From assembly GCA_035504415.1 (NCBI GenBank), contig DATJRY010000007.1:124001-188000 (forward strand): DNA of 64,000 nucleotides. The letters are read 5' to 3'. The translations under genes were made by a program, and so were the position numbers. The DNA is from Candidatus Sulfotelmatobacter sp. GTDB lineage: Bacteria; Vulcanimicrobiota; Vulcanimicrobiia; Vulcanimicrobiales; Vulcanimicrobiaceae. The notes beneath the pieces are model-generated. The model worked only from the letters and a program-made list of their open reading frames with translations, did no database searches and had not been told where the DNA came from. Position 1 is the stretch's first letter. Every line of letters starts with the position of its first letter. Shown here piece after piece: positions 1 through 64,000 of the stretch.

Positions 1-1
1 C

Positions 2-1258
2 GAAGTGACCCACGCGGTCGTCGACGGCATCCGGCAATACTTCATGGAAGCCACCAACATCGACGTCCCGGCCTTCCACGAAGCATTCGCCGACATGTCG
101 GCGCTGTTCCGGCACTTCTCACACAGCGAGGTGCTGCTCGATACGCTGCAGCGAACGGGCGGGAAGCTCTATCTCGGCCGTGAGACGGCGGACACGACGG
201 ACCAGGCGCAGTCCAGCTCGCCGCTAGCGACGCGGACGCCGACCATTCAAGCGCAGGTGCGGCCGGACAATCCACTGATCGAGCTGGCGCGGCAATTCGG
301 CCAAGTCTCGGGGATGCACAACGGATTGCGCAGCGCGCTCGGCATCCCGCAGACGCCCGACGCGATCCGCACGACGACCGAACCGCATCTGCGCGGCGCG
401 ATCTTGGTCGCGGCCGTCTTTGACGCGTATTTCGACGTCTACTTGCGGCAAACGGCGGATCTCTTCCGCATCTTCCGGGCCGGCGGCGGCTCCGCGCACC
501 CGGTCGACCTGCCCGGGCCGTTGGCCGCGTTGCTGGCGAACGCGGCGAGCGACATCGCGGACCTGTTCTTTTCGGTCTGCGCACGCGCCCTGGACTACTG
601 CCCGCCGGTCGACGTCACGTTCGGCGATTTTCTGCGCGCGCTGATCACCGCGGATACGGTGCTCTTCCCGAGCGACACGTACGGCGTCCGCGAGTCCGTG
701 ATGCAGGCCTTCCGGGCCCGCGGCATCCTGCCGACCGACGCCGAGTTCTTTTCCGAGGACGCGCTTTGCTGGCCGCGCGTCGCGCCGGGCACCTACGATC
801 CGGTCGTCGGCCTGGAGTTCGGCGACCCGAACGGCTTGACCACCGAGGAGAAGAACGCCAACGCCGCCGTCCTCCATCGCTTCGCGAAGCGTTACGCGAG
901 GGATCTGGGCTTCGATCCGAAGCTCGCCATCGAGATCCCCTCGTTCCATCCGATGTTCCGCACCGATGAGGACGGCTCGCTGAAGGTCGACATGGTCGTC
1001 GAGATGGTGCAGGTCCACAACGAGCCGCTCGATCCGAAACAGCCGAACCTGGGCAGCTTCCCGCTCCGCTGCGGCGTGACGATGATCATCGCACGCCCGC
1101 CGGTCGTGGCCGATGAACGCAAGGACCCCCAAGTGTCCTTCGTCATCGAGAAGTCGCTCAGCGACGAGCGGCGCATCCGCCAACGCGCCGCCTACGCCGA
1201 ACAAGGCGTTACCGACGGTCCAGCTCACGTCAACCTCGCTCTCCTCCACGGGATCTGA
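2..1258 (+). CDS. Thermolysin-like (gluzincin) zinc metallopeptidase, 5' partial
   Basis: The reading frame is already open at the left edge, so the N-terminus is missing. The first residues are E-V-T-H, and the single base before them is C, as in a CAY histidine codon, so the edge probably cuts an HEVTH (HExxH) zinc motif. About 25 residues later comes FHEAFADMSALF, which matches the downstream E-x-x-x-D glutamate-ligand segment of M4-type gluzincins (thermolysin: NEAxSD). The remaining ~380 residues contain no motif I recognise, so this is not a plain secreted thermolysin. The stop overlaps the next start (TGATG), indicating translational coupling to the metallo-beta-lactamase gene. A joint role with that protein is inference. 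The catalytic-family call depends on one residue outside the window. Confidence 0.7.
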   Translation, partial: EVTHAVVDGIRQYFMEATNIDVPAFHEAFADMSALFRHFSHSEVLLDTLQRTGGKLYLGRETADTTDQAQSSSPLATRTPTIQAQVRPDNPLIELARQFGQVSGMHNGLRSALGIPQTPDAIRTTTEPHLRGAILVAAVFDAYFDVYLRQTADLFRIFRAGGGSAHPVDLPGPLAALLANAASDIADLFFSVCARALDYCPPVDVTFGDFLRALITADTVLFPSDTYGVRESVMQAFRARGILPTDAEFFSEDALCWPRVAPGTYDPVVGLEFGDPNGLTTEEKNANAAVLHRFAKRYARDLGFDPKLAIEIPSFHPMFRTDEDGSLKVDMVVEMVQVHNEPLDPKQPNLGSFPLRCGVTMIIARPPVVADERKDPQVSFVIEKSLSDERRIRQRAAYAEQGVTDGPAHVNLALLHGI

Positions 1259-2904
1259 TGATGGCAACGACGCGCAAGAAGAAGACGACCCGCAAGAAAA
1301 CCGCGCGGAAAAAGACCGCCGGACGCAAGAAGGCGACGACTCGCAAGAAGACGCCCGCGCGCAAAAAGAAGACGTCCGGACGCAAAAAGAAGACGAGCGG
1401 GCGTAAGAAGACGACGCGCAAGAAGCGTCCGCGTCGCAAGGCGCCCGCGCGCGGCGGCGGTGCCGCGACGCCTGCGCCTACGCCGGCCGAACCCTCGCAG
1501 AGCTCCGGTGACACGCCGACCCCCACCGCGCCGAGCACACCGAGCGCTCCGGCCCCCGCGAGCCCCGCGCAGCCGGCCGGGTCGATCGGCGGCAAAGCCG
1601 GCATTCGCGTGCGGATGTATCGGGTCGGTTTCGGCGACTTCTTTCTCTTGAGTCTGCAAGGACCGGACCGCGTCCATCACATCCTGATCGATTGCGGCGT
1701 GCACGCGAAGGACATCGGCAGCATCGGGGATGCGGTCGCGCAAATGGCGCAAGAGACGGGGCGTCATTTGGATCTGCTCATCGTGACGCACCGGCACGCC
1801 GACCACATCTCCGGCTTCAGCTCGCAGAAGAGCGTATTCGCGACCTTCACCGTCGACCGCGTCTGGATGTCCTGGTTCGAGGACCCGAACAACGCCGACG
1901 CGGTCAAGTTCCAGACCACGCTGACGGCCGTCGCGACCAACCTGCAGGCCAACTTCGCGTTGAGCCCGCCGCTCGAGAACCAATATCTGTACATGGCCCA
2001 GAACGTCACCGGCGACGTACTCGGGGTCGGCGGCGTCACGAGCAACCAAGACGCGCTCAACACGCTGCACGGCAAGTTCGGCAACGCGCAGAATCCGCCC
2101 ATCGACTACTACAAGGCCGGCGATCCGGCGATTCTGCCGCCGGCGCTGGTGCAGGCCGGACTCACGGCGCAGATTCTCGGGCCGCCGATCGACCCGAACC
2201 TGGTGAGCCAGATGAACGGCAAAGGCGAGCAATACCTGACCGCGACCACCGACGACGATGCGCCGCCGCGGCGGTTCAACGCGGCTTTCAAGGCGCGGGT
2301 CACGGCCTATCCCAAGGGAGCCTTCGAGCTCTGCACGCCCGATGAGATCGCCAAGAACATCGCCGCGGCGCAGCCCGACTTGGCCATCGCCAAGGCACAG
2401 CAGGCCGACAACACGCTCAACAACCAGAGCGTCATCGTGCTCTTCGGATTCAACGGGAAGAAGCTGCTCTTCGTCGGCGACGCCCAGTGGGGCAATTGGC
2501 AGAACTTCCTCTACGGCGGCGCCGTCGGAACGGGGAGTCCGCAGCTCAGCGCGGCGGCCAGCTCGATCCTGGGCAACATCGACTTCTACAAAGTCGGCCA
2601 CCACGGCAGCACCAACGCGACGCCGATCGATGCGCTCAACGCGATGCGTCAAGGCATGGTCGCGATGTGCTCGACCATCGAAGGCGCCTACGGCAAGGTT
2701 GCCAACAAGAGCGAGGTTCCGCGCGTTCCACTGATGGCCGCGTTGGACAAGAAGACCGGCACGAGAGTCGCGCGCGCCGACGAGGTCGCGGCCGGAACGC
2801 AGGCCGCCGGCGCTCCGGTCTATCCCGGCCAGCCGATTCCCCCGCTCCCGAGCATCTTCGAACCGGGCCCCGGCGACAAGCTCTACATCGACTACGAGCT
2901 GTAG
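1258..2904 (+). CDS. Metallo-beta-lactamase-fold (ComEC-like) hydrolase with Lys/Arg-rich histone-H1-like N-terminal tail
   Basis: 548 residues in three parts. Residues ~1-65 are a repetitive Lys/Arg/Thr tail built from RKKT-like units, resembling histone H1-like or DNA-binding bacterial tails. Residues ~66-110 are a Pro/Ala/Ser/Thr linker. From ~115 there is a metallo-beta-lactamase fold with an intact HRHADH metal motif (H178, H180, D182, H183), an aspartate in FVGDAQW (~D408) and a KVGHHGS motif (H448-H449). The GHHGS ending is typical of the ComEC/Rec2 C-terminal hydrolase subfamily, but there are no membrane segments and no signal peptide, so a cytoplasmic enzyme acting near nucleic acid is likely. 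The start overlaps the upstream peptidase stop by one base. The substrate is unknown; nuclease or phosphodiesterase activity is inference from the subfamily. Confidence 0.75.
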   Translation: MMATTRKKKTTRKKTARKKTAGRKKATTRKKTPARKKKTSGRKKKTSGRKKTTRKKRPRRKAPARGGGAATPAPTPAEPSQSSGDTPTPTAPSTPSAPAPASPAQPAGSIGGKAGIRVRMYRVGFGDFFLLSLQGPDRVHHILIDCGVHAKDIGSIGDAVAQMAQETGRHLDLLIVTHRHADHISGFSSQKSVFATFTVDRVWMSWFEDPNNADAVKFQTTLTAVATNLQANFALSPPLENQYLYMAQNVTGDVLGVGGVTSNQDALNTLHGKFGNAQNPPIDYYKAGDPAILPPALVQAGLTAQILGPPIDPNLVSQMNGKGEQYLTATTDDDAPPRRFNAAFKARVTAYPKGAFELCTPDEIAKNIAAAQPDLAIAKAQQADNTLNNQSVIVLFGFNGKKLLFVGDAQWGNWQNFLYGGAVGTGSPQLSAAASSILGNIDFYKVGHHGSTNATPIDALNAMRQGMVAMCSTIEGAYGKVANKSEVPRVPLMAALDKKTGTRVARADEVAAGTQAAGAPVYPGQPIPPLPSIFEPGPGDKLYIDYEL

Positions 2905-2914
2905 ACGCCAACCC

Positions 2915-3778
2915 ATGCTCCGCCGTGTACGCGCCGCCCTCATCGTCGGCGTCCTCGTGGTGGCACACATCGAGGGTCTCGCGCTGCCGGCGGTGCCCGC
3001 GAGCGCTGCGGGCCAGCTCATCCTGAATTTTTTGCCGACACGCCGAAGCGCCGCGGCGACGTATCAGCGACTCGGCCGCGGGGGCTCGGTCCTCGAGGAA
3101 GGGCGCGATTCGATCATGGTCGCCGCTCGCAACCATCCGGAGCGCTGGCTCGAGGTCACCATGAGCGACACGTCGGTGGGACTGATCATCCCGCACGGCT
3201 ACGGTCATGTCCGTCCCTATCCGGAGCCGTGTCCGGGTGCAGATTTCGAGCACGTCCTCTCGCCGGACGGCAGGCTGGGTGCATGTCTGGTTGGCGTTTA
3301 CCACCGACGGGTGCCCGCGATGGCCAATGGGCCGAGTCTGGTCTTGTTCGCCCCGCCGACCGGACGCGTGTTGCGGCGGGCGAGGACCGACGAGCTTGAT
3401 GCAGGTTGGCAGGCCTTGGCTTTCGTCGGCGACCACGCGTTGGTCGCGCTCGAGTTCGATGCGCGGTGCGCGGGCATCTCCGATTCGGGCGAGGAGAGAG
3501 GCGTTCCGGTGCTGTTCTCGCTCGCGCTGCGCGTGCAGAAGAGGTACACGGATCGTTGCGCAACCGGCGTCGTCCCCTATGGAGCGGGGCGTTTCGCCAC
3601 CGTCTGGTTTCTCGGCGGCGACGGCCTGTTTCGCCTCGCGGACGGCACGCTGCACCAGGGCGACTTGCTTGCCGTGAGCGATGACGGAACGCCGATCGTG
3701 TGGTCGTCGAACGTCGTTCGGGGCGACGGCTGGACCGTGCCCGCGACGACGTTTCCGCTGGCCACCTGGGTTCGTTGA
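2915..3778 (+). CDS. Secreted protein of unknown function
   Basis: 287 residues. The N-terminus reads as a signal peptide: MLRRVR, a hydrophobic stretch to about residue 25, then PASAA as the likely cleavage region. The body contains several short Gly/Asp-turn strands (for example SPDGRLGA and LAVSDDGTP) that resemble a beta-propeller-like fold, but no family motif is clear. The gene starts 11 bases after the hydrolase and could be the third gene of that operon. It converges with the next gene, with only four bases between the stops. Confidence 0.55.
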   Translation: MLRRVRAALIVGVLVVAHIEGLALPAVPASAAGQLILNFLPTRRSAAATYQRLGRGGSVLEEGRDSIMVAARNHPERWLEVTMSDTSVGLIIPHGYGHVRPYPEPCPGADFEHVLSPDGRLGACLVGVYHRRVPAMANGPSLVLFAPPTGRVLRRARTDELDAGWQALAFVGDHALVALEFDARCAGISDSGEERGVPVLFSLALRVQKRYTDRCATGVVPYGAGRFATVWFLGGDGLFRLADGTLHQGDLLAVSDDGTPIVWSSNVVRGDGWTVPATTFPLATWVR

Positions 3779-3782
3779 TCGA

Positions 3783-4400
3783 CTAGTGCGCGAAGCCGGC
3801 TTGCGCGACGGCTTGTTGGCTCGACGTGACGTGCACCGCGTCGGCGACGTACACGGGAATCGCCTGGTCCGGCTTCACGATGACGTCGTGGCCGTGCACG
3901 AAGTTGTGCGCGAAGAGCCCGAGCGGTCCCAGCAAGACGTAGGACGCGATCGTCGCGGTCGACGCCGCACCCTTTTTGCCTTCGCCATCTTGCTGCGCGG
4001 GCACATCTGAGAGAGCAACCTTCTCGCCGTCGACGCCGTAGACCCAATCGAACTTCAGCGCGAGTTTTCCGGGGTGCCCGTTTCCGGCAGCGCTCTCGGC
4101 GTTCGCGACCGTGCCGGTGCCGAGTGCGCCCTTCGCAATGACGACCCAGCCGTCGACCACGACATCGTGCTGTGCCTTGAATTGGAACGTGTCGCCGGTA
4201 TGCGCGGTGTTCGACGCGATCTGCGCCGTCAGGACGACCTTCATCGGCGTGCCGCCGGGAATGAGCACCGCGGTACCGGTAACAGGCCCCGCGACCGGCG
4301 CAGGCGACGTTGCCGGCGCGGTCTGTGCCAACGCCGAGCCGGCGAGCAATGCGAGCAAGGCGACCGTCGTACCGGCGGCGCGCAGAGAGAGATGTGCCAT
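3783..4400 (-). CDS. Secreted protein, paralogue of the one at 33223-33903
   Basis: 205 residues from the ATG at 4400, chosen because GGAAGG lies just upstream and it gives a clean signal peptide (MAHLSLRAAG, hydrophobic core, GSALA cleavage). An earlier in-frame start at 4436 would add 12 residues ahead of the signal. The mature part has the pattern 'TPMKVVL, ISxTAxxGDxF, VVIAKGALGTGTV, KLALKFDWV', a beta-rich module also seen in the second copy at 33.2 kb. Downstream is a Gly/hydrophobic segment (ASYVLLGPLGLFAHNF) that may insert in or lie on the membrane. Function unknown; export to the periplasm is inferred from the signal. Confidence 0.6.
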   Translation of the reverse strand: MAHLSLRAAGTTVALLALLAGSALAQTAPATSPAPVAGPVTGTAVLIPGGTPMKVVLTAQIASNTAHTGDTFQFKAQHDVVVDGWVVIAKGALGTGTVANAESAAGNGHPGKLALKFDWVYGVDGEKVALSDVPAQQDGEGKKGAASTATIASYVLLGPLGLFAHNFVHGHDVIVKPDQAIPVYVADAVHVTSSQQAVAQAGFAH

Positions 4401-4562
4401 GAGAGCCCCTTCCAGAAAGAGGGAAGCGGGGCGCACGGTAACACCCCTAGCCGAATATCGGCACCCGGCTGCTCGCTCTTATAGAGCAAATGCGCTCTAT
4501 CGCACGCTGGCAAGCGGCCTCTCCCTGGAAGTTCCTCAATCCGACAAGATCGATCGCCGGAC

Positions 4563-4589
4563 TTGACCAGGTAGCGCTGATCGTATAGA
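4563..4589 (+). promoter_or_regulatory. Possible sigma-70-type promoter of the etf operon
   Basis: TTGACC at 4563-4568 is followed after 15 bases by TATAGA at 4584-4589. The spacer is short for sigma-70; using TAGAAC at 4586 gives 17. This is the only promoter-like pair seen in the gap and it sits about 100 bases before etfB. Weak evidence. Confidence 0.3.
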
Positions 4590-4599
4590 ACTAACTGGT

Positions 4600-4667
4600 T
4601 GGAGGCCTGATGGGACGGTTTCCCGAATGGCCGCCTGTTCCCGACCCGGCGCCGAGAGCCGGGTTTT
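4600..4667 (+). promoter_or_regulatory. Structured leader with terminator-like hairpin before etfB
   Basis: Two nested stems can be drawn at about 4602-4637: an outer GGAGGCC with GGCCGCC (one mismatch) enclosing an inner GGGA with TCCC. These are followed by a perfect 7-bp hairpin, ACCCGGC at 4644-4650 with GCCGGGT at 4658-4664, running into TTTT. The hairpin-plus-T-run looks like an intrinsic terminator placed before the etfB ribosome-binding site. It may be an attenuator, a riboswitch-like leader or the end of a small RNA. It matches no riboswitch consensus I know. Confidence 0.4.
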
Positions 4668-4689
4668 CGTGTGTCCGGAGGTTGGTGCG

Positions 4690-5478
4690 CTGAAGATCCT
4701 CGTCACCGTCAAGCTCGTCCCCGATACGAACGCCGACAAGCGGATCGATCCGGCGACGAAGCGCCTCGTCCGTACCGGCGTCGAGACGGTTCTCAACCCG
4801 TTCGACGAGTACGCGATCGAAGCGGCCCTGCAGCTCAAAGAGAAGCTCAACGATGGTTCCACGGTAACCGTCGTCTCCATGACGCCCGCGTCGGGCAAAG
4901 AGATCGTGCGCAAGGCGCTCGCGATGGGCGCGGATGACGCCGTCATGCTGTCCGACGACACGCTCGCCGGCAGCGACTTGTGGGGAACCGCGGTCGCGCT
5001 GTCCGCGGCGATCAAGCAACAGAGTCCCGATCTGATCCTGACCGGCACGCAGTCGACCGACGCGGGCACCGGTGATCTGCCGGGGATGCTCGCCGAGAAG
5101 CTCGGTCTGCCCGGTCTGACCAACGCGCGCAGCGTCGAGCTCGTCGACGGCCGCGTCAAGGTGCAACGCGAAACGGAGACGGGCTACATGACGCTCTCCG
5201 CGCCGCTGCCCGCGCTGGTGAGCGTGACGAAGTCGGCCAACGAGCCGCGTTATCCGTCGCTCAAAGGCATCATGGGCGCCAAGAAAAAGGAGATCAAGCA
5301 GCTCGCCGCCGGCGATCTCGCGCTGACCGTCGCGGTCGGCAGCGACGGCGCGAAGGCGAAGCTGACCGATCTCGCGACGCCGCCGACCCGCGGCAAGGGC
5401 AAAGTGGTGACGGTTGCCGACGGCGCGGAAGGCGCGAAGGTCATCGTCGAGTTCCTCAAAGAGCGGAAGTTCCTGTGA
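4690..5478 (+). CDS. etfB: Electron transfer flavoprotein beta subunit
   Basis: 262 residues beginning (M)KILVTVKLVPDT, the standard EtfB N-terminus. EtfB binds AMP and, with EtfA, carries electrons from acyl-CoA or other dehydrogenases to the quinone pool via ETF dehydrogenase. Family features include NPFDEYAIEAAL, the ALAMGADDAVML region, the TQSTDAGTGDLPGMLAEKLG loop and the GIMGAKKKEI segment. Start: homologues begin exactly at the CTG codon at 4690, which has GGAG at 4677-4680 at suitable spacing. The other in-frame options (GTG at 4669, ATG at 4627) add extra residues with no good ribosome-binding site and would overlap the leader hairpin. The stop overlaps the etfA start (TGATG). Confidence 0.93.
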   Translation: MKILVTVKLVPDTNADKRIDPATKRLVRTGVETVLNPFDEYAIEAALQLKEKLNDGSTVTVVSMTPASGKEIVRKALAMGADDAVMLSDDTLAGSDLWGTAVALSAAIKQQSPDLILTGTQSTDAGTGDLPGMLAEKLGLPGLTNARSVELVDGRVKVQRETETGYMTLSAPLPALVSVTKSANEPRYPSLKGIMGAKKKEIKQLAAGDLALTVAVGSDGAKAKLTDLATPPTRGKGKVVTVADGAEGAKVIVEFLKERKFL

Positions 5479-6449
5479 TGCAAAACGTCATCGCGTTCAT
5501 CGAGCACAAGAAGGGCGCGCCGCGGCGGGTCGCGCTGGAAGCGGCAACCTACGCCAAGACGCTCGCCGATCAGCTGGGCGGCAAGGCGCACGCCGTCGTC
5601 ACCGGTCCCGGTGCCGGCGCCGCGGCCGAGCTGCTCAAGAAGTACCCGCTCGACCAGATCCACGTCTCCGAGGAAGACCGCTTCCTCGACGGCGCCGTCG
5701 ACGCGCTCGAAGCGGTTGCCAAGGCCGCAGGTCCCTCGCTCATTTTGGTCGGCAACACCGTCATCGGTCGCGACGTCGGCTCGCGCTTCGCGGCGCGGCT
5801 GGACTGCGGCATCAACGCCGACGTCACCGACTTCAAGATCGACGGCGGCTCGGTCGCCTGTGTTTCCCCCAAGCTGGGCGGTCTGGTGATCACGACCTGC
5901 CAGCTGACCGGTTCGGACTACGGCGTCGCCGCGATCCGTCCCAACGTTTTTGCCGCCAAGGAAACTCCTGGGGCCGGTGAGATCGTTTCACTCCCGTCGA
6001 GTGGGAAGGCGTCCACCATCACGGTGGAGGATGAGGTCGAGGAAGCCGCGGCGGAGCTCGGCGTCGAAGAGGCGTCGGTCGTCGTCAGCGGCGGTCGTGG
6101 GATGGGCGGTCCGGAACCGTTCACCACGATCCTCAAAGGCCTGGCCGACGCGTTCGGCGGCGCAGTGGGTGCCTCTCGTGCGGCGGTCGACGCCGGTTGG
6201 GTCGCTCATGGTCACCAAGTCGGGCAAACCGGGAAGACCGTCAGCCCGCAACTCTACATCGCCGTTGGTATCTCAGGCGCGATTCAACACAAGGTCGGGA
6301 TGCGCACGTCCGAAACGATCGTCGCGATCAACAAGGACGCGGGTGCCCCGATCTCCGAGTTCGCCGACCTCCTTGTCGTCGGAGACGCGTTCGCCATCGT
6401 TCCGGAGTTGACGAACCTCGTTAAAGACGCGAAAGCCGCTCACGCTTGA
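5478..6449 (+). CDS. etfA: Electron transfer flavoprotein alpha subunit
   Basis: 323 residues from the ATG that overlaps the etfB stop. EtfA holds FAD in its C-terminal domain. Visible signatures are GGRGMGGPEPF, AFGGAVGASRAAVDAGW, the QVGQTGKTVSPQLYIAVGIS segment, the GAIQH motif and the closing IAINKDxGAPIFxxAD-type segment (VAINKDAGAPISEFAD). Length and domain order are normal for the family. The stop overlaps the next start (TGATG), so etfB-etfA-TPR gene form one coupled unit. The partner dehydrogenase is not in this window. Confidence 0.96.
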   Translation: MQNVIAFIEHKKGAPRRVALEAATYAKTLADQLGGKAHAVVTGPGAGAAAELLKKYPLDQIHVSEEDRFLDGAVDALEAVAKAAGPSLILVGNTVIGRDVGSRFAARLDCGINADVTDFKIDGGSVACVSPKLGGLVITTCQLTGSDYGVAAIRPNVFAAKETPGAGEIVSLPSSGKASTITVEDEVEEAAAELGVEEASVVVSGGRGMGGPEPFTTILKGLADAFGGAVGASRAAVDAGWVAHGHQVGQTGKTVSPQLYIAVGISGAIQHKVGMRTSETIVAINKDAGAPISEFADLLVVGDAFAIVPELTNLVKDAKAAHA

Positions 6450-8047
6450 TGAAGCCCCGTCTGGTACCCGTTTTGGCACTCACGGCCGCCGCGTTTCTCG
6501 CGGCGGTCGCGGTGCATCCGCACGCCGCGAACGCCGCGCCCAAACCGGCGGCGACCGCGTCGCCGAGCCCCTCGCCGTCGCCCAGCGCGACGCCTGAGCC
6601 GCTCGATCACGCGATCCCGCGCCTGGAGGCGGCGGTCAAGGCTGATCCGACCGACAAACAGGACGCGATCGAGCTGGCTGCGGACTATCTGCAGATCAAC
6701 CGAGCCGATCTCGCGATCGCGCTCACGCAGAAGCTGATCCAGGGCGGGACGAAGACGGCCCAGACCTACTATTTCGACGGGCTGGCCAACCAGCAGCTCG
6801 GCCATCAAGCGCAAGCGCTGGCCGATCTCGAGCAAGCCGCGAACCTCGAGCCGACCAACGCCGGCGTGCTGGGGACGCTGACCAACTTGTATCTGCAGCT
6901 CAATCGCCCGGCGGACGCAGAGCGCGTCGCCAAGCGCGCGATCACGTTCAACAAGAACGACGAGAACGCGGCGCTGGCCTACGGTTCGGTGCTGGCGCAA
7001 GAGCAGAAGTTCGACGAAGCGCGCCAACAGTACGAAGCCGCCGCGACGATCAACCCCAAGGACGTGCGGCCGGTGCTGCTCGAGGCGCAGACCTATCAGG
7101 CACAAGGCGCACTCGCGCTGGCCAGCCAGCTCTACGACCGTGCGATCGCGATCGATCCCAAGAGCATCGACGCGCTGGCCGGCAAGGCGCGCCTGCAGGC
7201 CGCCGAGCACGACGTCACCGGCGCGATCGCGACCTTCGAGACGCTGCTGAATCTGGCGGTCGACCCGGCCGACAAGGTCATCGTCATCGATCAGGAAGGC
7301 GCCGTGTACGCCAACGAAAAGATGGACGGCAACGCCGACCAGCAATTCCGCCGCGCGCTGACCGCCTATCCGAACGTGTTGGCCGGTCACACCGCGTACG
7401 GTGAGTATCTCGCCAGCCGCAACGACCGCGTCGGCGCCGAGCGGGAGTTCCTGGCGGGCGAGGGCCCCAACCGCGATCAGCCCGATGCGGTGGTGAAGCT
7501 CGGCGAGCTGTACGCGCAAGAGAAGCAGTTCGGGAAGGCGATCGATCAGTTCAAGCGGCTGGTCGAGATCGCCGGCAACGACCCGCGCTCGCACCTCTTG
7601 CTGGCCGCCAGTTACGCCGCGAACAACCAGTTCGACAAGTCGCGCGACGAGTTCAAGGCGTCCTACAACCTCCAGCACACCTCGGAAGCGCTGCTCGGGC
7701 TGGGGCAGGCCGATCTACGCACGCGCAACTATGCCGAGTGCGCGCAGGTCTACGACGCGATCGATCGCGGCGCGCCGCAGCTCGCACGCCAGCAGCCGGC
7801 GATCCTGTATTCGCTGGGCCAGTGCTACGAAGGCGCCAAGCAGAACGACAAGGCGCGCTCGACCTACCTGCGGCTGTTGAGCTATCTCCCGCCGGGCTCA
7901 CAGGCCGCCGGTGAGGTGAAGTCGCGCATCGCCTCGCTCGACCATGCCAACCAGCCGGCGCGCAAGCCTGCGGCCAAGCCGACCGCGTCGCCCAAGCAAG
8001 CCGCCCTGGCGCACAAGCCGAAGCCGAGCCCGACGCCGACTCACTAG
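6449..8047 (+). CDS. Exported tetratricopeptide-repeat protein
   Basis: 532 residues. A signal peptide (MKPRLVPVLALTAAAFLAAVAVHPHAANA) is followed by a Pro/Ser/Ala linker (SPSPSPSATPEP) and then about twelve TPR-like helical pairs from ~55 to ~495 (for example 'GLANQQLGHQAQALADLEQAANLEPTN'-type units, 'AKRAITFNKNDENAALAYG' and 'DRAIAIDPKSIDALAGKARL'). The C-terminal ~35 residues are Lys/Pro/Ala rich. TPR arrays bind proteins, so a periplasmic scaffold role is likely but the partner is unknown. Translational coupling to etfA (TGATG) is unusual, since ETF is cytoplasmic. ATG 6449 was preferred over the TTG one codon earlier. Confidence 0.8.
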   Translation: MKPRLVPVLALTAAAFLAAVAVHPHAANAAPKPAATASPSPSPSPSATPEPLDHAIPRLEAAVKADPTDKQDAIELAADYLQINRADLAIALTQKLIQGGTKTAQTYYFDGLANQQLGHQAQALADLEQAANLEPTNAGVLGTLTNLYLQLNRPADAERVAKRAITFNKNDENAALAYGSVLAQEQKFDEARQQYEAAATINPKDVRPVLLEAQTYQAQGALALASQLYDRAIAIDPKSIDALAGKARLQAAEHDVTGAIATFETLLNLAVDPADKVIVIDQEGAVYANEKMDGNADQQFRRALTAYPNVLAGHTAYGEYLASRNDRVGAEREFLAGEGPNRDQPDAVVKLGELYAQEKQFGKAIDQFKRLVEIAGNDPRSHLLLAASYAANNQFDKSRDEFKASYNLQHTSEALLGLGQADLRTRNYAECAQVYDAIDRGAPQLARQQPAILYSLGQCYEGAKQNDKARSTYLRLLSYLPPGSQAAGEVKSRIASLDHANQPARKPAAKPTASPKQAALAHKPKPSPTPTH

Positions 8048-8051
8048 TCCG

Positions 8052-9068
8052 ATGCTCGTCGCGTACGACGAAGGCCTCACCACCCACCTGGCCGGCGTTC
8101 CGCACCCGGAGTCGCCGGACCGGGTGCGGGTCGTCGCGCACGAGCTCGAACGCCGCGGCATGCTCGGCGAGCGGCTTGACCCGCGCGTCGCGCGGCCCGA
8201 CGAGATCGCGCGCGTCCATCCCGCCGGGTACATCGAACTGGTCCGGCGGACGTGTGCCAGCCTCGAAGACGGCGACGTCGCACAGCTGATCACCGGCGAC
8301 ACCATCGTCGACGAGACGTCGTACGAAGGCGCAGCACGCGCCGTCGGCGCGGCGCTGGTCGCGCTCGAGCACGCCGTCACCAATCGCCGCGCCGCGTTCG
8401 CGCTGGTGCGGCCGCCGGGCCATCACGCCGAGCCCGCGCGCGGGATGGGCTTTTGCGTGTTCAACAACGTCGCGATCGCGGCGCGCACCTTCGCGCAGGA
8501 TACCGGCGGGCGCGCGCTGGTTTGGGACTTCGACTACCATCACGGCAACGGGACGCAGGCCGCCACCGGCGGTGGCGTCTCGTTCTTCGGCACGCACGCC
8601 GATCCGGCGTATCCCGGCACCGGCGATCCGCGCGACAACCGCGTCACCGCCGGCGCGGCGATGGTCAACGTGCCGATCGACGCGCGCGGGATCGCGACCG
8701 AGGGTTTCGTCGCGATCCACACCCGCGCGCTGCGCGCGCTGGCCGAACGCGTGCAGCCGCGCCTGATCGTCGTCAGCGCCGGCTACGACGTCGTCGCCGG
8801 GGATCCGGTCGGCGATCTGGGCGTCGAACCGTCGTTCGCGCGGCAAATGGGCCGGCTCGTCCGGGAAATCGCCGATACCTACTGCGACGGCCGCGCGCTG
8901 TTCGTGCTCGAGGGCGGCTACGATCCGCACACGCTCGCCGGCTGCGTCGCCGAGACGATTCTCGGCTTCGAAGAGGCGACCGAGGTCGAACGCACCGACG
9001 TGCAAGCGATCCCGCCGCGCCAACGGGCGCTGGTTCGCGAAGTCGAAGACGCCGCATTGACATCATGA
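8052..9068 (+). CDS. HDAC-like (class II / AcuC-type) deacetylase
   Basis: 338 residues of the arginase/deacetylase fold. Seen motifs: the N-terminal HPESPDRVRVV segment, the RPPGHHAEP histidine pair, GFCVFNNVAIAA, the zinc-site motif WDFDYHHGNGTQ, the GTGDPRDN loop, and SAGYDVVAGDP, which contributes the second zinc aspartate. This pattern fits bacterial HDAC-like amidohydrolases, which remove acyl groups from lysine, polyamines or acetoin-related substrates; the substrate cannot be told from sequence. The stop overlaps the next start (ATGA), suggesting it is co-translated with the MauE/thioredoxin pair. Confidence 0.9.
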   Translation: MLVAYDEGLTTHLAGVPHPESPDRVRVVAHELERRGMLGERLDPRVARPDEIARVHPAGYIELVRRTCASLEDGDVAQLITGDTIVDETSYEGAARAVGAALVALEHAVTNRRAAFALVRPPGHHAEPARGMGFCVFNNVAIAARTFAQDTGGRALVWDFDYHHGNGTQAATGGGVSFFGTHADPAYPGTGDPRDNRVTAGAAMVNVPIDARGIATEGFVAIHTRALRALAERVQPRLIVVSAGYDVVAGDPVGDLGVEPSFARQMGRLVREIADTYCDGRALFVLEGGYDPHTLAGCVAETILGFEEATEVERTDVQAIPPRQRALVREVEDAALTS

Positions 9069-9505
9069 ACATCGTCATTCTGATCCTCCGGGTCGCGCTG
9101 GGCGCGATCTTCATCGTCGCGGGTGCCTCGAAGATCGGGCACGCCGCGTTCTTCGCGGCGCAGATCGCGGGCTTTCGCATCTTGCCGCAGGCCGTGGTCG
9201 CGCCGCTCGCGCTGGTGCTGCCGTTCCTCGAAGTGCTGCTCGGCGCGTACCTGGTCGTCGGCTTGTTCACTCGTCAGGCCGCTTGGATCGCGGCGCTGCT
9301 GCTGCTGATCTTCGACGCGGCCATCGCGTCGGCGGTCGTACGCGGCATGGCCATCGACTGCGGCTGCTTCGGGCCGAGCGACGCCACCCTGACCACCTGG
9401 AGCGAGGTCGCACGCGACGCGATCTTCGTCGTGCTGGCCGTCATCGTCGCCCTGCGCGCGCCCGGAAGGCTGGCGCTCGACCACCGTCTCAACAAGGGAT
9501 CATGA
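9065..9505 (+). CDS. MauE/DoxX-family membrane protein
   Basis: 146 residues with four predicted transmembrane helices (about 3-22, 45-66, 74-96 and 115-135). The cysteine pair in DCGCFG at ~99-103 is characteristic of MauE-type proteins, which relay reducing equivalents across the membrane to a periplasmic thioredoxin-like partner. Both ends overlap neighbours by four bases (ATGA); the downstream gene encodes such a thioredoxin. A disulfide-relay role is inference from the pair. Confidence 0.85.
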   Translation: MNIVILILRVALGAIFIVAGASKIGHAAFFAAQIAGFRILPQAVVAPLALVLPFLEVLLGAYLVVGLFTRQAAWIAALLLLIFDAAIASAVVRGMAIDCGCFGPSDATLTTWSEVARDAIFVVLAVIVALRAPGRLALDHRLNKGS

Positions 9506-10062
9506 ACCGCAAGACGCTCATTTACGGCACGCTGGCCGTCGTCATCATCGCGATCATCGCCGCCATCGGGCTGGCGAATCGCAACGCGGTGCCCAACGCC
9601 GCTTCGCAAGCGCCGATGCAATCGAAGCTCAAGGTCGGCGACACGGCGCCCGAGTTCAAGGTCGACACGAACGCCGGACCCTTCGACCTGGCCAGCGTGC
9701 AGACGCCGGTGCTGCTCGAGGTCTTCGCGACCTGGTGCCCGCACTGCCAGCACGAGACGGTCATCCTCAACGATCTCGCCACCAAGTACCAAGGCAAGAT
9801 CGCGATGGTCGCCGTGAGCGGCAGTCCCTACGGGATGGACGGCAGCAGCCCCGAGTCGTTGGCCGACGTCAACACGTTCGGCCAGACGTTCCGGGTCCGC
9901 TATCCGCTGGCGTTCGATCCGCAGCTCACGGTCGGGCAGCAGTACTTGCTGGGCGGCTATCCCACCATCGTCCTGATCAAGCCCGACAAGAAGATCGCCT
10001 TCCTCAAGGACGGCGAGATCCCGGAAGCGGACCTGGTCAAGGCGATCAACGGCGTCCTCTAG
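9502..10062 (+). CDS. Membrane-anchored TlpA/AhpC-type thioredoxin-fold protein
   Basis: 186 residues: an N-terminal membrane anchor (~5-24), then a redoxin domain beginning LKVGDTAPEFKVD. The active site is WCPHC at ~77-81 in the VFATWCPHCQHE context, and the cis-proline loop is in GGYPTIVLI. This is the layout of periplasmic TlpA/ResA-like thiol-disulfide proteins that reduce client cysteines such as apocytochromes. It is coupled to the MauE-like gene by an ATGA overlap, which suggests MauE supplies it with electrons. Confidence 0.88.
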   Translation: MNRKTLIYGTLAVVIIAIIAAIGLANRNAVPNAASQAPMQSKLKVGDTAPEFKVDTNAGPFDLASVQTPVLLEVFATWCPHCQHETVILNDLATKYQGKIAMVAVSGSPYGMDGSSPESLADVNTFGQTFRVRYPLAFDPQLTVGQQYLLGGYPTIVLIKPDKKIAFLKDGEIPEADLVKAINGVL

Positions 10063-10067
10063 CCGAT

Positions 10068-10122
10068 CTAACGGCCTTCTCACGACCTGCTAACGGCGCT
10101 CTCACAACGCGGTAACCGGTAC
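10068..10122 (+). promoter_or_regulatory. Five tandem 11-bp direct repeats, likely response-regulator operator
   Basis: Units start at 10068, 10079, 10090, 10101 and 10112: CTAACGGCCTT, CTCACGACCTG, CTAACGGCGCT, CTCACAACGCG and GTAACCGGTAC. The first six bases follow CTMACR in four units and GTAACC in the fifth. An 11-bp period places successive sites on one face of the helix, the layout used by OmpR/PhoB-family response regulators. It lies 80-134 bases before the Spy/CpxP-like start, a gene type controlled by such a regulator (CpxR, BaeR) in E. coli. No two-component genes are adjacent. Confidence 0.65.
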
Positions 10123-10201
10123 CGCGGTAGTGTGGTGCAGATGGGCACCGCCCGTCACGCACTCGATGAAACGCGCCGTCACCCGGCGTGAGGAGATCGC
10201 C

Positions 10202-10636
10202 TTGTCACCCATTCGCTTCCTGACGACCGTCGCGCTGGCCGCGGCGGTCGCCGCCCCGACGGCCGCGTTCGCCCAAAGCACCGGCCCCAACGGGCCGCCG
10301 CCCGCCGGTCCCCCGGCGGCCGCCGGGCCGGCCGGCATGCACCACGGTCATCACCGCCACAACCGCTTCCTGCACGCGCTGCGCGGGCTCAAGCTGAGCG
10401 ACGCGCAGCGTGCGCAGATCCGCGACACCGTCCGCCAAACGTTCCGGGCCAATCGCGGGCTCGATCCGCAAACGCGGCGCACCAACCTGCGCGCGATGCG
10501 CCAGAAGGTCGAAGCGATCCTGACGCCCGACCAGCGCGCGCGATTCCACGCCGCGTTGCAGCGTCACCGCGAGCGCGTCAACCCGGGCGGCCCGATGATT
10601 CCCGCCCAGCCGCCGGCGGGCGCGCCGGGTCGCTAG
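10202..10636 (+). CDS. Spy/CpxP-family (LTxxQ motif) periplasmic protein
   Basis: 144 residues from the TTG at 10202, chosen for AGGAG at 10191-10195 and because it begins the signal peptide (MSPIRFLTTVALAAAVAAPTAAFA). The mature part has a Pro/Gly/Ala and His-rich stretch (MHHGHHRHN), then the helical LTxxQ pattern: 'KLSDAQRAQIR' and 'ILTPDQRARFH'. Spy/CpxP proteins are periplasmic helical chaperones induced by envelope stress or metals; the His cluster could bind metal. Its 3' end overlaps the convergent PLD-like gene by 59 bases. An ATG at 10166 is possible but lacks a ribosome-binding site. Confidence 0.8.
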   Translation: MSPIRFLTTVALAAAVAAPTAAFAQSTGPNGPPPAGPPAAAGPAGMHHGHHRHNRFLHALRGLKLSDAQRAQIRDTVRQTFRANRGLDPQTRRTNLRAMRQKVEAILTPDQRARFHAALQRHRERVNPGGPMIPAQPPAGAPGR

Positions 10637-11480
10637 TCGCGACCGAATCGCCGACGTCTCGCGCCAGCGCCGCCTTCACCGCGGCGACCAGCGAGACGTC
10701 GGCGGTCACCGTTCCCCAGTCCAGTTGCGCGCCGTAGCTGCCGCCGGCGAAGGTCGCGTTGGTCGAGCCGATCCAGGCGCGGTCGCCCACCAGCGCCAGC
10801 TTGGCATTGCTGCTGCCGGCGCGCACCTCGACGCCGGCACCGCGCAGATGCGAGAGCACCGCGTGGGCGCGTCCGCTCTCGGCGCCGTTGACGATCAGCG
10901 TCGTCGGTGCGCCGCTCGCGGCATGATGGGCGAGCGCGGCCGTCAGCGGCCCGGCGCCGATCGCTTCGGTTTCGAGCGTCACCGGCGCGGCGCCGGCATG
11001 TGCGAGCAGGTCGAGCTCGAGCGCCTGGGCACGGTCCTTGCGCGTCGCCAAGCCGTCGACCGAACCACCGTGGCCGGCCAGCGAGCGGCGCACCAGCGCG
11101 ACCGCGTCCGGATCGTCGTCGGCGACGACCAAATCTCGCCCGCTGTGCGTCCAGTTGCGATCGTCGAGATACGCGACGCCGTCGCAGACGGCGGCTTTGA
11201 GGTGAAACGTCGTGTGACCGTCGTCGCCGACCAGGCGTACGTGCGCGCCGGCCGCGCGCAGCTCGCGCGCATTCGCGGCGTTCTCTCCCGCGAGCTCGCC
11301 GGTGCTGTCCGGCCACGGCGCGCGCGGCAAGACGACGTCGACGTGGGCGCCGCGGTGGGCCGCGGCGATCAGCGCATCGTGCACCGGTCCCGGCGGCAGG
11401 ATGTACGCGCCGAGCGCGACGTCGCGCGCGCCGGCGACCCGCGCGGCGAGCGCGGGCACGGAAGAAAGCGTCGTTCCCAT
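10578..11480 (-). CDS. Phospholipase D-like protein with degenerate second HKD motif
   Basis: 300 residues. The first half has an intact PLD catalytic motif, FHLKAAVCD (HxKx4D), followed by LDDRNW. The second half has the equivalent segment NAKLALVGD with IGSTNAT, in which the histidine is replaced by Asn, so only one normal HKD half is present. Catalytic activity would require dimerisation or be lost. No signal peptide is visible. The family covers phospholipases, cardiolipin synthases and nucleases; nothing here selects one. The last 59 bases overlap the convergent Spy-like gene. Confidence 0.72.
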   Translation of the reverse strand: MGTTLSSVPALAARVAGARDVALGAYILPPGPVHDALIAAAHRGAHVDVVLPRAPWPDSTGELAGENAANARELRAAGAHVRLVGDDGHTTFHLKAAVCDGVAYLDDRNWTHSGRDLVVADDDPDAVALVRRSLAGHGGSVDGLATRKDRAQALELDLLAHAGAAPVTLETEAIGAGPLTAALAHHAASGAPTTLIVNGAESGRAHAVLSHLRGAGVEVRAGSSNAKLALVGDRAWIGSTNATFAGGSYGAQLDWGTVTADVSLVAAVKAALARDVGDSVATSDPARPPAAGRESSGRPG

Positions 11481-11517
11481 GCCGCTCGTTCACGCGCTCC
11501 GCGGCGCGTGACGAGGG

Positions 11518-12570
11518 TCAGGGGACGACGGACTTCGCGATCGGGACCAGCTCGGTCAGGTCGAGGTCGCCGACGAGCAAGAACGTCAGCCGGCGCTCGC
11601 GCCACGAGAGCAGCGTGTCGGAACCGTCGTGCGCGTACTGCGCGTCGTGGCCTTCGAACGAGGTCGCGTGGGCCTGCATGTCGCTGAAATCGACGGCGCG
11701 ATCGCTGGCGTTCTCGAACAGCGAGAGGTTGCGGATGCCGTCGGTGTAGAGCAGGTGCAGGTTCTTGATGCCTTCCGGCGTGCGCGAGACGTCGGCGCCC
11801 GTCAGGATGAAGCCGTCGGGGAGATATTTCGGCGTGATCGGCGTGAAGCCGGCCTCGGTGATCGCACCCGGCAGCGCGCCTTGGCGACTGTACGAACGGC
11901 CGCGCACGGTGTCGTATCCGCTCGGAACGCTGGTGGAGAAGATGGCCTCGGGGATCGCGTCGGTGTAGCGGATCTCGTCGAAGCGCGTGCGCCACGCCAG
12001 CGAACCGTCGCTGTGATACGCCTCTTTGGCCAGCACGACGTGCATGTCGCTGTCGATCCACAGCCGCATCACGCGTTCGCCGGTGTAGCGGCTGACCAGG
12101 TCGACGACGTCGGTGCGGCGGTCGGCGACGTTGTCGGTCGCGCTGCGCACGGCGCGGTAGTTCCCGTCGAGCAGCGCGATGTCGTCGACGATCGCGACCG
12201 GGTCGACGACGGTCTTGTTCTCGCTGACCACGACCCGCTTGTTGAGCGGCTCGACGTCGTACGAGATCGCGCCGTGGGTGATGACGTACTCGCCGTACAC
12301 GCCGCGCGGGGCCAGGTAGGTGCGCCGCGTCTCGTCGGGTGCGCGGTGCTCGATCTTCGCGACGTACGCGAACGCCTGATGCGTCCCGCTGACGATCGAG
12401 GACATCTGTCCGACAAACGAGACGTGGCGCGGCGCGGCGACCGCCGCGACGATCAGCGGGCGCGCATCCGTGCTCGGCTGCGGGGTGGCGGCGCGCGCGG
12501 CCGCGACGAGCCCGGCCGGCGCGCTCACCAGGAGCGCGCCGAAGAGCGCGAAGAGCCTAGCGGTCCGCAC
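11518..12570 (-). CDS. rseB: RseB/MucB-like sigma-factor regulatory protein
   Basis: 350 residues with a signal peptide (MRTARLFALFGALLVSAPAG). Residues ~45-215 match the LolA-like N-terminal domain of RseB/MucB (FVGQMSSIVSG, VITHGAISYDVEPLNKRVV, YTGERVMRLWIDSDMHVVLAKEAYHSDGSL split over the domain), and ~235-345 match the smaller C-terminal domain (PKYLPDGFILTG, GRNLSLFE-like SLFENASD). RseB binds the periplasmic part of the anti-sigma factor and shields it from proteolysis. Its start lies 14 bases inside the anti-sigma gene, giving the order sigma, anti-sigma, rseB as in rpoE-rseA-rseB. Confidence 0.82.
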   Translation of the reverse strand: MRTARLFALFGALLVSAPAGLVAAARAATPQPSTDARPLIVAAVAAPRHVSFVGQMSSIVSGTHQAFAYVAKIEHRAPDETRRTYLAPRGVYGEYVITHGAISYDVEPLNKRVVVSENKTVVDPVAIVDDIALLDGNYRAVRSATDNVADRRTDVVDLVSRYTGERVMRLWIDSDMHVVLAKEAYHSDGSLAWRTRFDEIRYTDAIPEAIFSTSVPSGYDTVRGRSYSRQGALPGAITEAGFTPITPKYLPDGFILTGADVSRTPEGIKNLHLLYTDGIRNLSLFENASDRAVDFSDMQAHATSFEGHDAQYAHDGSDTLLSWRERRLTFLLVGDLDLTELVPIAKSVVP

Positions 12571-13090
12571 CGACGGCGTCGTCGAGAGTCGCGGCGTCGG
12601 CGGAATCGATGTACGAGGCGGCGGACGACGAGGCGGTGTGGTTCGCGGCCGTCTCGTAGATGGCGGGCGCGGCGCCCTGACCGAGCGGGTTGTCCTGGGT
12701 CTCGGCGCTGTGCTCGTCGAGGTAGAACGTGGCGGCGACGCCCGGCACGGACCCGCGGAAGACCGGCGTCCCGAAGTACACGCCGAGAATGAAGGCCGCG
12801 GCGACCGGGACCGCCAGCGCGGGTCCCCAGCGCAGGTGCAGGCGCGCCAGCACCGAGGGGCGTTCGCGACGGACCGCGTCCCAGACGCGCGCCTTGATCA
12901 GCGACGGGAACTCGCGCTCTTGCGCGCCGGCCAGCGCGCGCAGACGTTCGCCCAGCGCCGCTTCCTCGTCGTGCAGCGCGAGGCAATCGGCGCACGTCTC
13001 GAGGTGCGCGAAAACGGCGGCGTCCGCGTCGGGGTCGAGCGCGCGGTGCTGGTAGTCGATGAGGGTGTCGCGATCGTAGTGGCTGGTCAT
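12557..13090 (-). CDS. Membrane anti-sigma factor with zinc-finger domain
   Basis: 177 residues. The N-terminal cytoplasmic domain carries the ZAS zinc motif H29-x3-C33-x2-C36 (HLETCADC), which holds ECF sigma factors inactive. A single transmembrane helix lies at ~88-108, and the rest (~110-177) is periplasmic and Ser/Ala/Asp rich, the place where an RseB-like protein would bind. The start overlaps the sigma gene by four bases, and the end overlaps the RseB-like gene by 14. Confidence 0.88.
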   Translation of the reverse strand: MTSHYDRDTLIDYQHRALDPDADAAVFAHLETCADCLALHDEEAALGERLRALAGAQEREFPSLIKARVWDAVRRERPSVLARLHLRWGPALAVPVAAAFILGVYFGTPVFRGSVPGVAATFYLDEHSAETQDNPLGQGAAPAIYETAANHTASSSAASYIDSADAATLDDAVGADR

Positions 13091-13656
13091 CGTCGTTCCT
13101 GTTGCGCCCGGGTCACCAACCGACGGAGAAGGGCTCGCGCTCTATGGAGTCGCGACCGGACGGTTCCGATCGAGCACCCCATGATGTCCGCGATTTCTTG
13201 GTAGCTGTACTCTTCGATATCGGCGAGGATGACGACTTGGCGCTGTTCCGGGGAGAGTTGCGACAACGCGATTGCGAGCGGCTCCCCCAACTGCCCCGCC
13301 ATGTAGTCCTCGATGGGATCGACCGCGAGCGGCCGGCTCCCCCCGTACTCTTGCGGGGCGTTGTCTTCCGGGATTTCCTCTTGGAAACGTCCTTTTCTCC
13401 TCCGAAGTTCATCTCGGTAGAGATTCGTGACGATCCGGTAAACCCAAGAGAGGAAGCTCGTGCCTGGTTGGAACGAGCGCCAAGCCCGGTACACGCGAAT
13501 GAACGCCTCCTGCGTCAGATCGCGGGCGTCGGCTTCGTTCCCGGTCAGCCGGTAGGCGAAGTTGTAGGTCGCCTTGCCGTACTGGTCCATCGCCATTTCG
13601 AGGAACGCCGAGGCCTCCGGCGTCGGCGGGTCGGACGGCTTGCGCGGGACCCCCAT
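13087..13656 (-). CDS. ECF-type RNA polymerase sigma factor (SigE/RpoE-like)
   Basis: 189 residues with two sigma domains. Region 2 is seen at ~28-95 (FAYRLTGNEADARDLTQEAF, then WRSFQPGTSFLSWVYRI), and region 4 at ~130-180 (LSPEQRQVV, then YSYQEIADIMGCSIGTVRSR). There is no N-terminal extension, as in group 4 sigma factors. It is first in the sigma/anti-sigma/RseB operon, so release probably follows envelope damage. I could not confirm a self-regulated GGAAC-type promoter in the short gap upstream. Confidence 0.93.
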   Translation of the reverse strand: MGVPRKPSDPPTPEASAFLEMAMDQYGKATYNFAYRLTGNEADARDLTQEAFIRVYRAWRSFQPGTSFLSWVYRIVTNLYRDELRRRKGRFQEEIPEDNAPQEYGGSRPLAVDPIEDYMAGQLGEPLAIALSQLSPEQRQVVILADIEEYSYQEIADIMGCSIGTVRSRLHRARALLRRLVTRAQQERR

Positions 13657-13678
13657 CGGGAAAAGAGCCTTCGGGGGA

Positions 13679-13711
13679 GCGTCGCCGACGGCCTCGCGGC
13701 CTCAGCGACGC
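13679..13711 (-). terminator. Stem-loop directly after the unknown secreted gene
   Basis: GCGTCGC (13679-13685) pairs with GCGACGC (13705-13711), enclosing a second GGCC...GGCC stem. It begins at the base next to the stop codon of the upstream minus-strand gene and precedes the sigma gene. There is no T-run after it, so efficient intrinsic termination is uncertain. Confidence 0.4.
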
Positions 13712-14467
13712 TTAACGACAGCGGGCCGCGGCTGCGACGATGACGCGGGTGGCCGCGTCTTCCCAGCGGCCGGTGTAGCTCTGGATCGCGCCCAGGTCGT
13801 CGTCGAGCTTGTGGGCGTCGTGGAGGCTGACCGCGACCTGGTGCTGGCCGATGTCCGCGACGCTCGTCTTCTGGTCGTTCAGGAACCCGGTGATGGGCGG
13901 CATCGTCGGGTACGCGCCGGCCGGCAGGTTCGGCTGCATCGAGTTCATCATCTGCTGCTGCGTCTCGCTGGGCTGCGCGAACCGTCGCATCCGCTCGGTC
14001 TCGACGAAACCCGACATGATGCTCTCTTCCATCTTCTGGGCCTGCAAGATGCCGTTGAGGGTGGTCTTGAGGTCCTTGATGCTCTTCTGATCCTCGCTCG
14101 ACGCGGTTGCCGCGGGGATGAGCAGCGGATCGTCGACGGCGTTCTTGAGCTTCTCGACCTGATCGTTCATGTGGTCGACCTCGCGGTCCATCTGCAGCAG
14201 GTGCAGGTCGCGCGACGCGTCGTTGTCCTTCACGACGTAGTCGAAGATCTTCGCGCGGACGACCTTGTAGCTGGCGTCCGTCGCCATCGCGGCCTGCAAC
14301 GCCGGCGCCACGACCGTCCGCAGGGCGCTGCACAACGGCCGGTTGTGCGTCGTGCCGATCAGCGGGGGCGGCGTCGACTGGATCGGGTCGAGCGTGAAGG
14401 GGTTGGTCGCGGTCGGTTTCGGCGCGGGAGTCGCGGCGAGGGCCACGGCCAAGACGATGGCAAGCAC
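13712..14467 (-). CDS. Secreted protein of unknown function with helical body
   Basis: 251 residues. The GTG start directly follows an in-frame TAG, so no longer N-terminus is possible. A short signal peptide (MLAIVLAVALAATPA) precedes a mainly helical protein; ~85-150 looks able to form a coiled coil (LHLLQMDREVDHMNDQVEKL and SIKDLKTTLNGILQAQKMEES). No family recognised. It sits upstream of the ECF sigma operon on the same strand but is separated from it by a stem-loop, so co-transcription is doubtful. Confidence 0.6.
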   Translation of the reverse strand: MLAIVLAVALAATPAPKPTATNPFTLDPIQSTPPPLIGTTHNRPLCSALRTVVAPALQAAMATDASYKVVRAKIFDYVVKDNDASRDLHLLQMDREVDHMNDQVEKLKNAVDDPLLIPAATASSEDQKSIKDLKTTLNGILQAQKMEESIMSGFVETERMRRFAQPSETQQQMMNSMQPNLPAGAYPTMPPITGFLNDQKTSVADIGQHQVAVSLHDAHKLDDDLGAIQSYTGRWEDAATRVIVAAAARCR

Positions 14468-14637
14468 CTAGCTTCCGTTCGGCACCCGGCCAGGCGCCTC
14501 CGTGCTGAGCGACCGGCACCTGCGGGACGTCGTCGTCGTCGAACGGCTCCTCGGTGGGGCGTTCAGACCGAAGCCGTAGCGGGAACTTCGGGTGACCTAC
14601 GACAATCGTTAGGAGCACCTCACGCCCTCGGAGCATC

Positions 14638-15915
14638 ATGGCCGCCGTCCACGCCGAGTCCCAAACCTTTCCCGTCCCTCGGAACCGCGGCCGCCTGTGG
14701 CGCTACCTTGCCGTCGCCGGGCCCGGGCTGATCGTCGCCTTCGCCGACACCGAGGCCGGCAGCATCACCACCGCGGCGACGTCGGGCGCGCAGTTCGGCA
14801 TGAAGCTGGTGCTCCTCCAGCTGCTGCTGATCGTGCCGCTGTTCGTCGTCCAGGAGATGACCGTGCGGCTCGGCACGGTGACCGGCAAAGGGCACGCGCA
14901 GCTGATCCGCGAGCATTATGGGCTGGGCTGGACGTGGCTCTCGCTGGGGACGATGCTGATCACCAACCTGGCCGCGCTGGTCACCGAGTTCATCGGTGTC
15001 GCCGGCGCCGCGCTGATCTTCGGCATCCCGGCCGCGCCGCTGGTCGTCGCCGCGGCGGCGGTCCTGGTCGGGGTCGCGCTCAGCGGTCGCTATCGACGGG
15101 CCGAAGTGTTCGCGCTCGGCCTGTGCCTGTTGGAGCTGCTGTTCATCCCGGCCGCCTTCGCGGCGCATCCGCAGCTGGGGACGCTGGTCCGCGACGGGCT
15201 CTTCGGGAGCCAGCCGTTGGGCAACCGCGACTACCTGTTGCTGGTGGCCGGCAACATCGGCGCGGTCATCATGCCGTGGATGATCTTCTACCAGCAGTCG
15301 GCGACCGTCGACAAAGGGCTGCGCGAGGCCGACCTCGGCCTGGCCCGCACCGACACCGCGATCGGCTCGGTCGCGACGCAGCTGATCATGGTGGCCGTGA
15401 TCGTCACCTGCGGCGCGACCCTGTTCGTCCACCACATCAGCGTCACGGACGCCGCGCAGGCAGCCCTGGCTCTGGTGCCCCTGACGGGCTCCAAGCTGGC
15501 CGGGATCGCCTTCGGGGCCGGCCTGCTGGGCGCGGCCATGCTGGGGGCGCTGGTGGTGTCCTTGGCGACCGCTTGGGCCTTCGGAGAGGCCTTTGCCTGG
15601 CGCTGCTCGCTCAACGCCCAGTGCGTTGACGCGAAGCGCTTCTACGGCCTGTACGCGGGCATGGTCGTGGTCGCCGCGGGGGTCGTCCTGATCCCCCATC
15701 TGCCGCTGGTGCGGATCACCGTCTGGGTGGAGGCCTTCAACGCGTTCGTGCTGCCGATCGTCCTTGGGTTCTTGCTCGTCTTGTCCAACGACAGGAAGAT
15801 TTTGGGTTCGCGTGTGAACTCGCTCCTGGGCAACGTCGTCGCCATCGGGGTCGCGATCGTGTGCGTGGGACTTGGCCTTTGGATGGGTGCGCTGACACTC
15901 ATGGGCCAGGTGTAG
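14638..15915 (+). CDS. Nramp-family metal ion transporter, divergent clade
   Basis: 425 residues with about 11 transmembrane helices. The TM1 segment reads DTEAGSITTAATSGAQFG, which aligns with the Nramp DPGN...QAGAxFG motif, but with EAGS in place of DPGN. The TM6 metal-site segment reads AVIMPWMIFYQQS, in place of the usual MPH motif. Nramp proteins import divalent metals with protons. The changed ligands suggest altered metal preference, as in the divergent Nramp-like clades; the ion cannot be named from sequence. GGAG precedes the start by five bases. No manganese-riboswitch pattern was seen in the 170-base upstream gap. Confidence 0.85.
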   Translation: MAAVHAESQTFPVPRNRGRLWRYLAVAGPGLIVAFADTEAGSITTAATSGAQFGMKLVLLQLLLIVPLFVVQEMTVRLGTVTGKGHAQLIREHYGLGWTWLSLGTMLITNLAALVTEFIGVAGAALIFGIPAAPLVVAAAAVLVGVALSGRYRRAEVFALGLCLLELLFIPAAFAAHPQLGTLVRDGLFGSQPLGNRDYLLLVAGNIGAVIMPWMIFYQQSATVDKGLREADLGLARTDTAIGSVATQLIMVAVIVTCGATLFVHHISVTDAAQAALALVPLTGSKLAGIAFGAGLLGAAMLGALVVSLATAWAFGEAFAWRCSLNAQCVDAKRFYGLYAGMVVVAAGVVLIPHLPLVRITVWVEAFNAFVLPIVLGFLLVLSNDRKILGSRVNSLLGNVVAIGVAIVCVGLGLWMGALTLMGQV

Positions 15916-15962
15916 CAAGGCTACCGAGCGGTCGCATTTACGTACACTTTACGAGCAAGTAA

Positions 15963-15992
15963 TTGACCTAATTGTGACCGTGCTCGCATAGT
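15963..15992 (+). promoter_or_regulatory. Possible sigma-70-type promoter
   Basis: TTGACC at 15963-15968, an 18-base spacer and CATAGT at 15987-15992, in an AT-rich patch of a GC-rich gap. It would drive the structured leader and the DUF4382-like gene. By-eye match only. Confidence 0.35.
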
Positions 15993-16050
15993 TTCCTTAC
16001 ACAGCCCGGAAGACGTCCGCCGGGTCGGAACCTCTATAAACCAAGGGTGA

Positions 16051-16128
16051 GGACGTCATCCCAACGGTACGTCCGCTCGATCTCGTTTAGAGATGGAGCG
16101 GCGGGCTCGCCCGGCAACGGAAGAGCCC
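16051..16128 (+). promoter_or_regulatory. Leader with three consecutive stem-loops
   Basis: Stem 1: GGACGT 16051-16056 with ACGTCC 16069-16074. Stem 2: GCTC 16075-16078 and ATCTC 16080-16084 with GAGAT 16090-16094 and GAGC 16096-16099 (one internal mismatch, GTTTA loop). Stem 3: GGGCTC 16103-16108 with GAGCCC 16123-16128, enclosing CCG-GCAA-CGG, a GNRA tetraloop hairpin. All three are contiguous and end about 46 bases before the start codon. It resembles a structured RNA leader but fits no riboswitch family I recognise. Confidence 0.45.
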
Positions 16129-16174
16129 TCGTCGACGGGTCACACCGACGACGCCGTCTCCGAACGGGGCTCGT

Positions 16175-17158
16175 ATGAACCGCCTTCTTTCCGCCCTCGC
16201 GCTCGCCGCTCTTATTACAGGGTCGGCTTGTAGTGCTCCGACGAGCGTCGGCAGCGTTTCGCCGCAGACCCTCGCCGACCAGTCGTCGGCTCGTCATACG
16301 CAAGACGTAACCGGCGGAGGCGGCGGCTTCAACACTGCAGCCGTCACGGTAGACCTCTACGACGCGGCGCTGCAGCTCGGACCCAACGCGCAGGTCAACG
16401 TCGCGATCGAGGGCGTGGACGTGGTGTCGGACGGCACCGAGTATCCGCTGGTGTCGTACGCGAGTGCGCAGATCGTCAACTTGCTCCAACTGCAGCAGGT
16501 GGCGGACGCGATTCAGGGCCAGCTTCCGGCAGGCTCGTACGACTCGCTGGAGCTGCTCGTCGATCCCTCGCAGTCGACGCTGGTCAACAACGGCACGACG
16601 TATCCGATGGTCTTCCGCAGCGGGCGCTCGAAGTGGGGCACGACCAGCTCGCGCCGCCGCTCGCACTCGCAGAGCACCCTACGCGGAACGCAAGACGTCG
16701 TCGGCGGCGGCGGCGGCTTCATGGCACTCGTCGCGCCGGTCAGCTTCAGCGCCAGCTCGGGCGGGTCGGTGAGCCTCGCCGTCGACTTCAACGTCCTCGA
16801 GTCCGTGACCGTGGCCAACGGCGTCGCGATCGTGACCGCGAACCTTGCGGCTGCGGATCAGCCCTCGGCCGTGAACGGCGTCGTGCAGAATCAGGCCGGC
16901 CAGCCGGTGGTCAACGCGACCATCATCGCGACCGATTCGAACGGTAACGTCGACAACACGACGACCACCGCATCCGACGGATCGTTCACGCTGCATGCCC
17001 TGAACAGCGGCGCGTACACGATCTCGGTCGTGAACTCGTACACGAGCGCCAGTGGGAACACCGTCACCGCGAGCGGTAACGATCCAAACGCGTCGCCAAG
17101 TGTCCCCATCGATTTGGCACCGTCCGACCAACTCAACATCGGAACGCTGATCGACTAG
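16175..17158 (+). CDS. DUF4382-like exported protein with carboxypeptidase-regulatory-like domain
   Basis: 327 residues. The N-terminus (MNRLLSALALAALITGSAC) is a signal peptide, perhaps lipoprotein type, although GSAC is a poor lipobox. Residues ~55-215 resemble DUF4382 (AAVTVDLYDAAL, LPAGSYDSLELLV). Residues ~230-320 form a carboxypeptidase-regulatory-like beta-sandwich (NGVVQNQAGQPVVNATIIA, DGSFTLHALNSGAYTISV). An R-x-TQDV-x-GGGGGF motif occurs twice, at ~41-53 and ~169-181. The second copy follows a Ser/Arg-rich stretch. Cell-surface or periplasmic binding is the likely role; the ligand is unknown. Confidence 0.7.
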   Translation: MNRLLSALALAALITGSACSAPTSVGSVSPQTLADQSSARHTQDVTGGGGGFNTAAVTVDLYDAALQLGPNAQVNVAIEGVDVVSDGTEYPLVSYASAQIVNLLQLQQVADAIQGQLPAGSYDSLELLVDPSQSTLVNNGTTYPMVFRSGRSKWGTTSSRRRSHSQSTLRGTQDVVGGGGGFMALVAPVSFSASSGGSVSLAVDFNVLESVTVANGVAIVTANLAAADQPSAVNGVVQNQAGQPVVNATIIATDSNGNVDNTTTTASDGSFTLHALNSGAYTISVVNSYTSASGNTVTASGNDPNASPSVPIDLAPSDQLNIGTLID

Positions 17159-17179
17159 AGCGGCCCTCAGGTACTCAAG

Positions 17180-18727
17180 GTGCAGGGAAGCATCGGCGCA
17201 GAGAAGGCTGCTAGTACCGTCCGTGACGCGAAGCTCGCGTTACGGGCGGCCTGGTACGATGCTGTTCTCTCGCTGACCGAGGGCTGCGAAGATTGGGCCT
17301 CGCCGTTCGCGGAGCAGGCGATGCTCATGAAGGCGGACGTGCTGGGCCGTCGCGATCGCGTGAACGCGCTCGAATACCTCACGAGCATCGAAGATCTCTT
17401 TGACTCCGTCGAGGGCCGGTTCGAGCGTGATCTCGCGGCCGGATTCCTCCACTATCGCCTGAACGACTTCGACACCGGCGACGCGCGGTACGACGCGGCG
17501 CGCAAGCTCGCGGGCGCCGTAACGGACGGCGAGAAAACGCTCGCGTTCCATCAGCTGCGCTGTGCGTTCATGCGCCGCGAATGCAACCTCGATGCGCCGG
17601 AGTTCGCGCTCGCGTTCTCGCATCCCGATCCGCACATCGTTACGCTCACGCACAATTACCGCGGGTGGTATCATGCCGCGCTGGGCGACCTGCGCGGGCA
17701 GATCGCCGAGTGCCGCAAGGCGCTCGCGGTGAAGCCGCGCGCGGACGAGCCGTACGACGTGCAGCTGCGAGCGAAGAACGTCTACACGCTGGCTCTCATC
17801 GCGTTCGAGATCGCGGACGGCGAAAGCGTCTCGGTCGCTCGCGAGGTGGCCGACACCATCGCTTGGACGCCGGACCTCGATGTTGAGCACTTCAATACGC
17901 TGCGCTGGTTCGGGTGGGACTCGTTCATGCGCGGACGGCCGGGCGCCGCACAGTGGTCGTTCAAGGATGCGCGCGCCGTCGCGCCGTCGGTGCACTGGCA
18001 GGTGATGGCGCATCTGGATCGTTCGTATGTCGCGCGGATCGCGAAGAACGAGGCGTGGGCGCTCGACGAGCTCAATCAGGCCGACCGCCTGGCGCGTGAC
18101 ACGCGATGGGAACTGGCCGCCGGCGAAGAGCGGCAAGTGCTGCCCGTGCTCGCCACGCTGTTCGCTCGCGTCGACCCGGTCCGCGCGCAGCGCTATGCCG
18201 CGATCTACGGTTCGATTGGCGCTGCCAAGGGCGTCGATCCGATGCTCGGCATGGTCAAGGATCCACGCGTGTGGGCTTTTGCCCGTTACGCGCAAGGTCT
18301 CATCGACCTCACGCTCGGGCGGCCCGACATGGCGGTCCCGGCGATCGCGGCCGCCCTCGAGAAGTTCGAAGCCGTCGATTATCACTTCCGCTCCACGCTC
18401 GCTGCCGGGATGTTGTACGAGGCGACGGGTGAGCAGCGGTGGCGCGAGGCGTCGATCGCGCACGCCAATCAGTATCCGAACTGCCCGCTTGCGACCTTCG
18501 CCGACGACGCGGTCGCGCGCGAAGAAGTCATGCCGCGCACGCTCTCGCCGTTCCAAAAGCAGATTGTCCGCGCGCTCATCAACGGCGCCGACGTCTCCGA
18601 GCTCTCGCGGCGGTTCAGCCGCAGCCTCTACACCATCGAGCGGCAGGTCAGCGAAGTCTACTCGGCCTTCGACGTGCGTACGCGTGGGGAGCTGCTCGAC
18701 GTCGCGCAGGCACGAGGCCTGGCGTGA
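17180..18727 (+). CDS. LuxR-type HTH regulator with long helical N-terminal domain
   Basis: 515 residues from GTG. Residues ~1-440 are helical with TPR-like units (HYRLNDFDTGDARYDAARKL, GWYHAALGDLRGQIAECRKAL). The last ~65 residues form a LuxR/GerE helix-turn-helix: 'LSPFQKQIVRALINGADVSE' then 'YTIERQVSEVYSAFDVRTRGEL'. No response-regulator receiver or ATPase domain is visible, so the input is probably a protein or ligand bound by the repeats. The stop overlaps the GTG start of the GGDEF-EAL gene (GTGA), linking this regulator to c-di-GMP signalling. Confidence 0.8.
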   Translation: MQGSIGAEKAASTVRDAKLALRAAWYDAVLSLTEGCEDWASPFAEQAMLMKADVLGRRDRVNALEYLTSIEDLFDSVEGRFERDLAAGFLHYRLNDFDTGDARYDAARKLAGAVTDGEKTLAFHQLRCAFMRRECNLDAPEFALAFSHPDPHIVTLTHNYRGWYHAALGDLRGQIAECRKALAVKPRADEPYDVQLRAKNVYTLALIAFEIADGESVSVAREVADTIAWTPDLDVEHFNTLRWFGWDSFMRGRPGAAQWSFKDARAVAPSVHWQVMAHLDRSYVARIAKNEAWALDELNQADRLARDTRWELAAGEERQVLPVLATLFARVDPVRAQRYAAIYGSIGAAKGVDPMLGMVKDPRVWAFARYAQGLIDLTLGRPDMAVPAIAAALEKFEAVDYHFRSTLAAGMLYEATGEQRWREASIAHANQYPNCPLATFADDAVAREEVMPRTLSPFQKQIVRALINGADVSELSRRFSRSLYTIERQVSEVYSAFDVRTRGELLDVAQARGLA

Positions 18728-20823
18728 CGGTCGCGCTGGCGGTGCTGCTCGTCCTGGTGATCGCCGCGGCGGCGGTCTGGGCGACGCGCATGCTGGCGGT
18801 CGTGCGTTCCGCCCGGGCCACCGCCGACGACGCGATCGAGCGCCGCTTCAACGTGCTCGAGACGGTCGGCGACGGGCTGTACATCGTCGATGAGTCGATG
18901 CGCATCACCCACGTCAACGAAGAGGCGGAGCGGCTGCTGCGGGCGATGGCCGGGAGCTTGGTCGGCGAGACGCTCGACGCGGTCGTCGACCCGCTCGGCT
19001 CCGAGCTGGTGCCGGACATTCGCTACGCGCGGCGCACCGGCAACGTCGTCGAGAGCGTGCACGCGTTTCCGACCAGCCGCACCTGGGTCGAGGTGCGCAT
19101 CAAGCCGGCCGCAGCCGAAACGCTGATCCTGCTGCGCGACGTCACCGAACGAATGCGCGCCGAGACGATGCTGCGCGAGAACGAGCAGCGCATGCGCCTG
19201 GTGACGCAGAACGTCGACGCGGTCCTGTGGACGACCGACCGCGACGCGCGTTTCACCAACGTCGCGGGCGGCGCGCTGCACGAGCTCGAGCTGGATCCGG
19301 AGCGGATGGTCGGCCAGCCGTGCGAGGCGCTGCTCTCGGAGCACGTCCTCGAAGAGGTCTTCGCCGGCGAGTCGGTCCGCATCGTCACCGCGCGCGGCGA
19401 GCGCTGGCTGCGCCACCACCTCGAGCCGCTGCGCGACAACGAGAAGCGCGTGCTCGGCGCGGTCGGCGTCTCGCTCGACATCACCGAGCTCAAGCGCACG
19501 CAGCAGCAGCTCTTCGAGAGCGCGCACCGTGACCGGTTGACCGGGCTCCCCAACCGGCTCTCGCTCGAGCAGCGCCTCAACGCCGCGCTCGAGACGGCCA
19601 GCCTGGACGACCGCCGCTTCGCGCTACTCTACGTCGACCTCGACCGCTTCAAGACGATCAACGACACGCTCGGCCACGGCGTCGGCGACGCCGTCCTGCG
19701 CGAGGTCGCCAGCCGCTTGCGCGAAGCGCTGCACCCGCGCGACGTCATCGCGCGCCCAGGCGGCGACGAGTTCATCGTGCTGGTCCCGTCGGTCGTCGAC
19801 GCCGGCGACGCGGACGCGACCGCGCAGCGTATCTTGCGCGTGCTCAAGACGCCGCTGACCGTGCTCGGCCGCGAGCTGTTCGTCACCGCCAGCGTCGGCG
19901 CGGCGATCTTTCCCGATCACGGCCGCACCGCGGAAGCGATCGTCGCTCACGCCGACGCCGCGATGTACCGCGCCAAAGCGATGGGCGGCAGCCGCCATGC
20001 GATCTACGACGCCACGATCGAAGCGGCGGCGTCGGAACGCCTCGCGCTCGAGAACGACCTCTGGCACGCGCTCGGGCGCGACGAGCTGCGCCTGTTCTTC
20101 CAGCCGATCGTCGACCTGGCGACCAAGAAGGTCACCGGCTGCGAGGCGCTGATTCGCTGGAACCACCGGACGCGCGGGCTGGTCGAGCCGGGCACCTTCA
20201 TCCCGATCGCCGAAGAGACCGGCGCGATCGTCGCCCTCGACCGCTGGGTCTTGCGTGAAGCCTGCAAGGCCGTCGCCAAGATCCGCAAGACGCATCCTGC
20301 CTTCCGGGTCGCGATCAACCTCTCGCCGCGCGATCTGCGCGAGCAAGACCTGCCGGACGCCGTCGCCGCGATGCTGGTCGAGCACGAGCTCACGCCCGAC
20401 GCCCTCACGCTCGAGGTGACCGAGCACGTCGCGCTCGACGACGCCGTCGTGCCGGCGCTGCGCCGACTATGCGCGATCGGGATGCGCATCGAAGTCGACG
20501 ACTTCGGCACCGGCTACAGCTCGTTGGCGTACCTCAAGCGGCTGCCGGTGACCGGGCTGAAGATCGACCGCGCGTTCATCGCCGACATCGCCGACGACGC
20601 CTACGACCAGGCCATCGTCGGCTCGATCGTCAGCGTCGCCAAGGCGCTCGGTTTGAGCGTGACCGCCGAAGGGATCGAGACGGACGCGCAGAGCGAGTTC
20701 GTGACCGCGCTTGGGTGCGTCGAGGCGCAGGGCTATCGTTTCGGCCGGCCGGTCACCTACGACCAGCTGCTGCGCACCCTGCCCCCGACGCCGCCCTCGC
20801 TGCGGCTGGTGCGCGGCGCCTAG
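18724..20823 (+). CDS. Membrane-anchored PAS-PAS-GGDEF-EAL protein (c-di-GMP turnover)
   Basis: 699 residues from the GTG overlapping the LuxR gene stop. One transmembrane helix (~2-22) is followed by two PAS-like sensor domains (~35-150 and ~155-270), a GGDEF domain (~280-445) and an EAL domain (~455-690). The GGDEF site is intact (G346-F350), so diguanylate cyclase activity is possible. The EAL motif is intact (E474-L476), with DDFGTGYSSL and LKIDRAFI, as in active phosphodiesterases. The product-inhibition I-site position reads HPRD instead of RxxD, so feedback inhibition may be absent. Net direction of activity cannot be predicted. Confidence 0.93.
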   Translation: MTVALAVLLVLVIAAAAVWATRMLAVVRSARATADDAIERRFNVLETVGDGLYIVDESMRITHVNEEAERLLRAMAGSLVGETLDAVVDPLGSELVPDIRYARRTGNVVESVHAFPTSRTWVEVRIKPAAAETLILLRDVTERMRAETMLRENEQRMRLVTQNVDAVLWTTDRDARFTNVAGGALHELELDPERMVGQPCEALLSEHVLEEVFAGESVRIVTARGERWLRHHLEPLRDNEKRVLGAVGVSLDITELKRTQQQLFESAHRDRLTGLPNRLSLEQRLNAALETASLDDRRFALLYVDLDRFKTINDTLGHGVGDAVLREVASRLREALHPRDVIARPGGDEFIVLVPSVVDAGDADATAQRILRVLKTPLTVLGRELFVTASVGAAIFPDHGRTAEAIVAHADAAMYRAKAMGGSRHAIYDATIEAAASERLALENDLWHALGRDELRLFFQPIVDLATKKVTGCEALIRWNHRTRGLVEPGTFIPIAEETGAIVALDRWVLREACKAVAKIRKTHPAFRVAINLSPRDLREQDLPDAVAAMLVEHELTPDALTLEVTEHVALDDAVVPALRRLCAIGMRIEVDDFGTGYSSLAYLKRLPVTGLKIDRAFIADIADDAYDQAIVGSIVSVAKALGLSVTAEGIETDAQSEFVTALGCVEAQGYRFGRPVTYDQLLRTLPPTPPSLRLVRGA

Positions 20824-20838
20824 AGCCGTCTCGCAGAC

Positions 20839-20877
20839 GATGGAAGAGGCGAGCGCGTTGCACTCGCCTCTTCCATC
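20839..20877. terminator. Bidirectional terminator-like hairpin
   Basis: A perfect 15-bp inverted repeat (20839-20853 with 20863-20877, nine-base loop) lies between convergent genes. There is no clear T-run on either side, but stem strength and position suggest it ends transcription from both directions. Confidence 0.7.
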
Positions 20878-20931
20878 GCTACGATCTGCTACGATCGACC
20901 GTGCGGTTCGCCCGCAGGTCGCCGCGTCGGA

Positions 20932-23373
20932 TCAACTCTTCACGCGGAGGCCGATCTCGAACGTGCGCGGCGGCGCGTAGTGATTGCCCTGCGCGTTGAT
21001 GTACGTGACGTAGTAGCGGTCGTTGAGCAGGTTGCGGATGTCGAAGGTTACCGCGGTGGACGGCGAGACCGCGATACCGTCCTCCACGTCGAACGTGATG
21101 TGCGGCGTTCGCTTGCACGGGCCGCCGACGTTGAACATGTAGTCGGGGCCGGCGCACGTGATCGTGGCGGGATTCAGCGTTGACGAGAGGCCGCTTCCGT
21201 ATTCGCCGTCGGCCGAGAACCAGCCGCCGTGGCGGTTGTTCAGCAGCACGCCGCTGTTGATGGTCCAGTTCTGCTCGTGGTCAGCCGGCGTGTAGCCGGT
21301 CGGCTGCCCGAAGCACGGCGCCAAGAGCTGCGTCTCGCAGCCGCTGTTGAGCGACATGACATGCGCCACCGAGAAGTACGCACGGCCATTTCGGGCCAGC
21401 GGCTGGACATAGTTCACGGCTTCCTGCGAAAGTCGGCCAAGCACGTAATTGATGTCCTGGTGGAGCAAGGTGACGCCAACCTGCGTGTCGTCGATGAGGT
21501 CGTTCGCATTCTTCTGCCACACGCGGAAACCGAGGCTTCCCGACCCGAAGGGAACGTGTCCGCCCAGCTCCAGGTCCGTGTCACGTTCCGGCTTGAGGTC
21601 GAACTGCGCGATCGTCGGCTGAAGCGGGAGGTTCAGCAGATACGCGGCCGACGGGCTAACGTTCTCGAACGACGGCGGCTCGAAGAAGCGGCCGATGTAT
21701 GCATACAGACTCGCGCGATCGCCCCAGTAGCGCGTGAGCTTCAGCCGCGGGCTGAACGATCCGAAGCCTTCGTCGTACCCGGTCGACCGGATCGTGTAGA
21801 AGTCGTATCGCAAGCCGTAGTCGACGCCCCACAGGTCGCTCATGCGCCAGCTGTCTTGCGCGTAGGTAGAGTAGATCGTACCGAGGTTCGGTGCGTCATC
21901 GACGACCGGCGTCGGAGCGTCCGGCGTACCCGGCGTCTCGAGCGGGGCGAGAAAGTTCCCCGGCTGCAACGTGATCTCGTAATACTTGAGCACGCGCGTG
22001 AGGTCGTATTCACCACCGGCCGCGACCGTGTGCTTCCCGAACCGCTGGTTGTAGTCGGTCTGGAAAATGTAGTCGATCGCCGTCCGCGTGTCGTTCAGCG
22101 AAAAGGCACAGGTCGTCGGCAAGTACGAGACCGCGGGATTGGTGAGCGCGGTGGCACAATCGGTCGAGCTGCCCCCGTTTCCGTACGGCGGAGCCTCGAC
22201 GTTGAGCGCTTCGCCGTATGCCCAGTCGTTGGCCGGGTCACCGAAGTCTTGAATGCGCGACACCTTGTACGCCGGACCGAACGTGAGCACGCCGGTATCG
22301 CCGAGCAAGTGGTGGTACTGCGCGGTGAAGAACGTGTCCGCTTGCGTCTCGTTGTCGTCCGTGTTCCCGGGCTCGCCGTTGTCCACGTCGTTCGGAATTT
22401 GATAGCCGCTCTTGCTGTCGATGAACGTGATGTTCGTGAAGTCCTTGCCCGCGGGCAGGGTCATGCGCAGGAACGTGCCGAGCGCACTCGCGTCGTTGTG
22501 CGGCGAGCCGAGGTTCGGCGGGTCCAGGCCGCGGGTCGTCTGCAGACCCGAAACCGAGATGTCGTACCCGCCACCGCCGGCGAGAGGTGCGTGATAGCCG
22601 AGCGTTCCCTGTCCGGTCGTATATGAGCCGAACGAGCCGTTGCCGTAGAAACCGGCGGGTCCGGTGCCGGCGCGCGTGTCCATGTTGAACACCGAGCCGA
22701 ATTTCAACCCGTACTGGGCCGGGTAAGCCCCTTCGATCAGGTCGATGAACGAGAGATCGTTCAGATTGATCTCCCCGCCGATGTCGCGGTTGAGCTCCTG
22801 CGGGAGCGGCACGCCGTCGATGAGGTAGTCGATCACGCCGTGGTCGCCGTTCATGTGCACCACGCCGTTTGCGCCGCGTACGGCGCCAGGCTGCTGAATC
22901 TCCATCTCGGAGAAGTTGTTGTTGTACGGCATCTGCGTGAGCTGAGTCGTGTTCAAGACCACGTCGCTGCCGCTGCCTTGGATGACCGCGGTCGGTATTT
23001 GCTGAGGATGAACGACGACCTCACCGATCTCGCGGACGAGCGGTATCTGGACTACCGAGCCGCTCGCACCCACATCGACGCTGATCGCGCCCTGGAGGTC
23101 GCCGCTGTGCACCCGCAGGACGTACGTGCCGAGCGGGAGTGGCGGAAATTCGAAGGCGCCTTTGGCGTCCGTCGTCGCGTGGAGCGTGAGGTTATTGCCG
23201 GACGCGGTGACCACCGCACCGGCGACTGGTTGGCCTGCGTTCGTGACCGTCCCGTTCAAGAACGCGTTGCTGTTGGCGGCATACGCGCTGAGCGGTCCGG
23301 CGGCGACCAAAATAAAAATGAGCAATGCGGCGCGAGCACGTAATGATCGCACCACCTTCCACGAGGTGAACAC
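20932..23373 (-). CDS. TonB-dependent receptor with carboxypeptidase-regulatory-like domain
   Basis: 813 residues from a GTG. A signal peptide (cleavage near PLSAYA) precedes a carboxypeptidase-regulatory-like beta-sandwich (~38-110: LNGTVTNAGQPVAGAVVTA, GAFEFPPLPLGTYVLRV). Then comes a plug domain (~115-235) containing IDGVPLPQ and IEGAYPAQYG, and a beta-barrel ending in ...FEIGLRVKS. Such receptors take up siderophores, sugars or other large nutrients using TonB energy. No TonB-ExbBD genes are nearby and no ligand is evident. Two copies of a 12-bp repeat lie just upstream of its ribosome-binding site. Confidence 0.9.
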   Translation of the reverse strand: MFTSWKVVRSLRARAALLIFILVAAGPLSAYAANSNAFLNGTVTNAGQPVAGAVVTASGNNLTLHATTDAKGAFEFPPLPLGTYVLRVHSGDLQGAISVDVGASGSVVQIPLVREIGEVVVHPQQIPTAVIQGSGSDVVLNTTQLTQMPYNNNFSEMEIQQPGAVRGANGVVHMNGDHGVIDYLIDGVPLPQELNRDIGGEINLNDLSFIDLIEGAYPAQYGLKFGSVFNMDTRAGTGPAGFYGNGSFGSYTTGQGTLGYHAPLAGGGGYDISVSGLQTTRGLDPPNLGSPHNDASALGTFLRMTLPAGKDFTNITFIDSKSGYQIPNDVDNGEPGNTDDNETQADTFFTAQYHHLLGDTGVLTFGPAYKVSRIQDFGDPANDWAYGEALNVEAPPYGNGGSSTDCATALTNPAVSYLPTTCAFSLNDTRTAIDYIFQTDYNQRFGKHTVAAGGEYDLTRVLKYYEITLQPGNFLAPLETPGTPDAPTPVVDDAPNLGTIYSTYAQDSWRMSDLWGVDYGLRYDFYTIRSTGYDEGFGSFSPRLKLTRYWGDRASLYAYIGRFFEPPSFENVSPSAAYLLNLPLQPTIAQFDLKPERDTDLELGGHVPFGSGSLGFRVWQKNANDLIDDTQVGVTLLHQDINYVLGRLSQEAVNYVQPLARNGRAYFSVAHVMSLNSGCETQLLAPCFGQPTGYTPADHEQNWTINSGVLLNNRHGGWFSADGEYGSGLSSTLNPATITCAGPDYMFNVGGPCKRTPHITFDVEDGIAVSPSTAVTFDIRNLLNDRYYVTYINAQGNHYAPPRTFEIGLRVKS

Positions 23374-23386
23374 TGGTTTCTATCCC

Positions 23387-23410
23387 TTTCTAGGACGTTT
23401 TCTAGGACGT
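23387..23410 (-). repeat. Two tandem copies of a 12-bp unit upstream of the TonB receptor
   Basis: TTTCTAGGACGT occurs at 23387-23398 and 23399-23410 on the plus strand, 14-37 bases before the receptor's start codon, and abuts its AAAGGG ribosome-binding site. It could be an operator or a recent tandem duplication. Confidence 0.6.
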
Positions 23411-23421
23411 TTTTTGTTGCG

Positions 23422-24000
23422 TCAGGTCAGGGATGGAAACGGCGGTGGTCGATTCGGCACGAAAAGCGTGAAGATGCGTGCGGCGCTGCGCGGCGGGGCG
23501 ACGCGCCGGACGGGTGCCAGGGCCGGTCCGACCGGCGGGCGCGTCCAGGACAGGTGCCGGACGGTCGCGTCGACGAGCGCGCGGCCCAGGGCGGCGACGA
23601 TCGCGGCCGCGACCAGCGAGCCGAGCAGCCCCAGCGCCAGGCCCAGCACGAGGTCCCCGCTCAGCAGCGGGATGCCTTCGCCGAGCTGCGTCAGGGCGAA
23701 GAAGGCTACGTGCGCCCCGGCCAGCGCGGCTAGCGTCAGCGGCCCCCGGGGCCCGCGCACGAGGGCGGCCAGCAGGGCCACCCGGCGCCGGCGCTCGGGC
23801 CGACCGCGGCCGACCCCGACGGTCCGCCCGAAGGTGACCAGGCTGGCGGCGACGAGCAGCGCGAGATAGACGTGCCGCAGCACGAACCCCATCCCCAACG
23901 CGCCATGGCCCAAGGCGGTCGCCTCGGCCAGAATATGAACCAAGGTAGCGCTCGGAACCACGGCGGCTGCCAGACCCACGACCGTCAGCCAACGCCGCAT
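23422..24000 (-). CDS. Integral membrane protein of unknown function
   Basis: 192 residues from the ATG at 24000; a start at 24030 would add ten residues before the first helix. About four transmembrane helices are visible (LTVVGLAAAVVPSATLVHIL, HVYLALLVAASLVTF, PLTLAALAGAHVAFFAL, LVLGLALGLLGSLVAAAIVA). An Arg-rich loop separates helices 2 and 3, and the C-terminal ~45 residues are Pro/Arg rich. No family recognised. It lies upstream of the TonB receptor on the same strand and may share its transcript. Confidence 0.55.
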   Translation of the reverse strand: MRRWLTVVGLAAAVVPSATLVHILAEATALGHGALGMGFVLRHVYLALLVAASLVTFGRTVGVGRGRPERRRRVALLAALVRGPRGPLTLAALAGAHVAFFALTQLGEGIPLLSGDLVLGLALGLLGSLVAAAIVAALGRALVDATVRHLSWTRPPVGPALAPVRRVAPPRSAARIFTLFVPNRPPPFPSLT

Positions 24001-24171
24001 CCTAGCGCGGGTATACACCACGACCGCCACCGTCGCCTCGCCAAACGCGTTCCTGGAGGTACTCGTCGGCCGCTTCCGCCGGCGCAGACGGGGGGCGAAT
24101 CCCCGCAGGTGGCCCCCCAGCGGGGGTCCGAAGCATCGACCCCCTTACTCCAGGCCACCCCGAGAAGAGAG

Positions 24172-24726
24172 ATGTACACCCCCCGCCCGCTTGCTTTCGA
24201 CTCCGCCGACACGGTCAACCGTGTCGTCGCGTTGCTGGTCCGATATCCGGAGATCCACAGCGTACGTTCGAGCCCCGCGGACGCGTCGGTGACGCTTTCC
24301 TTCGCGGTGCGCGAACGGCTCGACCGCGCTCGGACCAAGGCGTTCGGCGAGCAGGTCACCGAGCACATCCGCGCGTTCTTCGACCTGCTCGGCGAAGAGC
24401 CGGGCGCGATCGGCGTGAGCTCGGATCGCGACGCGTCGGTCACGTTCGTGCACCTCACGCGGGAAGCCGCCGGCTTCACCCGCGAGGAGTTGGACTTGGT
24501 CGTCGCCTTGTTCGCCGAGACGTTCGGCGAGCGGCTGGTGCGCGATGACGCCGGCGCACCGATCGACGACGATCCCGCCGCGCGTGAAGAGATGGTCGAG
24601 ATCGCGCTCGACGCATTGCGCGATCCCGCTCGTCGTCAACGGTTGGTCGGTTTTCGGGAAGAACAACGTGTGCTCGTCTACTTCGCACACGCCCGCAAAC
24701 GTACGAAAGCTAGGGCCCGATCGTAA
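24172..24726 (+). CDS. Protein of unknown function upstream of ymdB
   Basis: 184 residues, no signal peptide or membrane segment, so cytoplasmic. A GAGAAGAGAG ribosome-binding region precedes the ATG. The N-terminal half alternates helices and strands (VNRVVALLVRYPEIHSVR, ASVTLSFAVRERLD); the C-terminal half is acidic and helical, ending in a basic tail (HARKRTKARARS). I do not recognise the family. It ends 20 bases before ymdB, in the same direction as ymdB-spoVS-PHP, so a shared operon is likely. Confidence 0.6.
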   Translation: MYTPRPLAFDSADTVNRVVALLVRYPEIHSVRSSPADASVTLSFAVRERLDRARTKAFGEQVTEHIRAFFDLLGEEPGAIGVSSDRDASVTFVHLTREAAGFTREELDLVVALFAETFGERLVRDDAGAPIDDDPAAREEMVEIALDALRDPARRQRLVGFREEQRVLVYFAHARKRTKARARS

Positions 24727-24746
24727 CACCCACCTCGGTCACCATC

Positions 24747-25523
24747 TTGGTCGTCGGCGATGTCATGGGCTCGCCGGGCCGCGACGTCCTCATGAACCAC
24801 CTGCCGCTCGCGCGCGAGCAGTACCACGTCGACGCGGTCATCGCCAACGGCGAGAACGCGGCCGGCGGTTTCGGGCTGACCACGCAGACCGCGGACGAGC
24901 TGTTCGAGGCCGGCGTCGACTTCATCACGTCCGGCAACCACATCTGGGACAAGCGCGAGTTTCGCAACGCGCTCGACGAGACCGACCGCATCCTGCGGCC
25001 CGCCAACTATCCGCCCACGCTGCCCGGCCGGGGCGCCGGCACGTTCGTCGCCGGCGGCGTCACCATCGGGGTGCTCAACCTGATGGGCCGCGTCTTCATG
25101 CCGCCCGTCGACGACCCGTTCCGCGTCGGCCGCGACCTGGTCGACGAGCTGCGCGCGCGCACGAACGTGATCGTCGTCGACGTGCACGCCGAGGCGACCT
25201 CGGAGAAGATGGCGCTGGGGCGGTTCTTCGACGGCTCCATCTCCCTGTTGTACGGGACGCACACCCACGTGCAGACCTCCGACGAGCAGATCTTCGCCGG
25301 CGGCACCGCCTACCTCACCGACGTCGGGATGACCGGGCCTTCCGAGGGCATCATCGGAATGGAGGCGGGCCCGGTGCTCGAGCGATTCACCAAAACCGTC
25401 TCGGAGCGGTTCGCCGTCCAGAAATCGGGTACACGGCAGTTTTGTGCGGCCGTCACGACGGTGGACGTCGCGACGGGACGCGCGCTCGACATCAAACGCA
25501 TCAATCTTCGAGGCCTGGCATGA
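24747..25523 (+). CDS. ymdB: YmdB-family metallophosphoesterase (TIGR00282)
   Basis: 258 residues. The calcineurin-like metal site is complete: GDVMG near the N-terminus, NGENAAGG, the GNHIWD motif, and GTHTHVQTSDE with AYLTDVGMTGP near the end. YmdB in Bacillus is a 2',3'-cAMP phosphodiesterase affecting sporulation and biofilm choices. The TTG start gives a slightly short N-terminus; homologues begin M-x-I/L-L-x-x-GD, so the preceding ATC codon could be the true start. It overlaps spoVS by four bases (ATGA), an arrangement conserved in other phyla. Confidence 0.93.
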   Translation: MVVGDVMGSPGRDVLMNHLPLAREQYHVDAVIANGENAAGGFGLTTQTADELFEAGVDFITSGNHIWDKREFRNALDETDRILRPANYPPTLPGRGAGTFVAGGVTIGVLNLMGRVFMPPVDDPFRVGRDLVDELRARTNVIVVDVHAEATSEKMALGRFFDGSISLLYGTHTHVQTSDEQIFAGGTAYLTDVGMTGPSEGIIGMEAGPVLERFTKTVSERFAVQKSGTRQFCAAVTTVDVATGRALDIKRINLRGLA

Positions 25524-25855
25524 TCGAGCCCCAGAGGGCGCCAGCGTCCGGCGTCCTCAAAGTGTCCGCTCAGTCGAATCCCAACTCCGTCGCCGGCGCC
25601 CTGGCGGGCGTGCTGCGTGAGAAGACCCATGCCGAGCTCCAAGCGATCGGAGCCGGTGCGACCAACCAAGCTGTCAAAGCGATCGCCATCGCGCGCTCCT
25701 ACCTGCACGCCGGGGGCATCGACTTGACCTGCGTTCCGGAGTTCACCGAAGTCGAGATCGACGGCAACGTCCGTACCGCGATCCGTCTCTTGGTCGAACG
25801 GCGCGCCCTGTCCGGACCCCCGCCGGCGCCGCCGCCACCGGAAGCGGGCGCTTGA
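25520..25855 (+). CDS. spoVS: Stage V sporulation protein S (SpoVS)
   Basis: 111 residues. The core LKVSAQSNPNSVAGALAGVL, AIGAGATNQAVKAIAIARSY and LTCVPEFTEVEIDG segments are the SpoVS signature; a Pro/Ala-rich tail of ~20 residues is extra. SpoVS is an Alba-like protein needed for spore coat assembly in Bacillus, but it is widespread in non-sporulating phyla, where it probably binds nucleic acid. It is coupled to ymdB (ATGA) and to the PHP gene (TTGA). Confidence 0.95.
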   Translation: MIEPQRAPASGVLKVSAQSNPNSVAGALAGVLREKTHAELQAIGAGATNQAVKAIAIARSYLHAGGIDLTCVPEFTEVEIDGNVRTAIRLLVERRALSGPPPAPPPPEAGA

Positions 25856-26652
25856 CGGTCGACTTCCACTCGCACACGCGCGAGAGCGATGGCACGCTGC
25901 GCGCCGACGAGCTGGCGGCGCGCATGCGAGCACGCGGCGTCTCGTGGTTCTCGATCACCGATCACGACACGACCCGCGCCTACGACGGGCTCGACACGAC
26001 CGGCGCGCACGTCGTCCCCGGCATCGAGATCAACACGACCTGGGACGGCAGCGAGGTCCACATCCTGGGCTACCGCATCCCCACCGGGCCCGGCGCCCTC
26101 GCCGACGCGCTGGCGCGCAATCGCGAACACCGTCGCTCGCGGGTCGGCCGCATGGCGGCCGCGCTCGCGGCCGCCGGCTACCCGCTCAGCGAAGAACAGA
26201 TCGTGGCCGAGTCCGACGGCGGTCACGCGTTGGGCCGCCCGCACGTCGCCAAAGCGCTCGTGCGCGCCGGCCACGTGCGCGACGTGCAGGCGGCGTTCGA
26301 CACGCTGCTCTCGCGCGGCAAGCCCGGCTACGTTCCCTCGCACCACATTACCCCGGCCGCCGCGATCGAGCTGGTCATCGCGGCCGGCGGTGTTCCGGTG
26401 CTCGCCCATCCCGGCCGGCTGCGCGACGAGAGCGTGATCGAGACGCTGACCGCAAGCGGCCTGCGCGGGCTGGAAGTCTTCTATCCCAGCCACACCACCG
26501 AACAGGTCGCGCGCTACCGCGCGCTGGCGAACCGCTTGGGGCTGGTGATGACGGCAGGCTCGGACTTCCACGACCCGCGTTGGAACCCGCGCGGGGTGGG
26601 CATGGACGTCGATCCGGCCAACATCCGGCCGTTCCTCGATCTGGTCGCCTAG
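25852..26652 (+). CDS. PHP-domain phosphoesterase (RNase AM/YciV-like)
   Basis: 266 residues from a TTG overlapping the spoVS stop (TTGACG). PHP motifs in order: DFHSHTRESDGTL, ITDHDT, PGIEINT, VLAHPGRL and TAGSDFHDP, giving the trinuclear metal site. Members of this subgroup hydrolyse nucleoside 3',5'-bisphosphates or trim RNA 5' ends (RNase AM). Position after ymdB-spoVS suggests a nucleotide or RNA turnover operon, which is inference. Its stop overlaps the convergent PfpI-like gene by four bases. Confidence 0.9.
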   Translation: MTVDFHSHTRESDGTLRADELAARMRARGVSWFSITDHDTTRAYDGLDTTGAHVVPGIEINTTWDGSEVHILGYRIPTGPGALADALARNREHRRSRVGRMAAALAAAGYPLSEEQIVAESDGGHALGRPHVAKALVRAGHVRDVQAAFDTLLSRGKPGYVPSHHITPAAAIELVIAAGGVPVLAHPGRLRDESVIETLTASGLRGLEVFYPSHTTEQVARYRALANRLGLVMTAGSDFHDPRWNPRGVGMDVDPANIRPFLDLVA

Positions 26653-27488
26653 CGCGAGCTCCCCGGCAGCGTGCGCAGCACGCGGTCGAAGGTCGTGGCC
26701 AACGTGTGCACGTCCCCCGGCCAGCGGCCCGAACAATAGCGGCCGTGCTGGACGACGAACGCGGGCGTCGCGTCGGTCAGCGTGTCGCGCGCGAGGCCCG
26801 CGGTCTTGCGGCGGTAGTCCGGATCGCCGCGCGGCACGTCCTCGAAGTCGCTCGGGCGTTCGAGCGCGCGCGTGACCTCGGCCTGGACGCTCATGTAGCC
26901 CGGCGGTTGATCCGGCGCTTCGCGGTAGGTGCGATAGTAGTCGGGATCCCAGAAGCGCGCGATGCGCCCGATGCGCCAGGCCGCGCGCTCGAGCTGCCAG
27001 GTCAAGGCGGTCGTGCGCCGGCCGTAGAGCACCGAACGCCGCGTGCGCGGATCGATGCTGCGCGCGGCCAGCAGCACGCCATGGCAGATCGCCGCCACCG
27101 GTTTGTCGTCCGCGAAGAAGTCGACGACCAGCTGCTGCAGCACCGCGCTCTCGAGGTACGCGCGCATCCCGCGCGCGCGGTGGCCGCCGGGCAGGAACAG
27201 CGCGTCGTAGTCGCGCGCGCGCAGCGTCTCCCAGCGCTCGGGCGCGCGGAAGGGCGGCAGGTGCGCCAGCGCGGCGTAGGCGGCGCGCGCGTCGGCGTTC
27301 GCGCCGAGCACGCGCCCGAACAGGCCCAGACCGCGCCCCGTCAGCATCACCTCGTCCGACTGCGCGGCTGCGCCGGTCTGGGTCGCGAAGACGACCTCGT
27401 GACCCGAACCCGCCAGGACTTGCCAGGTGATCGCGACTTCGCTCGGATCGGAGTCCCGTTCGGGGAGCGGGAGCAACACGCGCGCCAT
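26649..27488 (-). CDS. DJ-1/PfpI-family protein (class I glutamine amidotransferase-like)
   Basis: 279 residues. The nucleophile elbow is AICHGVLL (cysteine at about residue 135), preceded by the FLPGGHRARGM oxyanion loop. The region 'GHEVVFATQTG' with 'TGRGLGLFG' matches the N-terminal part of large DJ-1-like proteins of the Hsp31/glyoxalase III type. Members act as chaperones, deglycases, glyoxalases or proteases; the specific reaction is not evident. Convergent with the PHP gene and divergent from the His-rich small gene. Confidence 0.85.
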   Translation of the reverse strand: MARVLLPLPERDSDPSEVAITWQVLAGSGHEVVFATQTGAAAQSDEVMLTGRGLGLFGRVLGANADARAAYAALAHLPPFRAPERWETLRARDYDALFLPGGHRARGMRAYLESAVLQQLVVDFFADDKPVAAICHGVLLAARSIDPRTRRSVLYGRRTTALTWQLERAAWRIGRIARFWDPDYYRTYREAPDQPPGYMSVQAEVTRALERPSDFEDVPRGDPDYRRKTAGLARDTLTDATPAFVVQHGRYCSGRWPGDVHTLATTFDRVLRTLPGSSR

Positions 27489-27601
27489 CTCGTGCCAGTG
27501 TAGCAGAGGCGGGTCGCTCGGTAGGATGGGGACTGCGCGACGGGAACACCTCGCGTCCGGCCTTTCACCATCGCACCATTCCGACGAGGAGCACCCGCAC
27601 G

Positions 27602-27841
27602 ATGACAGACGCCGAAGTCAAACCCTGGGTTGGCAAGCCCGTTCGCCTCACCCTCGACGACGGCCAGGTGCTGGCCGGTACCCTGCACGCGGACCACAGT
27701 CACGGTCACGGGCACGATCACTACGCGGTCGTTTCGGGTGCGGTACGCGAAGGCGGGGAAAACGCGACCGTGACCATTCACGGCGCGGAACGAATCACGA
27801 CGATCGAGGACGCGTCGGGCGACCCCGCCGCCGTCGAATAG
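27602..27841 (+). CDS. Small His-rich protein of unknown function
   Basis: 79 residues with a GAGGAG ribosome-binding site. The sequence (WVGKPVRLTLDDGQVLAGTL, then HADHSHGHGHDHY, then VTIHGAERITTIED) looks like a small beta-barrel of the SH3/Sm-like type, with an HxHGHxHDH loop able to bind metal. Followed after 23 bases by the doxX-like gene in the same direction. Family not recognised. Confidence 0.65.
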   Translation: MTDAEVKPWVGKPVRLTLDDGQVLAGTLHADHSHGHGHDHYAVVSGAVREGGENATVTIHGAERITTIEDASGDPAAVE

Positions 27842-27864
27842 GCGGCCCTCCGGAGGCTTCTCAC

Positions 27865-28437
27865 ATGATCGACGATCTCGTGCTGCTGGCGGTGCGCCTC
27901 GCCGTCGGCGGCAGCATCGCTTCGCACGGCGCGCAAAAGGCGTTCGGCTGGTTCGAAGGGCCTGGCCCCGACAAGGCGGCCGGCTATTTCGAAGGGCTCG
28001 GCTTCAAGCCCGGTGCCCGCTTCGCGCAGGCGGCGTCCGCCACCGAGATCGGTTCGGGCATCCTCATCGCGCTGGGACTGGGCGGTCCGCTCGGCCCGGC
28101 GGGACTGCTCTCGACGATGATCGTCGCGGCGCAGTCGGTGCACGCCAAGAACGGCTACTTCCAGCAGAAGGGCGGCGTCGAGCTGAACGTGCTCTACGCG
28201 GCGTCGGCGTTGGCGCTGGCGGCGCGCGGCTTCGGCGCGCTCTCGCTCGATCGCGCGCTCGGCCTGCACGACCGGCTGCATCACCCGGTGCTCGAGACGC
28301 TGGCGCTGGCCGGCGGCGTCCTCTCGGCGTGGGCGATTCTCGGGCAGCGCGATGCCGGGCCGCCGGAGGGCACGCTGGCGACGCCCACGATCAGCGGCGC
28401 GCGCAGCAACGGCAGCGCCGAGCCGGCCCGCAGCTAG
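27865..28437 (+). CDS. DoxX-family membrane protein
   Basis: 190 residues, four transmembrane helices in the first ~150. The N-terminal LAVGGSIASHGAQKAFGWF and the GARFAQAASATEIGSGILIALGL segment are typical of DoxX proteins, which are linked to oxidative stress or quinone reduction. CGGAGG precedes the ATG. The C-terminal ~25 residues are a flexible tail. Convergent and directly adjacent to the permease gene. Confidence 0.88.
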   Translation: MIDDLVLLAVRLAVGGSIASHGAQKAFGWFEGPGPDKAAGYFEGLGFKPGARFAQAASATEIGSGILIALGLGGPLGPAGLLSTMIVAAQSVHAKNGYFQQKGGVELNVLYAASALALAARGFGALSLDRALGLHDRLHHPVLETLALAGGVLSAWAILGQRDAGPPEGTLATPTISGARSNGSAEPARS

Positions 28438-29865
28438 CTAGACCGGGGTCGCCGCCTTGGTGGCCTCGGCGATGCCGACCGTGCTGCGGCTGCGCGAGTA
28501 GGTGAAGTACACGATCAGGCCGAGCACGAGCCAGATCAGGTAGCTCACGATCGTCATCAGCGGCAGGCCCTTGACGATCAGGTAGAGCGCCCCGAGCGCG
28601 GCCAGGACCGGCACGACCGGGCTGCCCGGGACGCGGAACCCGCGCCGCATGGTGGGGCGGGTGCGCCGCAAGACGATGACGCCGACCGCGACCAGCGCGA
28701 AGGCGACCAGCGTGCCGATGTTGACCAGATCCGCGACGACGTCGAGCTGGCCGACCGCCGCGACGACCGCGACCACGATGCCGACGATCGCCGAGGACAG
28801 ATAGGGCGTGCGGAAGCGCGGGTGCACGCGCGCGAAGACGGCCGGCAACAGCCCGTCGCGCGACATGGCGAAGAACACGCGGCTCTGGCCGTAGAGCATC
28901 ACCAGCAAGACCGTCGTCAGGCCCGCGATCGCGCCCAGCGCGACGATCGCGCCCGCCCAGCCCAGCCCGATCTGGATCAGCGAGAACGAGACCGGCGAGG
29001 GGACGTTGAGCTGCGTGTAGGGCAGGATGCCGGTCAGGATGCCCGACACGATGATGTAGAGGATCGTGCAGATGACCAGGCTGCCGATGATGCCGCGCGG
29101 CAGATCGCGGGCCGGGTTGCGCACTTCCTCGGCCGAGGTCGAGACCGCGTCGAAACCGATGTAGGCGAAGAACACTAGGCCCGCGCCGTTGATGATGCCG
29201 TCGAAGCCGAAGGGCGCGAACGGATGCCAGTTCGCGGGGTTGACGTGGCCGATCCCGATGACGATGAAGAACGCCACCACCAGCAGCTTGGCGGCCACGA
29301 TGATCTTGTTGACGTTGTCGCTCTCGTGGGTGCCGCGGATGAGCAGCACCGTGATCAACAGGATGATCAGGGCGGCGGGCAGGTTGAACAGGCCGCCGTC
29401 CCACGGGTTGGTCGCGAGCGCTTTCGGGATGTGCAGGCCGATCGTGCCCAGGAAGTCGGTGAAGTAGCCCGACCAGCCGATCGCGACCGTCGCCGCGCCG
29501 AGCGCGTACTCGAGGATCAGCCCCCAGCCGACGATCCAGGCGACGAACTCGCCCAGCGTCGCATAGACGTAGGAGTAGGCGCTGCCGGAGATCGGCACCG
29601 ACGAGGCCAGCTCGGCGTAGCACAGCGCGGCGAGCGCGCTGACGATGCCGGCGGCCACGAACGAGAGCACGACGGCCGGCCCGGCGCTCAGCGCCGCGGC
29701 TTTCCCGGTCAGCACGAAGATGCCGGTTCCGATGATGGCGCCGATGCCCAGCGCGGTCAGTCCCCAGACCCCGAGGGTCTTCTTGAGCGCGGGGGCGCTG
29801 TGGTCGTCGAGTGCTTCGGCTTGCGCCAGAAGATCGTCGAGCGGCTTGACGCGTTCGAGTAGCAT
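28438..29865 (-). CDS. APC-superfamily amino acid permease (cationic-type)
   Basis: 475 residues from the ATG at 29865, with ~12 transmembrane helices. TM1 has the consensus GIGAIIGTGIFVLTG, and later segments YAELASSVPISGSAYSY and FFAYIGFDAVSTSAEEVRNPARDLP are hallmarks of the CAT/YfnA-type branch. These carriers move amino acids with protons or by exchange. The gene starts 12 bases after the cyclodeaminase gene on the same strand. That gene acts in histidine/folate metabolism, but no clear substrate link can be drawn. Confidence 0.93.
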   Translation of the reverse strand: MLLERVKPLDDLLAQAEALDDHSAPALKKTLGVWGLTALGIGAIIGTGIFVLTGKAAALSAGPAVVLSFVAAGIVSALAALCYAELASSVPISGSAYSYVYATLGEFVAWIVGWGLILEYALGAATVAIGWSGYFTDFLGTIGLHIPKALATNPWDGGLFNLPAALIILLITVLLIRGTHESDNVNKIIVAAKLLVVAFFIVIGIGHVNPANWHPFAPFGFDGIINGAGLVFFAYIGFDAVSTSAEEVRNPARDLPRGIIGSLVICTILYIIVSGILTGILPYTQLNVPSPVSFSLIQIGLGWAGAIVALGAIAGLTTVLLVMLYGQSRVFFAMSRDGLLPAVFARVHPRFRTPYLSSAIVGIVVAVVAAVGQLDVVADLVNIGTLVAFALVAVGVIVLRRTRPTMRRGFRVPGSPVVPVLAALGALYLIVKGLPLMTIVSYLIWLVLGLIVYFTYSRSRSTVGIAEATKAATPV

Positions 29866-29876
29866 TGGCAGCGACA

Positions 29877-30464
29877 CTACGCCCCGTGGGCCGGGGGACC
29901 TCTTCGCACGAGCACGGCCAGCCGCTCGTTCTGGGCTTGGATGATCGCCTCGTCGCGAATATATCGGTGATTGATTCGGACGTTGGCGACGCACGCCGCC
30001 TGCGCGGCCCGCAGGAAGTGTTCGGCGCACTCCACGTCGCTGATCAGGTGCTCGTTGCCCAGCGCCGCGGCCCGTTCGACCAGGGCCAGCCCTTCGGCGC
30101 ACAGCCCGGCGGCGGCCAGCGGGGCCTCGGCCGCGCCGACCAGCGCGGCCTGCAGGGCGGCCGTGCGTGCCGCCTTCGCGGCCTCGCTGCCGCGCGGGAG
30201 CGCCTGGGCGGCCACGACCCGGCTGAACGCGTCCTCGTCGACCACGCGGGCCGCGCTCAGCCGCTCGCGCAGGGCGTCGGCGTCGTGCACGATCGCCTCG
30301 GCCGGGCCGCGCTGCTCGGCGTGACGCGGGCTGGTAGCGGTGATGCGGGCGACCATCGCGCACAGCGCGACCCCGCAGGCTGCGACAATCGTCGCCGCGC
30401 TGCCGCCACCCGGCGTGGGGTCGGCGGACGCCAGCTTGTCGAGATACGCATCGATTCCGTCCAC
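29877..30464 (-). CDS. Cyclodeaminase/cyclohydrolase (FTCD C-terminal domain family)
   Basis: 195 residues from a GTG. The signature DPTPGGGSAATIVAACGVAL opens the family's helical domain, followed by AFSRVVAAQALPRG and the final NVRINHRYIRDEAIIQAQN segment. Members act on formimino- or methenyl-tetrahydrofolate in histidine breakdown and one-carbon transfer. The start is uncertain: a CTG at 30479 has AGGGG upstream, whereas the GTG has a weak site. The frame stays open well into the divergent ahcY gene and that extension is not believable. Confidence 0.8.
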   Translation of the reverse strand: MDGIDAYLDKLASADPTPGGGSAATIVAACGVALCAMVARITATSPRHAEQRGPAEAIVHDADALRERLSAARVVDEDAFSRVVAAQALPRGSEAAKAARTAALQAALVGAAEAPLAAAGLCAEGLALVERAAALGNEHLISDVECAEHFLRAAQAACVANVRINHRYIRDEAIIQAQNERLAVLVRRGPPAHGA

Positions 30465-30510
30465 GCCGCGGTCTACCAGGCATGAGCCCCTGACGCCTCG
30501 CGGCGAATGA

Positions 30511-31866
<1,356 letters not shown>

Positions 31867-31867
31867 C

Positions 31868-33097
31868 ATGGCGTATCAGCGTCTGTTCACCTCGGAGTCG
31901 GTGACCGAAGGGCATCCCGACAAGGTCGCCGACCAGATCTCCGACGCGGTGCTCGACGCGATCCTCGCCGACGACCCGCATGGCCGCGTCGCGTGCGAGA
32001 CGTTCGCGATCACCGGCCAGATCCACATCGCCGGCGAGATCACGACCAAGACGTACGTCGACATCCCGAAGATCGTCCGCGAGACGATCAAGGAGATCGG
32101 CTACGATCGCTCGGCGGTCGGCTTCGACTACGAGACCTGCGGCGTCAGCGTCTCGGTCGACGAGCAGTCGCCCGACATCGCGATGGGCGTCGATCAATCG
32201 CTGGAAGTCAAGGAGACCGGTCAGCACGATCCGTTCGAGCTGACCGGCGCCGGCGACCAGGGGATGATGTTCGGCTACGCGTGCCGTGAAACCGCGCAGC
32301 TCATGCCGCTGCCGATCACGCTGGCGCACGACCTCACCCGCTTGCTCGCGGCCGCGCGCAAGAACAAGACGATCGGCTACCTGCGCCCCGACGGCAAGTC
32401 GCAGGTCACGGTCGAGTACGACGGGCTCAAGCCGGTGCGCGTCGACGCCGTCGTCATCTCGACCCAGCACGATCCCGACGTCCCGCTCGACCTGATCCGG
32501 CGCGAAGTCACCGAGCAGATCATCGATCAGGTGATCCCCAAGGGGCTGCGCGACAACAATCTCAAGGTCTACGTCAACCCGACCGGGCGTTTCGTCATCG
32601 GCGGTCCGAAGGGCGACGCCGGCTTGACCGGCCGCAAGATCATCGCCGATACGTACGGCGGGATGGCGCGGCACGGCGGCGGCGCGTTCTCCGGCAAGGA
32701 CCCGACCAAGGTGGACCGCTCGGCGGCGTACGCGGCGCGCTACGTCGCCAAGAACGTCGTCGCGGCGGGGCTCGCCGACCGCTGCGAGATCCAGGTCGCA
32801 TACGCGATCGGCGTCGCGCACCCGGTCAGCGTGCTGGTCGAGACGTTCGGCACCAACAAGATCGAGGAAGAGACGATCGCGGAACTGGTCAAACGCCACT
32901 TCGACCTGCGCCCCGCCGCCATCATCCACAACCTCGACCTGCGCCGCCCGATCTACAAGCAGACCGCGGCGTACGGCCACTTCGGCCGTCCCGAGCTCGA
33001 CTTGCCGTGGGAGAAGCTCGACAAGGCCGCCGCGCTGCGCGCCGACTCCGGGCTGCGCGGCGAGATCGATCGCGAGCTGGTGCCGCTGATCGGCTGA
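31868..33097 (+). CDS. metK: S-adenosylmethionine synthetase
   Basis: 409 residues. It makes SAM from methionine and ATP. Motifs: [20 protein letters not shown] at the N-terminus, [12 protein letters not shown] (the hexapeptide-like signature), [21 protein letters not shown] and [19 protein letters not shown], the nonapeptide-like region. Length is normal. It sits directly behind ahcY. Confidence 0.98.
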
Positions 33098-33222
33098 CAC
33101 CGATCGCGGTCGAGTTCCCCTCCGAGGCGCCGGGCGACCGGCGCTTCGGGTATTTCTGCGGGAACGCTGGGAGCCCGAGGATCGTTCTCATGTCGATACC
33201 CCGCCCCCGCAAGAGGTACCCG

Positions 33223-33903
33223 ATGTCCCGCAGGATACTGGTCGCGGTCACCGCTGCGCTTATTGCAGCGATGCCGTTGGCTGCTGGAGCGCAGCAGTTC
33301 AACGGCGGCCCGCCGGGCGCCGATCAACTGCTGCCCTCGCAAACGATCATCACCGGCGTGCTCGAACAATCGATCTCGAGCAAGACCGCGCAGGTCGGCG
33401 ATCCGTTCGTGCTCGACGTGCAGCCGCCGTATCCCGGCGACGACGGACGCTTTCAGGCCGCCAAGGTCTACGGTCACGTCAAGGCTGTCGGCCGCGCCGG
33501 CGGCCTCAAGAAGGGCGCGGTCGCGCTCGCCTTCGATCGCATCACGCTGGCCGACGGGACGACGGCGTCGCTGACGGGTTCGGTGCTCTCGCTCGATGCG
33601 AAGGAGCAGGGCAACAAGGGCGCCCGCGCCGTCATCGGCGCCGTCATCGGCGATCTGGTCGGCAACTTCGTCGGCAAGAAGCTCGGCACCAACGCCGGCG
33701 GCGCGGTCGGCGCGGTCGGCGGCGCTATCTACGCGGCCAGCCTGGGCAGCAACGTCGTGATCGGCCCCGGCTCGACGATCGAGATGCGCACGACGCAGCC
33801 CTCGACGGTCCTCTCACGCCGCCAACAATACCAACCCCAAGCCGCGAACTACCCACCGGGCACGTTCGCCTCGCCGACCGCCCTGCCCACCCCGTATCAC
33901 TAA
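33223..33903 (+). CDS. Secreted protein with Gly-zipper-like segment, paralogue of 3783-4400
   Basis: 226 residues from the ATG at 33223, chosen for AGAGG six bases upstream and a clean signal peptide (MSRRILVAVTAALIAAMPLAAGA). The mature part repeats the pattern of the other copy: 'ISSKTAQVGDPF', 'GRAGGLKKGAVALAFDRI' and 'TASLTGSVLSLD'. It is followed by a Gly-rich hydrophobic segment (AVIGAVIGDLVGNFVGKKLG) that looks like a glycine zipper able to insert in the outer membrane. Function unknown. Confidence 0.65.
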   Translation: MSRRILVAVTAALIAAMPLAAGAQQFNGGPPGADQLLPSQTIITGVLEQSISSKTAQVGDPFVLDVQPPYPGDDGRFQAAKVYGHVKAVGRAGGLKKGAVALAFDRITLADGTTASLTGSVLSLDAKEQGNKGARAVIGAVIGDLVGNFVGKKLGTNAGGAVGAVGGAIYAASLGSNVVIGPGSTIEMRTTQPSTVLSRRQQYQPQAANYPPGTFASPTALPTPYH

Positions 33904-33930
33904 ACGGCGCTCCGCCCCCGGCTCCGCGCC

Positions 33931-33952
33931 CCCCAACGCCTAGGGCGTGGGG
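33931..33952. terminator. Terminator-like hairpin between convergent genes
   Basis: CCCC-A-ACGCC (33931-33940) pairs with GGCGT-GGGG (33944-33952) with one bulged A and a TAG loop. It lies 28 bases after the upstream stop and before the convergent YcaQ-like gene. No T-run. Confidence 0.45.
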
Positions 33953-34033
33953 CCCCCGGACCGACCTCGCAACAACCGCAACGGTGATGTGACCATGCTC
34001 CTGCGCTCGGTCCATCACCGTTTTCTCGTCGCG

Positions 34034-35173
34034 CTAGCGCATCGTGACTTTGTCGGCGCCGAGCCAGTGTGCCATCGACTCCAGTTGGGTGCGGACCGCG
34101 GCGAGAACCTCGCGGCGGGGGACGCCGTGCTCGAGGTGGGTGGCGTGCGCGCGCAGGATGCGCGCTTGGCGATCGTGCTTGAGGTCGACGCGCGCCATCA
34201 GCCGGTCGCCGAACAGGAACGGCAGCACGTAGTAGCCGTGGACGCGCTTGTGCCGCGGGACGTAGATCTCGATGCGGTAGTCGAAGCCGAACAGCTCGCG
34301 CGTGCGATCGCGGTTCCAGACCAGCGAATCGAAGGGTGAGAGCAGCGCGTGCGCGTGCACGCGCCGCGGCACCCTCGTGCCGGGGGCGAGGTACCGCGTC
34401 CCACGGAGGCTTTCGACCGTGACCGGCGTGAGCTCGCCGCTCTCGACCAGCTCCGCGACGCGGGCGCGCGCGTCGGCGAGGTCGAGCCGGAAGTAGTCGC
34501 GCAGATCGCGCTCGCTCGCGATCCCCATCGCGCGCGCCGAGGTGCGCACCAGCTCGCGCTGCGCGTCGGCTTCGCCGGGCGTCGGCAGCGCGAGGATCTC
34601 GGCTGGGATGACGCGTTCGGTCAGGTCGTAGATGCGCTCGAAGCCGCGCCGCGTCCGGGTCGTGATCTCGCCCGACCAGAACAGCGCCTCGAGCGCGTTC
34701 TTCGCCTCGCTCCAGCCCCACCAGCCGCCCTCGCCGCGCGGGCCTTCGAACGCGCCCGCGCCGAGCGGACCCTCGTGGGCCAGCCGCGCCAGCACGCGCT
34801 CGAGCACGTGCGGGTTGTCGCGCCGCAGCCGCGCCAGCCGCCCCCAGGTTCCCTCGCCGCTGCGCGCGCGCTCCATCCGCCAGCGCAAGAGCGGGTGCGC
34901 GGCGAGCGGCAGCAGCGACGCCTCATGACCCCAGTACTCGAAGAGGATGCGGTCGCGTCCGTACGCCGCATCCTCGAGCACGCCCGGTTCGTAGTCGCCC
35001 AGCCGCGAGAAGAGCGGCAGGTAGTGCGAGCGCACCAGTACGTTGACGCTGTCGATCTGGATGAGTCCGACCCGCGCGAAGACCCGCCGCAGCAGACGAC
35101 GGTCGACGGCGCCCCGCGGCGGCGGGTCGGTGAAGCCTTGCGCCGCCAGCGCGATCCGTCGCGCTTCGGCCAG
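34034..35173 (-). CDS. YcaQ/AlkX-like winged-helix DNA glycosylase family protein
   Basis: About 379 residues. The frame from the TAA at 35198-35200 encodes the family N-terminus (FSLAEARRIALAAQGF, then DRRLLRRVFARVGLIQIDSV), but no ATG, GTG or TTG occurs before the GTG at 35035, which lies inside the conserved NVLVRSHYLPLFSRLG motif. I therefore place the start at a CTG (35173); an ATC at 35188 is an alternative. Other family segments: EYWGHEASLLP, WSEAKNALEALFWSGEI and LLSPFDSLVWNRDRT. YcaQ (AlkX) proteins unhook DNA interstrand crosslinks. It is last in a minus-strand run with the secretin operon. Confidence 0.82.
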   Translation of the reverse strand: MAEARRIALAAQGFTDPPPRGAVDRRLLRRVFARVGLIQIDSVNVLVRSHYLPLFSRLGDYEPGVLEDAAYGRDRILFEYWGHEASLLPLAAHPLLRWRMERARSGEGTWGRLARLRRDNPHVLERVLARLAHEGPLGAGAFEGPRGEGGWWGWSEAKNALEALFWSGEITTRTRRGFERIYDLTERVIPAEILALPTPGEADAQRELVRTSARAMGIASERDLRDYFRLDLADARARVAELVESGELTPVTVESLRGTRYLAPGTRVPRRVHAHALLSPFDSLVWNRDRTRELFGFDYRIEIYVPRHKRVHGYYVLPFLFGDRLMARVDLKHDRQARILRAHATHLEHGVPRREVLAAVRTQLESMAHWLGADKVTMR

Positions 35174-35230
35174 CGAGAAGTCGGCGATGCCGCCGGGTTA
35201 TCCGTGCCGCGCCGTGGCTCCCGCGTCCGC

Positions 35231-35698
35231 TCAGCGGCAGACGTTCTCGAAATCCGTCGAGGAGGCGACAAGCCAGAGTCTGACCGGGGGACGATGATCC
35301 TCCGAGAGGCCGAGAAAGACGAAGCGCAGCGGACCTACGTGCCGACCGTCGTCCGAAACGGCGACCGCGTCGATGCGATAGTGTCGCGCCTGCACGTCGT
35401 TGTCGATGATCGGGACTTGGTCGTGGAAGCGATCGACGCTCCAGTACCCGACGACGCCGCCGGCCGGAGCTCTGACTTCATTTTGGACGAGGTCTTCGAA
35501 GGGGCGTAACGTCTCGTACGGGGCGGCGGTGAAATACGCTTCGTCGACAAGAGCGCTGGCGACCCGACGGAGCGCTTCCGTATCCGCGGAACTCCCAGCG
35601 GGGCAGTAGGAGACGACCCGGGCCGGCGCGGGAACCGTGGGGGCAGCCGCGCACCCGGTCAGCAGCGCGACCACGATTCCCGCGAAGGTGCTTCGCAA
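35231..35698 (-). CDS. Small lipoprotein of unknown function
   Basis: 155 residues from TTG (GAGG seven bases upstream). The signal ends in a clear lipobox, LLTGC, with lipid-carrying Cys at about residue 16. The mature protein is a compact alpha/beta domain (LRRVASALVDEAYFTAA, VGYWSVDRFHDQVPI, LRFVFLGLSEDH). No family recognised. It begins seven bases after the preceding small secreted gene, so it is part of the secretin/caspase-like operon. Confidence 0.6.
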   Translation of the reverse strand: MRSTFAGIVVALLTGCAAAPTVPAPARVVSYCPAGSSADTEALRRVASALVDEAYFTAAPYETLRPFEDLVQNEVRAPAGGVVGYWSVDRFHDQVPIIDNDVQARHYRIDAVAVSDDGRHVGPLRFVFLGLSEDHRPPVRLWLVASSTDFENVCR

Positions 35699-35705
35699 AC
35701 GCGCC

Positions 35706-36155
35706 TCAGTGAGCTTTTGCAGGCGTCGACGACGAACTGCCGGCCGGTGTCAGCTGAATCATTCCATATTCTATGACATGAGTGGTTTGGCTGTAAACGT
35801 ATGAGTGAATCCACGTGCCGGTTCGATCGACGACCTGCGTCTGCACAAGCAGTCCGGAGCTCGGGCCGTTGAGCCGAGTAAAGCCGATCGCGGCGAGGTC
35901 GCGCGTCGTCACGGACCGCGTGGCGAGCAGGCGGACAGAGGGCATCGGACCCCGATGGTTGATCCGAAAGCGCTCGGCACGAGCGGTTCGGGCGATCGCA
36001 TCGTTGACGATGTTCGCATTTCGAAGCACGAGCGGCCGGCGGTGAATATTTCGCACCTGCGGCATCTGTTGCGTCGCCGTTGCGGGCGTTTCGTGCGCTG
36101 CCACGCCGAGCACGGCCAGCACTACTACGGCGAACATCTTATTGAACGAAGGCAT
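35706..36155 (-). CDS. Small secreted protein of unknown function
   Basis: 149 residues. A signal peptide (MPSFNKMFAVVVLAVLGVAA) is followed by a basic N-terminal region and a beta-rich C-terminal half (LLVQTQVVDRTGTWIHSYVY, THVIEYGMIQL), ending in a Ser/Pro/Ala tail. The ATG lies 17 bases inside the upstream caspase-like gene, implying translational coupling. No family recognised. Confidence 0.6.
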   Translation of the reverse strand: MPSFNKMFAVVVLAVLGVAAHETPATATQQMPQVRNIHRRPLVLRNANIVNDAIARTARAERFRINHRGPMPSVRLLATRSVTTRDLAAIGFTRLNGPSSGLLVQTQVVDRTGTWIHSYVYSQTTHVIEYGMIQLTPAGSSSSTPAKAH

Positions 36156-37896
36156 CAATGCTCTCCACGGCGCCGGAATATGCGTCTACCGAGACGACAT
36201 AGTGTCCGCTATAGAAGAAATGAAACGCGGGGTAGGCTGTGTTGTCGGTCGACGTTATCGATGGCGTCCAATAGCCATACAGGTAGCCCAGGGGCTGCCC
36301 CAGCGTGGTGGCCCCTTTGATCGATTGATCCTGAGACGCGATGGAGAAGGCTTGGGCCGGTGAAAGAGCGGGTGAGCCGGTCCCGTTCACCCCCGTAGGA
36401 TAGCGAACGGCATTTGGTTCGCGCCACAGGCGATAGTAATAGTTGAGGTGGAGCGTGTAAGTCATCTCCCACTGAATACATGTCGGGACAGGCCCGTGCG
36501 GGCCGACGACGATGACCTTCGTTTCGGTGCAGACCTGCTTCTCGGTGTTGTCCACACCGACTCGAATGAAATCGCCGCCGAGGATCGGGGTGTTATGCTT
36601 CCAGACGAAGTCGTAACCTATCAGGACGGGCGCCTCACTGCCCGTTGTCATGTAGACGGAGACCACGTTTTGCAGCTGCGCGTCGCTGGGCAGAGGGTTG
36701 TAACTTTGCTGGCTCGAGATGGCGAAGTTCTCGGCAGCCGAAACAGCGTAGTTCATTGGCACGCGAGTGCTCGATCCGCTGGCGATCAACCCTTGGCTTC
36801 CCTCATAGTGGCTTGCTACAAAAGCAGAGCCTGCCATCCGGTACTCGTTCGAAGAAGGGGACTCGGTCGTTACGCCCGGATTCTGTGCATTCGCGGCCGA
36901 AAAAAGCGCCGCATCGCTGTACGACTCGGTCGTCATCGCCAACGGTAGATATTGCCCGGGGGAGGACGACGATATCTGAGACTGCGGAACGATCGGGAGT
37001 GGATAGGCCGTAGAACCGTCATTGTCGGTGTAGACCACCGGATTGCTGTCCGAGTAGACGCCCGTACTCTGCTCTGTGCTTCCGAGATGATCGCCGTTGC
37101 CGAGATCAGCCCCGTTGCTATTGATACCGCTCGCGTCTTCGAGTTCCCATTCGCCGAAATTTGTATTGGCAGCTCCGACCGCATCTCGCCAGGCATCGTG
37201 AACGTCGGTGCCGGAGTTTGAGCCGACGTTGGCCGCAGCGGAGACGAACGTGTCGGCGACGTTTTTCGCGGTGTCCGGCAGGTCGGTCGGCTCGCCTTCG
37301 ACGCCATAGTAGCCATGAAGACCTTGCGAGCTCGTGTTGAAGATATAGGGCCAGTTCTGATCCGTGGTACAGACGGATGCATACGCGAAGATCCACTTCA
37401 GCCGCCCGGCCATCGGAACGTTCGCGGAGGCCCCGTTGAAGCATTCGACGTCCGGCGAGTACCCCTTCGAGCTGCAGTCGCCTTCGTTGCTGCCCGTTGG
37501 ATCGTATTCGTTCAGTACAATGAAGCCGTCGTCTCCGTGCCCCGAGTACCATATGAAGTCGGCATTTTCCGCATTGCTGCTTGTGAAGCTTGACGCATGG
37601 ACGGCTGGGTCGCTGGTTGTACCCGTGGCAAACGTGCAAGCACCGTCATTGTCTTCGATGGAACTGGTGCGGGTCCAAGACTTTGCGGTGAGACGTGAGT
37701 TGAGTTCGGGGACGTCCGCGTTTTGCAGGCAGCTATTGTATGCGAAGAACGGGTAGTAGTGTTGGTGGAGCGTAACGAAATTGCCCGGCGGGGGCGGAGC
37801 AGTACCGCTGCCGCCGACTCCGCAACCGCATAGCGTCGCGGCGCAGACTGCTAGTAGCGCGACTATCGATCGTTGCACAGTCGATGAACCTTTCAA
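36139..37896 (-). CDS. Caspase/gingipain-like (DUF6345-like) lipoprotein
   Basis: 585 residues. The signal ends in TLCGC, with C25 as the likely lipid-attached cysteine (Cys at -2 is unusual). Residues ~40-260 resemble the clan CD caspase/gingipain fold as in DUF6345: a strand before histidine in DFIWYSGHGDDGF (H120) and a strand before cysteine in WIFAYASVCTTDQNW (C176), the expected His-Cys dyad order and spacing. The rest (~270-585) is beta-rich and unrecognised, with KVIVVGPHGPVP and a YYYRLWREPNA segment. The start overlaps the secretin stop by four bases (37893-37896). Protease activity is a prediction from the dyad only. Base composition is visibly lower in GC than the flanks. Confidence 0.65.
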   Translation of the reverse strand: MKGSSTVQRSIVALLAVCAATLCGCGVGGSGTAPPPPGNFVTLHQHYYPFFAYNSCLQNADVPELNSRLTAKSWTRTSSIEDNDGACTFATGTTSDPAVHASSFTSSNAENADFIWYSGHGDDGFIVLNEYDPTGSNEGDCSSKGYSPDVECFNGASANVPMAGRLKWIFAYASVCTTDQNWPYIFNTSSQGLHGYYGVEGEPTDLPDTAKNVADTFVSAAANVGSNSGTDVHDAWRDAVGAANTNFGEWELEDASGINSNGADLGNGDHLGSTEQSTGVYSDSNPVVYTDNDGSTAYPLPIVPQSQISSSSPGQYLPLAMTTESYSDAALFSAANAQNPGVTTESPSSNEYRMAGSAFVASHYEGSQGLIASGSSTRVPMNYAVSAAENFAISSQQSYNPLPSDAQLQNVVSVYMTTGSEAPVLIGYDFVWKHNTPILGGDFIRVGVDNTEKQVCTETKVIVVGPHGPVPTCIQWEMTYTLHLNYYYRLWREPNAVRYPTGVNGTGSPALSPAQAFSIASQDQSIKGATTLGQPLGYLYGYWTPSITSTDNTAYPAFHFFYSGHYVVSVDAYSGAVESIDAFVQ

Positions 37897-39308
37897 GAGT
37901 GGCTTTGATCCGGAGACGGCGCATTGGTGATGTGCGGCGTGACGACGATATAGAGATTTGTGTTTACCCGTTGCTCGGTACGGTTTCGAAAGAAACTCCC
38001 AAGTAGGGGTAGGTCGCCTAAAAGCGGGATCTTGGAAAGGCTGTTGATCTCGCTGTCCTCTATCAAGCCTCCGATAACGAAGGACTGACCGTCACGTACA
38101 GTCGCCGCCGTCGTCGCCGTACGTTGTGTGATTTCGGGGTAGCCCTGCACGTATGAGCTCACACTGGAGACTTCCGAGTAGATGTGGAAGTTGATGAAGC
38201 CGTCAGGCGAAACGCGTGGCTGAATTTGAAGATTCACGCCGACGGTCACGTACTGCACCTGTTGCTGCGTAAGAGTCGCCGAGCCGAAGCTCGTCAACGT
38301 CGTAACGACCGGAATCTCATCGCCGGTGAGAATCGATGCCGGCGACCCGCTTTGCGCGACGATGCTCGGTCGCGCAAGAAGTTTTCCGCCACCCTTCGTA
38401 ACGACGTCGTAGATTTGTGCCTGCAAGTTCAAGCTCGACGTGGCGAGGCTTTGGCTTTTGAGCTGCGTCGAAACGGCAGCAATGGGACCGCCGGCGTTTG
38501 TGTAGTCGATGCCGACTTGCTTAGCGGCACTGTCGGTAAGCTCGACGATCTGCGTTTCGAGGGTCACGGTTGGAAGGGGCACGTCCAGTTGTGCGATTAG
38601 GCTGCGCAATTCGGCGACGCGTTCCGGCGTACCGGTAAGGATGATCGCGTTGAGGCGGCGATCAATGGCGAGCTCGTCCGTCAGCTTCTGCCCGAGGGCC
38701 TGCGTCGACGCTGGGCTTGCGACCGATATCGATTGCGCCGCAACGATGCCGCCGGAGGCGCCGCCGATTGATGAGGCGCTTTGGCTGATTTGTGATGGTT
38801 GCGGCGCAAAGGTATCATTAACAGGCACGGTCTGCCCCTCGATGAGGGCACCCGCAATCTCGCTCACGTCGGCGAAGTGTAAGATGACGACGGCAGTCGT
38901 CGCGCCGAGCACGATGGGCAGTCGCCTCATTGCTTCTTGCTTGCTCGGGGGGCTACGATCGCGAGAGATCGATAGTTCGATGGTGTTTGCCGTGGCGGAG
39001 AAATCGACGTGAGCCGGGACTGCGACGAGGATCAGTATGTTGAGGTCGCCGCCGATGAGGTTGACCCGGACGGACTCTACGAGTGCGCCTGCGACGGCGA
39101 TTGGCCTAAACTGCGGCGCGATACGCGTCTGTATGCATTGCACAACAATCGCGCTTGCGGCTTGCGGCGGAACGTTGCAGCGCGGTATTGGGCCCGAGAA
39201 TCTTAGGGTGAGATCGGCATGGTCGGCCGAGCCGTGTTCGAGCGCGCCACTCACGATGATGGACGCGTTCGGCTGCGCGTTCACGGGCCGAACCGTGGCG
39301 CAGAACAT
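37893..39308 (-). CDS. Orphan secretin (GspD/PilQ-type outer-membrane channel)
   Basis: 471 residues from the ATG at 39308. Residues ~215-270 contain an N-domain (LAIDRRLNAIILTGTPERVAELRSL in two parts, IAQLDVPLPTVTLETQIVE). The secretin core follows: 'LARPSIVAQSGSPASILTGDEIPV', 'VNLQIQPRVSPDGFI' and the signature 'IGGLIEDSEINSLSKIPLLGDLPLLGSFF'. Secretins form multimeric outer-membrane gates for type II/III secretion or type IV pili, but no ATPase, pilin or platform gene is nearby. The true N-terminus is probably longer: in-frame codons upstream encode RRTSVLLIAMFCATV, a signal-peptide core, without a standard start codon. Confidence 0.85.
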   Translation of the reverse strand: MFCATVRPVNAQPNASIIVSGALEHGSADHADLTLRFSGPIPRCNVPPQAASAIVVQCIQTRIAPQFRPIAVAGALVESVRVNLIGGDLNILILVAVPAHVDFSATANTIELSISRDRSPPSKQEAMRRLPIVLGATTAVVILHFADVSEIAGALIEGQTVPVNDTFAPQPSQISQSASSIGGASGGIVAAQSISVASPASTQALGQKLTDELAIDRRLNAIILTGTPERVAELRSLIAQLDVPLPTVTLETQIVELTDSAAKQVGIDYTNAGGPIAAVSTQLKSQSLATSSLNLQAQIYDVVTKGGGKLLARPSIVAQSGSPASILTGDEIPVVTTLTSFGSATLTQQQVQYVTVGVNLQIQPRVSPDGFINFHIYSEVSSVSSYVQGYPEITQRTATTAATVRDGQSFVIGGLIEDSEINSLSKIPLLGDLPLLGSFFRNRTEQRVNTNLYIVVTPHITNAPSPDQSHS

Positions 39309-39543
39309 AGCGATGAGGAGGACTGACGTACGCCTCGGCGTTTGAAGGACGCAGCCGCGCTTGTATGTGGCCGTGACAAGACCATCCTGTGGTGCGCAGC
39401 GAACGACGATATATTCCGTCGTCCGCTAGTATGGCACTACAGGTCGGTCGCGTGCTGCTCCCGTCGAGCTGCGATTATTGATTATCGATCGTGACTGTCA
39501 GTATCGACCAACGAGAACCGGCGTGGCTCGGACTCGAGGTCGT

Positions 39544-40228
39544 TCACTCGGCGAAGACCTCTACCGCGACGACTTTGCCCGAGACGATGCGCCCGACGCA
39601 GGTGTCGGTCGAGTCGTTGATGAGGTGGCCATCGACGAGCTGGTGAAGTTCGAGTTCGAGTAGCCGCCCGCGACGGTGCCCGACCAACCGTTGCGGCCCA
39701 GCGAGGTCGCGTTCTCGCTGCGCTCGTCGTTGAACGACTGCACGATGCGCCCGGTCAGCGCGTCGACGACCTTAACCGAGACTTTGAGCGTCGTACGGCT
39801 GCTGTGCACCGAGCCCGCGATCGAGCCGGCAACGCCGGCAGAAAGCCGGCGCCGCCGCTGCGCCCGGTGACGTCCAACTGCACCACGTTGCCGGAGATGA
39901 GATAGCGCGCTCCGATGAGCCGGCCGGCGCTGACGGCGGAGGCCGGATCGACCTCGCCGCCCGCGCCCAAGTGGTGCTCGTTCAGCGTCGAGGTGAGGTG
40001 GCTGCGATCGACGACCGAGAGCTGTCCTTTGCTGACGAGCGCGTCGGTCACCAGGTCCGCCAGCGCGACGCCGGGTTCGAACTGGCCGTAATTGCTGCCG
40101 GTCAGGCCTTTGGTGTCGAAGTCGAGTACGGCCGCGGTCGGCGGTCCGGCCGCACACGCGCCGGACGGCGTGCCGAGCGTCGTCGCGGACACGACCGCGC
40201 ACGCAAGCGCGAAGACGATTCGTCGCAC
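39544..40228 (-). pseudogene. CsgG-family protein gene broken by two frameshifts
   Basis: From the GTG at 40228 (GGAGGG six bases upstream) a signal peptide leads into a CsgG-family domain: 'TAAVLDFDTKGLTG', 'ALADLVTDALVSKGQLSVVDR' and 'AGRLIGARYLISGNVVQLDVTG'. The frame then shifts near 39830-39850 into 'GVAGSIAGSVHSSRTTLKVSV' and 'VVDALTGRIVQSFNDE', and shifts again near 39641-39650 into 'HQLVDGHLINDSTD' and 'GRIVSGKVVAVEVFAE', ending at TGA 39544. Each shift looks like one missing base. CsgG forms an outer-membrane secretion channel. This may be a decayed gene or sequencing error. Confidence 0.75.
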
Positions 40229-40347
40229 GGTGAGTCCCTCCAAGAAAGCGAGGCAGGCGCACTTGGGGGCGTACGCGGTACTCCCGAACTTGGCTCGCTC
40301 TGAAAACCGACCCTGCTCTCGCTCAATACCTCTACCGAAGGGCTCGT

Positions 40348-40698
40348 CTATCGGCTGGCGCGGTCGACCCACCAGAGCAGCGGCAGCTGCAGCGGCACGC
40401 GTGCCCAGATGACCCAAGCCGGCGCGACGCGCCGGAAGCGCTTCGCCTCGAGCGCCATCCCGATGTTGGCCGGCCAGACTCCGAGCAACAGCAGCATGAG
40501 CCCAATGCCCGCCGGCCGCCGCGTGCCGGGAAGCAGCAGTCCGATTGCGCCGGCGATCTCCGCCGCGCCGGTGATGCGTACGAGCATCTTGGGGTCGCCG
40601 AAGCGCGGCGGCACGATGGCCTCGAACGGACGCGGGCGCACGAAATGCAAGATGCCCGACGTCAAGAAAAGGGCCGCGAGCGGGAGGCGTGCGCGCAT
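40348..40698 (-). CDS. Small DoxX-like membrane protein
   Basis: 116 residues with four transmembrane helices, starting at the ATG at 40698 (MRARLPLAALFLTSGILHFVRP). Segments 'FVRPRPFEAIVPPRFGDPKMLV' (in two parts) and 'RITGAAEIAGAIGLLLPGTRR' are typical of the DoxX-like family. Divergent from the cyclopropane synthase gene, with 71 bases between the starts. Confidence 0.78.
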   Translation of the reverse strand: MRARLPLAALFLTSGILHFVRPRPFEAIVPPRFGDPKMLVRITGAAEIAGAIGLLLPGTRRPAGIGLMLLLLGVWPANIGMALEAKRFRRVAPAWVIWARVPLQLPLLWWVDRASR

Positions 40699-40769
40699 CC
40701 GCGGACGTTCAGCGCCGGGCCCGCGGCATCCGCGCAGGGGTGCGCGGCGAGGACGCGGGATACGTCGCG

Positions 40770-42041
40770 ATGGCGACCGTAACGACCGAACCGGCGATCG
40801 AGCGTTCCAAGGCGGTGCTGGAGGGACTGTTCGGCCCACAGCTCGGCAACGAGGTGGCGGTCCGCCTGTGGGACGGCAGCGAGATTCCCGCGTCGTCGCC
40901 CGCCTTCACGCTGCTGGTCAACGCGCCGTACGCGCTGCGCGCGGCCTTCACGCCGCCGCTCGACGCCAACCCCGGCCGCGCGTTCGTCGAGGGTTGGATC
41001 GACATCGTCGGCGACGTCGAGCTCGCGCTGGATACGCTCGAACGGTCGGTGACGCGGCTCTCGAAGCTCGCGCTGGCGCGCCTAGCGATGCTGCTGGCGC
41101 GCTTGCCGCGTGCGCCGCGCCACCACCACGGGCGCGCGCGGCTGCACGGAAAGGTGCACTCGAAAGCGCGCGACGCGGCGGCGATCGGGTTCCACTACGA
41201 CCAGCCGGTCGCGTTCTACCGCACCTTCCTGGGCCGCGAGCTGGTGTACTCGTGCGCATATTGGGACGACGGCGTGACCGACCTCGACGGCGCGCAGCGC
41301 GCGAAGCTCGACTACGTCCTCGACAAGGTGCGCTTGCGCGCCGGCCAGACGTTCTTGGACATCGGGTGCGGGTGGGGCGGCCTGGTGCTGCGGGCGGCGC
41401 AGCGCGGCGCGCGCGCGCTCGGCGTTACGCTCTCGCGCCGCCAGCACGAAGAAGCGCAGCGCCGCATCGCCGAGGCCGGACTCGAGGATCGCGCGCGGGT
41501 CGAGCTGCGTGACTACCGTGAGCTAGGCGACCTGCAGTTCGACGCGATCGCGTCGGTGGGAATGGTCGAGCACGTCGGGCGCGAACGGCTGGGTGAGTAT
41601 TTCCGCTGCGCGTACCGCGCGCTGCGCGAGGGTGGCCTGTTCCTCAACCACGGCATCGTGCAGCAGGGCCGCGACGGGAAAGGGTATCGCGCCAGCGACG
41701 ATTTCATCGGCCGCTACGTGTTTCCCGACGGCGACTTGGTGCCGGTCGACGTCACCACCCGCGCGGCGGAATCGGTCGGTTTCGAAGTGCGCGACGTCGA
41801 GAACCTGCGCGAGCACTACGCCCGCACGCTGCGTGCCTGGGGGACGAATCTGGAGGCGAATCGCGTGACCGCGATCGACGCGACCGACGCGCGCACCGAA
41901 CGCATCTGGCGCATCTACATGGCCGGCAGCGCGCGCGGCTTCGCGCTCGGCCGCATGGGATTGATGCAAACGCTGCTCGGGAAGCCCCGTTCCAACGGCG
42001 TCACCGACGTTCCGCCGACGCGCCGCGACCTCTATCGCTGA
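40770..42041 (+). CDS. cfa: Cyclopropane-fatty-acyl-phospholipid synthase
   Basis: 423 residues. It transfers a methylene from SAM to the double bond of membrane phospholipid acyl chains. Seen: an N-terminal lipid-binding domain (~1-130), the motif IGFHYDQPVAFYRTFL, the SAM site LDIGCGWGGLVLRAAQ, GVTLSRRQHEEAQ, MVEHVGRERLGEYF, YVFPDGDLVP and VENLREHYARTLRAW. The order and length match CFA synthases. It consumes SAM made by metK. Confidence 0.95.
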   Translation: MATVTTEPAIERSKAVLEGLFGPQLGNEVAVRLWDGSEIPASSPAFTLLVNAPYALRAAFTPPLDANPGRAFVEGWIDIVGDVELALDTLERSVTRLSKLALARLAMLLARLPRAPRHHHGRARLHGKVHSKARDAAAIGFHYDQPVAFYRTFLGRELVYSCAYWDDGVTDLDGAQRAKLDYVLDKVRLRAGQTFLDIGCGWGGLVLRAAQRGARALGVTLSRRQHEEAQRRIAEAGLEDRARVELRDYRELGDLQFDAIASVGMVEHVGRERLGEYFRCAYRALREGGLFLNHGIVQQGRDGKGYRASDDFIGRYVFPDGDLVPVDVTTRAAESVGFEVRDVENLREHYARTLRAWGTNLEANRVTAIDATDARTERIWRIYMAGSARGFALGRMGLMQTLLGKPRSNGVTDVPPTRRDLYR

Positions 42042-42092
42042 ACCGGCCGAGCGTTCGGCCGTCAAATGTCCGCAAACGGGTACAACGCTGCC

Positions 42093-42500
42093 ATGCGCAG
42101 CACCCACGCTCTCATTCTCACGGCGGCGCTGACCGCCCTGGCGACCCCGGCTTTCGCGCAGCAGCAAGCGTCCGACAACGGCACCAGCGCGAACGGCCCG
42201 ATCACGATCTTCAAGAACATGCTCCCGGAGGATCCCGGCGTCACCGTGCGGATCGACGGCCGCGAGATCGATCACCTCCACATGGCCGCGTACGACGACG
42301 TCACCACGACCGTCAAGCCCGGCGCGAACACCCTGACCATCAGCTGGAATCACCCGGTCAAGGCGCTGAACTTCAAAGTCGCCTACGCGCCGACGCGGAA
42401 CAACTTCAAGAACATCCTCGTCGTCAACGTCAGCAGCAGCCAGGACCCCGCGCTGAACCAGGCCGGCTCGAAGACGATGTCCTTCAACATCCCCGGCTAA
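42093..42500 (+). CDS. Secreted protein of unknown function
   Basis: 135 residues from the ATG at 42093, which directly begins the signal peptide (MRSTHALILTAALTALATPAFA). An ATG at 42066 would add nine polar residues. The mature part is a small beta-sandwich-like domain (VTVRIDGREIDHL, TVKPGANTLTISWNHPV, ILVVNVSSSQ). Follows cfa in the same direction with a 51-base gap. No family recognised. Confidence 0.6.
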   Translation: MRSTHALILTAALTALATPAFAQQQASDNGTSANGPITIFKNMLPEDPGVTVRIDGREIDHLHMAAYDDVTTTVKPGANTLTISWNHPVKALNFKVAYAPTRNNFKNILVVNVSSSQDPALNQAGSKTMSFNIPG

Positions 42501-42536
42501 CCGGCTCGCCTCGCGGCGGTCCGCACGAAAGAAGGA

Positions 42537-42564
42537 CCGGGCTCGCGCTAGTGCGCGAGCCCGG
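42537..42564. terminator. 12-bp perfect hairpin at the convergent junction
   Basis: CCGGGCTCGCGC (42537-42548) pairs with GCGCGAGCCCGG (42553-42564) around a TAGT loop. It includes the stop of the S10 peptidase gene. On the minus strand it is followed by a pyrimidine-rich tract (TCCTTCTTTC), favouring termination of that gene. Confidence 0.55.
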
Positions 42565-44080
42565 TGATGAAGTTCCGCAGGTCGGCCGACAGGCGCGCGT
42601 GCGACGCCGGATCGGCATAGATCATGTGCCCGCTCGGATAGTACGCGAGGTGCACGTGGTCGCGCAGGCTGGGGTCGAGCTCCAAGTGCGCGATCGTGTA
42701 CTCGGTGTTCATGAACGGGGTCGCCAGATCGAACAAGCCGTTGGCGACGAACACGCGCAGCGAGGGATTTTGGCTAAGCGCTTGACGGAGATCGTCGACC
42801 ACTTCGGGGGCGAGCACTTTGCCGGCGAAGCCGGCGATCGCGGCCGTGCGCTTGAAGTCCCAGTCCCGGAACACCTCGCCGTAGTCGGTGATGCGGTACT
42901 CTTCGTTGGGCTTCCAGTCCAGCGCGTCGCGGCTGTAGACGTTGAACAGCGTCGTGTAGACCGGCTCGAGCGCGGTGTCGGCCGGATCGTAGTCGGGTGA
43001 ATCGTCGGTCGCGTCGCGATCGATGCCGGTGAAGCGCGAGTCGAGACGGCCGACGGTGCGGCGCTGGTCGCGCAGCAGTTCCTTCTCGAAGTGCTCGGCC
43101 CAGATGCGCAGGTTCGCCAGGTCGATGTAGTGCGCGCTCAGACCGGTGTAGGCGTGCAGCCGTTCGATGATGTGCGCGCGCGTCTGCGGGTCCAGCCGGT
43201 CGCCCTGCATCAGCGCCGCCGCGTACTCGGTGGCCGCGAAGTGCCGAACCTCGGCCAGGAACGCGTCGAGGTTGGCCGGCTGCTGCGGCAGCGCATGGTG
43301 GTAGTAGGCGACGGCGGCTTCCGAGGGCAAGAACAGCACGAACGGCAGATCGTTGTCCTGTGCGGCGATGAGCGTCGCGTAGTCGAGCGCGGTCGAGATC
43401 AGCACGACGCCGTTGCAGGCGATGCCGCGCTGCGCGAGCACGTTGACGAGGTTGGCCGAGCGGGTCGTCCCGTAGCTCTCGCCGATCAGGAACTTCGGGC
43501 TGTTCCAGCGATCGGACGTCGTCAGGTACCGCTGCACGAAGGTCGCGAACGTCGCCGCGTCTTGGTCGATACCGAACACCGCCTTGGGATCGTAGGCGCG
43601 GCCGTAGCCGGTGCCGGGCGCGTCGACGAAGACCAGATCGGTCGCGTCGAGCAGGCTGTCGGCGTTGTCGACCAGGCGATACGGCGCCGGCGGCGTCGTG
43701 GTGGCGTTCGCCGTCACGACCATGCGCGGCCCGAACGCGCCCATGTGCAGCCACACCGTCGAGGATCCGGGGCCGCCGTTGTAGACGAACGAGAGCGGGC
43801 GGTGCATGCGATCGGCGACGTCGTCGCGCGTGTACGCGACGTACGACATCGAGGTCGTCGGCTTGCCGTCGTCGCCGCGAATCACCAGCAGCCCGGCGCG
43901 TGCGGTGTACGCGATGTCGGTGCCGTTGATGCGCGCGTGGTGGTGGGTGACGACCGGCGTCTCGGAGGGCAGCGCGGGGCTGGGCGCCGGAGTCGGGTCG
44001 GCCGCGTGGGCGGCGCGAGGGAGACCGCCGCTCAGCGCGGCGGTCAGGACGACGAGCACGAGGGTGCGCAACCAGAGCAT
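42548..44080 (-). CDS. Secreted S10-family serine carboxypeptidase
   Basis: 510 residues from the ATG at 44080, giving a signal peptide (MLWLRTLVLVVLTAALSGG, PRAAHA cleavage). The serine carboxypeptidase triad is visible: Ser202 in LIGESYGTTR, Asp in NGLFDLATP and His in PSGHMIY. The oxyanion-hole motif FVYNGGPGSSTVWLH and VDAPGTGYG are also present. The enzyme trims C-terminal residues from peptides, probably in the periplasm or outside the cell. A longer upstream reading frame is ignored because it lies ahead of the signal peptide. Confidence 0.93.
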   Translation of the reverse strand: MLWLRTLVLVVLTAALSGGLPRAAHAADPTPAPSPALPSETPVVTHHHARINGTDIAYTARAGLLVIRGDDGKPTTSMSYVAYTRDDVADRMHRPLSFVYNGGPGSSTVWLHMGAFGPRMVVTANATTTPPAPYRLVDNADSLLDATDLVFVDAPGTGYGRAYDPKAVFGIDQDAATFATFVQRYLTTSDRWNSPKFLIGESYGTTRSANLVNVLAQRGIACNGVVLISTALDYATLIAAQDNDLPFVLFLPSEAAVAYYHHALPQQPANLDAFLAEVRHFAATEYAAALMQGDRLDPQTRAHIIERLHAYTGLSAHYIDLANLRIWAEHFEKELLRDQRRTVGRLDSRFTGIDRDATDDSPDYDPADTALEPVYTTLFNVYSRDALDWKPNEEYRITDYGEVFRDWDFKRTAAIAGFAGKVLAPEVVDDLRQALSQNPSLRVFVANGLFDLATPFMNTEYTIAHLELDPSLRDHVHLAYYPSGHMIYADPASHARLSADLRNFITGLAH

Positions 44081-44227
44081 GGCAGCCCGGCTTCGGTCCG
44101 TGGCCGGTCGACCACTCTCTAGCGGAACGGATAGGTCGATTTGGGGGCCGAGAGGCCGACCGGCGGTCGAGGGCCGAAGGCAAGCGGCCGATACCGAAAG
44201 AGGAAACGTCGGACAGGGAGGTCTTGC

Positions 44228-45787
44228 GTGTCGTCGTCGTCCCCGGTGACCTTGCATCTCCACGCGACGGCAACGCAGCCGCTCGCGTCCGCCGCGGCGC
44301 GCGGCCTGGACGCGAAAAGCCCTGCCGGCGACGGCAGCGCGACGCCGCAGGGGACGTTCACGGCGCAGATCGCCGTGACGCTCTACGACGGCAACGGCGC
44401 GCCGCGCTCGCTCACCGAGGGGCCGGCACCGATCACCGGCGCCAAGCTGACGGGCGACGACGTGGCGATCCTCGAGGTCCAGGGTCTGAACGGCAGCAAC
44501 AGCGATCTCACCGTGACGCTGCGCGCCGACGACACCTACCTCGCGGTCGAGCACCGCGACGGCCAGACGATCACCTACGACAGCCGCAATGGTCCGGCCA
44601 GCTTGGCCCAGGTCCCCCTGGCGACGCTGGCCGGCCAGGTGGTGGGCCTGGCCGGCGCGGCCGGGTCGGACACGAAGCTGGCGAGCGCGGCTCCGGCGGC
44701 GCTGAGCCAGTTGGTCGCGCCGGGTGGCTCGATCGAGGGCTTGACCGTGACCGTCACCGATGCCAAGGGCGTCTCGCGCTACGTCGGCGGCGCGGACGGC
44801 GTCGTCTCTGCCCTACGCACCGGCGGCGACGTCGCGCTCGAGAGCGTGACCGTCGATGACGGGGTGACGACCGACTCGGTCCGGTTGCTCGACGGCAGCG
44901 GCACGACCACGGTCGACGGTGCGGCGCTCAACGGGACGGTGTTCACCTTCAGCCGCGACGCACAGGGGGAAGAGATCGCGCGGGTGACCAGCGACGGCGG
45001 CGCGCTCAGCGATGCGACGCCCGCGGCGGCGAGTGCGGTCGACGCGTTCGGTGACACGCTCACGATCGGCACCGGGGCACAGGGCGCCGTGAACATCGCG
45101 GTGCGCGACGGGTTCGGTAACAGCTTCACGTTCAGCGAGGGCGGTGCCGGGACGAGCGCGTCGCTGACCGCCGGCATCTCGGTCGGCGGCTCGACCAACA
45201 TCGCGAAGGCCGACGTGGTCGCCGACGAGTCGGCCACCTTGACGACCGGCAGCATCGCGAGCGCCGCGACCTCGCTCGAAGCGGACGGCACCTCGGCGAA
45301 GAACGACGGCACCCTGAACGTCGCGCTGGACGACACGGTGAGCTCGGCCCAGACGAGTTCCGCCGGCAACGAGCAGTCCAAGGCACCGCAACAGAACGCG
45401 ACAAGCACGCTGGCCTCGGCGCAGGTCGGCATCCACGCGACCGCGTCGGGAACGCTCGACGTCCTCGGCGCCGCGCAAGCGGGCGTGCTCGACGGCGCGC
45501 AGAGCGATACCGGAGACCTGCTCGAGGGGGGAGCCTCGCAAGAAGGCAAGGGCGCCGAAACGCTCGTCGACGGCGCGTCGCGCACGATCGTCGACGCGTC
45601 GATCGAAACGCAGGCCACGGACGTGCGAAACGCGGCGGAAGCCCCGAAGAACTCGGCGACCAGCGACTTCGGCGACGTGAGCGTCACCGCATTCGGTCAC
45701 ACGTCCTCGGCGCTCTCGGACGAAGAGATCGATCGCGAGGACGACGTGCTCTACACGACCTCGCAGCCCGACTCGCTGGTGCTGTGA
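44228..45787 (+). CDS. Low-complexity Ala/Ser/Thr/Asp-rich protein of unknown function
   Basis: 519 residues from GTG, chosen because GGGAGG lies at 44216-44221 with six bases spacing. There is no signal peptide and no membrane segment. The sequence is acidic and strand-rich in the first two-thirds (LTVTLRADDTYLAVEHRDGQ, DTLTIGTGAQGAVNIAVRDG) and disordered-looking near the end (EQSKAPQQNATSTLASAQ). Repeated short turns suggest a beta-helix or surface-type protein. No known domain is recognised; export by a signal-less route is only a possibility. Confidence 0.55.
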   Translation: MSSSSPVTLHLHATATQPLASAAARGLDAKSPAGDGSATPQGTFTAQIAVTLYDGNGAPRSLTEGPAPITGAKLTGDDVAILEVQGLNGSNSDLTVTLRADDTYLAVEHRDGQTITYDSRNGPASLAQVPLATLAGQVVGLAGAAGSDTKLASAAPAALSQLVAPGGSIEGLTVTVTDAKGVSRYVGGADGVVSALRTGGDVALESVTVDDGVTTDSVRLLDGSGTTTVDGAALNGTVFTFSRDAQGEEIARVTSDGGALSDATPAAASAVDAFGDTLTIGTGAQGAVNIAVRDGFGNSFTFSEGGAGTSASLTAGISVGGSTNIAKADVVADESATLTTGSIASAATSLEADGTSAKNDGTLNVALDDTVSSAQTSSAGNEQSKAPQQNATSTLASAQVGIHATASGTLDVLGAAQAGVLDGAQSDTGDLLEGGASQEGKGAETLVDGASRTIVDASIETQATDVRNAAEAPKNSATSDFGDVSVTAFGHTSSALSDEEIDREDDVLYTTSQPDSLVL

Positions 45788-45790
45788 GCG

Positions 45791-46141
45791 TCAGCCGCCG
45801 GCGCGCTTGACCCGCCGCGCGCGCTGCTCGAAGTACGCGACCACCGCGTCGCGGTGATCGCCCTGCAGCTCGACGACGCCGTTCTTGGCCGTGCCACCGG
45901 TGCCGCACAGGCGCTTGAGCTCCTTGCCGACGGTTGCCAGCTCGTTCGCGGCAAGGCCGTGCACGAGGGTGACGCTGCTGGCGCGGCGGCGTTCGCGCGC
46001 GACCCGCACGACGCCGTCGTCGGGAAGCGCCCGCCCGGCACCCGGCGCCGGCGCCGGAAGCCGGGGCGCGCTCGGGAGCGGCAGGCTGCCGTCGGTCGAG
46101 TAGACCAGGACGCGCTCGTCGCGCACGCGCTCGTCTTTCAT
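45791..46141 (-). CDS. yciH: YciH/SUI1-family translation initiation factor
   Basis: 116 residues. The C-terminal SUI1 (eIF1-like) domain is clear: VVRVARERR, SSVTLVHGLA, the ELKRLCGTGGTAKNGVVELQ core with GDHRDAVVAYF, and a final KRAGG. A Pro/Ala-rich N-terminal segment precedes it. E. coli YciH affects translation initiation fidelity under stress. Divergent from mtnB with 28 bases between the starts, so the promoters overlap. Confidence 0.93.
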   Translation of the reverse strand: MKDERVRDERVLVYSTDGSLPLPSAPRLPAPAPGAGRALPDDGVVRVARERRRASSVTLVHGLAANELATVGKELKRLCGTGGTAKNGVVELQGDHRDAVVAYFEQRARRVKRAGG

Positions 46142-46169
46142 CGCTGCTGCAACCGGCCAGGCATGGGCG

Positions 46170-46802
46170 GTGGTTCCGCCTGGGGTGATCACGGTGCTGC
46201 CGGCACCGCCGCCGGCGGTGGTCGAAGAGATCGCGGCGTTCGGGCGCTTCGCCGCCTCGCGCGGCTGGGTGCCCGCCACCGGCGGCAATTTTTCGTGCCG
46301 TCTGGACGCCTTCCACGCCGTCGTGACCCGCAGCGGGGTTGACAAAGGCACGATTCGCCGGATCGACGTCGCCACGCTGGCGCTCGACGAGCCGGTGCCG
46401 CCCGGCATGTCGGCGGAGACGCCGCTGCACTTGGCGCGCTATCGCCGCGACCTGCGGCTCGGCGCGATCTTCCACGTGCACTCGCTGGCGGCGACCGTGC
46501 TCTCCAAGCTCGACGCCGCGCGCGGGTTCGTGCGCACCGAGGGCTACGAGATGCACAAGGCGCTGGGGCTGCGCACGCACGAGAGCGTCGTCGACATCCC
46601 GGTGTTCGCCAACGACCAGGACACCGAGGCGCTGGCGGCACGGATCGAGTCGCAGCTCGGCGACGAACCCGCCGTCCCGGGCTATCTCCTGGCCGGTCAC
46701 GGCTTGTACGCGTGGGGCGCGGACGCCGCGCAGGCGCGCCGCCGCGTCGAGGGACTCGAGTTCCTGTTGGCCTGCCACCTCGAAGAACGGAGACTGCGAT
46801 GA
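46170..46802 (+). CDS. mtnB: Methylthioribulose-1-phosphate dehydratase
   Basis: 210 residues (GTG start; a second GTG five codons later is possible). A class II aldolase-like fold dehydrates methylthioribulose-1-phosphate in methionine salvage. Motifs: GWVPATGGNFSCR, SGVDKGTIRRIDVATLAL, AIFHVHSLAATVLSKL (zinc histidines), KALGLRTHESVVDIPVF and LLAGHGLYAWG (third zinc histidine). The stop overlaps mtnD (ATGA). Confidence 0.95.
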   Translation: MVPPGVITVLPAPPPAVVEEIAAFGRFAASRGWVPATGGNFSCRLDAFHAVVTRSGVDKGTIRRIDVATLALDEPVPPGMSAETPLHLARYRRDLRLGAIFHVHSLAATVLSKLDAARGFVRTEGYEMHKALGLRTHESVVDIPVFANDQDTEALAARIESQLGDEPAVPGYLLAGHGLYAWGADAAQARRRVEGLEFLLACHLEERRLR

Positions 46803-47356
46803 ACGCCGTGTTGACCTCGACCTTGCGCGTCTACGACGACGCCGACCCCGCGCGCATGCTGCTCGACACGACCGACCGTGCCGAGATCACCCGGACGCTC
46901 AACGGCGTCGGCGTGCGTTTCGAGCGCTGGGCGGCCGACGCGGCGATCGCGTCGGACGCGACGCCGGCGGACGTGCTGGCGGCGTACGCGGACGACGTCG
47001 CACGCTTGCGCGCGGAGTGCGGGTACGAGGCAGCCGACGTGATCCGGCTGGCGAAGGGGGCGCCGAACACCGCGCCCATGCGCGAGAAGTTCCTCGACGA
47101 GCACACCCACAGCGAGGACGAAGTCCGCTTCTTCGTCGAGGGCAGCGGCGCGTTCTACTTGCGCATCGGCGGTCGCGTGCACCAGATGATCTGCACCCGC
47201 GGCGATCTGATCTCGGTCCCCGCCGGGACGACGCACTGGTTCGACATGGGCCCCGATCCGGAGTTCACCGCGATCCGGCTGTTCACCGACGCGTCCGGGT
47301 GGGTCGCGCAGTTCACCGGCGACCCCATCGCCCGGCGCTTCCCGCTCTACGAGTAA
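46799..47356 (+). CDS. mtnD: Acireductone dioxygenase
   Basis: 185 residues, cupin fold. It oxidises acireductone to the 2-keto precursor of methionine with Fe, or by an off-pathway route with Ni. The metal ligands are visible: HTHSEDEVRFFVEG (H-x-H-x4-E) and TTHWFDMG (last His). Length matches the family. It lies between mtnB and mtnC with a four-base overlap and a one-base gap. Confidence 0.97.
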   Translation: MNAVLTSTLRVYDDADPARMLLDTTDRAEITRTLNGVGVRFERWAADAAIASDATPADVLAAYADDVARLRAECGYEAADVIRLAKGAPNTAPMREKFLDEHTHSEDEVRFFVEGSGAFYLRIGGRVHQMICTRGDLISVPAGTTHWFDMGPDPEFTAIRLFTDASGWVAQFTGDPIARRFPLYE

Positions 47357-47357
47357 C

Positions 47358-48077
47358 GTGCCGGTCGCGCTGACCGCGCGCGCGGTACTGACCGACATCG
47401 AGGGGACCACCAGCACGATCGCCTTCGTGCACGAGGTCCTCTTTCCGTACGCCGACGCGCGGCTGGACGCGTTCGTCGCCGCCCATCGTGAAGAGCCCGA
47501 CGTCGCCGCGGCGATGCGCGACGCGGCCCGTGAGGCCGATGAGGAGCCCGACGTCGACGATGCGACCGTGCTGGCGTACTTGCACCGGTGGATCGCCGAA
47601 GACCGCAAGTCCACCGCGCTCAAGGCGCTGCAAGGGCTGATCTGGGCCCAGGGCTACCGCCGCAACGAGATCCCCGCGCACGTCTATCCCGACGCGGTCG
47701 CCGGGCTGCGCCGCTGGCATGCGGCGGGACTGCGCTTGTACGTGTACTCGTCGGGGTCGATCGCGGCACAGCGCACGCTGTTCGGCCACACGCCGGCCGG
47801 CGATCTGCGCTCGCTCTTCAGCGGCAACTTCGACACGACGAGCGGCCCCAAACGCGAGGCGGCGTCCTACGCGACGATCGCGCGCGCGATCGGGCTGCCG
47901 GCGGGTGAGATCGTGTTCCTGAGCGACGTCGACGCCGAGCTCGACGCCGCGCGCGGCGCCGGGATGCAGACGGTGCGGCTGCTGCGCCCGGCCGACACGC
48001 CGCCGGGTGCGACCACGACGCACCCGGCAGCGAGCAGCTTCGAGGAGATCGAGATCAGAAGCCGGTCTGGCGGCTGA
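47358..48077 (+). CDS. mtnC: Enolase-phosphatase E1
   Basis: 239 residues from GTG, HAD superfamily. It makes acireductone from the diketo-methylthiopentyl phosphate. Motifs: VLTDIEGTTSTIAFVHEVLFPYA with the HAD aspartate (D13; DIEG in place of DxDG), VYSSGSIAAQRTLF, FDTTSGPKREAASY and FLSDVDAELDAARGAGM. This completes mtnB-D-C; the upstream isomerase and kinase or phosphorylase are not in the window. The 3' end overlaps the convergent TonB receptor by 23 bases. Confidence 0.95.
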   Translation: MPVALTARAVLTDIEGTTSTIAFVHEVLFPYADARLDAFVAAHREEPDVAAAMRDAAREADEEPDVDDATVLAYLHRWIAEDRKSTALKALQGLIWAQGYRRNEIPAHVYPDAVAGLRRWHAAGLRLYVYSSGSIAAQRTLFGHTPAGDLRSLFSGNFDTTSGPKREAASYATIARAIGLPAGEIVFLSDVDAELDAARGAGMQTVRLLRPADTPPGATTTHPAASSFEEIEIRSRSGG

Positions 48078-50739
48078 GCTCGAGGTAGACCGTGCGCGGC
48101 TGGACGTACTCGAGGTTGGTCGGCCCGACACCGCCGCCCAGCGCCTCGGACGTGTAACCGCCGTAGTAGATGCCGCCGACCTGGTTGCCGTCCTTGTCGA
48201 ACAGGTTGCGCGCGCCCAGGGTGATGTCGAACGCTCGCGTCGGGAACTTGAGCGCGGCGTCGAACTCGGTGAAGCCCGGCTGACCGAAGGCGTTGTTCGC
48301 CCCGTAGGTCGTGCTGCTGAAGCGAACCGAGCTGCCGCTGGGGAACGTGTAGAAGAGATCGCCGCGCATCTTGCTGTCGGGATAGCCCGGCAGCTGGACG
48401 CCGTCGGCCGGCAGCTCGAAGAACAGCGTTCCCGACTTCGAGGGGACTTGGTTGTAGGAGTAGTCGCGCAGCAGATCGACCATCGCGCGGTAGCCGAAGC
48501 CGACGCGCGGTTGATGCACCAGCGAGAGCTCGACGCCCGCTTGGCGGCCGTCGCCTTGCGAAGAGTTGATCGTTTCCGACGAATACGGCTTGCCGTCGAA
48601 CGTGCCGGAGACCGGTTCGACGATCTGTGCGTAGCGGTTGTAGATCGTCGAGTCGTAGAGGTCGAGCGATACCAGACTGTCGCGACCGTACTTGTAGTCG
48701 CCGCCGATGTCCCAGCCGGTCGACGTCTCGGGGTTGAAGGTCGTCGTCGGGACGATGAGTGAGCCGCCGGTGATCTTCTCGGTCGTGCCGGTGACCAGTC
48801 CGTAGTAGGGAGCGACGTAGGCGCTCCCCCACGACGCGCGCACGCTCGTGTTCGCGTTCGGCCGGAACGTCAAGCCGGCACGGGGATCGAACCGCGAACC
48901 GACGTAGCTCGTGTTCGAGAAATAGGCGCCGGCGTCGAGCTGCAGGTCCGGCAGCAGCTGGAACGAGCCGCGCACGCTCTCGGACGTGCTCGCGACCGTG
49001 AAGTACGTGTCGGTGCCGGACTCGAGCGTATAGTAGTCGCTCGGGGTCGTGTCGTAGGGCCAATACCCGACGGCGTAGACGCCGTTGATGAACAGCGACT
49101 TGTCGACGTGGCGGTCGAAACCGACCGTGATGGTGTTCGCCCCGATCGGCAGCGTGTACTGCGCGTCGAAGCCGTGCAGCGTGTCGGTCGTCGGCTCGAT
49201 GTACGGCTCGCCCGGGTAGCCGTTGTCGTCGTAGCTGCTGGCCTTGCCGGGGAGCGGCGGCGTGTCGGTGACGACCCACTGGCAGGTCGGCGTGTAGCAG
49301 GGCGAGATCGCGTAGGGCGCCTCGTTCTGCGTGACGGTGCGCGAGACGCTGCCGGCGTAGTACCGCGCCAGCAGCGAGCCCGGCCCGATCACCGTGCGGA
49401 ACTCACCCGTGTAGAGCGGCTCGTTGTCGAACTCGTACGTGTTCGGGTACGCCGCGTAGTAGTTGATCAGCTGGTGCGTGCCCACGTAGCCCAGGAACGG
49501 GTTTGCCGTGTAGTTGTAGTTGCCGGCCGTGCCGCCCGCCGGGCAGGTCGCGCTCGGCGTGGCGCCGGTGTAGATGCACGGCACGATGAGGGCGTTGATG
49601 CTGCCCTCGTTGTTGCCGGTCTCGTCGAGCCACGTCTGGGTCGAGTAGCTGCTGAACTGCATCGACGTCACCGGCGAGAAGCTGTACGAGAGCTTGACGA
49701 GCTGCGAGTCGCTGCTGAAGTCGGATGTGGCGGGGTAGCGGAAGTTGAGCACGCCGTCGTACGACGCGCCCGGTCCGAACACGTCGCGGGGATTCGGGTA
49801 GACCGGAATGCCGACCGGGTTGTAGTAGTTGTCGGCGCCCCACAGGTACTGCGGGGTCAAGAAGCCGGGCGTGGTCTCGCGCGCGGCGCCGACCAGGAAC
49901 CCGACCTTGCCGATCGTGTCGGAGAAGCGCAACGCGTACGTGAAGGTGTCGAACGAGTCGTAGCCGGTCTGGAACGCGCTGGTCGGCTTCGCCGTGATCG
50001 GCGCGGTACGGAAGTTCAGCGTGCCGCCGACCGCGTCTTCGACCGTGTTCGTCATGCTGCCGGGACCTTCGCTGACCTCGATGTTGCTGATCAGGAGCGA
50101 GTTGATGAACGCGGTGTTGAAGCCGAAGGTACCATTGCCGGCGGTGTTGACGGGGTGGCCGTCGATGAGGATCTGTGATTCGTAGGGCTCCGCGCCGCGG
50201 AGCGAGATCGACGCGTTCGAGCCGGGCTCGTTCGAGCCACCGCCGACGCGCAGGATCTCGACGCCGGGGATCTGGTCGAGCACGTTGACGACCTGGTCCT
50301 GACCTTGGTTGAGCAGTGCGCTCGCGTTGACGCTCTGCTGCAGCACGGGCGCGCTGCTGACCGCCGTCGCGCTGGTCGAGGTGTGCCCGATCGTGGTCAG
50401 CGACGCGTTCGCGAGCGACGTCTTGAGCGAGACCGTTTGACCCGGGACGATGGCGATGTTGTCTTGGCGGGTCGACTGAAAGCCGCTCGCGGAGATGGTG
50501 ACGCTGTAGATGCCGGGCGGGACGCTGACGGAATACGTGCCGTCCGGCTTGGTGACGGCCTCCGTCGAGACGGGGCCGCTCAGGCGGATGCGGGCGTTGC
50601 CGAGTGCCTGTCCGGCGCCGTCGGTCACGGTTCCGCTGATGCTGCCAGCGCTCTGGGCCAGCACGGCGGTCGGTGCGACGCACGTCGAAACGAACCCGGT
50701 TGCGACGAACGTCGCAAAAAGAAACGCTCGGGTCTTCAA
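48055..50739 (-). CDS. TonB-dependent receptor with carboxypeptidase-regulatory-like domain
   Basis: 894 residues from TTG (GAGGAAC eight bases upstream). After a signal peptide (cleavage near AVLA-QSAG) comes a carboxypeptidase-regulatory-like domain (~30-105: ISGTVTDGAGQALGNARIRL, GTYSVSVPPGIYSVTIS). A plug domain follows (~130-245: VVNVLDQIPGVEILRVGGG, SISLRGAEPYESQILIDGHP), then a beta-barrel ending in RTVYLELSRQTGF with a terminal Phe. Typical for uptake of large or metal-bound nutrients. It converges on the mtn operon; no ligand is evident. Confidence 0.93.
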   Translation of the reverse strand: MKTRAFLFATFVATGFVSTCVAPTAVLAQSAGSISGTVTDGAGQALGNARIRLSGPVSTEAVTKPDGTYSVSVPPGIYSVTISASGFQSTRQDNIAIVPGQTVSLKTSLANASLTTIGHTSTSATAVSSAPVLQQSVNASALLNQGQDQVVNVLDQIPGVEILRVGGGSNEPGSNASISLRGAEPYESQILIDGHPVNTAGNGTFGFNTAFINSLLISNIEVSEGPGSMTNTVEDAVGGTLNFRTAPITAKPTSAFQTGYDSFDTFTYALRFSDTIGKVGFLVGAARETTPGFLTPQYLWGADNYYNPVGIPVYPNPRDVFGPGASYDGVLNFRYPATSDFSSDSQLVKLSYSFSPVTSMQFSSYSTQTWLDETGNNEGSINALIVPCIYTGATPSATCPAGGTAGNYNYTANPFLGYVGTHQLINYYAAYPNTYEFDNEPLYTGEFRTVIGPGSLLARYYAGSVSRTVTQNEAPYAISPCYTPTCQWVVTDTPPLPGKASSYDDNGYPGEPYIEPTTDTLHGFDAQYTLPIGANTITVGFDRHVDKSLFINGVYAVGYWPYDTTPSDYYTLESGTDTYFTVASTSESVRGSFQLLPDLQLDAGAYFSNTSYVGSRFDPRAGLTFRPNANTSVRASWGSAYVAPYYGLVTGTTEKITGGSLIVPTTTFNPETSTGWDIGGDYKYGRDSLVSLDLYDSTIYNRYAQIVEPVSGTFDGKPYSSETINSSQGDGRQAGVELSLVHQPRVGFGYRAMVDLLRDYSYNQVPSKSGTLFFELPADGVQLPGYPDSKMRGDLFYTFPSGSSVRFSSTTYGANNAFGQPGFTEFDAALKFPTRAFDITLGARNLFDKDGNQVGGIYYGGYTSEALGGGVGPTNLEYVQPRTVYLELSRQTGF

Positions 50740-50874
50740 AAGTCAGTTCCTCGGGAGAGGGGGAACAGATGCAGTCGGGTGACCGATCTGCGAACCTTAA
50801 TCTCCCAGAGCAACATTAACGTTGTGCAAAATCTGTGAGCATCGGCCTCGACTTGGCACGAATGGCGAATGCGT

Positions 50875-52098
50875 TCAGCGCCGTTCCGAGCGTACGACCC
50901 GCGAGCACGCGAAGATCACGGTCGTCACCAGGTAGCCGTAGGCGGAGATCCCGACCGTCGCGCGCACGCCGATGTGATCCGAGAGCCAGCCGCCGAGCAG
51001 CGACGCCGGCAAGATGCCGCCGAGCACCAAGAAGCGCGCGACGCCGAAGACGCGCCCGACCAGCTCCTCGGGGATGACGCGCATGCGCCACGACACCATC
51101 GCGGTGACGTAATAGCCGGCGCAGACGCTGGAGAACGTCACCCCGGCGACGACCACCGGCAGCGCGTGCGTGAAGGGCAGCGGCAGCCAGCCCAGGCCGT
51201 CGCCGAGGTTCGCGACGACCAGGCCGAGCCCGACCGGCCAGTGCGTGCGGCCGGCGATCAACGCGCCCAGCGCCGCGCCCGCCGAGAAGCAGCCGAAGAT
51301 GATGCCGACGACGTGATCGCCGGTCTCGAAGGCGCGCTTGAGATACGGGATCAGCGACACGAAGCCGATCGTGCCGACCGTGTTCGCCGCCAGGCTGAAG
51401 AAGGACAGCCGCAGCATCGTCGGGTCGGAGCAGAGAAACCGCCAGCCGGCGGCGACGTCGGCCGCGATCTCGCGCAGCTGCGGCAAGCCGCGCGGCGTGT
51501 CCGGGCCGAAGGTGCGTACCGATGCGACCGCGGCTTGCGAGGCCAGATAGGTGAGCGCGTTGGTGATGAGCAGCGGCAACGGTCCGACCACACCGAGCAG
51601 CGCGCCGCCGAGCGGCGGCGCGATCAGGTTGACGGTCTGCTCGGTCGCGCCCATCGCCGCGACCGCCGCTTTGGCGCGATCCTTGCCCAGCAGATACGGA
51701 ATCGACGGCGCTTGCGAGCCTAGGAAGATCGAACCGCCGATGGCCAGCACGAACACGCCGCCGTAGATGAGCGGAATGCTCAGCCGGCCGGTGAGGAACG
51801 CGACGCAGAAGCCGGCCATGACCACGAAGCGCAGCGCGTCGCAGGCGATCATCAGCCGGCGGCGGTCGACCCGGTCGGCGAGCGACCCGGCGAGCAAGCT
51901 GACGACCGCGTACGGCAGCAGCTCGAGCCCCCAGGTCGCACCGACTGCGACGGCCGAGCCGGTCAGCCGGAAGACCAGCAGCGGAATGGCGATCGTGCGC
52001 AGGCCGTCGCCCAGATAGCTGAGCGCTTGGCCGGCGTAGAAGCGGGCGAACGCCGATGATCGAAAGACGCTCGCCGGGCGAGCGGAGACGGTGTCCAT
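50875..52098 (-). CDS. Major facilitator superfamily transporter (MFS exporter type)
   Basis: 407 residues from the ATG at 52098; a GTG at 52140 would add 14 polar residues. Twelve transmembrane helices are visible. The N-terminal FYAGQALSYLGDGLRTIAIPLLVF and the loop GSLADRVDRRRLMIACDALRF are typical of the MFS_3/enterobactin-exporter-like branch. Substrate unknown; drug or siderophore export is common in this branch. It lies downstream of nothing on its strand and ends 135 bases before the TonB receptor start. Confidence 0.88.
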   Translation of the reverse strand: MDTVSARPASVFRSSAFARFYAGQALSYLGDGLRTIAIPLLVFRLTGSAVAVGATWGLELLPYAVVSLLAGSLADRVDRRRLMIACDALRFVVMAGFCVAFLTGRLSIPLIYGGVFVLAIGGSIFLGSQAPSIPYLLGKDRAKAAVAAMGATEQTVNLIAPPLGGALLGVVGPLPLLITNALTYLASQAAVASVRTFGPDTPRGLPQLREIAADVAAGWRFLCSDPTMLRLSFFSLAANTVGTIGFVSLIPYLKRAFETGDHVVGIIFGCFSAGAALGALIAGRTHWPVGLGLVVANLGDGLGWLPLPFTHALPVVVAGVTFSSVCAGYYVTAMVSWRMRVIPEELVGRVFGVARFLVLGGILPASLLGGWLSDHIGVRATVGISAYGYLVTTVIFACSRVVRSERR

Positions 52099-52274
52099 AC
52101 GAGGTTCCCAGGTCGTGCGAGGAAGGAAGGTTTGGTGCACGAACCCCGCGGCGCCAACGGCCGGCGGGGGAACCTGTTAAAGCATGGTAGGCTCGGTCTA
52201 CCGCGCGGGCTTCACGGAATCCTGGCCGACGGGAGCGGGAACGCGTTCACCGTCCGCGAATCGGGGTCGGTCGG

Positions 52275-52350
52275 TCCCGGATAGCTCAGTTGGTAGAGCA
52301 GCTGACTGTTAATCAGCGGGTCGTTGGTTCGAGTCCAACTCCGGGAGCCA
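52275..52350 (+). tRNA. tRNA-Asn (GTT anticodon)
   Basis: 76 bases including the encoded CCA. The acceptor TCCCGGA pairs with TCCGGGA, followed by G discriminator and CCA. The D-arm contains AGCTCAGTTGGTAGAGC; the anticodon arm is CTGAC-TGTTAAT-CAG with anticodon GTT; the T-arm contains GGTTCGAGTCC. All arms are complete. Confidence 0.98.
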
Positions 52351-52354
52351 TGCA

Positions 52355-52390
52355 GAAGCCCGTCCGATCGAGAACGATCGGGTGGGCTTC
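52355..52390 (+). terminator. Intrinsic terminator after tRNA-Asn
   Basis: GAAGCCC-GT-CCGATCG (52355-52370) pairs over 16 bp (two G-U pairs) with CGATCGG-GT-GGGCTTC (52375-52390) around an AGAA loop, then GTTCTT. It starts five bases after the tRNA end. Confidence 0.85.
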
Positions 52391-52409
52391 GTTCTTATCG
52401 CGGTGTGTT

Positions 52410-54188
52410 TCAGCTGGTGAGTGGGCCGGTGCGGGCGCGGCGTTCGATCATCGTGACGACGGCGGCGCGGGCACGGGCGATGGCGGCGCGGCGGTAGTCC
52501 CAGCGCGGATCGTCGTCGGGTGCGAAGATGCCCATCGCGCCGTTCGCCTCGAAGACGACGACGTCGCCGTGCGCGTCGAGGGTGAAGTCGATGCCGCCGT
52601 AGTCGAGCCGCATCGTCGCGGCGACTTGACCGAGCGCCGTCAGCGCGCGCTCGCCGAGGAAGGCAGCCGGGTCGTCGAGGAAGCGCGCCTCCTCGGCGCG
52701 GAACGCGGCGACGTCGCGCATGGCCGAGGAGACGTAGTGCACCTTCCAGTCCCGCGAAACGGCGAGGTGGACGGGATACAGCGTGCCGTCGATCGCCATC
52801 ATGCGCAGCTTGCGGAACGCACCGTCGGCGCCGCGCGTGTCCTCGTACGAGAGCACCAGCCGGTCCTCGCCGGGCATCGCGGCCGCGCGCTCGGCGAGCT
52901 CGTCGGGACCCGCGACGCGCTCGAAGAACTGGCCGTTGTGGTAGCCGGGGCTGCGCAAGAGGAGCGGGAACGCGAAGCCCAGCGCGGCGACGGTCGCGAC
53001 GCCGTCCGGCCCCGCCAGCTGCGTGCGCGTCGCAGCCGCAACGTGCGCGGTGCGCACCCCGGCGATCGTCGCCAGCCGCCCGGCCTGTTCGAGGCGGCTG
53101 GTCCGCGCGACGTCGTCCGGATGGTTGAGGATCGGGGCCGCCGTTCGCGCGATGATGCGCCGCGCCACCGCGAGGGCGCGCGCATCGGACTCGACGTCGC
53201 CGACGGCGACGAGGACGACGTCGTGGTCCGGCAGCGGCTGGCCGTCGGCGTACGCTTGCGTATAGAGGACCGTGTTCGCGATGCGGCTCGGGTCGACGAA
53301 GAGATCGTAGCGGATCGCGTGCAGCGCGGAGGCGATCGTCAGCAGGCGCACCGCCTCGCCGGAGCCGGTGTAGGCGAAGATACGGACGGTGCCGCGCAGC
53401 TGCTCGCTGCTCCACGCCGCCGCGGCGGCCTGCTCGTCGCCGAGCTCCTCGTGCGCGGCGGCCAGCGCGAACAGCAGCTCGCCGTCGCCGGGCGCCAGCG
53501 CGAGCGCACGCTCGAGCAGGCGCAGCGCGGCGCGCTCGTCGTGCTGCGCGCTCGCGAACGTCGCCAGCCGGCGCAGGACCAGCAGCGCGCGGTCGGGCTC
53601 GTCGCGCAGCACGGTCTCGAGAAAGACGTCGGCCGCGTCGAGGTCGCCGCGCAGTATCGCGTTGGCGCCGATGTCGTAGACCAGCTCGACGAACGGATCG
53701 GCGGCCGCCTCGGGCGTCGCGGGCGCCGCGGCCGCCGGCGCGGGTTCGGCGGGGACGGGGACGTGCGAAGCGTCGCGCTCGAGCCGTTGCAGCACCTCGC
53801 GCAGCCCGCGCAAGGCCGGCGCGTGGTCGGGGCGCAGCTGCAGCGCCCGCTCGAACTCGCGCTGCGCGGCGATCAGGTCGCGCCGTTCCAGCAGCACCGC
53901 GGCCAAGTTCGTCGCCGCGATCACGCTGGCCGGATCGGCTTCGGTCGCGGCGCGCAAGCAGGCCTCGGCCTCGCGAACGTAGCCGTGGCGGTGATAGAGC
54001 AGCGCCAGGTCGTTGAGGGCGCGGAAGTGGTGCGCGTCGACGGCCAGCACCGCGTGGAAGGCCGGCTCGGCGTCGACGTCGCGTCCGAGCGCCGTGAGCA
54101 GCTTCGCCCGGTCGAACAGCAGGCTGACGGACCGCGGCTGGCTGGCGAGTGCCGCATCCAGCGCCTCGACGATCGACTCCAAGGTCAC
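52410..54188 (-). CDS. TPR protein with C-terminal ATP-grasp-like domain
   Basis: 592 residues from GTG, no signal peptide. Residues ~1-270 are TPR-like repeats (FRALNDLALLYHRHGYVREA, ASVIAATNLAAVLLERRDLI, ERALALAPGDGELLFALAAA). Residues ~275-590 resemble an ATP-grasp ligase of the RimK/glutathione-synthase type. The metal-site signature is present as MRLDYGGIDFTLDAHGDVVVFEANG (given here in key residues: D in DYGGIDF, E and N in FEANG), and PILNHPDDVART fits the ATP-binding N-domain. Such enzymes join acids to amines using ATP. The acceptor is unknown; the TPR part may hold a peptide or protein substrate. Confidence 0.78.
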   Translation of the reverse strand: MTLESIVEALDAALASQPRSVSLLFDRAKLLTALGRDVDAEPAFHAVLAVDAHHFRALNDLALLYHRHGYVREAEACLRAATEADPASVIAATNLAAVLLERRDLIAAQREFERALQLRPDHAPALRGLREVLQRLERDASHVPVPAEPAPAAAAPATPEAAADPFVELVYDIGANAILRGDLDAADVFLETVLRDEPDRALLVLRRLATFASAQHDERAALRLLERALALAPGDGELLFALAAAHEELGDEQAAAAAWSSEQLRGTVRIFAYTGSGEAVRLLTIASALHAIRYDLFVDPSRIANTVLYTQAYADGQPLPDHDVVLVAVGDVESDARALAVARRIIARTAAPILNHPDDVARTSRLEQAGRLATIAGVRTAHVAAATRTQLAGPDGVATVAALGFAFPLLLRSPGYHNGQFFERVAGPDELAERAAAMPGEDRLVLSYEDTRGADGAFRKLRMMAIDGTLYPVHLAVSRDWKVHYVSSAMRDVAAFRAEEARFLDDPAAFLGERALTALGQVAATMRLDYGGIDFTLDAHGDVVVFEANGAMGIFAPDDDPRWDYRRAAIARARAAVVTMIERRARTGPLTS

Positions 54189-54241
54189 ATGGGGGACGGT
54201 ATGCTCTCGCGCTGCGGAGTGCCTGGCGAGGAGGCCGACGG

Positions 54242-55087
54242 ATGATCTCGAGGGTCGCGGTGATCGGCCCGGGCGCGATGGGGAGCGCCATCGCCGGGCG
54301 CCTGACCGAGCACGGCGTCTCGGTGTTGACCTCGCTCGCGGGCCGCAGCGAGGCGACGCGTCGCCGCGCCGAGGCGGCGGGGATGATCGACGCCGACGAC
54401 GACGCGATCGCGTCCGCCGACGCGATCCTCTCGATCGTGCCGCCGGCGGACGCGGTCGCGCTGGCGCAGCGATTCGCCGCGCCGCTCGCGCGGGCCGCGC
54501 GCAAGGCGATCTACGCCGACTGCAACGCGGTCGACGTCGACACCGTGCACCGCATCGCCACGATCATCGCGCCGACCGGCGCGCCCTTCGTCGACGGCGC
54601 GATCATCGGTCTGCCGCCCGGGCCGAACGGCGATCCCACGGTATACCTCTCGGGTGAGCCCGCGCCGGCGCTCGCACCGCTCGCCGATCGCGGGCTGACG
54701 CTCCGCGTCATGGACGCTCCGGTCGGCGCCGCCTCGGCGCTCAAGATGTCGTTCGCCGGCATCAACAAGGGCATCACGCTGCTGGCCGCCGCGATGATCC
54801 TGGGCGCGACGCGGGCCGGCGCGGCCGAGTCGCTCCGCGGCGCGCTGGCAGAGCACCGTCCCGACGTCCTCGCGCGCCTCGACCGCGCGTTGCCGGACAT
54901 GGTTCCGAAGGCGTACCGCTGGGCGCCGGAGATGGAAGAGATCGCCGCGTTCCTGGGCGACGACGCCGCCGGCCGTGCGATCTACGCGGGGTTGGCGGCG
55001 CTCTGCCGGCGGCTGGCCGCGGATCGCACGGGCGCGGGAACGGAGATCGCGACGCTGACGGCGTTCGTCGCGGGCGATCGGCGCTAA
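54242..55087 (+). CDS. NAD(P)-binding dehydrogenase of the 6-phosphogluconate/hydroxyisobutyrate type (DUF1932)
   Basis: 281 residues with GAGGAGG before the ATG. The Rossmann motif VAVIGPGAMGSAIAGRL opens the protein, with SLAGRSEATRRRA suggesting NADP preference. 'ADAILSIVPPADAVALAQ' and 'FVDGAIIGLPP' are typical of beta-hydroxyacid dehydrogenases, and the C-terminal helical part (GINKGITLLAAAMILGATRA) matches DUF1932. Substrate unknown. It converges on the amidase gene, with stops overlapping by four bases. Confidence 0.85.
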   Translation: MISRVAVIGPGAMGSAIAGRLTEHGVSVLTSLAGRSEATRRRAEAAGMIDADDDAIASADAILSIVPPADAVALAQRFAAPLARAARKAIYADCNAVDVDTVHRIATIIAPTGAPFVDGAIIGLPPGPNGDPTVYLSGEPAPALAPLADRGLTLRVMDAPVGAASALKMSFAGINKGITLLAAAMILGATRAGAAESLRGALAEHRPDVLARLDRALPDMVPKAYRWAPEMEEIAAFLGDDAAGRAIYAGLAALCRRLAADRTGAGTEIATLTAFVAGDRR

Positions 55088-56301
55088 GCGCGCTCGGCGA
55101 GCGCGAACGCGGCGCCCGGCATGCCGTCGAGGCCGATGATCTGCGCGCCGAGCGGCAGGCCGTGCGCGCCGGTGCCGATCGGAATCGCGAGCGCGGGCAG
55201 CGCGAACGCCGAGGCGGGCGTCACCAGCGGGATCGTCTCGTCGCGGAACGCCGGCGGCGCGGGCGCGAGCGGCGCTTCGTCGCGCGCGATCGGCGCCAGC
55301 GCGCAGGCGTAGCCCGCGGTCGCGGCGCGCCATGACGCCAGCGACGCGTCGATCGTCGCACGCGCGGCGGCCAGGGCGGCGTCGTCCACGGTCAACGCGC
55401 GCTCGACCCGCTCGCGCACGTCGGCGCCGTACGCGTCGCGGTGCGCGGCGATCAGCGGCGCGTGGAACCGGGCCGCGGCGTGCATCTGCACGACGGCCAC
55501 CGCTCGCGCGAGCGCGTCGTCCCACCAGTCGACCGTGTCGACCCGCACGCCCCGCGCGCGAAGGCGTTCGACGAGCGCGTCGAGCGCCGCATGCGTGGCC
55601 GGGGCGAGCGCGTCCCAGCCGCCGCCGCGCAGCCGGCACACGCGGGTCGCGGCGGTCGCCGGGATGTCGGCGCCGGCGAGCACCACGTACGCGCGCCGCA
55701 CCATCGCCAAGTCCCGGGCCATCGGCCCGACCGTGTCGAGCCCGAGCGCGAGCGGGACGATGCCGTCGAGCGGAAACGTCCCGGTGGCGGGCCGGATGCC
55801 GTACAGGCCGCACAGCGCGGCGGGAATGCGGATCGAGCCGAGCGTGTCGGTTCCGAGCGCGAGGTCGGCCAGCCCGGCCGCCAGCGCGGCGCCGGAGCCG
55901 CCGCTCGAGCCGCCCGCGATGCGCGCCGGATCGAGCGGGTTGGCCGTGCGGCCGAAGTGCGGGTTCTCGGTGGTGACGCCCCAGGCGAACTCATGGGTGG
56001 CGGTCTTGCCGACGACGAGCGCGCCGGCGTCGCGCAGTCGGCGGACGACCGGCGCGTCGACGTCGGGGTCGCGGCGGAAGAACGACGAACCGGCGCGGGT
56101 CGGCAGTCCGGCGACGTCGATGAGGTCCTTGACCGCCAGTGCCGCGCCGTGCAGCGGTCCGCGCGCGTGCGGCGGCACGGCGTCGAGCCGGTCGGCCTCG
56201 CGCAGGACGGCAGCGCGATCGACGGCGACGTAGCAGCGCAGCTGCCCGTCGCGCGCGGCGATCTCGGCGAGCAGCGTTTCGGCGCGCGCGCGAACGGTCA
56301 C
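55084..56301 (-). CDS. Amidase-signature-family hydrolase
   Basis: 405 residues from a GTG overlapping the livF-type stop (GTGA). The Ser-Ser-Lys triad is recognisable: AALAVKDLID (Lys), ARIAGGSSGGSGAALAAG (middle Ser) and LGTDTLGSIRIPAALCG (nucleophile Ser). The enzyme hydrolyses an amide to acid and ammonia; the substrate is open. Coupling to the ABC importer suggests it processes the imported compound, and this is inference. A GatA role is unlikely because gatB and gatC are absent. Confidence 0.92.
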   Translation of the reverse strand: MTVRARAETLLAEIAARDGQLRCYVAVDRAAVLREADRLDAVPPHARGPLHGAALAVKDLIDVAGLPTRAGSSFFRRDPDVDAPVVRRLRDAGALVVGKTATHEFAWGVTTENPHFGRTANPLDPARIAGGSSGGSGAALAAGLADLALGTDTLGSIRIPAALCGLYGIRPATGTFPLDGIVPLALGLDTVGPMARDLAMVRRAYVVLAGADIPATAATRVCRLRGGGWDALAPATHAALDALVERLRARGVRVDTVDWWDDALARAVAVVQMHAAARFHAPLIAAHRDAYGADVRERVERALTVDDAALAAARATIDASLASWRAATAGYACALAPIARDEAPLAPAPPAFRDETIPLVTPASAFALPALAIPIGTGAHGLPLGAQIIGLDGMPGAAFALAERA

Positions 56302-57017
56302 GACGCGGCGGCGTCGAGACCCATCAGCTCCCGGATGCGCGCGTGGTCGCGCGCCAGCTCGGCGGCGGGGCCGTCGTACACCAGGTGCCCGCTGTCGAGC
56401 ACGTACGCCCGCGACGCGAATTTGAGCGCGAGCAGGGCGTTCTGCTCGACCAGCAAGATCGAGACGCCGGTGCGCTTGAGCTCCGCCAGGATCGCGTAGA
56501 CGTCCTCGACGATCAGCGGCGCGAGCCCCTGCGAGGGCTCGTCGACCAACAGCAGGCGCGGGTTCGCGACCAGCGCGCGACCGATCGCGAGCATCTCTTG
56601 CTCGCCGCCCGAGAGCTTGCCGGCGCGGCGGGCGCGCAGCTCGGCCAGTTTGGGGAGATGCTCGAAGACGCGCTCGATCGACCACGCGCCGGTGCGCCCG
56701 TTCTCGGCCAGCTGCAGGTTCTCGAGCGTCGTCAGGCCGCCGAACATGCGCCGTCCCTCGGGCACGTAGCCGACGCCCAGCCGCGCGATCCGGTAGGGCG
56801 GGAGCCCGGCGATCTCGGTGCCGTCGAAGCGGACCGAGCCGGACGCCGGCGGCGTGAGCCCCAGGATGCTGCGCATCGTCGTCGTCTTGCCGGCGCCGTT
56901 GAGCCCGAGCAGCGCGACCAGCTCGCCTTCACCAACGGTGAGCGAGACGTCCCGTAAGATGCGGATCTTGCCGTAGTTGGTGCACAGCTTTTCGACCGCG
57001 AGCAACGGTTCAGACAT
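56298..57017 (-). CDS. livF: Branched-chain amino acid/amide ABC transporter ATP-binding protein (LivF-type)
   Basis: 239 residues. Walker A GLNGAGKTT, the LivF-type VGYVPEGRRMFGGLTTLENL segment, the ABC signature LSGGEQEML, Walker B LLLVDEPSQGL and the switch histidine region LLVEQN (Gln-Asn in this family). It energises import of the substrate bound by the LivK-like protein. It overlaps livG by eight bases and the amidase by four. Confidence 0.95.
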   Translation of the reverse strand: MSEPLLAVEKLCTNYGKIRILRDVSLTVGEGELVALLGLNGAGKTTTMRSILGLTPPASGSVRFDGTEIAGLPPYRIARLGVGYVPEGRRMFGGLTTLENLQLAENGRTGAWSIERVFEHLPKLAELRARRAGKLSGGEQEMLAIGRALVANPRLLLVDEPSQGLAPLIVEDVYAILAELKRTGVSILLVEQNALLALKFASRAYVLDSGHLVYDGPAAELARDHARIRELMGLDAAAS

Positions 57018-57783
57018 CTTCGATGATCTCCGTCCCCAGGTACGCCTCGCGGACCGCGGCGTTCCCGGCGATCTCTTGTGGGGTGCCTTCCGCCAGCACG
57101 CGCCCGCGGTTCATCACCGTGACGCGGTGCGAGAGCGAGAGGACGACGCGCATGTTGTGCTCGACGAACAGCAGCGTGAGGCCGAGGCGTGCGTGCAGAT
57201 CGCGAATCACGTGCATGATGCGCTCGGTCTCCGCCTGCGCCAAGCCCGCCATCGGCTCGTCCATCAAGACGAAGACCGGGTCGGTCGAGAGCGACATCGC
57301 GATCTCGCACAGGCGCTGCGAGCCGTGCGAGAGCTCGGCCACCGGACGAGCGCGGACCTTGCCGAGATTGACGAAGCCCAGCAGCTCGTCGACCCGCTGC
57401 TCGACGCGTCGCGCCGCCTCGCCGGTCGGGGGCCGCAAGCGAAAGGCCTGCTTCGCTCGCGCCCGCACGCCCAAGCGCAGGTTCTCCTCGACGGTCAATT
57501 CGGGAAAGATGCTCGGGGTTTGGAACGTGCGCCCCATCCCCGAGGCCACGCGCCGGAAGCCCCGCAGCCGCGTGACGTCACGACCCTGGAACGTCACCCT
57601 TCCGGCGTCGGGCGGATTGTAACCGGAGATCGCGTTGAAGAACGTCGTCTTGCCGGCACCGTTGGGTCCGATGACGGCGTGGATCGCGCCCGCGCGCACC
57701 GTGATCGAGACGTCGTCGACGGCGCGCAGGCCGCCGAAGATCTTGGTGATCCCGGTCGCTTCGAGCATCACGGCGTCAGCCAT
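57010..57783 (-). CDS. livG: ABC transporter ATP-binding protein (LivG-type)
   Basis: 257 residues. Walker A GPNGAGKTTFFNAISGY, the LivG-type GMGRTFQTPSIFPELTVEENL, the signature ELSHGSQRLCEIAMSL (SHGSQ in place of SGGQQ), Walker B VFVLMDEPMAGL and the switch VEHNM. Overlaps livM by eight bases and livF by eight. Confidence 0.95.
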   Translation of the reverse strand: MADAVMLEATGITKIFGGLRAVDDVSITVRAGAIHAVIGPNGAGKTTFFNAISGYNPPDAGRVTFQGRDVTRLRGFRRVASGMGRTFQTPSIFPELTVEENLRLGVRARAKQAFRLRPPTGEAARRVEQRVDELLGFVNLGKVRARPVAELSHGSQRLCEIAMSLSTDPVFVLMDEPMAGLAQAETERIMHVIRDLHARLGLTLLFVEHNMRVVLSLSHRVTVMNRGRVLAEGTPQEIAGNAAVREAYLGTEIIEDV

Positions 57784-58795
57784 TCGGATCTCCTACCAGG
57801 CGCGCGTGCGCGTCGAAGTCGGCGTTGGGGTCGGCGATCGCGTCGACCACCCGGCCCCGGCGGCGCAGTCCCTCCAGCGTGCCCAGGATGCCGCGCGGGA
57901 AGAGCAGGACGCAGACGACGAACACGCCGCCGATGATGATCTGCCAGGCCGGGGTGATGTTCGAGACGAGGTCTTTGCCGATCACGTAGATCACCGCGCC
58001 GACCAGCGGTCCGAACACCGTGCCGGCACCGCCCAGCACCGTCATCAAGACGAAGTCGCCCGAGAGGTGCCAGTCGAGCAGCAGCGGGTAGGCGAAGTTG
58101 ATGAGCATCGCGTAGAGCGCGCCGCCCAGCCCCGCCATCCCCGAGGCGATCAGCAACGCGACGAAGATGAAGCGATCGCTGTCCAAGCCCAGGTAGCGCA
58201 CGCGCGTTTCGTTCTGGCGGATCGCCACCAGGACGTGGCCGAACGGTGACTCCGCGAGCGCGAGAAACGCCAGCACGAGCAACACGAACAACACCAAATC
58301 GAGATAGTAGAAACCCTGGGCGTGCAGCATGACGTGGTGGCCGACCAAGCCGAGCGGCGGCCGAATGACGGTCATGCCGTCCTCGCCGCCGGTGAAATCG
58401 GTGAACCGGTAGGCGACGAAGTAGAAGACCTGGCCGAACGCGATCGCCAACAGACCGAAGTAGATGCCGCGGCGCCGCAACAAAAACGGCCCGATGAGCA
58501 GGCCGCCGAGGAGAGCGACGAGGGTGCCGATCACGACCGCCTCGCCGAAGCCCACGTTGAGGTATTTCACCGAGAGCGCCGCACCGTACGCGCCCAGCCC
58601 GAAGAACGCGGCGTTCCCGAAGGCCGGCAGCCCGGTGTACCCGAGCAGCAGGTTCACGCTCATCGCGGCGAACGCGTCGAGCAGCACCTCGGAGACGATC
58701 GAGATGTCCAGGCCGATCAACGGCGCGACCAGCGGCGCAAGCGCGAGCAGCACCGCGATGACGGCAAGGGTGATGAGGCTGCGGCGAGCTCTCAC
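57776..58795 (-). CDS. livM: ABC transporter permease (LivM-type)
   Basis: 339 residues from GTG, with about nine transmembrane helices. 'NLLLGYTGLPAFGNAAFFGLGAYGAA' is the family signature (shown in part), with LGLDSDRFIFVALLIASGMAGLGGALYA and GDFVLMTVLGGAGTVFGPLVGA later on. The C-terminal ~20 residues are a charged tail. Start overlaps the livH stop (GTGA). Confidence 0.94.
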   Translation of the reverse strand: MRARRSLITLAVIAVLLALAPLVAPLIGLDISIVSEVLLDAFAAMSVNLLLGYTGLPAFGNAAFFGLGAYGAALSVKYLNVGFGEAVVIGTLVALLGGLLIGPFLLRRRGIYFGLLAIAFGQVFYFVAYRFTDFTGGEDGMTVIRPPLGLVGHHVMLHAQGFYYLDLVLFVLLVLAFLALAESPFGHVLVAIRQNETRVRYLGLDSDRFIFVALLIASGMAGLGGALYAMLINFAYPLLLDWHLSGDFVLMTVLGGAGTVFGPLVGAVIYVIGKDLVSNITPAWQIIIGGVFVVCVLLFPRGILGTLEGLRRRGRVVDAIADPNADFDAHARLVGDPNG

Positions 58796-59664
58796 CCGAA
58801 CACTCCCTCTTCGCCGAACAAGCCGCGCGGGCGGATCATCAGCACCAGCGCCATGAGGATGTACATCGACACCTCGCTGGCGGCCGGAATGTAGAGCGTC
58901 GTGATCGAGATCGCCAAGCCGATCAGCAGGCCGCCCACGATGCTGCCGAAGATGCTGCCCATCCCGCCGATGATCACGGCGACGAAGGCCGGCATGAGCA
59001 GCGCGTTGCCGCTGGTCGGATCCAGGCCCAGCATCCCCGACGCCAGCACGCCGGCGATCCCCGCCAAGAAGATCCCCAGCGCGAAGTTGACCATATAGAG
59101 GATCTGCGTGTTGGTCCCCAGCGCGGCGATCATCTCGGTGTCCTGGAGCGCGGCGCGCAGTCGCAGCCCGAACCGCGTACGGGTGAGGAACAGCGCCAGC
59201 GCGACGATCGCGATCAGCAGCACGGCGGCGATGAACAAGCGGAAGGAGGGGAAGGTCATGAACGAAAGCTGCACGCCGCCCTGCAGCGAGGACGGCGGCG
59301 AGACGGGCACCCCGTTGGCGCCGAAGATGAGCCGATAGGCCTCCTCCGCGATCAGCGAGAGCCCGAAGGTCAGCAGCAAGCTGTAGAACGGCTCGCGTTT
59401 GTAGAGCGGGCGGATCAACGTCCGCTCGACCAGGATGCCGACGACGACGGTGAGCAAGGGTGCCGCGATCAGCGCGAACCAGAACGACGTGCCGTGCTCG
59501 ATGAATGCGAATCCGAAGTATCCGGCCAGCGTCATGAAGCTCCCGTGCGCCATGTTGATCGTGCCGGTCAGGTTCATGATGAGCGAAAGACCGATCGCCA
59601 CGATCGCGTAGAACGCGCCCAGGACCAGTCCGTTGAACAGCTCGGGAGCGATGTGCTGGATCAA
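58792..59664 (-). CDS. livH: ABC transporter permease (LivH-type)
   Basis: 290 residues from TTG, with eight predicted transmembrane helices. Signature segments: LVLGAFYAIVAIGLSLI, TINMAHGSFMTLAGYFG, MIAALGTNTQILYMVNFALG and VAVIIGGMGSIFGSIVGGL. It forms the membrane channel with the LivM-type protein. Separated from the binding-protein gene by 73 bases. Confidence 0.94.
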   Translation of the reverse strand: MIQHIAPELFNGLVLGAFYAIVAIGLSLIMNLTGTINMAHGSFMTLAGYFGFAFIEHGTSFWFALIAAPLLTVVVGILVERTLIRPLYKREPFYSLLLTFGLSLIAEEAYRLIFGANGVPVSPPSSLQGGVQLSFMTFPSFRLFIAAVLLIAIVALALFLTRTRFGLRLRAALQDTEMIAALGTNTQILYMVNFALGIFLAGIAGVLASGMLGLDPTSGNALLMPAFVAVIIGGMGSIFGSIVGGLLIGLAISITTLYIPAASEVSMYILMALVLMIRPRGLFGEEGVFG

Positions 59665-59737
59665 ACGCGTGTGCTCCGCGGGAGCGCGGCGAGGCCGGCG
59701 CCGCTGGGCGGAGCCGACCTCGGTTCGCGCGGTGATG

Positions 59738-61003
59738 TCAGGAGGGATAGTTGAGGTGGCAGGCCTTCGAGGCGTCGGCGCCGCTCAGGTAGATGCCGGC
59801 CGGCTCCTGGCGGTCGATGATGTGGAAGAGGTCGAACGGATCGCCCGGCGTGCCGTTGGGGTTGAGCTTGCCGAACCACATCGGCCACAGCAGCGCGTGA
59901 TCCTCGGGACGATACTGTGACTTGCCGATCCACAGGCTCTCGAAGTCGTTGCCGGCCAGCGTCTTCGTGCACTTGACGGGATCGGTGGACTTGGCTTCGT
60001 TGATCGACCACAGGAGCCGGTCCATCGCGACGTACCCGAAGCAGCCGCGCGGCGTCGGGGGCATCTTGTGCCGCTGCTTGTACTCCGCTACGAACTTGTT
60101 CGCGAGCGCGTTGTTCTTTCCGAGCACTTCGTCGCCTTTGTAGTACCACTCCGTGCCCCAGTAGCCGACGCGCACGTTGGGCGGCACGGCCAGCACGGCT
60201 TCCATCTCCGCGTACGGGCCGGCGACCGGGATCTTGTTGAGCAGGCCGTACTGCGAGGCTTGCTTGAGGCAGTTGACCCAATCGTTGCCCTGCACGAGCA
60301 CCAGCAGGCACGACGGCTTCGCGGCTTCGACCTTGGTCAGATACGGGCTGAAGTCGGTCGTTCCCAGCGGCGTGAGGTCGTTGGCGACGATCTCGCCGCC
60401 GACGCGTTTGATGACGTCCTGATATCCGGCCGCGAGCGCGTGGCCGAACGCGTAGTCGGGCGTGATGAGATACCACTTCTTGCCGAACAGCTTCGCGATC
60501 GAGAAGCCGGTCGCGTGCGTGAGCGCCCAGGTGGGATGACAGGTCTGGAACGTCGTCCAGTGGCAGTCGGAGCCGGTGATCTGATCCGCGTGGCCGCCGG
60601 AGACGATGAACATCACGCCCATCGACGCGGCGGCGCCGCTGGTCGAGAGTGACGCCGCGCTGTTGAGGGTTCCCATCAGCGCCGCGACCTTCGTCTCGTT
60701 GACCAGTTGACGCGCCTTCTCGACGCTCACGCCCGGATTGTTCTGGTTGTCCTCGACGGTGACTTCGACTTTGCGGCCCATGACGCCACCTTTGGCGTTC
60801 CACCAGTCGACGGCGATGGCCGCGCCGCGGACCTCGCTCTGCGCTTCGGCCGCGTAGGTTCCGGTCAACTCTTCGATTTGACCGATCTTGAGAACGTCGG
60901 CGGCTTCGCCGAGCCGCGGAATGAAGGCGGGTATGGCCATGCCGGCCGCGGCGCCGGCGGCGATCGCCGAGAATTGCCTGCGCGAGATGGACGAACGGAT
61001 CAT
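59738..61003 (-). CDS. LivK/AmiC-like periplasmic binding protein with twin-arginine signal
   Basis: 421 residues from the ATG at 61003 (GAGGAG upstream). The N-terminus SRRQFSAIAAGAAAG is a twin-arginine-type signal, so folded export through Tat is likely. The body is a type I periplasmic binding fold (LKIGQIEELTGTYAAEAQS, GGVMGRKVEVTVEDNQNNPG, LMGTLNSAASLST). Ligand could be a branched-chain amino acid, an amide or urea; the amidase at the end of the operon favours an amide, by inference. Confidence 0.92.
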   Translation of the reverse strand: MIRSSISRRQFSAIAAGAAAGMAIPAFIPRLGEAADVLKIGQIEELTGTYAAEAQSEVRGAAIAVDWWNAKGGVMGRKVEVTVEDNQNNPGVSVEKARQLVNETKVAALMGTLNSAASLSTSGAAASMGVMFIVSGGHADQITGSDCHWTTFQTCHPTWALTHATGFSIAKLFGKKWYLITPDYAFGHALAAGYQDVIKRVGGEIVANDLTPLGTTDFSPYLTKVEAAKPSCLLVLVQGNDWVNCLKQASQYGLLNKIPVAGPYAEMEAVLAVPPNVRVGYWGTEWYYKGDEVLGKNNALANKFVAEYKQRHKMPPTPRGCFGYVAMDRLLWSINEAKSTDPVKCTKTLAGNDFESLWIGKSQYRPEDHALLWPMWFGKLNPNGTPGDPFDLFHIIDRQEPAGIYLSGADASKACHLNYPS

Positions 61004-61430
61004 GCAGTGCTCCTCTTGCGGATAAGTGCGATGTTCGGTGGTAGCGCGCTCTCGGAGCGTGGTATAGCGACTTTTGTCGTGATGGCACCATACTGACCGC
61101 AAGGTACAGCCACCTTCGTGCCGCGGCGCGTGCGATCGAAGAGATTTCCACCCGGGGCCGGGCGTTCGTCCGCAGCCGCGCGTGCGCGAACGCTCGGCAC
61201 GTCGGACGATGCGAGCACGTCACGTGCGGCCTCGCGCGCGTCGCGTGCGCGCGAACGCACCGTCGACGCGGCGCGTCGGTAAAGCTTCGGACAGCGCGGC
61301 CCGATCGAGCAGACATTTGCTTCCCCGAAGCCGATATGAGTGAGCGTACGAAGCGTACCAAGGACGGGCGCCTGCCAGCTGTTGTTTAGCAGCGGGCTCG
61401 CTCGTCGTGTGTTCACGAGGGGCTGCAAGG
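61004..61430. other. Divergent intergenic region, no gene recognised
   Basis: 427 bases between the binding-protein gene (minus) and the barrel protein gene (plus). It is GC-rich, with no convincing open frame, RNA gene or clear promoter pair. A short GAGGGG at 61417-61422 serves the downstream start. It must hold promoters for both directions. Confidence 0.6.
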
Positions 61431-64000
61431 ATGACGAGGTCGCGCGCGGGGATGCGCGGGTTGACGGCATGGATGTGCGTGGCTGCGCTGTGTAGCGCGG
61501 TTTTCTCGCCATCCGGCATGGCCGGTGCCTCGCTCGAACACCTGCTCCGCGTGAGCGCCGACGGCGCGACGGCGATCCCCGCCAGCGGCCGCGGCACGGT
61601 GACCGTCAGCGCTCACGTCAGCCGCGCCGACGGCACGCCGCTCGCGCTCGGCGACGCGGTGCGCGCGACGATCGCGTCCGGCGACGCACGCTTCACCGCC
61701 GGCGGCGCCAGCGACGATCTGGTCGCCGGACCCGGCGGCGCCGTCGCGATCGTGCTCGCGCCCGGCACGCGCGCGGGACCCCTGGTCGTTCAGCTCACGG
61801 CGGGCGACGCGAGCGGCGACCTCGATCTGACCCTGACGACCGTGCAGCGCCGGCCGCTGGTCGTCGGGTACGCGACGGGCGGGGTCGGCGCCGTCCCGGG
61901 CTCGATCGAGACGCCCGACAACGGCCCGAACGGCTTGGACACGCGGCGCGGCGCGATCTCGATCTACGGCACCGGCGAGGTCTCGCGCAATACCACGCTG
62001 ACCTTCGCGTACGACTCCGCCGACGTGCTCTCGCAGACGCTGGTCGCCGGCCCGTTCCTCGACAACCCGGACGATCGTCCGTTCGCGATCTACGGTGACA
62101 GCTCGCTGCGCTACGACGACGCGCTCTCGACCAACCGCGTCTACGCGCGGCTCGACAGCGGCCGCTCGAGCGCGATGTGGGGGGAGTTCTACGCGCAGGC
62201 CGCGCCGGCCACCGCCGTCGGCGGCTACGACATGCTCGTCGAAGGCGCCAACGTCCATGCGCAGGGCAACGTGGTGGGCGGCGGCGGGTTCACCGCGCGC
62301 AACGACGTCGCCTACGACCGCCGCGTCGTCGCGCCGACGGGCCTGGCGATCGCCGACGAGCTGCTGCACCCCGACATCGTGGTGGGCAGCGACGTCCTCA
62401 CGCTGGTCCACCTCGACCGCCACAGCGGCGCCGTGGTCTCGCAGACGCAGCTCGTGCGCGGCAGCGATTACGAGATCGACTACGCCAGCGGCCTGTTGAC
62501 GTTCACCAACATCATCCTCCCGTACGACGACGCCTTCGACCCGCAGATCGTCACCGTGCAATACGAGTACGGCGGCCCCGGCGCGCGCTCGACGATGCTG
62601 GGCGGGAACGGTTCGATCAAGCTCGGCCGCACCGGCGGTTTCGAGAGCTGGTACCTCAACGACGCCGACGGGAGCGGCAACCTGACGCTGCTGGGCGAGT
62701 CGATCGGCACGACCGCCGGCGCGACGGTGTGGTCGGTCAGCCACGAGCGCTCGAACGGCTTCTTGCCGATCTCGCAGCTGCAGTACGGCACGAGCGGCGA
62801 CGCCTACCGCGCCTCGGTCCACACGAAGGACGGACCGCTCACGCTGGCCGTCGACTACGCCGACACGGCGGCCGGCTACGACAACCCGTTCGGCAACTAT
62901 ACGGCGCCCGGGTTGGTGTCGCTGAGCGCGAGCGCGACGCTGACGACCAGCCGCATCACCGACCTCGAGCTGAGCTATCGCGGCGCGACGAATCAGTTGC
63001 CGGCGACGAGCACGAGCCAGGCGGTGAACAACAGCGACCGCGCCGCCGAGGCGAAGGTGCGCGTGCACCCCTCGCGGCGCTTCAGCTATCACCTCGGGGT
63101 CACGTCCGCCGCGGCGTCGAGCAACGGCGTGCTCGATCCCAGCGAGCTGCTCGCCGGCGCAGCGACGCCGAACTCACCCGCGACCGCCGCGGGCCCCTCG
63201 TCGCTCCTGCAGCCGCTGCCGGCCCTGGTCGACTATCAGGCGGGATCGGGGCACTCGCTCGACGCCGACTACGGCTTCGATTGGCAGTTCGCTCCTCGCG
63301 CTTCGCTGCTGGTCTCGCGCCTCTCGCCGCTGGGCGGGGCCTCGTTCGATCCGTACGATCCGCCGCAGACGCAGGCCGAGCTCGACCTCGACGTCGGCAG
63401 GGCCGGCAAAGTGTACGTGCGCCAGCTGTGGCAGGCGACGCCGACGGAGAGCCTCGCCGCGACGCAGGCCGTGCAGACCTACGCGGCCGGCGCGAGCAGC
63501 TCGACGAGCCTGGGCTTCGAACAGCAGGTCGGCGCGCAGACGTATCAGTCGGGCTACGCGGTCGACCATACCATCGACGGCACCGACCTGTACGACGCGA
63601 TCGGCGTGCGCAGCCGCATCTTGGCCGGTTCGCACCTGACCGGCGATGCGTTCCTGCAGCTCGGGCAAGAGCTGTACTCGTCGTACGGTCCCGCGCTGGC
63701 CGACTCGTCGCCGTACTTCATGACCGGCGGCCTCGCGCTCGACTACAGCGAGAGCAGCTTCCACGCCACCGGCAAGTTCGAAGCGCGGACCGGTTACGAC
63801 TCGGGCAGCACGCTCGAGCTCGGCGCGACCGGTCCGATCTCGCCGGCGGTCTCGCTGTTCGGCGCCTACACGGCGGCCTTCACCGAAGCGGTCGACGACC
63901 GCGAGGCGCGCATCGGCCTGTCCTACCGGCCCTCGCGCAACGACCGCTACGTCACGTTGGTCGACGTCGACACGCAACAGGGGAACCTGACCAACTACGA
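61431..64000 (+). CDS. Large outer-membrane beta-barrel protein, 3' partial
   Basis: 856 complete codons are open from the ATG at 61431 to the window end; no stop is reached. GAGGGG lies eight bases upstream. A signal peptide (MRGLTAWMCVAALCSAVFSPSGMAGA) is followed at ~35-140 by an immunoglobulin-like beta-sandwich of the invasin/big type (VTVSAHVSRADGTPLALGD, VRATIASGDARFTAGG, DLDLTLTTVQRR). From ~145 to the end there are alternating, aromatic-rich strands typical of an outer-membrane barrel (VYARLDSGRSSAMWGEFYAQ, DYEIDYASGLLTFTN, VSLFGAYTAAFTEA). The segment VRGSDYEIDYASGLLTF resembles a motif in large secreted or SprA-like barrel proteins. Function unknown. Confidence 0.75.
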   Translation, partial: MTRSRAGMRGLTAWMCVAALCSAVFSPSGMAGASLEHLLRVSADGATAIPASGRGTVTVSAHVSRADGTPLALGDAVRATIASGDARFTAGGASDDLVAGPGGAVAIVLAPGTRAGPLVVQLTAGDASGDLDLTLTTVQRRPLVVGYATGGVGAVPGSIETPDNGPNGLDTRRGAISIYGTGEVSRNTTLTFAYDSADVLSQTLVAGPFLDNPDDRPFAIYGDSSLRYDDALSTNRVYARLDSGRSSAMWGEFYAQAAPATAVGGYDMLVEGANVHAQGNVVGGGGFTARNDVAYDRRVVAPTGLAIADELLHPDIVVGSDVLTLVHLDRHSGAVVSQTQLVRGSDYEIDYASGLLTFTNIILPYDDAFDPQIVTVQYEYGGPGARSTMLGGNGSIKLGRTGGFESWYLNDADGSGNLTLLGESIGTTAGATVWSVSHERSNGFLPISQLQYGTSGDAYRASVHTKDGPLTLAVDYADTAAGYDNPFGNYTAPGLVSLSASATLTTSRITDLELSYRGATNQLPATSTSQAVNNSDRAAEAKVRVHPSRRFSYHLGVTSAAASSNGVLDPSELLAGAATPNSPATAAGPSSLLQPLPALVDYQAGSGHSLDADYGFDWQFAPRASLLVSRLSPLGGASFDPYDPPQTQAELDLDVGRAGKVYVRQLWQATPTESLAATQAVQTYAAGASSSTSLGFEQQVGAQTYQSGYAVDHTIDGTDLYDAIGVRSRILAGSHLTGDAFLQLGQELYSSYGPALADSSPYFMTGGLALDYSESSFHATGKFEARTGYDSGSTLELGATGPISPAVSLFGAYTAAFTEAVDDREARIGLSYRPSRNDRYVTLVDVDTQQGNLTNY

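Follow-up and report, generated by a model that had tools for sequence, protein, structure and literature searches.

The window, a 64,000-nucleotide stretch of contig C7 (C7:124001-188000) from a 4.17-Mb genome that is 96% complete, contains a packed four-gene operon on the minus strand, in which a secretin gene comes first and is followed by P0001, P0002 and P0003 (Table 1). The stop codon of the secretin gene overlaps the TTG start of P0001, P0001 in turn overlaps P0002, and P0003 starts 7 nt after P0002. These coordinates bear out the gene order given in the initial annotation, which had described a secretin gene overlapping that of a caspase-like lipoprotein, followed by genes for a small secreted protein and a lipoprotein. 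Its claim that all four products carry export signals agrees with what inspection showed: the signals of P0001 and P0003 look to be of the lipobox type, that of P0002 looks like a plain signal peptide, and the signal of the secretin is encoded in frame upstream of its ATG.

Table 1. Features of the window and of related secretin loci in the phylum.
Feature	Position or locus	Strand	Remarks
Secretin, apparently minimal	37893..39308	-	Beta-rich, possibly AMIN-like N-terminus, single Secretin_N, secretin core
P0001, predicted caspase-fold (DUF6345-like) lipoprotein with PepSY-like C-terminal half	36139..37896	-	GHG kept, nucleophile Cys replaced
P0002, small exported protein, 150 aa	35706..36158	-	Conserved partner of caspase-fold gene; homologues in G122
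P0003, 155-aa lipoprotein, candidate pilotin-like partner	35231..35698	-	Homologous to lipoprotein directly after related secretins
Insertion relative to sister species	35179..40841		Limits approximate; between AlkZ-like and cyclopropane-fatty-acid-synthase-like genes
Intact loci pairing secretin and caspase-fold genes	Window, C12, G117 (two), G033, G104, G067 (two, tandem sets), G063, G065		
GDSL hydrolase beside secretin	L030, L032 (two), L034, L037, L039, L059		
Beta-lactamase-family enzyme beside secretin	L007		
Subtilase beside secretin	L031		
M10-type metalloprotease beside secretin	L039		

The first gene encodes a genuine secretin of 471 aa, counted from the ATG. Its core matches Pfam Secretin (PF00263) far past chance (E 1.9e-44; 151.7 bits, cut-off 27.5), placing the protein in that family and agreeing with the earlier description of a complete secretin core, and one Secretin_N domain was detected in addition (Pfam, E 1.1e-8). 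The reading frame remains open on to 39425, upstream of the ATG at 39308, and a good signal peptide (KRGCVLQTPRRTSVLLIAMFCATVRPVNA) is encoded there in frame, reaching to about 39400, which a start at the ATG would cut. No ATG, GTG or TTG was found in frame ahead of this signal peptide (37893-39425, minus strand), leaving an unusual start or a local sequence error as explanations. Profile searches returned no STN/N0 domain in the 14 members of the secretin family and one weak AMIN match among them (Pfam, E 0.078); in the predicted structure, a low-confidence model (pLDDT 41), the N-terminus of the window secretin is all-beta. Judged by these domain profiles, it appears to be of a minimal type in which no N0 is found. 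It scored 179 bits against the GspD equivalog profile (cut-off 351) and 155 bits against the PilQ subfamily profile (cut-off 284), below the threshold in either case; the latter cut-off is a demanding one in this phylum, as the PilQ of the genome's own pilus cluster reaches just 185 bits. That PilQ matches STN weakly (E 0.01).

P0001 matches DUF6345 (PF19872) with an E value of 4.4e-5 and 23.5 bits, below the cut-off of 26.9 bits, which its relatives in G104 and G122 exceed. Its predicted structure is poor (pLDDT 43), as is that of the secretin, and therefore we used the models for nothing beyond the fold class of P0001 and the N-terminal strand pattern of the secretin. Foldseek returned caspases in nearly all top rows, and all 50 VIA-align rows for residues 32-275 were clan CD folds, with a SAVED-CHAT protein (Z 11.6) and gingipain RgpB (Z 11.3) at the top, so that P0001 is predicted, from a low-confidence model, to have a caspase-like fold. 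It would thus share this fold and the conserved His with gingipains, caspases, CHAT proteins and Pfam DUF6345 proteins, the GHG motif that holds the His being invariant in the P0001 family. Unlike them, however, P0001 is a lipoprotein with a PepSY-like half (a weak match in 4 of 11 family members, best E 0.012) and has no nucleophile Cys: in all 11 relatives aligned, the nucleophile position is occupied by Ser, Ala or Gly and followed by an invariant Ser, whereas other DUF6345 proteins of the phylum keep the Cys, as SC or NC where the next core strand ends. The window protein has a Cys two residues past the invariant Ser (C176), which is Asp in G122, a member of the same genus, and is hence unconserved. 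As far as the alignment tells, the family thus lacks the His-Cys dyad of clan CD cysteine peptidases; with no Cys at the nucleophile position, P0001 is probably not a cysteine protease, and we rejected the active-caspase reading on this ground. Elsewhere in the phylum (L093 in G128), a DUF6345 protein whose motifs are SHG and SNC lies upstream of an apparent phage-tail-type gene.

The two remaining genes have relatives in similar company. Homologues of P0002 adjoin both caspase-fold copies of the sister species G122 (E 1e-25 and 3e-15). Its kinship with the small exported protein of other operons is weak (leave-one-out E 0.14), and its membership of a wider small-protein family was left aside as suggestive only. 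Homologues of P0003 likewise lie beside both caspase-fold copies of G122 (E 3e-17 and 4e-15), and the P0003 profile also matches the lipoprotein directly after the secretin at L054, L057, L058 and L065 (E 2.5e-10 to 2e-6; hhalign 9e-12), loci from four genera that carry no caspase-fold gene. The family therefore occurs with a secretin alone, with caspase-fold genes that have no secretin seen beside them (G122) and, in the window, with both. Because it is tied to both the secretin and the caspase-fold protein, to each independently, we regard P0003 as the strongest argument for a single functional unit in the window operon; its gene associations also make it a candidate pilotin-like partner of the secretin. 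Comparison of P0003 with serpins gave no match. In family f3 (L069-L076), where there is one secretin, the gene order is fixed and the secretin precedes another conserved lipoprotein, of 155-161 aa (CNDHSLSLTLTPNPL).

Searching 149 genomes of the phylum, Candidatus Eremiobacterota, with a two-row P0001 profile yielded matches in 12, all of one family, and the pairing of secretin and caspase-fold genes recurred at ten intact loci in seven genomes of that family (Table 1). The same pairing was thus present in related genomes, contrary to the possibility raised with the initial annotation that homologues of these genes might not be adjacent elsewhere. Not counted among the ten is a set in G068 that seems split by a contig break; in G055, a secretin, a GDSL hydrolase and a small protein run up to the contig end. 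The pairing occurs twice in the genome studied here, with sets on both C7 and C12: the C12 secretin is 42% identical to that of the window over 350 aa, and its gene overlaps a P0001 paralogue (26%, E 1e-21) in an order opposite to that of the window, followed by a beta-lactamase-family hydrolase. At L032:159-10867 in G067, the set of caspase-fold, lipoprotein, secretin and GDSL genes is duplicated in tandem, and the second secretin is split over two frames. Elsewhere, the gene for the small exported protein usually comes first, then those for the caspase-fold lipoprotein, a further lipoprotein or a serpin, the secretin and the hydrolase. Weighing against a unit, the caspase-fold gene has no adjacent secretin in G103, where a serpin accompanies it, nor apparently in G122, as far as its short contigs show.

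The pairing is real, and the secretin and caspase-fold proteins vary together: their identity matrices correlate with r = 0.86 over all loci and with r = 0.69 when one locus per close group is kept (32 of 5,040 permutations, p = 0.006). The secretins themselves are far more widespread, with a profile from the 14-member alignment matching 51 of the 149 genomes at E <= 1e-60, many of them in single copy within conserved neighbourhoods. On the secretin tree, where the window secretin forms a long, unplaced branch, the pairing needs at least five label changes, and therefore it was gained or lost repeatedly; vertical inheritance of the pairing was rejected for the same reason.

Most of the other operons include a variable hydrolase (GDSL, subtilase or beta-lactamase fold; Table 1) or a serpin. 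Hydrolase genes are missing from the operons of the window and of G117, and the search for serpins gave no match in the window. Serpins lie between the caspase-fold gene and the secretin at L028, L029 and L031; the protein at this position in G117 and G104 is serpin-related, with those at L029 and L031 exceeding the Pfam cut-off, and is also related to the G103 serpin (hhalign E 7e-7). Direct adjacency of caspase-fold lipoprotein and serpin was seen at these three loci and at L041:6299-9315, the G103 locus without an adjacent secretin. In other settings, serpins are known caspase inhibitors.

The window operon, probably acquired horizontally, lies within a 5.6-kb insertion absent from sister species. 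At the corresponding junction in G119, 163 bp separate the matching flanks, compared with 5,664 bp in the window (blastn), and the flanking genes are adjacent in sister genomes (synteny in L084, L085 and L087). The GC content of the operon is 56-61% versus about 68%, and its GC3 about 0.70 (0.77 for P0003) versus 0.89-0.95 in the surrounding genes. No tRNA was found near the insertion, flanking repeats were at chance level, and no integrase was noticed among the ORFs listed for the window. A phage or plasmid origin was rejected, viral contigs, phages and plasmids having yielded no relatives of the caspase-fold gene, as was a defence system: PADLOC gave nothing convincing, and a weak Cas11 match to the secretin N domain was taken as chance. 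Beyond the phylum, coverage of the caspase-fold family consisted of a single pattern scan of genome contigs. Immediately upstream of the secretin, a CsgG/LpoB-like gene (39561-40417, minus strand; Pfam CsgG 2e-14) is apparently split over two frames, reflecting either a frameshifted gene or a sequence error. In another genus, the sahH-metK pair likewise lies upstream of the operon (L030:1318-11555), which there occupies the opposite strand and has its genes in a different order; this may be an insertion hotspot.

A central claim of the initial annotation was that this secretin has no secretion machine. This is correct locally: profiles for T2SSE, T2SSF, prepilin peptidase and N_methyl found no type IV pilus or type II secretion system (T2SS) part on contig C7, so that full type II/IV machinery just outside the window, which would have spoken against the claim, was sought and not found. 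With no linked ATPase, platform, prepilin peptidase or pseudopilins beside the secretin, the locus does not qualify as a T2SS. Genome-wide, the claim fails. Of the three secretins in the genome, that at C10:36 kb is the PilQ of a type IV pilus cluster with PilM, PilN, a prepilin peptidase (A24) and a pseudopilin, the others being those of the window and its paralogue at C12:193 kb. T2SSE matches at C10:232-234 kb and a T2SSF match at C10:235 kb place PilB/PilT and PilC on the same contig, the sole prepilin peptidase match of the genome is at C10:40 kb, and pilin-type N_methyl matches occur on C10, C14 and C6. The related notion of a self-contained envelope system fared better: the genes do behave as a unit, and self-containment is plausible because secretin relatives persist in two draft genomes in which neither T2SSE nor T2SSF was detected (G097, 96% complete, and G079, 91%), with secretins that have no caspase-fold gene beside them.

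Known secretin systems resemble the window operon in part. With the T2SS, it shares a homologous secretin core, a small lipoprotein partner and, in several copies, digestive enzymes encoded alongside, but it contains no ATPase, platform, pseudopilins or GspC. The PilQ of type IVa pili has the same secretin core and perhaps a similar, AMIN-like N-terminus, whereas the window secretin has one N domain and no STN, and shares the genome with a separate PilQ. Filamentous-phage pIV is also a small secretin and was matched by profile in PDB sequences (7ofh); yet no phage genes were noticed around the window secretin, and the caspase-fold gene is absent from the phage and viral collections searched.

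We tentatively favour, as an explanation a little short of an even chance, that the operon is an acquired outer-membrane module whose secretin works independently of a type IV pilus or T2SS motor and passes or displays a restrained, Sec-exported hydrolase. The secretin would need no such motor and would be held in the envelope by its AMIN-like domain and by P0003 acting as an outer-membrane, pilotin-like lipoprotein, while P0001, having lost its catalytic Cys, and P0002 would accompany it, facing the periplasm or the surface. The hydrolase would be bound by the caspase-fold/PepSY protein, together with a serpin in some of the other copies, and kept in check until its release through the secretin. 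As the window operon has no hydrolase gene, its cargo would come from elsewhere or be P0002. Folding of the hydrolase outside, or its binding to surface lipoproteins, could supply the energy. We infer the cargo role of the hydrolase, its restraint, the pilotin role and the motor independence of the window copy.

The main rival to this motor-independent module is a borrowed pilus motor, rather unlikely in our estimate, in which the secretin would dock, as an alternative outer-membrane gate, on the only type IV pilus platform of the genome and so turn the pilus machine to protein secretion. One such platform, with PilQ, is indeed present, and every genome with a caspase-fold operon also has T2SSF, which weighs against a motorless reading. 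Precedent exists in Pseudomonas aeruginosa, where XphA/XqhA, whose genes lie apart from the xcp locus, combine with Xcp parts into a hybrid (PMC6567927). There, too, the secretin is encoded at a distance from the machine, but XqhA is accompanied by the GspC-type XphA, whereas the window operon has other partners and no PilP/GspC-like gene. The persistence of secretin relatives in genomes without T2SSE or T2SSF argues against borrowing. So does the lack of N0/STN in the 14 secretins, this domain being the part of T2SS and type IV pilus secretins that meets inner-membrane partners.

Clearly unlikely is a role in uptake or surface digestion, with polymers or breakdown products passing through a wide secretin pore and a digestion complex of lipoproteins and hydrolases on the surface. 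Adjacent enzymes of digestive types (GDSL, subtilase, M10) and several lipoprotein partners that could be surface-located would suit such a complex; however, no recurrent inner-membrane transporter or TonB-type neighbour was noticed by the caspase-fold copies, and serpins and PepSY-like domains better match enzyme restraint. The model of the initial annotation, in which the channel would either be opened by the caspase-like lipoprotein, acting as a protease, or release it, draws on the caspase fold, the conserved GHG and the overlapping genes. The fold (in a low-confidence model) and the GHG were recovered here, but the Ser, Ala or Gly at the nucleophile position, set against the Cys of other DUF6345 proteins, and an unconserved C176 make this model, with its gating by protease activity, very improbable. 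Already disfavoured and scarcely credible is a mere neighbourhood, with the secretin present by chance among decaying exported genes on a low-GC island. Although the atypical GC and GC3 of the insertion, the adjacent and apparently frameshifted CsgG-like gene and remnants of such genes in G067 and G128 fit this picture, adjacency that recurs in different genera, gene overlaps, co-variation and the tie to P0003 all oppose it.

Beyond the single operon, the recurring sets with a digestive enzyme or a protease inhibitor suggest an undescribed form of enzyme handling at the outer membrane. It is conceivable, if doubtful, that Eremiobacterota have a dedicated secretion route whose secretin works without an energised machine in the inner membrane; in the periplasm, pseudo-caspases and proteins of the serpin type would hold a co-encoded hydrolase in a latent state before passing it on to the channel. 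Our literature search returned no paper on DUF6345 and none relevant on Eremiobacterota secretins. A survey of type IV filaments required an ATPase, a platform and a major pilin in its generic search and treated the secretin as accessory (PMC6668835), so stand-alone secretins would presumably have gone uncounted there. The known role of secretins is that of an outer gate in large machines driven by a motor. Here, a minimal secretin family is found class-wide, often with its own small exported partner, and has been combined many times over with a caspase-fold protein, hydrolases and serpins; it makes a motor-free secretin function, and what would drive it, directly testable, and the operon would give the unnamed DUF6345-like group a setting.
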